Of a stretch of DNA of 23,764 nucleotides, positions 1-23,764 are shown piece after piece. The DNA is taken from positions 1 through 23,764 of IMG/VR virus record IMGVR_UViG_3300010371_000115. One strand, 5' to 3'. Under the pieces are notes generated by a model. The model made no database searches. It saw only the letters and a program-made list of their open reading frames with translations, and was not told the origin of the DNA. Source of the stretch: a virus. Each line of letters starts with the position of its first letter. The stretch's first letter is position 1. Both the position numbers and the translations under genes were made by a program.

Positions 1-31
1 ATTAACTTACGGATCATCTCATAATCTCTAT

Positions 32-1576
32 TCAATTGAAGTGGGCTGTGATTATGATGAGACCGCCTGCGCCTTTTGCGCCGGTAGCTCCGCTAGTTCC
101 GGCCGCGCCTCCTGCGCCGCCAGCACCAACGCTGTAGGAATAGGTCGTCGCAGGAGCCGCGATGAGAGCTTCGGAAAGAGCCCCGCTGTTGCCGCCCCAG
201 CCGGAATTGTACGATGCGTTGATGCCGTATCCGCCTGCGCCGCCACCAGCCCCGTAGCCGGTGGCGTTGCCTGCCGCCACGATGCCCTGTGCGGACGTGC
301 CGGGGCCGCCACCACCATAAGGAGACGATGCACCGGATGGAGTGAACCCCGCCGTACCGGCCCCTGTATTCAGTGTCCCGGTGCCGCCACCGAGCGCGCC
401 AGGGACATTCAAATAGCCGCCGGACGCCGCCGCGGGCGTCGGATAGGCGAACGTCGCGTTCGAGGGCGTCTGAGGACCGCCCCCTGCGGTTATCGGACCA
501 AATGTCGTATCGCCGCCGGCAACACCCACCCCAGGCGAGCCAGTTCCGCTACCGCCGCCCCCACTCCCGCCGCCCACACACACGACTTCGATGTAAGTTA
601 CATTGGCCGGCGTCGGGTAAGTTCCAGATCCCGTAGTGTAGACGGTGACGACCGGTGTGTTGACGGCAGGTGCGCTATAGGAAATGATCTGCCAGACGCC
701 GCTTCCGAGATACGCCGCGAAGGCCGATCCGCCGCTTTGAGCCTGAAGATTTCCGCCTGTAGGCGTAAGAAGTGACGTGCTCGCCGTTATTAGCGGCGAC
801 CCTCCGAACGCCACGAAATAGAACTGCGACGCGGTAGACGCCGAGCTTCCGAACGAAGTTATGCCTACGGAACCCGTGATGCTGGCGTTATGGGAAAGGA
901 TTGTGCCGAGATCGACCGTCGCTGCCGAGGCGATTGGCGTTGATGTGAGAATGGGTTCCGACGTGACGGAGCTTAGCTGGAAATTTCCGTTGGACGCGCT
1001 GTAGGTAACGAGATATTGGTTTCCGGCGACGATATCGCCATTGGTAAGATTGGTTGGACCGGTCGCGGTCGGTTTTACAACGTTGAGAGGCGTCCCTCCA
1101 TTCGGGGTAAGAGTGAAAGCGGATGTGTTGGAAAGTCCCGCGATAAACCCGATCTGTTGGCCGTCTGTGGATGTAAAATTGGAGGCTGTTACGGTTTGGC
1201 TATTGGCAGACCCGGATGAGATGTTCGCCCACGAATATGTCGTCGCGGACGTGTCGGCTGTGGATTGATCCCAAATCAGATTGCCGTTGGCGTCTAAGAC
1301 CTTTTCCCGATATTGGCCGGACCCGTAAATTATGGCCCGACCAGAGCTATCGAGGATGACGGGGTTTGAATTGGCGACGGTCTGGCCGCTGTTTTGGTAG
1401 GTTGATTTCGGGGTGCTGGTGTTGGGGATGTAGAAATAGACCTGTCCGCCCGAAAGCGGCTGGCCGTTGTTGTCGAGAAACACCTGTTCGCCCGGCGGCA
1501 AGAGGGTCGCCCCCGAGGCGCACGCCACCGTTACGAACAGCGCGAGCAGGAAGCCCGCGAAGCGTTTAAGCATCAT
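32..1576 (-). CDS. Tail fibre/tailspike-like protein with signal peptide and Gly-rich C-terminus
   Basis: This is the last gene of the leftward virion module, at the place where P22 carries its tailspike (gp9). The 514-residue product starts at tandem ATGs behind an AGGA ribosome site. Residues 1-24 look like a Sec signal: a KR n-region, a hydrophobic FLLALFVTVA core and a small-residue end. Residues 28-105 (GGQVYFYIP, VILDSSGRAI, YREKVLDANGNLIWD) resemble the head-binding domain of P22-type tailspikes, which docks on the tail hub. The middle is Ser/Thr/Asn-rich and probably beta-structured. From about residue 310 a glycine-rich domain with many GGG and GAGG runs ends in GGLIIITAHFN, a common phage receptor-tip type. 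I see no enzymatic tailspike motif, so receptor binding rather than polysaccharide hydrolysis is likely. The tail role is well supported. The signal peptide is odd for a virion protein assembled in the cytoplasm. Confidence 0.82.
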   Translation of the reverse strand: MMLKRFAGFLLALFVTVACASGATLLPPGEQVFLDNNGQPLSGGQVYFYIPNTSTPKSTYQNSGQTVANSNPVILDSSGRAIIYGSGQYREKVLDANGNLIWDQSTADTSATTYSWANISSGSANSQTVTASNFTSTDGQQIGFIAGLSNTSAFTLTPNGGTPLNVVKPTATGPTNLTNGDIVAGNQYLVTYSASNGNFQLSSVTSEPILTSTPIASAATVDLGTILSHNASITGSVGITSFGSSASTASQFYFVAFGGSPLITASTSLLTPTGGNLQAQSGGSAFAAYLGSGVWQIISYSAPAVNTPVVTVYTTGSGTYPTPANVTYIEVVCVGGGSGGGGSGTGSPGVGVAGGDTTFGPITAGGGPQTPSNATFAYPTPAAASGGYLNVPGALGGGTGTLNTGAGTAGFTPSGASSPYGGGGPGTSAQGIVAAGNATGYGAGGGAGGYGINASYNSGWGGNSGALSEALIAAPATTYSYSVGAGGAGGAAGTSGATGAKGAGGLIIITAHFN

Positions 1577-1606
1577 CGTTTCCTATCGGGATAGGGAGGG
1601 GAAAAT

Positions 1607-1831
1607 ATGGGTGGAATAGTCGGCGCAGCCATCGGGATCGGGCTGCTGTTTCTATGGCTAAAGGGCCATTGGTTCGGCGGCGTCGCAGCCGGACTTGTGA
1701 TATTCTGGCTGTTCCAGATGGCGACCGGCGACTACCACGATCCCGCGTACTACATCATAGGACGCGGGATTATTTCGGCCCTAGTTGGCTTCACACCCTA
1801 CCTGGTCTGGGGACGATCAGCGTATTATTGA
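1607..1831 (+). CDS. Small membrane protein, opposite strand to the late operon (holin-like candidate)
   Basis: A 74-residue protein starts at an ATG five to six bases after a very strong purine ribosome site (AGGGAGGGG). It has two or three hydrophobic segments, at about residues 3-18, 24-38 and 51-68, with short polar links. It is the only convincing rightward gene between 32 and 21085. It lies between the tail gene and the giant ejection gene, and its stop overlaps the end of the latter by seven bases, so the two genes converge. A holin or superinfection-exclusion protein would fit this size and position: P22 carries sieA near its gene 16 and gene 9. No family is recognised and that role is speculation. 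No promoter is evident. The alternative is a chance frame, but the ribosome site and membrane profile argue against it. Confidence 0.55.
   Translation: MGGIVGAAIGIGLLFLWLKGHWFGGVAAGLVIFWLFQMATGDYHDPAYYIIGRGIISALVGFTPYLVWGRSAYY
1740..1770. other. 9-bp perfect inverted repeat (hairpin) downstream of the giant ejection gene
   Basis: ATCCCGCGT (1740-1748) and ACGCGGGAT (1762-1770) are perfectly complementary around a 13-base loop. For leftward transcription the hairpin lies 55 bases past the stop at 1825, so it could end or protect the late mRNA. No run of T follows it in either direction, so a classical intrinsic terminator is not supported. It also lies inside the plus-strand membrane-protein gene. 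Confidence 0.35.
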
Positions 1832-4800
1832 GCGCCAAGAGGGCGAGCCTCAAGCATAAAGCGCGCGCCTTTCTCAATCGGCTGGCGAGAGAGAAGGTTC
1901 GCGCCGAATGAACCAAGGTTGGTCGCGCCCTGAGTGACGGGCTGAGCATTGTAGGCGCGAGAGACTTGGCCCAAGACGCGCTGTTGCTCCGGTCCAGTGG
2001 CGACTAGGCCGCGCGCTGTTCCCTCGATAAGACGCTTGCGAGCCGCCGACGTAAAAGCGTTGTGCAGGCTCCCGTAGACCGCCTTCGCGCCGGTAAGTGC
2101 CGCAGCGCCCGCGCCTCCTCCTACAGCCTCGCCGAGGATGGCAGCCGTCGGATCAAAGGGCGCCCCCGAGGCAGCCGTATATTTCTGACGCACAGACTGT
2201 TTTTCAGCGGTCTGAGAGCCGGCTTGGATTGCGCTTTCTGTCGCCCTCTTTTTCAGTTCACTATCAAGAGCATCCAGCATATCGGATGCTTTTGGGAAAA
2301 CAGTTTCAAGCTTATGCCGGTTTGCCGATGATTTTGCGAAGAGGCTCCGAGCTTGAGAGAAATCTCCCTGTCGAGCAGACGAAAGAGCCTGTTCAATAGC
2401 TTGACGCGCGCCCTGTTGATGCGCTTCAATTTCTGCCGGAGATGCGGTCTTCATCCATGATTTCAGCGCGTCAGGCGTATCCTGAACGCCTTCAACCCCT
2501 TGTCTCTGTTGGAATATATCCATCCCTTTACTAAAAGCGCTACCAACAAGGTCTTCATATTTGGACGTAAGCTGCTTGATGAGGGAGTTAGCTTCATCCG
2601 GCCCTAGAACGGCTGCGAGCTTTTGCTGAGTGACGCCCTTGTTTGCCAACATCGCAGCCTTTGCCGCCGGGTTGGCCGCACTTTGCATCTGCGCGTTAAA
2701 TGCCGCCCTAGTTCCAAGCTTCGCGGCCTCCTGTTCGCCGTCTGACGCTTTAGCCATAAAAGCCGCCAAAGCTCCTGGCGTCGAGTTGACGCCATTATTT
2801 CGGAAGATACTCTGCCCTTGGTTGAATGCGTCTTGAGCGGCCGAAAGTCCGGCCCAAGATTGACGAGCCACCGCGTAATCCGGATTTACCTTATCTAACT
2901 CTCCGAGATACGCGCGCCGCACCATATCAAAAGCGCGTCCTTCCTCACTAAGACGACCCGTGACGGAGTCTTTCGCGTTCTCTACCATCGCGTCAAGACC
3001 CTTCTTGACGATGTTTAATGTCCTCATATTAGGAACACTTCCGACGATAGGATCGCCATTCGCATCCGTCCCGATAATCGCATATTCTGTCGGGTTGAAC
3101 GGCTTCCCTTCGGCCAAAGATTCAAGGCGTTGTATCTTCACGCCCTGCGCGATGGCCGGCTTCACGATCGGATCATCAAGAAATTGTTGAATACGTGGAT
3201 TCCATATTGCTCCTGGGGCGCTCGCGGTGCCATCAGCTTGTGCCGCTCGGAGGCGCGTTCGAATTGCTTGCTGGATTTGTTGCGCGCCAGTCAAGGCTTC
3301 CTGAGCCTGCGAGACGGCGGAATTAGCTTCTTGGGTTGCGCGAGAAGCAGCGCTATTGGCATATACGTTATTGCCAGCCTGAGACGCCTTGGCGGCCGCA
3401 AGTGTCTGCTGCTGTTGAGCTGAAATAAGGGCCTTTTGCGTTTGCGAAACCTGATCTGTAGCGTCCGAAAACGCATTGGAAAATTGCGTCTCAAGAGGAG
3501 CGACACTTCCGCCTTGCATCGCTTTTGCGTAGAGAGGGGCCGCTGCCGCCGATCGACTCTGAATCATTTTTTGCAACTGCTCGTAAGGATCGACGGACAT
3601 TCCTAGGCTCGCATCCAGGGCTGCCTTCGCTGTGGCGTTGTCTACAGTATTTGCTGCCGTGCGAGTCTTAATGTCATTCACAATAGCCTGTGCATCAGGC
3701 TTAGGTCCAAGCGTCTTATTGACGATAGCCGCCATATTGTCGTTTGCATTCGTCCCGCGTACAGCCGCCGCATTTTTCAATACAGCCGTAGGCGTACCGC
3801 CGAGGGACGCTATTCCTTGGGCCTCATTCGCCATGAGAGGATGCACATCGGCGAAGGTCGCGTTTGAACCCATGCTCGCGATCTTGGCCCGCGCTTCATT
3901 TGGCGTCATCCCCGCATCACGAAGCATATTCGCCATGTTCACGGCTTCGGGCGACGTGCGGTTGAGCATGTTGGAAACCGTCCCAACAGCTTTTCCGACG
4001 CCAGCGCCGACGACGGGGCCTAGAGCGCCCCCTAAGCCGCCATAGAAAGCGCCGCTCTTGGCATTCTGCACGGTCAGGCCATTGCGCACCACGTTATCAG
4101 TCGCTCCGATCCCCGCTCCTGTAGTCGCGCCCACTAGGGCGTTTACGACAAGGGGAGCGCCTTCAGCAGCGCCAAAGGCAGCCGGGGCGGCGAGCATCGC
4201 GGGAAGCGTGCCCGCAATTCCGCCGCTCACATTAAGCGCCGTATTTGCGACGGGATGCTGAGCGGCGAAGATCTTGTCCATGCCCTCTTGAGTAGCGAGG
4301 GAACTGTTATAGCGATCAGACCATGAGGTCCCTTGCAACTGGTCTGCCGGGGAGTAAAATCGATTGAGAACCGGGGCCAGCGTGGCGTTGGTCGCCGCGT
4401 CCATACGATTTAGGAGGCCGCCTGCAATCGGGACGCCCGTGGCTGCGGCGCGAACGGCATCGTTCACCCCGATAGGCGTTGCAGGGGCCGGAGGGAAGGC
4501 TGGGGACGCAGCCGGGCTTGTCGAGGTAGGATAGTCCGAAAACGGATCGCTAGCCCCCGCCTTGGTCGCGACAGGAGCGGAAAGGGCGCTCTCGGAAACC
4601 GAGAACGAATCCCCCGAGGAAGGAGCAACGGTTGTCGGATAGTCCGCGAACGGGTCAGACGCAGCCGGCGCGGCCTTTGCGGACGCGGTAGGATAATCCG
4701 AAAATGGATCGGCCCCTTGTGTGGCTTTTGCTATGGCTGCGCTCGCGGGCGCGGGCGAAACCTTCCCGCGATAAAACATCGTGCTCCCGAGGCTGACGCC

Positions 4801-5187
4801 CTGTTGGCCTTTCGCAAAAGCCGGGACTGGACGGCCGAGTTTTGCCTGCAAGCCGGGGGCGTAAAAGTACGTCGCACCACCTGTCGGGTCTGGGATGTGA
4901 CCGGAGGCTACGGCGTCCAGAATATCCCCCGCCGCCTGATATTTCGGATCGTTCGGAGAAATCGCCATCAAGGCTTGCGGATGATCAGCCCACGAGTCAA
5001 ATTGCCCTGGAGCGAGCGCGACACTCTGTAGGTTCGGCCCTCCATACGTTCCGGCGCGCGCTCGATTGATCATCGTGGAAGCCACGCCGGCCAACGCCAT
5101 CGGGTCGCCCTCTTCGCCCAGCATGGTGCGAATGGTGATGTCCCGGTCCTGTTGGCTCATTTGGAACGGCGCGTTAGTGGCGTCCAT
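1825..5187 (-). CDS. Giant ejection protein (gp16-like) with N-terminal SleB-type cell-wall hydrolase
   Basis: This 1120-residue protein sits where P22 has gp16 (609 aa), the protein ejected with the DNA that helps it cross the cell envelope. Residues 12-140 match the SleB/Hydrolase_2 peptidoglycan hydrolase fold: TMLGEEGDP with the likely catalytic Glu at 25, STMINRA, and GQFDSW near residue 61. Residues 160-220 contain three copies of DPF(S/A)DYP in an Ala/Pro/Ser-rich linker. Residues about 240-405 hold Gly/Ala-rich hydrophobic stretches that could insert in a membrane. The remainder is long, Ala/Gln-rich and helical. Its start shares one base with the stop of the preceding gene (TAATG), so translation is coupled. 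The hydrolase call is firm. Ejection is inferred from position and size. The protein is nearly twice the P22 length because the hydrolase and linker are fused to it. Confidence 0.85.
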   Translation of the reverse strand: MDATNAPFQMSQQDRDITIRTMLGEEGDPMALAGVASTMINRARAGTYGGPNLQSVALAPGQFDSWADHPQALMAISPNDPKYQAAGDILDAVASGHIPDPTGGATYFYAPGLQAKLGRPVPAFAKGQQGVSLGSTMFYRGKVSPAPASAAIAKATQGADPFSDYPTASAKAAPAASDPFADYPTTVAPSSGDSFSVSESALSAPVATKAGASDPFSDYPTSTSPAASPAFPPAPATPIGVNDAVRAAATGVPIAGGLLNRMDAATNATLAPVLNRFYSPADQLQGTSWSDRYNSSLATQEGMDKIFAAQHPVANTALNVSGGIAGTLPAMLAAPAAFGAAEGAPLVVNALVGATTGAGIGATDNVVRNGLTVQNAKSGAFYGGLGGALGPVVGAGVGKAVGTVSNMLNRTSPEAVNMANMLRDAGMTPNEARAKIASMGSNATFADVHPLMANEAQGIASLGGTPTAVLKNAAAVRGTNANDNMAAIVNKTLGPKPDAQAIVNDIKTRTAANTVDNATAKAALDASLGMSVDPYEQLQKMIQSRSAAAAPLYAKAMQGGSVAPLETQFSNAFSDATDQVSQTQKALISAQQQQTLAAAKASQAGNNVYANSAASRATQEANSAVSQAQEALTGAQQIQQAIRTRLRAAQADGTASAPGAIWNPRIQQFLDDPIVKPAIAQGVKIQRLESLAEGKPFNPTEYAIIGTDANGDPIVGSVPNMRTLNIVKKGLDAMVENAKDSVTGRLSEEGRAFDMVRRAYLGELDKVNPDYAVARQSWAGLSAAQDAFNQGQSIFRNNGVNSTPGALAAFMAKASDGEQEAAKLGTRAAFNAQMQSAANPAAKAAMLANKGVTQQKLAAVLGPDEANSLIKQLTSKYEDLVGSAFSKGMDIFQQRQGVEGVQDTPDALKSWMKTASPAEIEAHQQGARQAIEQALSSARQGDFSQARSLFAKSSANRHKLETVFPKASDMLDALDSELKKRATESAIQAGSQTAEKQSVRQKYTAASGAPFDPTAAILGEAVGGGAGAAALTGAKAVYGSLHNAFTSAARKRLIEGTARGLVATGPEQQRVLGQVSRAYNAQPVTQGATNLGSFGANLLSRQPIEKGARFMLEARPLGAQ

Positions 5188-5804
5188 TATTGCGCGGCCA
5201 TCATCGGATTAGGGCCTTGCGCAGGCGCGGGCGCTTGTGAGAAACGGTTACCCATCATAAGCTGCGGAGAAGGTGCGGGTTGCTGGCGTCGAATCATTTC
5301 ACCATGAGCCCCGATCATTGACGCCACGGTCTGCAAAGCCTGAGACGCCCGCGCGTAGTGCTGTGCAACCCACTTGCGCAATTCGAGGGGTGTCGGGTCT
5401 GGTCCGGGCAAATCCTTGAGATATTTTGGCGCATCGAATGGCGACATGACGCCATCGGCCACGACCTGCCCCACGGCGGTCAGGATATCCTTCGTCTTGA
5501 GGTCCGGCTTGCTCAACAGCGTCTTGAGGTGAGCCGTCACCACGGACTGCTTATGGATCGCCTCCATGAGCATTTCCTTCGAAGGGGGGACGAGCGGCGC
5601 TTGCGGTTGCCCAGGCATGCCCTCTTGCTGAGGCTGCGGGCCTTGCGGAGCCGCCCCGAGCATGTTCTGCCCTGCTGGCATAGCGCCTTGCTGGGGCGCC
5701 GCCTGGGGAGCCACGCCTAGCGTCCCCATCATGGCGGGGGACGGACCATCGTTGTTCCCCCCTCCACCGGGCGCGGGGCCTGCGCCTGCCAGCCTGTTAG
5801 CCAT
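5187..5804 (-). CDS. Pro/Gln/Gly-rich virion protein, probable ejection accessory
   Basis: The 205-residue protein is joined to both neighbours by one-base stop/start overlaps (TAATG at each end), so it belongs to the ejection-gene cluster. Residues 1-75 are low-complexity Pro, Gln, Gly and Met. Residues 76-165 form a charged, probably helical core (EMLMEAIHKQ, LKTKDILTAVGQ, LELRKWVAQHY). The tail is again Pro/Gln-rich. No family is recognised. Such proteins are common between gp20-like and gp16-like genes in podophages, and an internal virion or scaffolding role for the ejection complex would fit. That role is an inference from position. Confidence 0.75.
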   Translation of the reverse strand: MANRLAGAGPAPGGGGNNDGPSPAMMGTLGVAPQAAPQQGAMPAGQNMLGAAPQGPQPQQEGMPGQPQAPLVPPSKEMLMEAIHKQSVVTAHLKTLLSKPDLKTKDILTAVGQVVADGVMSPFDAPKYLKDLPGPDPTPLELRKWVAQHYARASQALQTVASMIGAHGEMIRRQQPAPSPQLMMGNRFSQAPAPAQGPNPMMAAQ

Positions 5805-7096
5805 TACGGGGTGCTACCTTGTGGCTGCAACATTCCGGTCTGCTTGGCGATATCGTAGGACTTGACAAATTTCTGATACGCCGGACTCGTTGACGGCCCA
5901 AGAGACGCCTTGAGCTTCGCACGTTCTTGCGGAGACATCATATCAAAGCTGAACGCCCTCGGGTCCATGCCCTGGTAATAGCTGGATTTGAAGTCGCTGT
6001 AGGTCTGTCCAGGCTTGGCCTGGGTTGGGAAAGCCTTCGGCATGGCGGCGTCCATTCGATCCATGCCAATCTGTGTTTTGATAAGCCCAAGGTTTGCCGG
6101 CTGTGTCAGGTCAATATTTGGATTTGAGCCGAGAGCGGCCGAGAGTGCGTGGTCGGATCGTCCCGCCGCTTGGGCGCCAGTGGCATATTTCAGCAGATAT
6201 TTCTTGGCCTCTTCCCTGACTTGAAGATCGCTCGTATTCGGGTTGATAACGCCCGCAGTTGTAAGAGCGCCCTTGAGCGTTGCCCATTGTGGCGATCCGG
6301 GGCCAAAATTTGCGTTAGACAACCGCTGAATGAGAGGCAGCGCTTGCTGAAGCGGCCTCATATTGGACAGTATGCCAGAGCCGCGAAGCTGATCCTCGAA
6401 TAGAGTTTTTCTGTCCGCCGCTGAGACCTCCGAAGCCCCCGGAGGTGCAGATCCCGCATAGCCTCCTGGCTGTTGCGCCATAGAAGCGGCTTTTGCGAGC
6501 GGAACCATCTTCGGCGTGAGGTCTGAATTAACGCCGGCCTGAACCGGAGAAGCCTGCGAAGGTGTCGGAATTGTTCCCGCCGCTCGCGTTGACATATAGG
6601 CTTTCGCCCCCGCATCATCGGGAGGAAGCGACGAGATCAGAGAGTTATAGTCAGCGCTGCTAAGTTTCCCGCTCCATAGCCGCTGCGAGAGGACTTGGAC
6701 CATCCCGGCGCGAGTCGGTTGCGAATTGGCGTCGCCTATAGCCTGCGAAAGTTGATCTTGACGAGATGATGCTAGGCTGGCGGCATTGCTGATCTGTCCC
6801 CCTTGGATTCCCACATTGCGCTGTATCGCCTCCGGGGCTCCATAAGCTGCGGTAGGATTCCCCTGGATTGCCAAATTGGCGGCGGCAGGATCGTAGACTC
6901 CATTCGGACCTATCGCTCCGGAATATGCTTGGCCTATGGCTTGGTTCGCGCCATACTGTGCGCGCAACATCTGATTTTCGGTATTCAACACTTGGTTTTG
7001 CGTGAAAGCATTCGCCAAGCCGACCGTCTGCCCTAAGTTCCCAATTGGGTCAGGCCGCTGCTGGTTAGCATATATGCTCGTATCAATGCCGGACAT
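5804..7096 (-). CDS. Ejection protein, gp20-like by position
   Basis: This 430-residue gene sits where P22 has gene 20 (471 aa), between the gp7-like and gp16-like genes. The N-terminal 110 residues are Gln/Asn/Ala-rich and helical (NAFTQNQVLNTENQMLRAQYG). Residues 165-215 are a Pro/Ser/Ala linker. The C-terminal 210 residues are a charged, more ordered domain containing FEDQLRGSGILSNMRPLQ and MMSPQERAKLKASLG. No enzymatic motif is visible. P22 gp7, gp16 and gp20 leave the capsid with the DNA and build a conduit through the envelope. Assignment here rests on gene order and composition, not on a motif. The start codon is 11 bases past the previous stop, with GAGG about ten bases upstream. Confidence 0.72.
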   Translation of the reverse strand: MSGIDTSIYANQQRPDPIGNLGQTVGLANAFTQNQVLNTENQMLRAQYGANQAIGQAYSGAIGPNGVYDPAAANLAIQGNPTAAYGAPEAIQRNVGIQGGQISNAASLASSRQDQLSQAIGDANSQPTRAGMVQVLSQRLWSGKLSSADYNSLISSLPPDDAGAKAYMSTRAAGTIPTPSQASPVQAGVNSDLTPKMVPLAKAASMAQQPGGYAGSAPPGASEVSAADRKTLFEDQLRGSGILSNMRPLQQALPLIQRLSNANFGPGSPQWATLKGALTTAGVINPNTSDLQVREEAKKYLLKYATGAQAAGRSDHALSAALGSNPNIDLTQPANLGLIKTQIGMDRMDAAMPKAFPTQAKPGQTYSDFKSSYYQGMDPRAFSFDMMSPQERAKLKASLGPSTSPAYQKFVKSYDIAKQTGMLQPQGSTP

Positions 7097-7107
7097 CTAC
7101 TCAGCCC

Positions 7108-7842
7108 TCATGGGAGGTTGTACCCGGAATCTTGCAGACCGTCCTGCTGGCCATTGGTCATCCCGAGATAGTTGCTCGTCCCGTTGTTATAGCCGGAACC
7201 GCCCCCGAGAAGGTTGCTTAGCAAATACCCCTGGACGCCAGAGTTTGCGGCCCCAGACACCGCATTTCCCGTCGCTATCGCCGCAGCCCCGGCCGCGTTG
7301 CCGGCTCCCAGCGTGTTGGACGCGATGCTGTTGCCCGTCGAAATTCCCGCATTGCCGACGCCTGCCGCCGCGTTCTCGCCAAGCGATTGCTGTCCTGACA
7401 ACATATTGTAGGTGTTCTGCCGGTTGGTCTGGGCATTGCTAAACTGGTTTTGATAGGTGCTGTCCGCTAACCCTGTCGCATAAGCAGAGGCTCCCTTAAG
7501 AGCCGCCCCGGAAATCCCGAGCCCTCGCGCTGCCGCGCTGTTTTGGACGGATTTCAGCCCCTGCGTAAGGTTGAACTGATAACCAGGCGTATTCTGAAGC
7601 GTCGCTTCATTCATATTGATTGGCGCTGTCAGGTCCGGCAACTGATCGTTTAGATCAGTGTTCGCTGTGTATCCCTGCTGAACATATGGGTTTAGAAGCG
7701 CCTTGTCCTGATTGAACATATTCATCTGAGTATTGCTGGCGGTGTTGGCGGCATTCTCCTGCGCGCTAGCCGCCGTCGAGGCCCCGTAGATGCCAGCCCC
7801 AGCGGAGAGGACGCCCGCGCCTAAGATTGCAGCGGCGACCAT
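7108..7842 (-). CDS. DNA transfer/ejection protein, gp7-like
   Basis: The 244-residue product has a small hydrophobic N-terminus (AAAILGAGVLSAGAGIYG) followed by an Ala/Asn/Gln-rich, probably helical body. The segment NTPGYQFNLTQGLKSVQNSA, then AARGLGISGAALKG and TYQNQFSNAQTNRQNTYNML, is a pattern I associate with DNA-transfer proteins of many podophages. The end is Gly/Asn-rich. Length and place match P22 gp7 (229 aa), first of the three ejection proteins. The gene starts two bases before the GNAT stop codon and is followed at once by the gp20-like gene. The hydrophobic N-terminus could help insertion in the membrane during ejection. The family call is by memory of the pattern and by synteny. 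Confidence 0.75.
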   Translation of the reverse strand: MVAAAILGAGVLSAGAGIYGASTAASAQENAANTASNTQMNMFNQDKALLNPYVQQGYTANTDLNDQLPDLTAPINMNEATLQNTPGYQFNLTQGLKSVQNSAAARGLGISGAALKGASAYATGLADSTYQNQFSNAQTNRQNTYNMLSGQQSLGENAAAGVGNAGISTGNSIASNTLGAGNAAGAAAIATGNAVSGAANSGVQGYLLSNLLGGGSGYNNGTSNYLGMTNGQQDGLQDSGYNLP

Positions 7843-7843
7843 T

Positions 7844-8311
7844 CTAATCCCCTATGAATTTCGAGAAGCCCGATTCGTCTTGTTTCCATCCAAGTCGGGC
7901 GAAGATAGGAGAAACGTCGCACCAAGTTTTGCAACGATTTGTCATCTTCATAACACCGCGCGCGCGCATCGCCCGTTCGACCTCTTGGAACAGTCGCACG
8001 CCTACCCACGGGCCGCGCATCGCAGGCTCAACCCAGTAGAGATCGAAGTGCGCTAAGAGCGTGGACTTGTAGTGCAGGCCGCGCTTTACAAAAACGAAAG
8101 CGTAACCAACCAATGCCCCAGAGCTTCGCGCCGCCGTTATGTGCAAGATGCCGCAATCTGCCGACGCTTGGTACTCGTCCCAATCGGGATCAAGGGGGAT
8201 ATAATCCGCGTCTTCGGGGTCAGAGATTTCCGCCCAATGGGACTGCCAAAGGGGGAGGATTTCAAGCTTTATCTCGTCCCAAGGTTCGGTCGAATACGTA
8301 ATCAGGGACAA
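7844..8311 (-). CDS. GNAT-family N-acetyltransferase
   Basis: The 155-residue protein has the GNAT layout: a first strand/helix region, a central sheet (LVGYAFVFV, HFDLYWVEPAMRG) and the acetyl-CoA loop RGPWVGVRLFQEVERAMRA at about residues 99-117, followed by MKMTNRCKTW and a final aromatic segment. GNAT enzymes move acetyl from acetyl-CoA to an amine. The substrate is unknown; in a virion operon it may be a capsid or tail protein or a host protein. No ATG or GTG is available before the preceding in-frame stop, so TTG at 8311 is the likely start, overlapping the oxygenase gene by ten bases. The ribosome site is weak, so translation is probably coupled. The fold assignment is good. Confidence 0.82.
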   Translation of the reverse strand: MSLITYSTEPWDEIKLEILPLWQSHWAEISDPEDADYIPLDPDWDEYQASADCGILHITAARSSGALVGYAFVFVKRGLHYKSTLLAHFDLYWVEPAMRGPWVGVRLFQEVERAMRARGVMKMTNRCKTWCDVSPIFARLGWKQDESGFSKFIGD

Positions 8312-8850
8312 CGTATATCGACCAGAAGGTTTATGCGGTCATCAGCGCTATTGTTCACGACCTCGTGCTCCGCCGAGGCGTCGAAGTGCCACACGTCCCC
8401 CGTCCGCATCGTCACAGTCTCATCGGCGGCTCGGAAGATCGACCCAGGTAATCCGCAAAGGGAAACATGATACCGGGAGTAGTAGCTGGCATATTTCCCG
8501 ATGATGTCCTTGTGCGGAAGAATGCGTCTCCCCGGCCTCAACCTAGTGAGAATAATCCGGCCAAGCCGTTCTCCCCACACCCGAGACATGAGGTCCGCCA
8601 CGATCTGTCTGGCCGGCAGAAGCACGCTGGCCGCCGGATACCAAACGGCCTCTAGGTCGTCTGCGAAGGCACTATCGAACTGGCCTTTATCCTCATTGAA
8701 CCGCAGCCAAATGTCATCGACCTCGGCGTGAGGTGTCCCGTCAAATGTGGTGCGCCGGGTATTCTGGTTCCAAAGCTCGGCGTGATTGGCGAGCGCGTTT
8801 ATTACGGGAACCGTATCGACGCCCTGAGCAATCTGCGTAAAATGCTTCAT
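8302..8850 (-). CDS. 2-oxoglutarate/Fe(II)-dependent oxygenase, aspartyl/asparaginyl hydroxylase-like
   Basis: The 182-residue product carries the jelly-roll iron ligands of the Asp/Asn beta-hydroxylase group: H113 and D115 in ILPHKD, H162 in AEHEVVNNS, and the 2-oxoglutarate-binding Arg at 172 in DDRINLLVD. The segments YHVSLCGLPG and TGDVWHFDAS are typical core strands. The enzyme would hydroxylate a protein side chain using 2-oxoglutarate and oxygen. It lies inside the virion operon and overlaps the GNAT gene by ten bases, so the two may act on the same virion or host protein. An upstream in-frame TTG at 8853 exists, but ATG 8850 has a better-placed GGGGTG ribosome site eight bases away. 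The substrate is unknown. Confidence 0.85.
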   Translation of the reverse strand: MKHFTQIAQGVDTVPVINALANHAELWNQNTRRTTFDGTPHAEVDDIWLRFNEDKGQFDSAFADDLEAVWYPAASVLLPARQIVADLMSRVWGERLGRIILTRLRPGRRILPHKDIIGKYASYYSRYHVSLCGLPGSIFRAADETVTMRTGDVWHFDASAEHEVVNNSADDRINLLVDIRCP

Positions 8851-8853
8851 CAA

Positions 8854-9045
8854 TTAGCACCCCAGCGCCTTCGCCATACCTTTGACGCGCTTTTTCACGT
8901 CCTTCATCATGCCTGGATCGGACTTATGGCCCTCCGCCCGCATGATATCGCGCATCGCGTCGTCAACCTTCCACTTCCGGTTATCATCCATCGCAGGCGC
9001 GACCTTGTCGGCAGCTTTGTCGACGGCTTTGAATTTCTCGGTCAT
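8854..9045 (-). CDS. Small charged protein of the virion operon
   Basis: A 63-residue, highly charged, Lys/Asp/Met-rich protein, probably all-helical, lies between the 111-residue gene and the oxygenase gene. Its stop is three bases before the oxygenase ATG. Two ATGs (9048 and 9045) follow a GAGG. The second has the better spacing of five bases, so it is chosen. The end (KKRVKGMAKALGC) is basic, with a terminal Cys. No family is recognised. Tight packing on both sides supports a real gene. A structural accessory role is possible but unproven. Confidence 0.68.
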   Translation of the reverse strand: MTEKFKAVDKAADKVAPAMDDNRKWKVDDAMRDIMRAEGHKSDPGMMKDVKKRVKGMAKALGC

Positions 9046-9052
9046 CATGACC

Positions 9053-9388
9053 TCACGTTGGGATGAAATTGATCGTAGGTACTGCGGAATAGACGATTGT
9101 CACCAAGTCGTTCGCAGCGACCGCCACACACCCACTCGTCAACCCCAGCGGGACATTAGAGACGCGAGCCCGAGAGATTGTCACCGCGCTAACCGTGCCA
9201 CCGCTAATGGCTAGGGAACCGTTGTAGGGCGCTTTGTACGTGAACGGGCTCTCGCCTACCGTAACCGGACGGATCGGGCCAGGAACGCCCCCAAGCTGGC
9301 TGAGATAGCCAAACCACGGCTGCGACATTTGCCCTGAGCCGTCGAGGATCGGGACCGCCCAAGAGGGGGCATTCGGGTTGACGCCCAT
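9053..9388 (-). CDS. Small beta-rich virion-associated protein
   Basis: The 111-residue protein begins with a Pro/Trp/Gly-rich segment (WAVPILDGSGQMSQPWFGYL) and continues with alternating hydrophobic strands (GSLAISGGTVSAVTISRARV, DLVTIVYSAVPTINFIP), so a beta-sandwich is likely. It starts one base after the stop of the gp10-like gene, behind an AAGAG site. P22 places its tail needle gene 26 here, but this protein is far shorter and lacks an evident coiled coil, so I do not call it a needle. A neck or tail-hub accessory role is plausible from context. Confidence 0.72.
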   Translation of the reverse strand: MGVNPNAPSWAVPILDGSGQMSQPWFGYLSQLGGVPGPIRPVTVGESPFTYKAPYNGSLAISGGTVSAVTISRARVSNVPLGLTSGCVAVAANDLVTIVYSAVPTINFIPT

Positions 9389-9389
9389 G

Positions 9390-11117
9390 TCAACTCTTGT
9401 GCTTTATCATTTCGATGAACGCGCCCTGAAGCGCCGTGTTCATCGGGGCTGACCATGATACCTCAAAAACCCGATCTCGCGCCATGCCTAATCGGTTCCA
9501 TTTTACACTGGCCAGATAGTCTCCTTCGGAGCCGAGGCTTTGCTCGACGGGGTTTCCATAAGTCGCCCCTCGATTGTCCGACCATCGCAGACTGATTTGC
9601 GGCGGATCGCTCAACACGCTACCCGCGAGCGTTCCCACCTGGATATCAACGATGATGCTGGTATAGGTGACCCTCGCCCCATCTTCGATAAGATGCGGAA
9701 AAGACCGGATGCGTGTTATCGGCTGTCCGTTGTCTGTGTACGCCGAGGAACTAAGCGCATAAAGATTTCCGTTCTGCCAATCGCCAATAATGTTCTGCCC
9801 ATAAGCAAAACAGCATGAACTCGCCCGGTGTCGGTTGAGGTTTCCATTGTCATCGGTGTATGCCCATTCAAACCATTGTCCGGTTTGAATATCCATTCCC
9901 CACGTCGCATTAGCGGTCGGAAACGTCAGAATGTAGAAGACATGACCATCTTGCTGGAAAGTGAAACCGATTGCGTCCGATATTTTTGAGTAAGCCTGAA
10001 ACGTCGCCTCGATGGCATGCGTCGATATGCGCTCAACATTGTATCCCACGAGTTTGAGGACAATGGCCTGTCCTTGCCGATCCTGAGACAGCCAGAAGGC
10101 GGAACGGTCATTTGCCGCCACAGAGAAGGGGGCTACGCAGCCATGCTCGATGAATACGCCAGGAAGAGGCTGGAACGTGAAGTCTGCCGCCCCTGAGTTA
10201 ATCCAGCCTTCTGTGGTTAACTCCCCTATAGGCCAGAGCGTATTGTAAACGACGATCACCCTCGCAATCGCATCTGCCGAACCGGACTTGGCCGCAATAT
10301 CGAGAGGATCGAAAGCGGGAGCCGCAGTCGCGACGGTATAAGTGAAGCCTGAAACATTGCCTATCTGCGTCGCAGGAGCCGTCAGCACATCGCCAATGGC
10401 ATATCCCTGTCCACCAGGATCGACGGTTACGCCAGTAACGACGCCCCCTTGCACAGTGATGTCGCCAGCCGCCCCTATGCCGCTACCACCCGTGAACGCG
10501 ACCCCGTAATATGTACCGTTTGAGCCGCCAGTTCCGGAATTACTTATTATCCCACTCCCTACACTCGTTTGAGTTAGTAGCGAAAAGGACACTTCCGAGA
10601 GACTTATGTATAGTTCGTACGTTACAGGTAGATTGAAAATGAAATATGTCGTATTGTAATCGACAAAATTGGACCCGAGATAATTAGGGTCTTTTATCGT
10701 CCCCCATGTTCTAGGAATTGGATTTCCGCTTACGGAAGGAGGGGTAATATCGATGCAATATCCAACCTTGGTCCCGTCAACTATAATGACGACAATGCCG
10801 TTGTCGGAGAACGAAACGTTCGTTGTCTGATAAGGAATCGATCCAAGAAACGTAAAAATGAAGCTGGAGTTTACGTAATAGACATTCTCGCCGACGCAGG
10901 CATATAAATCGCCATTGGTCGCCCGATATACGCCTCGGCACGGTCCGATGACGGGCGGCGTCCCGAGAAGCACAAGTCCAGGCGTTGGATACAGGGTCGC
11001 GGGTACAGGAGCTTGCGAGCCCGGCGGGTTTGCTTCGGAATATAAATTAATCTGCCTCTGCGCGCTAGCGATAAGCGATCTGTTCTGATAAGCGCCGCTT
11101 GTGAGAGCAATCCTCAT
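9390..11117 (-). CDS. Packaged-DNA stabilisation protein, P22 gp10-like tail hub
   Basis: The 575-residue product shows the features of the P22 gp10 family: an N-terminal SGAYQNRSLIASAQRQINLY, then TLYPTPGLVLLG, repeated beta segments with NGDLYACVGENVYYV, and late segments NIIGDWQNGNLYALS and ITRIRSFPHLIEDG. Gp10 forms the hexameric hub below the gp4 ring and keeps the DNA inside. It is longer than P22 gp10 (472 aa). Part of the excess is an inserted Gly-rich domain at about residues 190-260 (SGTGGSNGTYYGVAFTGGSG, PGGQGYAIGDVLTAPA), a type often spliced into phage surface proteins. The start shares one base with the stop of the gp4-like gene (TGATG). The assignment is strong by motif and by order. 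Confidence 0.88.
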   Translation of the reverse strand: MRIALTSGAYQNRSLIASAQRQINLYSEANPPGSQAPVPATLYPTPGLVLLGTPPVIGPCRGVYRATNGDLYACVGENVYYVNSSFIFTFLGSIPYQTTNVSFSDNGIVVIIVDGTKVGYCIDITPPSVSGNPIPRTWGTIKDPNYLGSNFVDYNTTYFIFNLPVTYELYISLSEVSFSLLTQTSVGSGIISNSGTGGSNGTYYGVAFTGGSGIGAAGDITVQGGVVTGVTVDPGGQGYAIGDVLTAPATQIGNVSGFTYTVATAAPAFDPLDIAAKSGSADAIARVIVVYNTLWPIGELTTEGWINSGAADFTFQPLPGVFIEHGCVAPFSVAANDRSAFWLSQDRQGQAIVLKLVGYNVERISTHAIEATFQAYSKISDAIGFTFQQDGHVFYILTFPTANATWGMDIQTGQWFEWAYTDDNGNLNRHRASSCCFAYGQNIIGDWQNGNLYALSSSAYTDNGQPITRIRSFPHLIEDGARVTYTSIIVDIQVGTLAGSVLSDPPQISLRWSDNRGATYGNPVEQSLGSEGDYLASVKWNRLGMARDRVFEVSWSAPMNTALQGAFIEMIKHKS

Positions 11118-12004
11118 CAGTTTGATCTATCGGAATAGATATTGTACCTAGCCCCTTGGGCAGTAAGCCCAACTGGCAGTCCTAGAGACGGAACCTGTGT
11201 ATTAGCGGAGCGAATCGTCGCCGCCGACGCGCGCGCTAGCCCCAACAATTCCCTAGATGCATCGATCTGGTATTTGACGCAGAAGCGGATTGCGAGTTGA
11301 AACTCAAAAAATTCTTCGTATTCTGGCGGCGAACTCAAGAGCGTCGTCAGATTTGCGTAGGTCGAAAGCACGTCCTTGACCAGAATGTGAATCTCGAACT
11401 GCCCAGCGTAAGGAACCGGGTTGATGTAGAGGAAACCTGTCGGATATGGCACGCCCTGCGGAGTTAGTTGCGTGATGGTGTTAGGCGCGATGACTTGAGT
11501 ATTGGCGGCGTCGTAAAAGACATATGCTGGCCAAGATGGCATAGATTTCAATGCAATCCTGTTCCAATCCTCTCTTGATTGCAACAAAATCAGCGGATAA
11601 TCAACGGCATAACCGCCAGGTTGGGAGACGATGACTGTCTGATTCCCCCCAAAATCCGCATTGAAGTCAGAATTGAAATCGCCTCCCGTGAAGGGACGAT
11701 TGGAATTGGTCGACCCTGGAGCGCCGGTGAAATACTGGCGAAAATAACATCCGTCCTCTAACTGATCTGGACGCGGGATCGAGAAGTTCCCGTTCAGTCC
11801 CACGGTGTAAATGTTCAATCCTGTCGTCTGGCAGGCGACATCCACCGTATGCCAGATGAACCATCGTCTGCGATTGAATTGTCCTATCATCGCATTAAAG
11901 CGCGATAAACCGTAGTTCACATCCTCTGAAAGTGGGGTCTGCCCGACGCCGATAACACCCACATCCTCCAAAGATCTGACAATTATATCGCGGACGGTGC
12001 TCAT
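11117..12004 (-). CDS. Tail accessory/adaptor protein, P22 gp4-like
   Basis: Between the head genes and gp10 lies the expected gp4 equivalent, which docks under the portal and connects it to the tail hub. The product starts MSTVRDIIVRSLEDVGVIG, followed by DVNYGLSRFNAMIGQFNRRR, a pattern of this adaptor family. Later parts include PTGFLYINPVPYAGQFEIHI and EEFFEFQLAIRFCVKYQI. ATG 12004 is preferred to the frame-open codon at 12055 because it leaves only a five-base gap after the previous stop and begins at the conserved segment. At 295 residues it is longer than P22 gp4 (166 aa). The added middle (about residues 85-180, with GGDFNSDFNADFGG) may be a decoration loop. No lysozyme motif is visible. 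Confidence 0.85.
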   Translation of the reverse strand: MSTVRDIIVRSLEDVGVIGVGQTPLSEDVNYGLSRFNAMIGQFNRRRWFIWHTVDVACQTTGLNIYTVGLNGNFSIPRPDQLEDGCYFRQYFTGAPGSTNSNRPFTGGDFNSDFNADFGGNQTVIVSQPGGYAVDYPLILLQSREDWNRIALKSMPSWPAYVFYDAANTQVIAPNTITQLTPQGVPYPTGFLYINPVPYAGQFEIHILVKDVLSTYANLTTLLSSPPEYEEFFEFQLAIRFCVKYQIDASRELLGLARASAATIRSANTQVPSLGLPVGLTAQGARYNIYSDRSN

Positions 12005-12009
12005 TGAAA

Positions 12010-12438
12010 TTACGCCAGAGCGACGGGGCCGAACCATGCGCCATAGGCGGAACACATGAGCATCGCCGTCGTGGCTGCCGCTACTGCGACGCCAGTTGCC
12101 CCGGCCGTTCCATTGATGGTGTCGAGGATTCCGGACGAAAGTGACGAAACGGTATTGGCGAACACTTGGAGCGACTGAGCGCCGTTGTTTGTCACCATCA
12201 CGATCGCCCCCGGTAGAGACGGCGGCAGCATGACACTGTCGGCCGCCGACGCGGTGACAGTGACATGGTTGATGCCATAGGCGAGCAAAGGGGCGCCGGT
12301 GGCGCCACCGCCAGCCAAAGCGGTAATGGCGTCTCTGGAATTGCGGAGTCCGTTTCCAACAGCCTCATTAAGCGACTGCCCGGAAACCAGATGCGGCCCC
12401 AAGGTTTTGAAGGCTTGCGGAGTGGAGATACCGGCCAT
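12010..12438 (-). CDS. Small beta-rich head-region protein (decoration-like)
   Basis: The 142-residue protein has a helical N-terminus (SGQSLNEAVGNGLRNSRDAI) and a beta-rich second half (NHVTVTASAADSVMLPPSLP, GAIVMVTNNGAQSLQVFAN) rich in Ala, Ser, Thr and Gly. This half resembles the single-sheet domains of phage fibres and decoration proteins, and resembles in style the 174-residue protein at 21429-21953. ATG 12438 is chosen over the upstream TTG at 12447 because AAGGA lies about eleven bases before it, while the TTG has almost no spacing. It lies between the coat cluster and gp4, where head accessory genes occur. Function is inferred from position. Confidence 0.72.
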   Translation of the reverse strand: MAGISTPQAFKTLGPHLVSGQSLNEAVGNGLRNSRDAITALAGGGATGAPLLAYGINHVTVTASAADSVMLPPSLPGAIVMVTNNGAQSLQVFANTVSSLSSGILDTINGTAGATGVAVAAATTAMLMCSAYGAWFGPVALA

Positions 12439-12443
12439 AGAGG

Positions 12444-12698
12444 TCAATCCTTATCAGGATGGATGATGCGAGGGCGGCCGGGCTTGCGCTTCTCCGGGAC
12501 GCTCAAGAGGTTTTCGAGGGGAGCGATCTCGGGCGCTTCACCGCCCGAGACTTCGGGAACGCCCAGCAATTCGGCTTCATGCTCTGCATTGAGAGCTAGC
12601 ACGTCTTTTCCATCGACCTTCACGAACTTGGGAAATTCAATCGGGTCGCGGATTTGGCGCGATTGGTTTCCCGCAGCGAGCGCTTGGGCGAATTGCAT
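12444..12698 (-). CDS. Small head-region protein with C-terminal AT-hook-like motif
   Basis: The 84-residue product starts at ATG 12698 behind an AAGGAAA site. The longer frame reaching 12755 would overlap the coat gene end and lacks such a site. The N-terminal half contains IEFPKFVKVDGKDVLALNAE, the middle is Glu/Pro-rich, and the end KRKPGRPRIIHP carries an AT-hook-like PGRPR core, which in other proteins binds the minor groove of AT-rich DNA. It directly follows the coat gene. Contact with packaged DNA or a decoration role is possible. No family name is offered. Confidence 0.7.
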   Translation of the reverse strand: MQFAQALAAGNQSRQIRDPIEFPKFVKVDGKDVLALNAEHEAELLGVPEVSGGEAPEIAPLENLLSVPEKRKPGRPRIIHPDKD

Positions 12699-12721
12699 GG
12701 CTGTTTCCTTTTTAGAGACAG

Positions 12722-14077
12722 TTACGGTGTCACGTCCGGCACAATGCAGGCCCATTCGCCGCGCGGAAGAACCGCGCCGTAAATTACGTCAAGGCGTGAA
12801 ATGAGAACGTCAGTTCCGGCCTGATATTGCGTCAACGCGCGCATCGAAACGCCGTCGTAGGTAGCGCGCGCGCCTTCCTGTAAGTTGGGAGGCAATACAA
12901 GATCGGCGAAGGCGGCCGTCATAAACTCGGGCGCAAACGCCAGGTTCTTGCGGTAGGTGATGGTTGGAAGAGTCATCAGGTTAATCGCGGCGCCATTGGC
13001 AGGACAGACCGTATTCGGCGTAACCGGAGTAACGGTCTGATACTGAACGGGAGTTCCGACGCCGTTGACAACCGCCGGGGCAACGATGCCAGGATAGATA
13101 GGAACCGAAGTTGCGCCCGCAGCCACATTCGCGGTGACAACGAATTGCCGAAGCGAACCCGTCGAGAGACCAGTCACACGGTTCACCGCATTGACGCCGG
13201 CAATCGTGATGATATCGCCCGCGTTAAGTGTGCCAGTGATGGCGTTGACCAGAAGCGTTGTGCCACCCGGCGATCCGCCCTGACCAGCGCCGTTGAGCGT
13301 TCCCGCCGTGAACGAACCGACCGTATGCTTGAGGATCGTCTGATCCTTAGCCCAATCGAAGCCGAGGGCGTTTTTCATCGACCCCGAACGGTATTGCTCG
13401 CTGATGGCCGTCGATGGATTGAGAAGACCGACAAGTTGACCTGCGATGCGAGCATCCGAGGTCGGATCGTTGATCGCCTTACGCCGAAGTTCGGGAGCCG
13501 AATTGTCGTCGAGCAAAGCGCCGGCCGCCAACCAAGTAAACTGGTTGGGAGAAGTTAGAGCAGTTCCCTGACCAGCTACGAAGTTGCCGGCCATATTGCA
13601 GACGCCGCCGCCTCCGCCGAGCGGGGAAGCGCCGCCGCTCCCGTAAGAGCCGGTATCCTGCACGGAACCATAAAGGGTAGTGTAACCCGCCTCCGTGATG
13701 GTCATGAGATCAGCGGCAATCGAGCCAGCGAGCTTGTTCATCTTGGGGAGCATCACGCGCTCGGCGTAATCATCCAATTTGAGGGAGCGCTCAGCCGTCG
13801 AGAAGCCGGTATCAACACCAAGCTGCGTCTGAAGCGGAAGAGTCGTATACTGTTCGGTCGTGTTCTGGACCGAAGCGGCAGCACCGACGCGAACCGTGTA
13901 ATCGTTCGGCAGACGAATGCGAACGGTATCTCCGATCTTGGCTCCATCAATAGAGAACATATCGGAATATTGGGTGTTGATGGATTTGAGAAAGCGGTTG
14001 GTGTTCTTGAAGATACGCACCGCCATGCGCGTCACCATGTTAATGGTGATGAGAGAATTGTTGAAACCATTGGCCAT
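12722..14077 (-). CDS. Major capsid (coat) protein, P22 gp5-like
   Basis: The 451-residue protein matches the P22 coat group in length (430 aa), place after the scaffold gene and layout. The N-terminal arm and E-loop region includes LITINMVTRMAVRIFKNTN and DGAKIGDTVRIRLPNDYTV. Then comes the helical core (AERSLKLDDYAERVMLPKMN, AGSIAADLMTITEAGY). An inserted beta domain at about residues 255-340 (GTLNAGDIITIAGVNAVNRV) corresponds to the I-domain of P22-type coats. The end, YQAGTDVLISRLDVIYGAVL, is typical. A Gly-rich loop (GGGGGV near residue 155) is an addition. It would assemble on the scaffold into the procapsid shell. The gene has its own 223-bp leader with a hairpin near the AGGA ribosome site. 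Confidence 0.9.
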   Translation of the reverse strand: MANGFNNSLITINMVTRMAVRIFKNTNRFLKSINTQYSDMFSIDGAKIGDTVRIRLPNDYTVRVGAAASVQNTTEQYTTLPLQTQLGVDTGFSTAERSLKLDDYAERVMLPKMNKLAGSIAADLMTITEAGYTTLYGSVQDTGSYGSGGASPLGGGGGVCNMAGNFVAGQGTALTSPNQFTWLAAGALLDDNSAPELRRKAINDPTSDARIAGQLVGLLNPSTAISEQYRSGSMKNALGFDWAKDQTILKHTVGSFTAGTLNGAGQGGSPGGTTLLVNAITGTLNAGDIITIAGVNAVNRVTGLSTGSLRQFVVTANVAAGATSVPIYPGIVAPAVVNGVGTPVQYQTVTPVTPNTVCPANGAAINLMTLPTITYRKNLAFAPEFMTAAFADLVLPPNLQEGARATYDGVSMRALTQYQAGTDVLISRLDVIYGAVLPRGEWACIVPDVTP

Positions 14078-14300
14078 CTGGGCGCGTCCTGATCTCGGAA
14101 TAGAAAGAGCGACCCTTTCAAAGTCGCGGTGATTGCTGAAAGCCCGAGATCAGCAGTTTGTCGGACGTGCCCGATGATTGACGCTCATCGGTAAGGCGAG
14201 ATACCGGTTGCTGTAGTTCCGGCGTTTACCAGCGTTGCGTCAGGATAACCGACCCGATGAAACGGCCCGCTAGGCGGCAGGCGTGGTCTTGTGTTTGTTC
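14078..14300. promoter_or_regulatory. Leader of the coat gene with nested hairpin next to its ribosome site
   Basis: This is the largest gap in the leftward operon. CCGAGATCAG (14144-14153) and CTGATCTCGG (14089-14098) form a perfect 10-bp stem enclosing a second stem, GCGAC (14109-14113) with GTCGC (14123-14127). In the leftward mRNA the outer stem ends in the first bases of the AGGA ribosome site (14087-14090), nine bases before the coat ATG. It could stabilise the coat message or tune its translation. No convincing promoter or T-run terminator was found in 14154-14300. Confidence 0.5.
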
Positions 14301-15194
14301 TTACCAGCCTTTGGCGGCGAGCATCTTACTCAACTCGCGATCAAAGGTAGCGTCGTCGGCTTTTTCGAGATCGACAGTCGGCATAGCCGATCCACCCACC
14401 GGCCTAATCGGAGCCGGAACCTGAGAAACAGGCGTCTTCTTGGGCTTCGTCGCCGCAGCCTTGCGCTGTTCGATGCTTATTGCGATCTTTGTCATTTCCG
14501 CCGTAGCCTTGGCGGTATTGCCGGTTCGCAGATAGCCGAGGATTTGGCTCGCCCGGTCCGGGTCGGTCCCAAGTTCATAAAGAACGTCGGAGGCAGCCCC
14601 CGTAGCAAGCGCCGCCTCCTGAAAATCCATGCGCTGCAAAGCGCCCATTGCCGTCAAAGGCTGCAAAGCCTCGTCGAAATCCTTGTAGGAGGCTTTCCCG
14701 GCGAAATATGCCTGATCGGCTTGCGCGTTGAAGGCGTCCATTCGGGCCTTCTCTGTCGCCAGCTTCTCGACTTCCGAGCGAGGGACATAATCGCCCCCCG
14801 GAGCAGGCGACAGATTGGGCGCATGGGTCTCTCCCGAAGCGTGCTGCTTGCGAAGCACCTCAAGCTCGGCCATCGCAGCTTTTGCCCGCGCCTCTGCATC
14901 GGCCGCCAACCTTTCGGCTTCCCGCTGCTTCGCGGTCTGCTCAGCGAGCCGTTCCTTCATCCACGCGGGAAGGGGTGTGACTTTCTTGGCTTTAACGGGC
15001 TCTGGCGCGGGCTCAGGATCGGCTTCCGGCTCTTCGGCGACAACGGGCTCAGCAACCGGCTCGGCGCCCTCTGCGGGCTCTACAGCCTCGGCAACGGGCG
15101 CGACAGGTTCAACGGGTTCCGTGGCGGCAGCGCGAGGCTCATCCCCAACATCCTTCGCCACCCATTCGGCGAGCGAGCGGTCTTCGTCTGACAT
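14301..15194 (-). CDS. Scaffolding protein, P22 gp8-like
   Basis: The 297-residue product is nearly the length of P22 gp8 (303 aa) and lies between portal and coat as expected. Residues 1-70 are very acidic and Pro/Ala/Glu-rich with repeated PV(A/V)E(A/P). Residues 75-120 are a strong Glu/Lys/Ala coiled coil (MKERLAEQTAKQREAERLAA). The C-terminal half is helical, with FDEALQPLTAMGALQRMDFQ, and the end DATFDRELSKMLAAKGW is basic and aromatic, suited to coat binding. Such proteins nucleate procapsid assembly, recruit portal and ejection proteins, and then leave. A 302-codon open frame lies antisense over the gene and is a composition shadow. Confidence 0.85.
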   Translation of the reverse strand: MSDEDRSLAEWVAKDVGDEPRAAATEPVEPVAPVAEAVEPAEGAEPVAEPVVAEEPEADPEPAPEPVKAKKVTPLPAWMKERLAEQTAKQREAERLAADAEARAKAAMAELEVLRKQHASGETHAPNLSPAPGGDYVPRSEVEKLATEKARMDAFNAQADQAYFAGKASYKDFDEALQPLTAMGALQRMDFQEAALATGAASDVLYELGTDPDRASQILGYLRTGNTAKATAEMTKIAISIEQRKAAATKPKKTPVSQVPAPIRPVGGSAMPTVDLEKADDATFDRELSKMLAAKGW

Positions 15195-15202
15195 GCAATC
15201 TC

Positions 15203-15601
15203 CTAATTCACGTATTGCGCACCGATGGCTTCGCTGAAATCAAGCTGGTTCTTGTCTTCGCTCATTTCGAGGAAGGCGTTATAAATCTCGTCCTTCTGGG
15301 CCAGCGACACGCCACTGCGCGTCAGCATGTCGCCCAGGATCGTCTTCGCCATCGGAATAAAGAGCGGCCAGTTTAGTTTGACGTAGGTGCGCACGTTCGG
15401 CCAATGGTTGCGGAAGGTCACCGAACGTCGGCGATCGGCCGGGACATTTGAGAACTTCGCGTCCTGTAACTGCTCATCGAAATATGCTCCGGCCAGTTCC
15501 TCCGCCGTGTTGCGGAATAGTAGCGGGATATCCTCGGGGAAGACGTGGTTAGGCAATGCGCGCGTGAGGTCATATTGCAAGCGGCGCTTTTGCTCACCCA
15601 T
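15203..15601 (-). CDS. Conserved-looking phage protein between portal and scaffold
   Basis: The 132-residue product is helical and charged (LTRALPNHVFPEDIPLLFRN, NVRTYVKLNWPLFIPMAKTI), without a signal peptide or known catalytic motif. ATG 15601 follows GGGAG at eight bases. The in-frame TTG at 15604 is less likely. The stop is eight bases before the scaffold ATG, so it belongs to the same operon. Its place suggests a role in head assembly, but none is shown by motif. Confidence 0.72.
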   Translation of the reverse strand: MGEQKRRLQYDLTRALPNHVFPEDIPLLFRNTAEELAGAYFDEQLQDAKFSNVPADRRRSVTFRNHWPNVRTYVKLNWPLFIPMAKTILGDMLTRSGVSLAQKDEIYNAFLEMSEDKNQLDFSEAIGAQYVN

Positions 15602-15634
15602 CAATCGGCTCCCGCCGGTTCAAGTGCTTCCTCA

Positions 15635-16663
15635 TTAGCGCTCGCCCGCGAACGGGTCATGATCGACAGGCGTTAGCGTAAATCCACCACGCGAACTGAT
15701 GAAATGACTTATATCCGGCATCGTCTTGAGCTTTTCTCGCGCTGCCGCGATTTCTTTGCCTCCAGTGACAATCATACTCGTATATTTTTCTGGATTTTTT
15801 GTCATATTATTTATATAAAATTGTTCCGGATTATTTTTGTAATAGTCAATTATATTATGGTTAAATTCAATAGACGAGTGTAATTTTAGGGCTTCTTGCA
15901 AGTCTCCCGATGCTAAGGAATCCGCGAATTCTGAATCGGCAGACCCTAGATAGTGGGTCGGACGTATTGTCGGCATACCATCGCTATCTATTCCCGTTTC
16001 TGCCCCTCTATAAAAATGCAGCCCTGCGTCTGAATTTCCTGGGCTTGTTCTTACGAACCCATACTCCCCTAGAATTCTCGACAATGGCTCATAGCCCAAG
16101 TTAGGGTCTAGTTTTGCCGCAGACAACCCGTCATGGAATTCTCCACTGACATAATCTTTGCTTTTAGCGGTTGGGGCCATGTCGAATTTTGGCCCTTTGG
16201 ACCACCGCGCATAAACATTCCCATTCCCGAAGAGAGAGGATATGTCCGAAAAGTTTGCAATCTTGCGCGGCAAATCTTCCAAGTCGGCGAGTTTACCAGC
16301 CCCGCCCTGAGCCAGAGGCAGCGCACCCAAGGCCGCCAGAGCCGCGCCACCATAATTGCCCGCAGCGCCAGCCCGTCCCGCGTCATAGGCCGCCACCGCT
16401 TGTCCTACGCCAGGGACCAGACCAGCGACATTCTGCAAGCCGGTTCCGAAATTGCGCGCATAATCCCGCGATGCGCCCAGTCCCGACATAACATCTTGGC
16501 CCCATGCGCCAATCCGCTCCGAAAACGTCGGCGTGTAGGAGGTAAGCGTTGCCTCGGGAGAGATACCTTCACGATATAGAACTGATGGCCCGAAATCAGG
16601 ATGCGTCACATTGGCGAATGGGTCGCCAAGAATCGGCGTCAGGTTGTAATCGTCGTCCGCCAT
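15635..16663 (-). CDS. Portal-adjacent modular protein with AT-rich C-terminal domain (toxin- or effector-like)
   Basis: The 342-residue protein starts inside the portal stop (TAATG). Residues 40-125 are Gly/Ala-rich with a hydrophobic stretch (FGTGLQNVAGLVPGVGQAVA, ALAALGALPLAQGG), like the leader parts of phage-borne effector proteins. Residues 151-187 hold a compact signature, YARWSKGP-D-SKDYVSG-H-GLSA, with spaced Arg, Asp, Ser and His that could be catalytic. I do not know its family. The later part (about residues 255-294) is Asn/Tyr/Lys-rich and is encoded by DNA of only about 23% GC at 15781-15900, far below its neighbours, so this end was probably acquired separately. Genes beside portals often encode virion-packaged effectors, and that is the working idea here. 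Confidence 0.7.
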   Translation of the reverse strand: MADDDYNLTPILGDPFANVTHPDFGPSVLYREGISPEATLTSYTPTFSERIGAWGQDVMSGLGASRDYARNFGTGLQNVAGLVPGVGQAVAAYDAGRAGAAGNYGGAALAALGALPLAQGGAGKLADLEDLPRKIANFSDISSLFGNGNVYARWSKGPKFDMAPTAKSKDYVSGEFHDGLSAAKLDPNLGYEPLSRILGEYGFVRTSPGNSDAGLHFYRGAETGIDSDGMPTIRPTHYLGSADSEFADSLASGDLQEALKLHSSIEFNHNIIDYYKNNPEQFYINNMTKNPEKYTSMIVTGGKEIAAAREKLKTMPDISHFISSRGGFTLTPVDHDPFAGER

Positions 16664-18960
16664 TACGCAGCTTTATTATTTTTATCTATGCGATAAAATT
16701 GCTTCGTCTCAGGATGCTGGACGTACCAGTTCCCATCAGAAGCGCGTCTAGCACCTAGCATCGGAGGGTGTTGGAACAAAGGTCCAGCAGAATTTTTATA
16801 GGCACTCTTAGAACCTGCGTCACTCTCTCCCGTAATCTCTTCCTCATTTGCATTGCGGATACCCGCAAGGTCATCCTGCGGCATAAGCCCTTGCGCGGAT
16901 TTGAACGCATCCACCGCCAGTTTGCGCGTATCGTGCGTCTCGTGTTCAATCTTGGAGAGGGCAACCATACGCTCCGTCTCGGCCCGATAGCCGTCTGCGC
17001 CCGCGTAATAGGTGTCGATGTCCTTTTGCTCCGCCTTCCCTTTGAGCGCGATCGCATCCTCGGCTATTTTCTTCGTCAGTTCCGACACAACGGAATGAAG
17101 CGCTGCGTTTTGCTTCGTCAGTTCCGCTATTTGCTGCTGCAACTGCGGGGGTGGTGCGAGCCCCAAAGCCTGGGGAGGAACCATGCGCTTGAGACGCTGC
17201 GCCAACTCGTCCGCCATGGGGAAATCAGCGGCTTTGACGATCAAATCGCCGGCTATCATGATAAGGTCTTTGTTTTGCGAGGCTAGCTGGGTCAGGGCGT
17301 TGAACGCTTCCTGACGGCGCGTCGCATAATCCGGGCCGATGTCGGCCTCAACATCATACGTCCCCACTGACGGGTTGAATATGCCCCTGATCGCAGCCAT
17401 CTCGCCCATTTCGGTCACTTGCATGGCCTGCTTGGCTTGCGGATCGATTTGGATTTCTTGCTCGCTCTCGTCTTCCGCCATGATCTTGATAATGCGCGGG
17501 GTATCGTAAACCTTGGGGATCAGGTCAACCAGCATCTTACCAACCGCCCGAATCATCGTCGCCATGCCGTCATTCCAGTGATAGCCGGCATTGTCGCCCT
17601 GGGCCTGACGCTCCGAAATAGCTTTCCCTGATTTCGCGTTTTCATTCTCGCCGAGTTGGGCCTGATATTGGCCCGTCACCATCATGATGTCGCTCTCAGC
17701 GAGTTTGCGACCCTCAATCAGTGCTTCAGGGATCATCGCCGGCTGGACGCGCTCGGGCTTGCGCATTTCACGGCCCTGGTCATCATATGTTTTGACGGGC
17801 AAATAGGCATGGCGGCGCGTGTTGGATGTTTTCCAAAGCGCCTCATGCTCCTCAATGGATTCCGGATCCAGAATCCAAGGCTGGATTGGTTGCGTCGCAA
17901 TGCTTTCTGTCGTCGCCGACGCCCAATAGTTAAGCTGACGCTGCGCATCCTTCATCGGACGCACATGCCCCTTGCGATCTAGCTGTTTCTCGACGATAGT
18001 TTCGTCACCGACGCAGCGGGCAATCGGGATATAGGAGCCAATCCAATCGCGCCGGTCGATGATCGTGGACCCCGCGATGGAAAACCACTCGATGACGGGT
18101 TCTTCGATTTCGCGGGTTTTTTTGTCTAAACTCTTGTCTAGCGTCTCCCAGACATCCTTCGGCAGGCGGCTCTTGCGGCCGATGACCTCTTCGCCTGTAT
18201 CGGGGTTGATGGCCTGGATAAGGGTGTCCCTCCGCAGTGACCTGCGGAAATATTCACAGACGCGGACATGATCTTCGCCAATCCAACCCGTCTCAAGCCC
18301 ATCTCCCAACGCAGATGATGACATGACGTCCAAGTGGTCAGAATGCTTGAGTCGGTACTCGTCTTTGGGCATATCGTCATACACAAAGCCAAAGCGCGCA
18401 TCTAAGCCATCTTCGTCGTTTATATCAGGATCAAGATAGATCGTCGTTGGGTCTTTCACGCGACGAATGAACACTTCCTGGTCAAATGTCTCCGGGCCAA
18501 CGAAATCGGTCACGATCCGTACATAGCCGATGCCTGTGCGAACCATGAAGCGGAACGCGGTCATATAGGCGTTCTTGGCTTGGCTGATGTATTCGATATG
18601 CCGGACAATGCCCTCGAATATCTGGGCGGATTCGTAGCTCGCGCCGTTTCCGGTCGGGCGGATATTCACGGATGGTTTATTCTTGCGGGCCTCATTCTCA
18701 ATTTGCAGACAGTGGACGCGGGTTTTGTTGAGAGTGAGGCTGATCTTGCCGTCAGCATCGCGCGAAGTCAGCATTTCGTCTGGCCATTGCCAGCCGTTGT
18801 CAGGATCGGCGCAAACGAATTTTAGATCATCAACCGCTCGCTCGCGGGTAGTCGACTCCCATTGTACACAGCGGTTGAAGCGCTTCTTGGCTTCCTCGAC
18901 AATTCTGGCGTCGCCCCGAAGCGATTCGAGGTCGCGGTCCTTCCCTATGATGTCTGACAT
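16663..18960 (-). CDS. Portal protein, P22 gp1-like
   Basis: The 765-residue protein (P22 portal: 725 aa) has the P22-portal opening (AKKRFNRCVQWESTTRERAV, then VCADPDNGWQWPDEM), a core with ISLTLNKTRVHCLQIENEAR and FRFMVRTGIGYVRIVTDF, and the wing and stem segments before a helical C-terminal barrel region at about residues 610-700 (QQQIAELTKQNAALHSVVSE). Twelve copies would form the ring through which DNA enters and leaves. It follows the terminase genes with one small gene between, in the usual order. The start ATG is three bases after the preceding stop. Confidence 0.9.
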   Translation of the reverse strand: MSDIIGKDRDLESLRGDARIVEEAKKRFNRCVQWESTTRERAVDDLKFVCADPDNGWQWPDEMLTSRDADGKISLTLNKTRVHCLQIENEARKNKPSVNIRPTGNGASYESAQIFEGIVRHIEYISQAKNAYMTAFRFMVRTGIGYVRIVTDFVGPETFDQEVFIRRVKDPTTIYLDPDINDEDGLDARFGFVYDDMPKDEYRLKHSDHLDVMSSSALGDGLETGWIGEDHVRVCEYFRRSLRRDTLIQAINPDTGEEVIGRKSRLPKDVWETLDKSLDKKTREIEEPVIEWFSIAGSTIIDRRDWIGSYIPIARCVGDETIVEKQLDRKGHVRPMKDAQRQLNYWASATTESIATQPIQPWILDPESIEEHEALWKTSNTRRHAYLPVKTYDDQGREMRKPERVQPAMIPEALIEGRKLAESDIMMVTGQYQAQLGENENAKSGKAISERQAQGDNAGYHWNDGMATMIRAVGKMLVDLIPKVYDTPRIIKIMAEDESEQEIQIDPQAKQAMQVTEMGEMAAIRGIFNPSVGTYDVEADIGPDYATRRQEAFNALTQLASQNKDLIMIAGDLIVKAADFPMADELAQRLKRMVPPQALGLAPPPQLQQQIAELTKQNAALHSVVSELTKKIAEDAIALKGKAEQKDIDTYYAGADGYRAETERMVALSKIEHETHDTRKLAVDAFKSAQGLMPQDDLAGIRNANEEEITGESDAGSKSAYKNSAGPLFQHPPMLGARRASDGNWYVQHPETKQFYRIDKNNKAA

Positions 18961-18963
18961 AAA

Positions 18964-19185
18964 TTACGGCGTCTCATCGCTGAATAGACGTGGCTTGCGA
19001 ACTCGGCCGGGAACCAACTCATCGTCAACCGCGACATCGACGTTATGAGCGTCGCAGAACGCCACCACATGCGGGGGCGCATCCTTGGCGAAGCGCTCGG
19101 CGTATTCCGGGAGCTTGCCACGATAGCGCCGGTAGACCATGCAATCGGAACCAGCGCTGTAGGATGCAGCCCAGGTGTAGGTCAT
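18964..19185 (-). CDS. Small protein between terminase and portal
   Basis: The 73-residue product overlaps the terminase stop by four bases (ATGA) if the ATG at 19185 is used. ATG 19197 is also possible and would add four residues. Longer extensions lie wholly in the terminase frame and are unlikely. It contains YTWAASYSAGSDCMVYRRYR and HVVAFCDAHNVDVAVDDELV. No family is recognised. Two Cys and two His do not form an obvious zinc motif. Position alone suggests a DNA-packaging or head-assembly accessory. Confidence 0.65.
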   Translation of the reverse strand: MTYTWAASYSAGSDCMVYRRYRGKLPEYAERFAKDAPPHVVAFCDAHNVDVAVDDELVPGRVRKPRLFSDETP

Positions 19186-20789
19186 CGTCCTAGCCATCCC
19201 ACTCTGCTCGGGAACACTTCGTTCGGCGCGGTCTGCGGTTTCGGTTTTTTGTATGCCTGATTCCGCACGTGCCACGCCATGACCATTGCGTCCGCCTCAT
19301 CAGGCGAAGAACCCAACCTCTCGCGAATATCCTCTTTGCTCTCGATCAGTATTCGCCCAGTGCGAGGTCGCCACCGCGCCGCCGTAAGCTGCGCCAGGAT
19401 GCGATCCCCAACCGGGAGAGCAATAGGCTCTTGCGTCTTGGCCGGATCGAGTGCCTTACGGAAATTCCAATACATTTTGGCGCGAAGATTGGCGAAGCCT
19501 AACTGCGTCTCGCTGTCTCCGCCCTCTGCCCCCGCAGAGAACACAATCGCCGCGACGGTTATCTGGTGATGCGTCTTGAGATGATCCCGGGCCGAGCCAC
19601 CCCAACCTCCCGTCGTATCGACCGCAACCGCCGCGCCGTCTCTCCGTTCCATCAGGATCAGGTCCGCGACCGAAGGACCATCCGGCGTTAGCGCACCGGG
19701 GCGCGACTTGATGCGCCCAAATACGTTGCCCTCATACAACGGAGCAAGAACCGTGTTGTCCAATCCCCCTTGCGCGACATCAACCCCGAGCGCCAGCATA
19801 CGCTTTGCGCCAGGATCAGACCAGCGCGCTTGCGCTTGCCTCACCCATTCCGAGGGGATAACTTGCCACTCATCATCCTCGCGCCCACTTAGGAAATCGC
19901 CCTTGAGCAACTGCGAGCGCAACGGCTCAGGCATCGAATTAAGCTGCGCCCGGTAGTTCGTATTCCTCAGATACGGGTTATCGTCCAGCCTCGCCGGGAT
20001 GAATGTCCGGGAAAGTGGCTTGGAAACCTCATCAAGCGGCGGGTTACACGCGATCTCCTCTGGCGTGGCCAAGCGCCATGTCTTATCAGGGTTGACGAAA
20101 ATATGCTCCGGTCCATTAGTCCATATCGTGCGAAGCTCTTTCGCATCACCGACCGTCAAGCCGTAGCGTAGCTCCCCGTTCTTAGCTGGCTTCGGGAACA
20201 GCGGGTCAAGCCACGGCGCGAACCATTCGAGAAGATATGAGCCCTCGCCCCCGATTGGCGGGTTAGACGCGATGATCGCCCGGCAACGATGGCCCTCAGC
20301 CGAGCGGAGCCAGCCGAGTACAAAGTTGACCTTGTACGGGCTTAGCTGTGCACCTTCGTCGATAGCAATCAAATCGTGGGGTCTGCCCTGCCATCCCTTT
20401 TCCGAATCGGGGGCATCCAAGTGACCACACTCCACAAGTCGGCTGTCTTTCGTGGTCAGCCGCTTCAGAACGCTGTTCTTGCTGTCCGCGTTCTTGCAGA
20501 TTTCCGTCAGGCGTTCCCAGAACCCATTAAGATCATTGGACTGGCGACGGAACACAACTGACCGGTAATGCTCCGTAAGGCACAGCCCGCAAATCAGATC
20601 GGTCTTGCCCCCGCCAGCAGCGCCACCGTACAGCAGCAAATCCGCCTGCGAAAGATACGCGTCTAGCTGCGGACCCAGCGTGGGCAGCCACGGCTTCGAC
20701 AGTTCAACCTCCAGAAGCTTGTCGAGTTCGGCTTTCTGTGGCTCGGTGAGCCCCGCAAGAAGCGCGTCGAGCCGCTCACTTGCTGTCAT
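19182..20789 (-). CDS. terL: Terminase large subunit (packaging ATPase/nuclease)
   Basis: The 535-residue motor protein carries a Walker A loop GGAAGGGKT (residues 55-63), a Walker B LIAIDEG (140-146, with D144 and E145), and a coupling motif ASNPP (174-178). The C-terminal RNase H-like nuclease has acidic residues in LALGVDVAQG (D337), VAVDTTGG (D391) and SSPDEADAM (about 494-502). It drives DNA into the procapsid and cuts the concatemer. The start overlaps the small-subunit stop by four bases (ATGA). All expected motifs are intact, so the enzyme should be active. Confidence 0.95.
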   Translation of the reverse strand: MTASERLDALLAGLTEPQKAELDKLLEVELSKPWLPTLGPQLDAYLSQADLLLYGGAAGGGKTDLICGLCLTEHYRSVVFRRQSNDLNGFWERLTEICKNADSKNSVLKRLTTKDSRLVECGHLDAPDSEKGWQGRPHDLIAIDEGAQLSPYKVNFVLGWLRSAEGHRCRAIIASNPPIGGEGSYLLEWFAPWLDPLFPKPAKNGELRYGLTVGDAKELRTIWTNGPEHIFVNPDKTWRLATPEEIACNPPLDEVSKPLSRTFIPARLDDNPYLRNTNYRAQLNSMPEPLRSQLLKGDFLSGREDDEWQVIPSEWVRQAQARWSDPGAKRMLALGVDVAQGGLDNTVLAPLYEGNVFGRIKSRPGALTPDGPSVADLILMERRDGAAVAVDTTGGWGGSARDHLKTHHQITVAAIVFSAGAEGGDSETQLGFANLRAKMYWNFRKALDPAKTQEPIALPVGDRILAQLTAARWRPRTGRILIESKEDIRERLGSSPDEADAMVMAWHVRNQAYKKPKPQTAPNEVFPSRVGWLGR

Positions 20790-21085
20790 TCCGCCGACTT
20801 CGCGAGCAAGAGCGCAACCGCAGCCTTGCGCTTGGCGTCAGACACATTCTCGAACTTGAGCGGGTTCTCGCGGTCGCCCGCTATCGTATGTGGGAGCACC
20901 TTGCCGAGCAGCGCGGCGAATGCGCTGGTGTTGGCCGTGGCAAGCGTGGTGAGGTAGCCGACCATCCCGCCATCGCCACCAGCCGCGTCCGCAGCGGCCA
21001 GGATCGCCTCTTTAAGCTGCGTCGTCATCTTGTTCGGGACGCCAGCTTTTCGTCCGGCTCCCTCGCGGCGTCCACCATTTCCCAT
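20786..21085 (-). CDS. terS: Terminase small subunit
   Basis: The 99-residue protein opens with GGRREGAGRKAGVPNK, a basic segment typical of small terminases of this kind, followed by helices (TTQLKEAILAAADAA, GYLTTLATANTSAFAALLGK, VLPHTIAGD). Small subunits bind the packaging site and load the large subunit. It is the first gene of the long leftward run, directly upstream of and overlapping terL. Three tandem 11-bp repeats lie 32-64 bases before its ATG and could be its recognition site or its promoter's operator. Confidence 0.85.
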   Translation of the reverse strand: MGNGGRREGAGRKAGVPNKMTTQLKEAILAAADAAGGDGGMVGYLTTLATANTSAFAALLGKVLPHTIAGDRENPLKFENVSDAKRKAAVALLLAKSAE

Positions 21086-21116
21086 TTGAAATTTGTGCCT
21101 ACTTTTTCAGTCTTGT

Positions 21117-21149
21117 AATTGTCTCATAATTGTCCCATATTTGTCGCAT
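21117..21149. repeat. Three tandem 11-bp repeats upstream of terS
   Basis: AATTGTCTCAT (21117-21127), AATTGTCCCAT (21128-21138) and ATTTGTCGCAT (21139-21149) abut without gaps, consensus AWTTGTCNCAT. A weak fourth copy keeping only GTC in phase lies at 21106-21116. The 11-base period is about one helical turn, so protein would bind along one DNA face. The array sits in the short gap between leftward terS and rightward frames, suitable for an operator or a packaging-recognition site. Confidence 0.7.
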
Positions 21150-21426
21150 GGGGAAACTGAGGTACGTGGATGCGAGCGACGACCACCGCTGTGGGCAACA
21201 TAGCGATGCCGGGAGACATAATTCAATTGCAGGCGGGATCGCGCAAACCTGGCCTGAAAGTTCGGGTGCTGGATGCCAGCCGCACGGAGATCGAATTCGA
21301 CGCGGAAGACCTCGCCTTGAACAGAAAGGCCAGACGTGCGAAGCGCTCAAACCGTGGCTAGCCGAAGGTATGAGCCGATCCACATGGTACAGGCGGCGCA
21401 AGGAACCCCAAACGCCGCCCACTTAG
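21148..21426 (+). CDS. HTH-like small protein (start uncertain), overlapping a second frame
   Basis: The convincing part is residues about 50-92: RRGRPRLEQ, with an AT-hook-like RGRP core, then EALKPWLAEGMSRSTWYRRR, which reads like a small helix-turn-helix used by phage and plasmid proteins. The first 50 residues look out of character (Gly/His/Ser/Asp mix) and the ATG at 21148 has no ribosome site. A real product may therefore start elsewhere, or arise by a -1 shift from the overlapping frame beginning at 21170. The gene converges on the 174-residue gene, with two bases between stops. The function would be DNA binding, by inference. Confidence 0.4.
   Translation: MGKLRYVDASDDHRCGQHSDAGRHNSIAGGIAQTWPESSGAGCQPHGDRIRRGRPRLEQKGQTCEALKPWLAEGMSRSTWYRRRKEPQTPPT
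21170..21361 (+). CDS. Small rightward protein nested in another frame
   Basis: The 63-residue frame starts at an ATG seven bases after GAGG, a better start than that of the overlapping frame. It contains a beta-like segment (PGDIIQLQAGSRKPGLKVRV, then TEIEFDAEDLAL) and a basic end (NRKARRAKRSNRG). Codons look natural. It overlaps the HTH-like frame over its whole length, so either both are used or one is spurious, or the two are parts of one frameshifted gene. No family is recognised. Confidence 0.42.
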   Translation: MRATTTAVGNIAMPGDIIQLQAGSRKPGLKVRVLDASRTEIEFDAEDLALNRKARRAKRSNRG

Positions 21427-21428
21427 CC

Positions 21429-21953
21429 TCACTGGCTGCGATACCAGTTCGCCGCCGTCCCCGCATTCGCCGGGGTGCCGGCGTAGACATAGCAGTAGCG
21501 GGTGTTGGCCGTCATGGCGGTAATCGCATTGCTGATCGTCTGACCGGTATTGGCGCTGAGCGTGAGCGCAGTCTGGGTCTGCGTTGAGAACAGGCAGACT
21601 TCCTGACCATCAACCGGGGACGCTGGCAGCGTGACCGTACCAGTCGCGAGTGTGCCGGCCGGAGTTAGGATCAATCGGGAAACGCCATTTGGAACCGTGA
21701 TACTGAAAGCCGTGAGCGGCGTCTGTTGGCTGTACTGGACCGCTCGCATCTGAGGAATGGAAATATATTCCGTCTGCGGCTGAGCGCCATTCGCAAGGCC
21801 GGTATCGGCCGGAACTTGTTCATTGCCCGTCAACCCGTAAGCGGACGCGACAGTTGGCAATGTGGGCCAGAGGCCATAACCAACGGCAAAAGCGGCACTC
21901 GCGCTGACGCCAACAAGCAGCGCAGCGCCGATGAAGGCGTGACGGAGTTTCAT
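21429..21953 (-). CDS. Secreted or envelope-targeted beta-rich phage protein
   Basis: The 174-residue product starts 7 bases after AAGGAA. Residues 1-22 form a clear Sec signal peptide: KLRH, then AFIGAALLVGVSASA, then a likely cut after AFA. The mature part is Thr/Ala/Ser-rich with regular beta strands (LTPAGTLATGTVTLPASPVD, GQEVCLFSTQTQTALTLSAN, TISNAITAMTANTRYCYVYA) and resembles domains found in phage fibres and decoration proteins. It lies upstream of terS on the same strand, apart from the main operon. A surface-coating or fibre role fits the domain, but the signal peptide points to export. No family name is certain. Confidence 0.75.
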   Translation of the reverse strand: MKLRHAFIGAALLVGVSASAAFAVGYGLWPTLPTVASAYGLTGNEQVPADTGLANGAQPQTEYISIPQMRAVQYSQQTPLTAFSITVPNGVSRLILTPAGTLATGTVTLPASPVDGQEVCLFSTQTQTALTLSANTGQTISNAITAMTANTRYCYVYAGTPANAGTAANWYRSQ

Positions 21954-22019
21954 AGGTAGGTTCCTTGAGGGCGGCCTTGAGGAGAGGGAGGCAGGCTAGA
22001 AGGCCACTAGCCCAAAGGA

Positions 22020-22223
22020 TTATTTCTTAAGAACAGCGTCAGCCTTCGCGTCGATCCTTCGCTCTTCAGATTTAGACAGTTTTCTTTTGTGCTCCATTTC
22101 GGATGCGCGCGCTTTGGCGTTTCTGGCGTGAGACTTATCCTCGACCGGATAGGCGCGCTTGCCGGGCTCCGCAAATTTCTTCGCCGGGATCGCGTCCCGA
22201 GCTTTCGTGGTCAGTTTCGACAT
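22020..22223 (-). CDS. Small basic protein, SHARNA-type
   Basis: The 67-residue, Lys/Arg/Ala-rich product begins MSKLTTKARDAIPAKKFAEP and contains KRAYPVEDKSHARNAKARAS, a pattern I have seen in many short proteins of proteobacterial genomes and phages, whose function is unknown. AAGGG lies nine to ten bases before the ATG. The charged helical end (KRKLSKSEERRIDAKADAVL) could bind nucleic acid. It precedes the signal-peptide gene on the same strand with a 66-base gap, which contains a short GGCTAG/CTAGCC hairpin at 21994-22012. Confidence 0.72.
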   Translation of the reverse strand: MSKLTTKARDAIPAKKFAEPGKRAYPVEDKSHARNAKARASEMEHKRKLSKSEERRIDAKADAVLKK

Positions 22224-22311
22224 GTGAGAGAGCCCTTAAAATGGTCTCAGCGAGATCGCGCTCTAGCCTATGGGTGTCGACGGGCTGACGATCCGCCATG
22301 ACGCCTCGCAT
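22135..22311 (-). CDS. Possible small protein upstream of the basic protein
   Basis: A 58-residue frame starts at ATG 22311, behind a GGGGGA purine run about nine bases away (an ATG at 22332 lies before that run). The first 35 residues (MADRQPVDTHRLERDLAETI, LRALSHVETDH) look like a helical protein. The end overlaps the following gene by 89 bases, which is unusual for this phage. It may be real with a different end, or a shadow. No function is suggested. Confidence 0.3.
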   Translation of the reverse strand: MRGVMADRQPVDTHRLERDLAETILRALSHVETDHESSGRDPGEEICGARQARLSGRG

Positions 22312-22338
22312 TTTTTTCGCTTCCCCCTGCATTTTCGC

Positions 22339-22367
22339 TTGACGATGGGCACAAATGACCTATTATC
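22339..22367 (+). promoter_or_regulatory. Promoter P1 of the rightward small-gene cassette
   Basis: TTGACG (22339-22344) and TATTAT (22361-22366) are 16 bases apart. The 20 bases at 22348-22367 match 18 of 20 in P2 (22792-22811), with consensus GGCACAAATGRCCTATTRTC. Transcription should start near 22373, which rules out the ATG at 22355 and supports the GTG start at 22415. Confidence 0.65.
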
Positions 22368-22414
22368 ACCTCATCAAGGGCTTCGGCTCTCCCTTTTTCC
22401 CAAGGAGCGAGACG

Positions 22415-22660
22415 GTGATCGATTATGCCGCGCGAGACGCCAACATCGCCGCTGACGAGCGTAAAACATGGGCCGCGCTTATCGCCGAATATGACGCGCC
22501 GGAAGAGCGCAAAGCGTGCGCCCTAGCGATATTGCCAAAAATTCCCGACAAGCAGATGGGGTGCTGCTCCGATTTCATCGGATTGATCCTGACCGCCATT
22601 CTGGATGGCTCCAAGCCCGAGCCAAGCCATCTGCACTTGCTCAAGCTCAACAAAATATAA
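22415..22660 (+). CDS. Small helical protein, first gene of the rightward cassette
   Basis: The 81-residue product starts at GTG 22415, seven bases after AAGGAG (22402-22407). The in-frame ATG at 22355 lies upstream of the promoter's -10 box and cannot be used from P1. The sequence is mostly helical: AARDANIAADERKTWAALIA, EERKACALAILPKIPD, DFIGLILTAILDG. A CC pair lies near residue 50. No known domain is recognised. Size, separate promoter and location beside a small HTH gene are typical of phage early or host-takeover genes, including anti-defence genes. That is an inference. Confidence 0.7.
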   Translation: MIDYAARDANIAADERKTWAALIAEYDAPEERKACALAILPKIPDKQMGCCSDFIGLILTAILDGSKPEPSHLHLLKLNKI

Positions 22661-22673
22661 GGAGGAGGCGCAT

Positions 22674-22721
22674 ATGACCCACGCGACACACGATGATCCA
22701 ATTTCGAAGCCTCGGTTTTGA
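22674..22721 (+). CDS. 15-codon micro-ORF with strong ribosome site
   Basis: Immediately after the preceding stop, an AAGGAGGAGG run is followed seven bases later by an ATG that opens MTHATHDDPISKPRF and a TGA. The ribosome site is among the best in the window, so ribosomes should start here. It may be a micropeptide, a leader, or the remnant of a truncated gene. A GGCGG/CCGCC hairpin (22724-22739) follows directly. Confidence 0.35.
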   Translation: MTHATHDDPISKPRF

Positions 22722-22723
22722 CG

Positions 22724-22739
22724 GGCGGAATCAACCGCC
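22724..22739 (+). terminator. Weak hairpin after the micro-ORF
   Basis: GGCGG and CCGCC pair around the six-base loop AATCAA. No T run follows, so this is at best a weak or factor-assisted terminator between the P1 unit and P2. Confidence 0.25.
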
Positions 22740-22781
22740 TAAACGTTTCGCAAGATTTTTCGAGTTTAGCCAACATTTCCG

Positions 22782-22811
22782 TTGACACACCGGCACAAAT
22801 GGCCTATTGTC
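22782..22811 (+). promoter_or_regulatory. Promoter P2 of the rightward small-gene cassette
   Basis: A consensus TTGACA (22782-22787) and TATTGT (22805-22810) are 17 bases apart. It shares an 18-of-20 core with P1 that covers the -10 box and its upstream flank. The start would be near 22817, with the first ATG behind GGAG at 22837. The shared core suggests a common sigma preference or a shared repressor. Confidence 0.7.
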
Positions 22812-22836
22812 TGGTCATCGAAACGGAGCAAACCAG

Positions 22837-23097
22837 ATGACCACTCAACCAGAAATCATCGCCGAAGTGTCCAAGCTGGACAGCGTCTATTCGGCCAAGG
22901 CGTTTGGCGATAACCGAGTATATGTCAACATCGTCGGCTATAACCGCTCGTTTGCTGGCGACCGCAACGCTAAGATTTTTTGGGACACCAAGCTTGGCTG
23001 GCGCATAGAGGGCCTAAAAGGCAATATGTCCCATGAATTTGCGCGCAACATCCGTGCCTTCGCCGAGATCTATTATCCCCGCGCTTTCACCGTTTAA
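22837..23097 (+). CDS. Small alpha/beta protein of the rightward cassette
   Basis: The 86-residue protein starts at ATG 22837, eight bases after GGAG. The open frame extends upstream to a TTG that overlaps the -10 box, which is excluded. An N-terminal helix (QPEIIAEVSKLDSVYSAKAF) is followed by strands (NRVYVNIVGYNRSF, AKIFWDTKLGWRIEGL) and a final helix (SHEFARNIRAFAEIYY). The strand part looks like a well-folded small domain. No family is known to me. It shares P2 with the next gene, 11 bases downstream. A phage early or counter-defence role is possible. Confidence 0.75.
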   Translation: MTTQPEIIAEVSKLDSVYSAKAFGDNRVYVNIVGYNRSFAGDRNAKIFWDTKLGWRIEGLKGNMSHEFARNIRAFAEIYYPRAFTV

Positions 23098-23108
23098 GGA
23101 GCGACCAA

Positions 23109-23363
23109 ATGTCTATCAAAGCAACACGCGCCCGCAAGCTGTCGATCATCGGCGATTGCCCCGGATCGTTTGAGGCGATGATACAGGCCATCCCCGACGC
23201 GGTTTTTGACGCGCTTACATCACGGCAAATAGCGCTGCTGGTGGACGCCAATTGGCGCTTGGCGGGAGCCTCAAAAGCCATCGCAGCCCGCAGTGCGATC
23301 GCGGAAGGCGGTGTGTGGGACGTCCAACGGGAGCGGTTTGTCGAGCTAAGGGCGACGCCCTAG
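23109..23363 (+). CDS. Small helical protein, second gene of the P2 unit
   Basis: The 84-residue product begins behind AAGGAG, about eight bases before the ATG, and only 11 bases after the previous stop, so the two genes are co-transcribed. It contains SFEAMIQAIPDAVFDALTSR, then QIALLVDANWRLAGASKAIA, both helical, and ends GGVWDVQRERFVELRA. No catalytic motif is seen. Short proteins with a DALTSRQIALLVDA-like centre occur in phages and plasmids with unknown role. Its stop codon lies within the loop of a 9-bp hairpin (23350-23373). Confidence 0.75.
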   Translation: MSIKATRARKLSIIGDCPGSFEAMIQAIPDAVFDALTSRQIALLVDANWRLAGASKAIAARSAIAEGGVWDVQRERFVELRATP

Positions 23364-23373
23364 AGCGTCGCCC
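23350..23373 (+). terminator. Strong hairpin overlapping the end of the P2 unit
   Basis: GGGCGACGC (23350-23358) and GCGTCGCCC (23365-23373) form a perfect GC-rich 9-bp stem with a six-base loop containing the start of the TAG stop. It probably ends or stabilises the P2 transcript, though the following bases are CCCGTCTC rather than a T run. Read leftward, it could also be the 3' end of an RNA crossing the repeat pair. Confidence 0.45.
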
Positions 23374-23410
23374 CCCGTCTCAGCGTGTGCCGATTCATTC
23401 AACGACGACA

Positions 23411-23512
23411 GTTTCGATCCACAGCGGGACGTTGCCCCGCGACAACTCTTACAGCCTGCGCCGATTATCTATGGCAGAGAGTTTCGATCCACGGCGGGAG
23501 CCGTCCCGCGAC
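23411..23512 (-). CRISPR. Two-repeat CRISPR-like element, type I-C-like (candidate repeat mimic)
   Basis: Two related units, 23411-23443 (33 bp) and 23481-23512 (32 bp), flank a 37-bp spacer-length segment. Read leftward, both begin GTCGCGGG and end GTGGATCGAAAC. Type I-C CRISPR repeats are 32 bp, begin GTCGC and end GTGGATTGAAAC. Each unit has a GC hairpin in the right place: GCGGGA/TCCCGC in one, GCGGG/CCCGC in the other. The loops differ, so the two copies are not identical as in an active array, while hairpin and ends are kept. No cas gene is present. It could be a mini-array, a repeat mimic that binds host Cas proteins, or a pair of regulatory hairpins upstream of the HTH gene. Confidence 0.5.
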
Positions 23513-23513
23513 C

Positions 23514-23534
23514 GCGCGAGCGATGCTCTCGCGC
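23514..23534. other. 7-bp inverted repeat between repeat pair and HTH gene
   Basis: GCGCGAG (23514-23520) and CTCGCGC (23528-23534) pair around CGATGCT. It begins one base after the second CRISPR-like unit and lies 33 bases before the HTH start codon. It may be an operator for that HTH protein, or the 5' hairpin of a leftward RNA. Confidence 0.4.
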
Positions 23535-23540
23535 AAAGAC

Positions 23541-23568
23541 AGCCTATCATCACACAGGGATATGTCAA
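23541..23568 (-). promoter_or_regulatory. Possible leftward promoter reading into the CRISPR-like repeats
   Basis: On the minus strand a perfect TTGACA (23563-23568) is followed, 16 bases on, by TAGGCT (23541-23546), a poor -10. Transcription would start near 23533 and run through both repeat units in the orientation expected of a CRISPR RNA. The -10 is weak, so this is tentative. Confidence 0.3.
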
Positions 23569-23753
23569 TGACCGCCGCCGAATTCGCCGCCCTTCGCAAG
23601 CGCCTCGGCCTCACTCAGGCCGAGATCGGCGAGCTGATCGGCAAATCAGCCCGGACAGTGAGAGCTTTCGAGGCCGGGTTTCGCAAAATCCCCCGATCCG
23701 CCGAGATCATCCTCACCGGGACGGCCATCGCCTTAGCCTTGCGCGCCCACTGA
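23568..23753 (+). CDS. XRE-type HTH regulator, Aca-sized
   Basis: The 61-residue product is essentially one Cro/CI-type helix-turn-helix: FAALRKRLGLTQAEIGELIG (helices 1-2), then KSARTVRAFEAGFRKIPRSA (recognition helix and helix 4) and a hydrophobic end. The ATG at 23568 is seven bases after AGGGA. The ATG at 23562 is too close. The longer open frame upstream runs through the repeats and is not protein-like. It would act as a dimeric DNA-binding repressor, probably on its own promoter region, where two hairpin repeats and a 7-bp inverted repeat lie. Its size and place beside small unknown genes resemble anti-CRISPR-associated (Aca) regulators, though a plain Cro-like role is equally possible. 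Confidence 0.8.
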   Translation: MTAAEFAALRKRLGLTQAEIGELIGKSARTVRAFEAGFRKIPRSAEIILTGTAIALALRAH

Positions 23754-23764
23754 GCAGCGGTCTC

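Follow-up and report, generated by a model that had tools for sequence, protein, structure and literature searches.

The window analyzed here covers all 23,764 bases of its IMG/VR record and contains an array of three abutting 11-bp direct repeats at positions 21117-21149 that probably serves as the operator of P0001, a 92-aa protein encoded by a divergent gene that starts inside the array. The regulator acting at the repeats is most likely the product of this gene, whose start codon lies in the third repeat, and the arrangement of the sites points to autoregulation, probably together with co-regulation of the divergent putative terS gene.

The repeat array and the gene that starts within it

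A first-pass annotation had reported three abutting 11-bp copies at 21117-21149, and these positions proved to be exact. All three are on the plus strand: copy 1 (21117-21127, AATTGTCTCAT) has the core GTCTCA at 21121-21126, copy 2 (21128-21138, AATTGTCCCAT) has GTCCCA at 21132-21137, and copy 3 (21139-21149, ATTTGTCGCAT) has GTCGCA at 21143-21148. The copies are identical in 9 of 11 columns, and the unit can be described as a GT[G/C]NCA core and then an AT-rich stretch of about five bases. A possible fourth, degenerate copy had also been proposed, and a weak candidate can be read from the sequence at 21106-21116 (plus strand); it is plausible in that its GTC (21110-21112, CAGTCTTG) lies in phase, exactly 11 bp to the left of the GTC of copy 1, but it has TTG instead of N-C-A. 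Tandem Repeats Finder ranked the array first in the window, with a score of 47 for 3.1 copies of period 11. When the window was dinucleotide-shuffled 200 times, the best triple at period 11 reached 4-7 identical columns and never the observed 9 of 11; 20,000 shuffles restricted to the local 84 nt gave at most seven, and a chance origin of the array was therefore rejected. No further exact copies of the motif and no opposite-facing copy of the array were found in the window.

The array fills a 62-bp gap between two divergent genes. The leftward gene (20786-21085, minus strand) encodes a protein of 99 aa that matches phrog_11043 (function unknown, E=1e-23), had no match in a Pfam search, and is a putative terS by its position overlapping terL (19182-20789, minus strand). 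The latter is BPP-1-like: it matches phrog_979 and phrog_2, and its product is 42% identical to the TerL of Bordetella phage BPP-1. The terS ATG at 21085 lies 31-32 bases from the array, in agreement with the 32 bases given earlier. On the other side, the CAT of copy 3 runs on as CATG and contains the start codon (ATG, 21148-21150) of the rightward gene. A promoter scan found no clear sigma-70 promoter. Near the right end of the record, a rightward gene at 23385-23753 encodes an HTH_3/HTH_31 protein, a possible phage repressor.

The rightward gene beside the array (21148-21426, plus strand) had been overlooked. It is supported by its open reading frame, by its relatives and by a match of P0001 to the family HMM at E=3e-21, although that profile itself includes the P0001 sequence. 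P0001 appears to be a GRP-arm/helix-turn-helix (HTH) protein and a putative array-binding regulator: its C-terminus consists of a GRP arm and an HTH, GRPRLEQ...KPWLAEGMSRSTWYRR, and ends in RRGRPRLEQKGQTCEALKPWLAEGMSRSTWYRRRKE followed by a short tail. The conserved, predicted DNA-binding module is encoded at 21298-21408 (plus strand, RRGRPRLEQKGQTCEALKPWLAEGMSRSTWYRRRKEP), as indicated by alignment, by AlphaFold and by a profile match to the protein structure 3vw4. AlphaFold block means were pLDDT 83-95 over residues 51-90; a fold search with this model, of which the confident part is the short HTH only, returned no PDB match. The N-terminal half is not conserved. We place the start at ATG 21148 by the embedded-ATG architecture of relatives, since a start codon inside the last repeat is also found in L250, L261, L265, L271 and L283. 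Third-position GC is higher in frame 2 (21170-21361), and a frameshift joining a gene in that frame was considered for this reason and rejected, because in frame 1 the N-terminus and the homologous C-terminus are alike in their profile and no frameshift is needed.

The protein family and its upstream repeats

Relatives of P0001, encoded at forty-odd loci of environmental phages, were found at 13 and 47 viral loci in two scans, the 47 coming from one profile scan. Within the C-terminal module the residues P, W, S, T, W, R and R are invariant in 37 sequences; the N-termini of the family are variable, and some carry CxxC motifs. The module occurs either singly or twice in tandem, in proteins of some 50-150 aa that lack primase and PriCT domains. 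L247 (3715-4077) and L255 (2417-2749) each encode a small protein in which GRP...KPW...TWxRR is duplicated in tandem, and in L229 two consecutive family HTH genes (2690-2938 and 2935-3129) lie between terS and terL. Pfam has no model for the family and phrog_7989 (no function) matches only 3 of 37 members, so that its genes are easily missed, as happened in the window. No members were found among named phages or in a scan, run without a positive-control genome, of 289 genomes from the class to which L167 belongs, and literature searches returned no description of this repeat/HTH-protein system.

The repeats in the start region of the HTH gene recur upstream of many of its relatives. Upstream regions were compared for 41 distinct family members, the window included. 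The most enriched upstream 7-mers include GTGTCAA, GTGACAA, GTGCCAA and TGGCACA, and the consensus in register with the window is [AT]GT[G/C]NCA[AT], in direct repeats and with N free. At least two GT[GC]NCA sites at 10-12 bp spacing on the gene strand were present in 19 of the 41 members, against 0.75 expected, and at least three sites in nine, against 0.05 expected, where the expected values are means in control windows of the same loci; on the opposite strand, chains of at least two sites were found in 4/41 and of at least three in 0/41. The looser core GT[GC]NC gave at least three sites in 13/41 (0.25 expected). The GT[G/C]NCA motif was refined on the same upstream regions that were used for its test, but a motif-free score for three like copies at a period of 10-12 also stands out (17/41 against 1.75 expected), as does the comparison with the opposite strand. 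The pairing of gene and repeat is not universal, as roughly half of the family lacks a recognizable array.

An in-frame ATG lies 5-7 bases past the last GT in about 12 of the 19 array-bearing members, as it does in the window. The last repeat usually runs into the start codon, for example as GGTGCCATG in L250, GGTGACATG in L251, AGTGCCATG in L261 and L283, and GGTGTCATG in L271, and the window counterpart is TTGTCGCATG. In L256 (the same as L230-L233), which is divergent from its neighbor and encodes the helix SRSTWYRR, an array close to that of the window, TTGTCTCAGAATTGTCCCGTAATTGTCTTATG, runs into the ATG. The spacers between the cores are 68% AT, compared to 43% in the whole upstream regions, and AT-rich spacers would suit an AT-hook-like GRPR arm.

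The type of repeat also varies with the type of helix. All 19 of the 19 SRR proteins with at least two sites have GTG sites only, and the window protein, which is of the SRS type, has GTC sites only. Among the others, L256 and L274 (SRS) are GTC-rich by eye and fall below the strict count, L275 is mixed, and L278 and L287 (SRS) have single GTG sites. With one to three SRS cases and a Fisher p of 0.05 by the strict count, this correlation suggests a recognition-helix specificity in which SRR would pair with GTG and SRS with GTC.

The array pattern by itself is not diagnostic of the HTH family. Triples of TTGTCNCA turned up in stretches of diverse origin, 36 of them viral and 102 from genomes, and in many unrelated bacteria; a reversed-pattern control gave 7 viral matches versus the 36 for the real pattern. 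The pattern GTGNCA-N5-GTGNCA-N5-GTGNCATG, which ends in ATG, matched 30 viral contigs, and the protein was encoded only in two of these, both already known members, so that a search starting from the array alone misses the family. A helix of the SRxTxYR type was present near TTGTCNCA arrays at 3 of 138 loci, one of which is probably spurious. Arrays of TTGTC[G/A]CAAGT with an 11-bp period lie just past the 3' end of Fic-like genes (L132, L134, L142, L156, L166 and L189) in unrelated phyla, one DNA 11-mer recurring in different genes, and similar arrays lie within or beside AlbA_2/Schlafen-like ORFs (L129, L192 and L217), both gene names having been assigned by eye. The Bacteroidales MAG RGIG9971 contains many TTGTCCCATTG arrays (L138, L145, L147, L152, L157, L161, L183 and L198) whose inverted partners are spread over different contigs, an arrangement that recalls a small mobile element.

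Some TTGTCNCA arrays are multicopy in a Bacteroidales MAG, which would fit mobile-element ends, and the window array could by analogy consist of the terminal repeats of an IS21/Tn7-like transposable element, or it could be a chance tandem duplication. We regard both as highly improbable. No IstA/IstB-like (IS21-type) cluster was seen among the ORFs near the 138 array loci, and the window lacks an inverted array, which largely refutes a transposon end; the shuffles exclude chance duplication, and the recurrence of the array with the HTH family speaks against either origin.

It is also quite unlikely that the array is the operator of some other factor, such as a host regulator, the HTH_3 protein of 23385-23753 or an unseen phage protein, with the HTH gene merely its target. 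An HTH_3/HTH_31 protein is indeed encoded in the window, and similar TTGTCNCA arrays exist in organisms without the P0001 family, for example in low-GC phages beside RinA-like genes. Small HTH genes with an adjacent TTGTCNCA triple are present in L102, L105, L106, L119 and L188, and we take their products to be RinA/ArpU-like regulators of low-GC (Firmicute-like) phages; the triple of L105 and L188 is upstream of terminase genes and may be a late-promoter element. The helix of L188 (MSRATTYRK) resembles that of the P0001 family, but RinA/ArpU-like regulators are larger and belong to another family, and their array follows the regulator gene instead of covering its start codon. XRE-type repressors usually bind palindromes, whereas the sites in the window are direct repeats. 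Moreover, in diverse phages this repeat type goes together with this protein family, which, like the SRR/GTG pattern, points to the encoded protein itself.

Terminase genes and the packaging reading

The first-pass annotation had offered two readings of the array, a packaging site bound by TerS or a site for a regulator of the divergent genes. The second has gained support, since the array marks the start of a regulator-like HTH gene and the repeats recur upstream of the relatives of that gene; the first is not supported by conservation. Looking for the same array upstream of terS in related phages had been suggested as a check, and none was found in about 80 viral loci with TerL relatives. 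The closest of these, L004 (75% identity), differs in its upstream region, and only L025 among the TerL relatives has the HTH gene. The array is thus absent at the terS of TerL relatives and enriched at the HTH gene, and the conserved partner is the small HTH gene and not terS. A TerL gene with an apparent intein interruption was noticed by eye in L006 (2890-4000).

The position of the family HTH genes relative to the terminase genes leads to the same partner. Pfam placed the HTH gene near terL in L229, L256, L260 (weak), L272, L274, L275, L281 and L284, and terL (phrog_2) was found within about 3 kb of it in L249, L251, L261, L269, L277 and L278; the two are close in the window as well. In L248, L255 and L290 the detected terL is far from the HTH gene, the nearest one detected being over 10 kb away in L248 and L290. 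Order and direction also differ between loci: in L237 the repeats follow terL, in L229 they have terS on one side and the HTH gene on the other, and in L232 terS-terL is downstream and points the other way. Given this variation in order, direction and distance, it is the HTH gene that stays with the repeats.

A pac site recognized by TerS, as in SPP1, is therefore an unlikely explanation for the array, even though it has precedent. The portal and coat of the window phage are P22-like, a lineage known for headful packaging, and the array is close to the putative terS ATG. As in the pac regions of SPP1 and SF6 with their small terminase genes, direct repeats lie by the start of a small packaging gene and overlap promoter DNA. 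In SPP1, pac extends over direct repeats, promoters and the beginning of the small terminase gene (PMC4737164), a precedent that lends the packaging reading some plausibility. Unlike in SPP1 and SF6, the conserved neighbor here is a separate HTH gene, and the array is not conserved with terS; in the relatives the repeats mark the HTH gene (L237, L229 and L232), even where the nearest detected terL is distant.

Relation to ColE2-type Rep proteins and a model for the proposed operator

The family module gave a profile match to the DNA-binding domain of the ColE2-P9 Rep (PDB 3vw4) at E=3.3e-5 and 1.8e-5, and this was the only PDB match up to E=10. ColE2-P9 Rep and the C-termini of ColE2-type Reps have the short module KPWEALGISRATYYRK, compared to KPWLAEGMSRSTWYRR in P0001. 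Matches in plasmid searches were likewise ColE2-type Rep C-termini; these share the layout GRP...KPW...SRSTWYRR, and in some plasmid Reps the module is likewise preceded by a GRP arm (GRPLGVKNKKSISNEKPWISLGVSRSTWYRR). ColE2-type plasmid Reps are known for binding origin DNA, and the DNA that directly follows a ColE2-type rep includes ATGAGACC, with GTCTCAT on the opposite strand (GGTCTCAT). These likenesses would agree with the array being replication-origin iterons or an origin-control site, and P0001 a stand-alone derivative of the ColE2-type Rep DNA-binding module.

We doubt that this is the case. P0001 has only 92 aa and no primase domain, Pfam found no replication domains in it, and no helicase or primase gene was noticed beside the array. 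In contrast to ColE2 Rep, the phage module has short, variable N-termini in place of the N-terminal primase and PriCT domains. The single GTCTCAT of the ColE2-type origin region may be a chance match, and it follows the rep stop, whereas in the phages the repeats are found at the start codon of the HTH gene itself, a position that in many members suits gene control better. The iteron plasmids pSC101, F and RK2 resemble the window in having tandem direct repeats near the gene of a DNA-binding protein, but those repeats are bound by winged-helix Reps, in contrast to the 10-12 bp repeats and minimal HTH seen here. Plasmid iterons are also longer, 17 bp in RK2 and 19 bp in F and P1 (PMC4980987).

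We therefore favor the array as the operator of P0001, and from the sequence features above we infer how such an operator could work. The C-terminal HTH (GMSRSTWYRR) would read GTCNCA in the major groove, with the GRPR arm placed in the AT-rich minor groove, and three, perhaps four, copies of P0001 would line up head-to-tail along the same face of the DNA. The bound monomers would cover the start region for both transcription and translation of the HTH gene. Binding should repress the P0001 gene, since the sites extend across its core promoter region and start codon, and it should also affect the leftward terS-terL transcription, since the 62-bp gap is shared by the two divergent genes.

More tentatively, the relatives of P0001 may make up a widespread and so far unnamed family of minimal DNA-binding proteins of phages, each a stand-alone ColE2-Rep-like GRP arm plus HTH of about 45 residues with a triple 10-12 bp direct-repeat operator embedded in its own start codon. 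Within such a family SRR would read GTGNCA and SRS would read GTCNCA, and the member described here would control terminase from a shared divergent promoter. The window cautions that direct repeats near terS should not be taken as packaging sites by default. If the pairing of protein and repeats holds, these would be among the smallest regulator/operator systems known, found in phages and apparently built on the module with which ColE2-type plasmids read DNA at their origins, and a recognition code could be read from the many natural protein/site pairs of the family.
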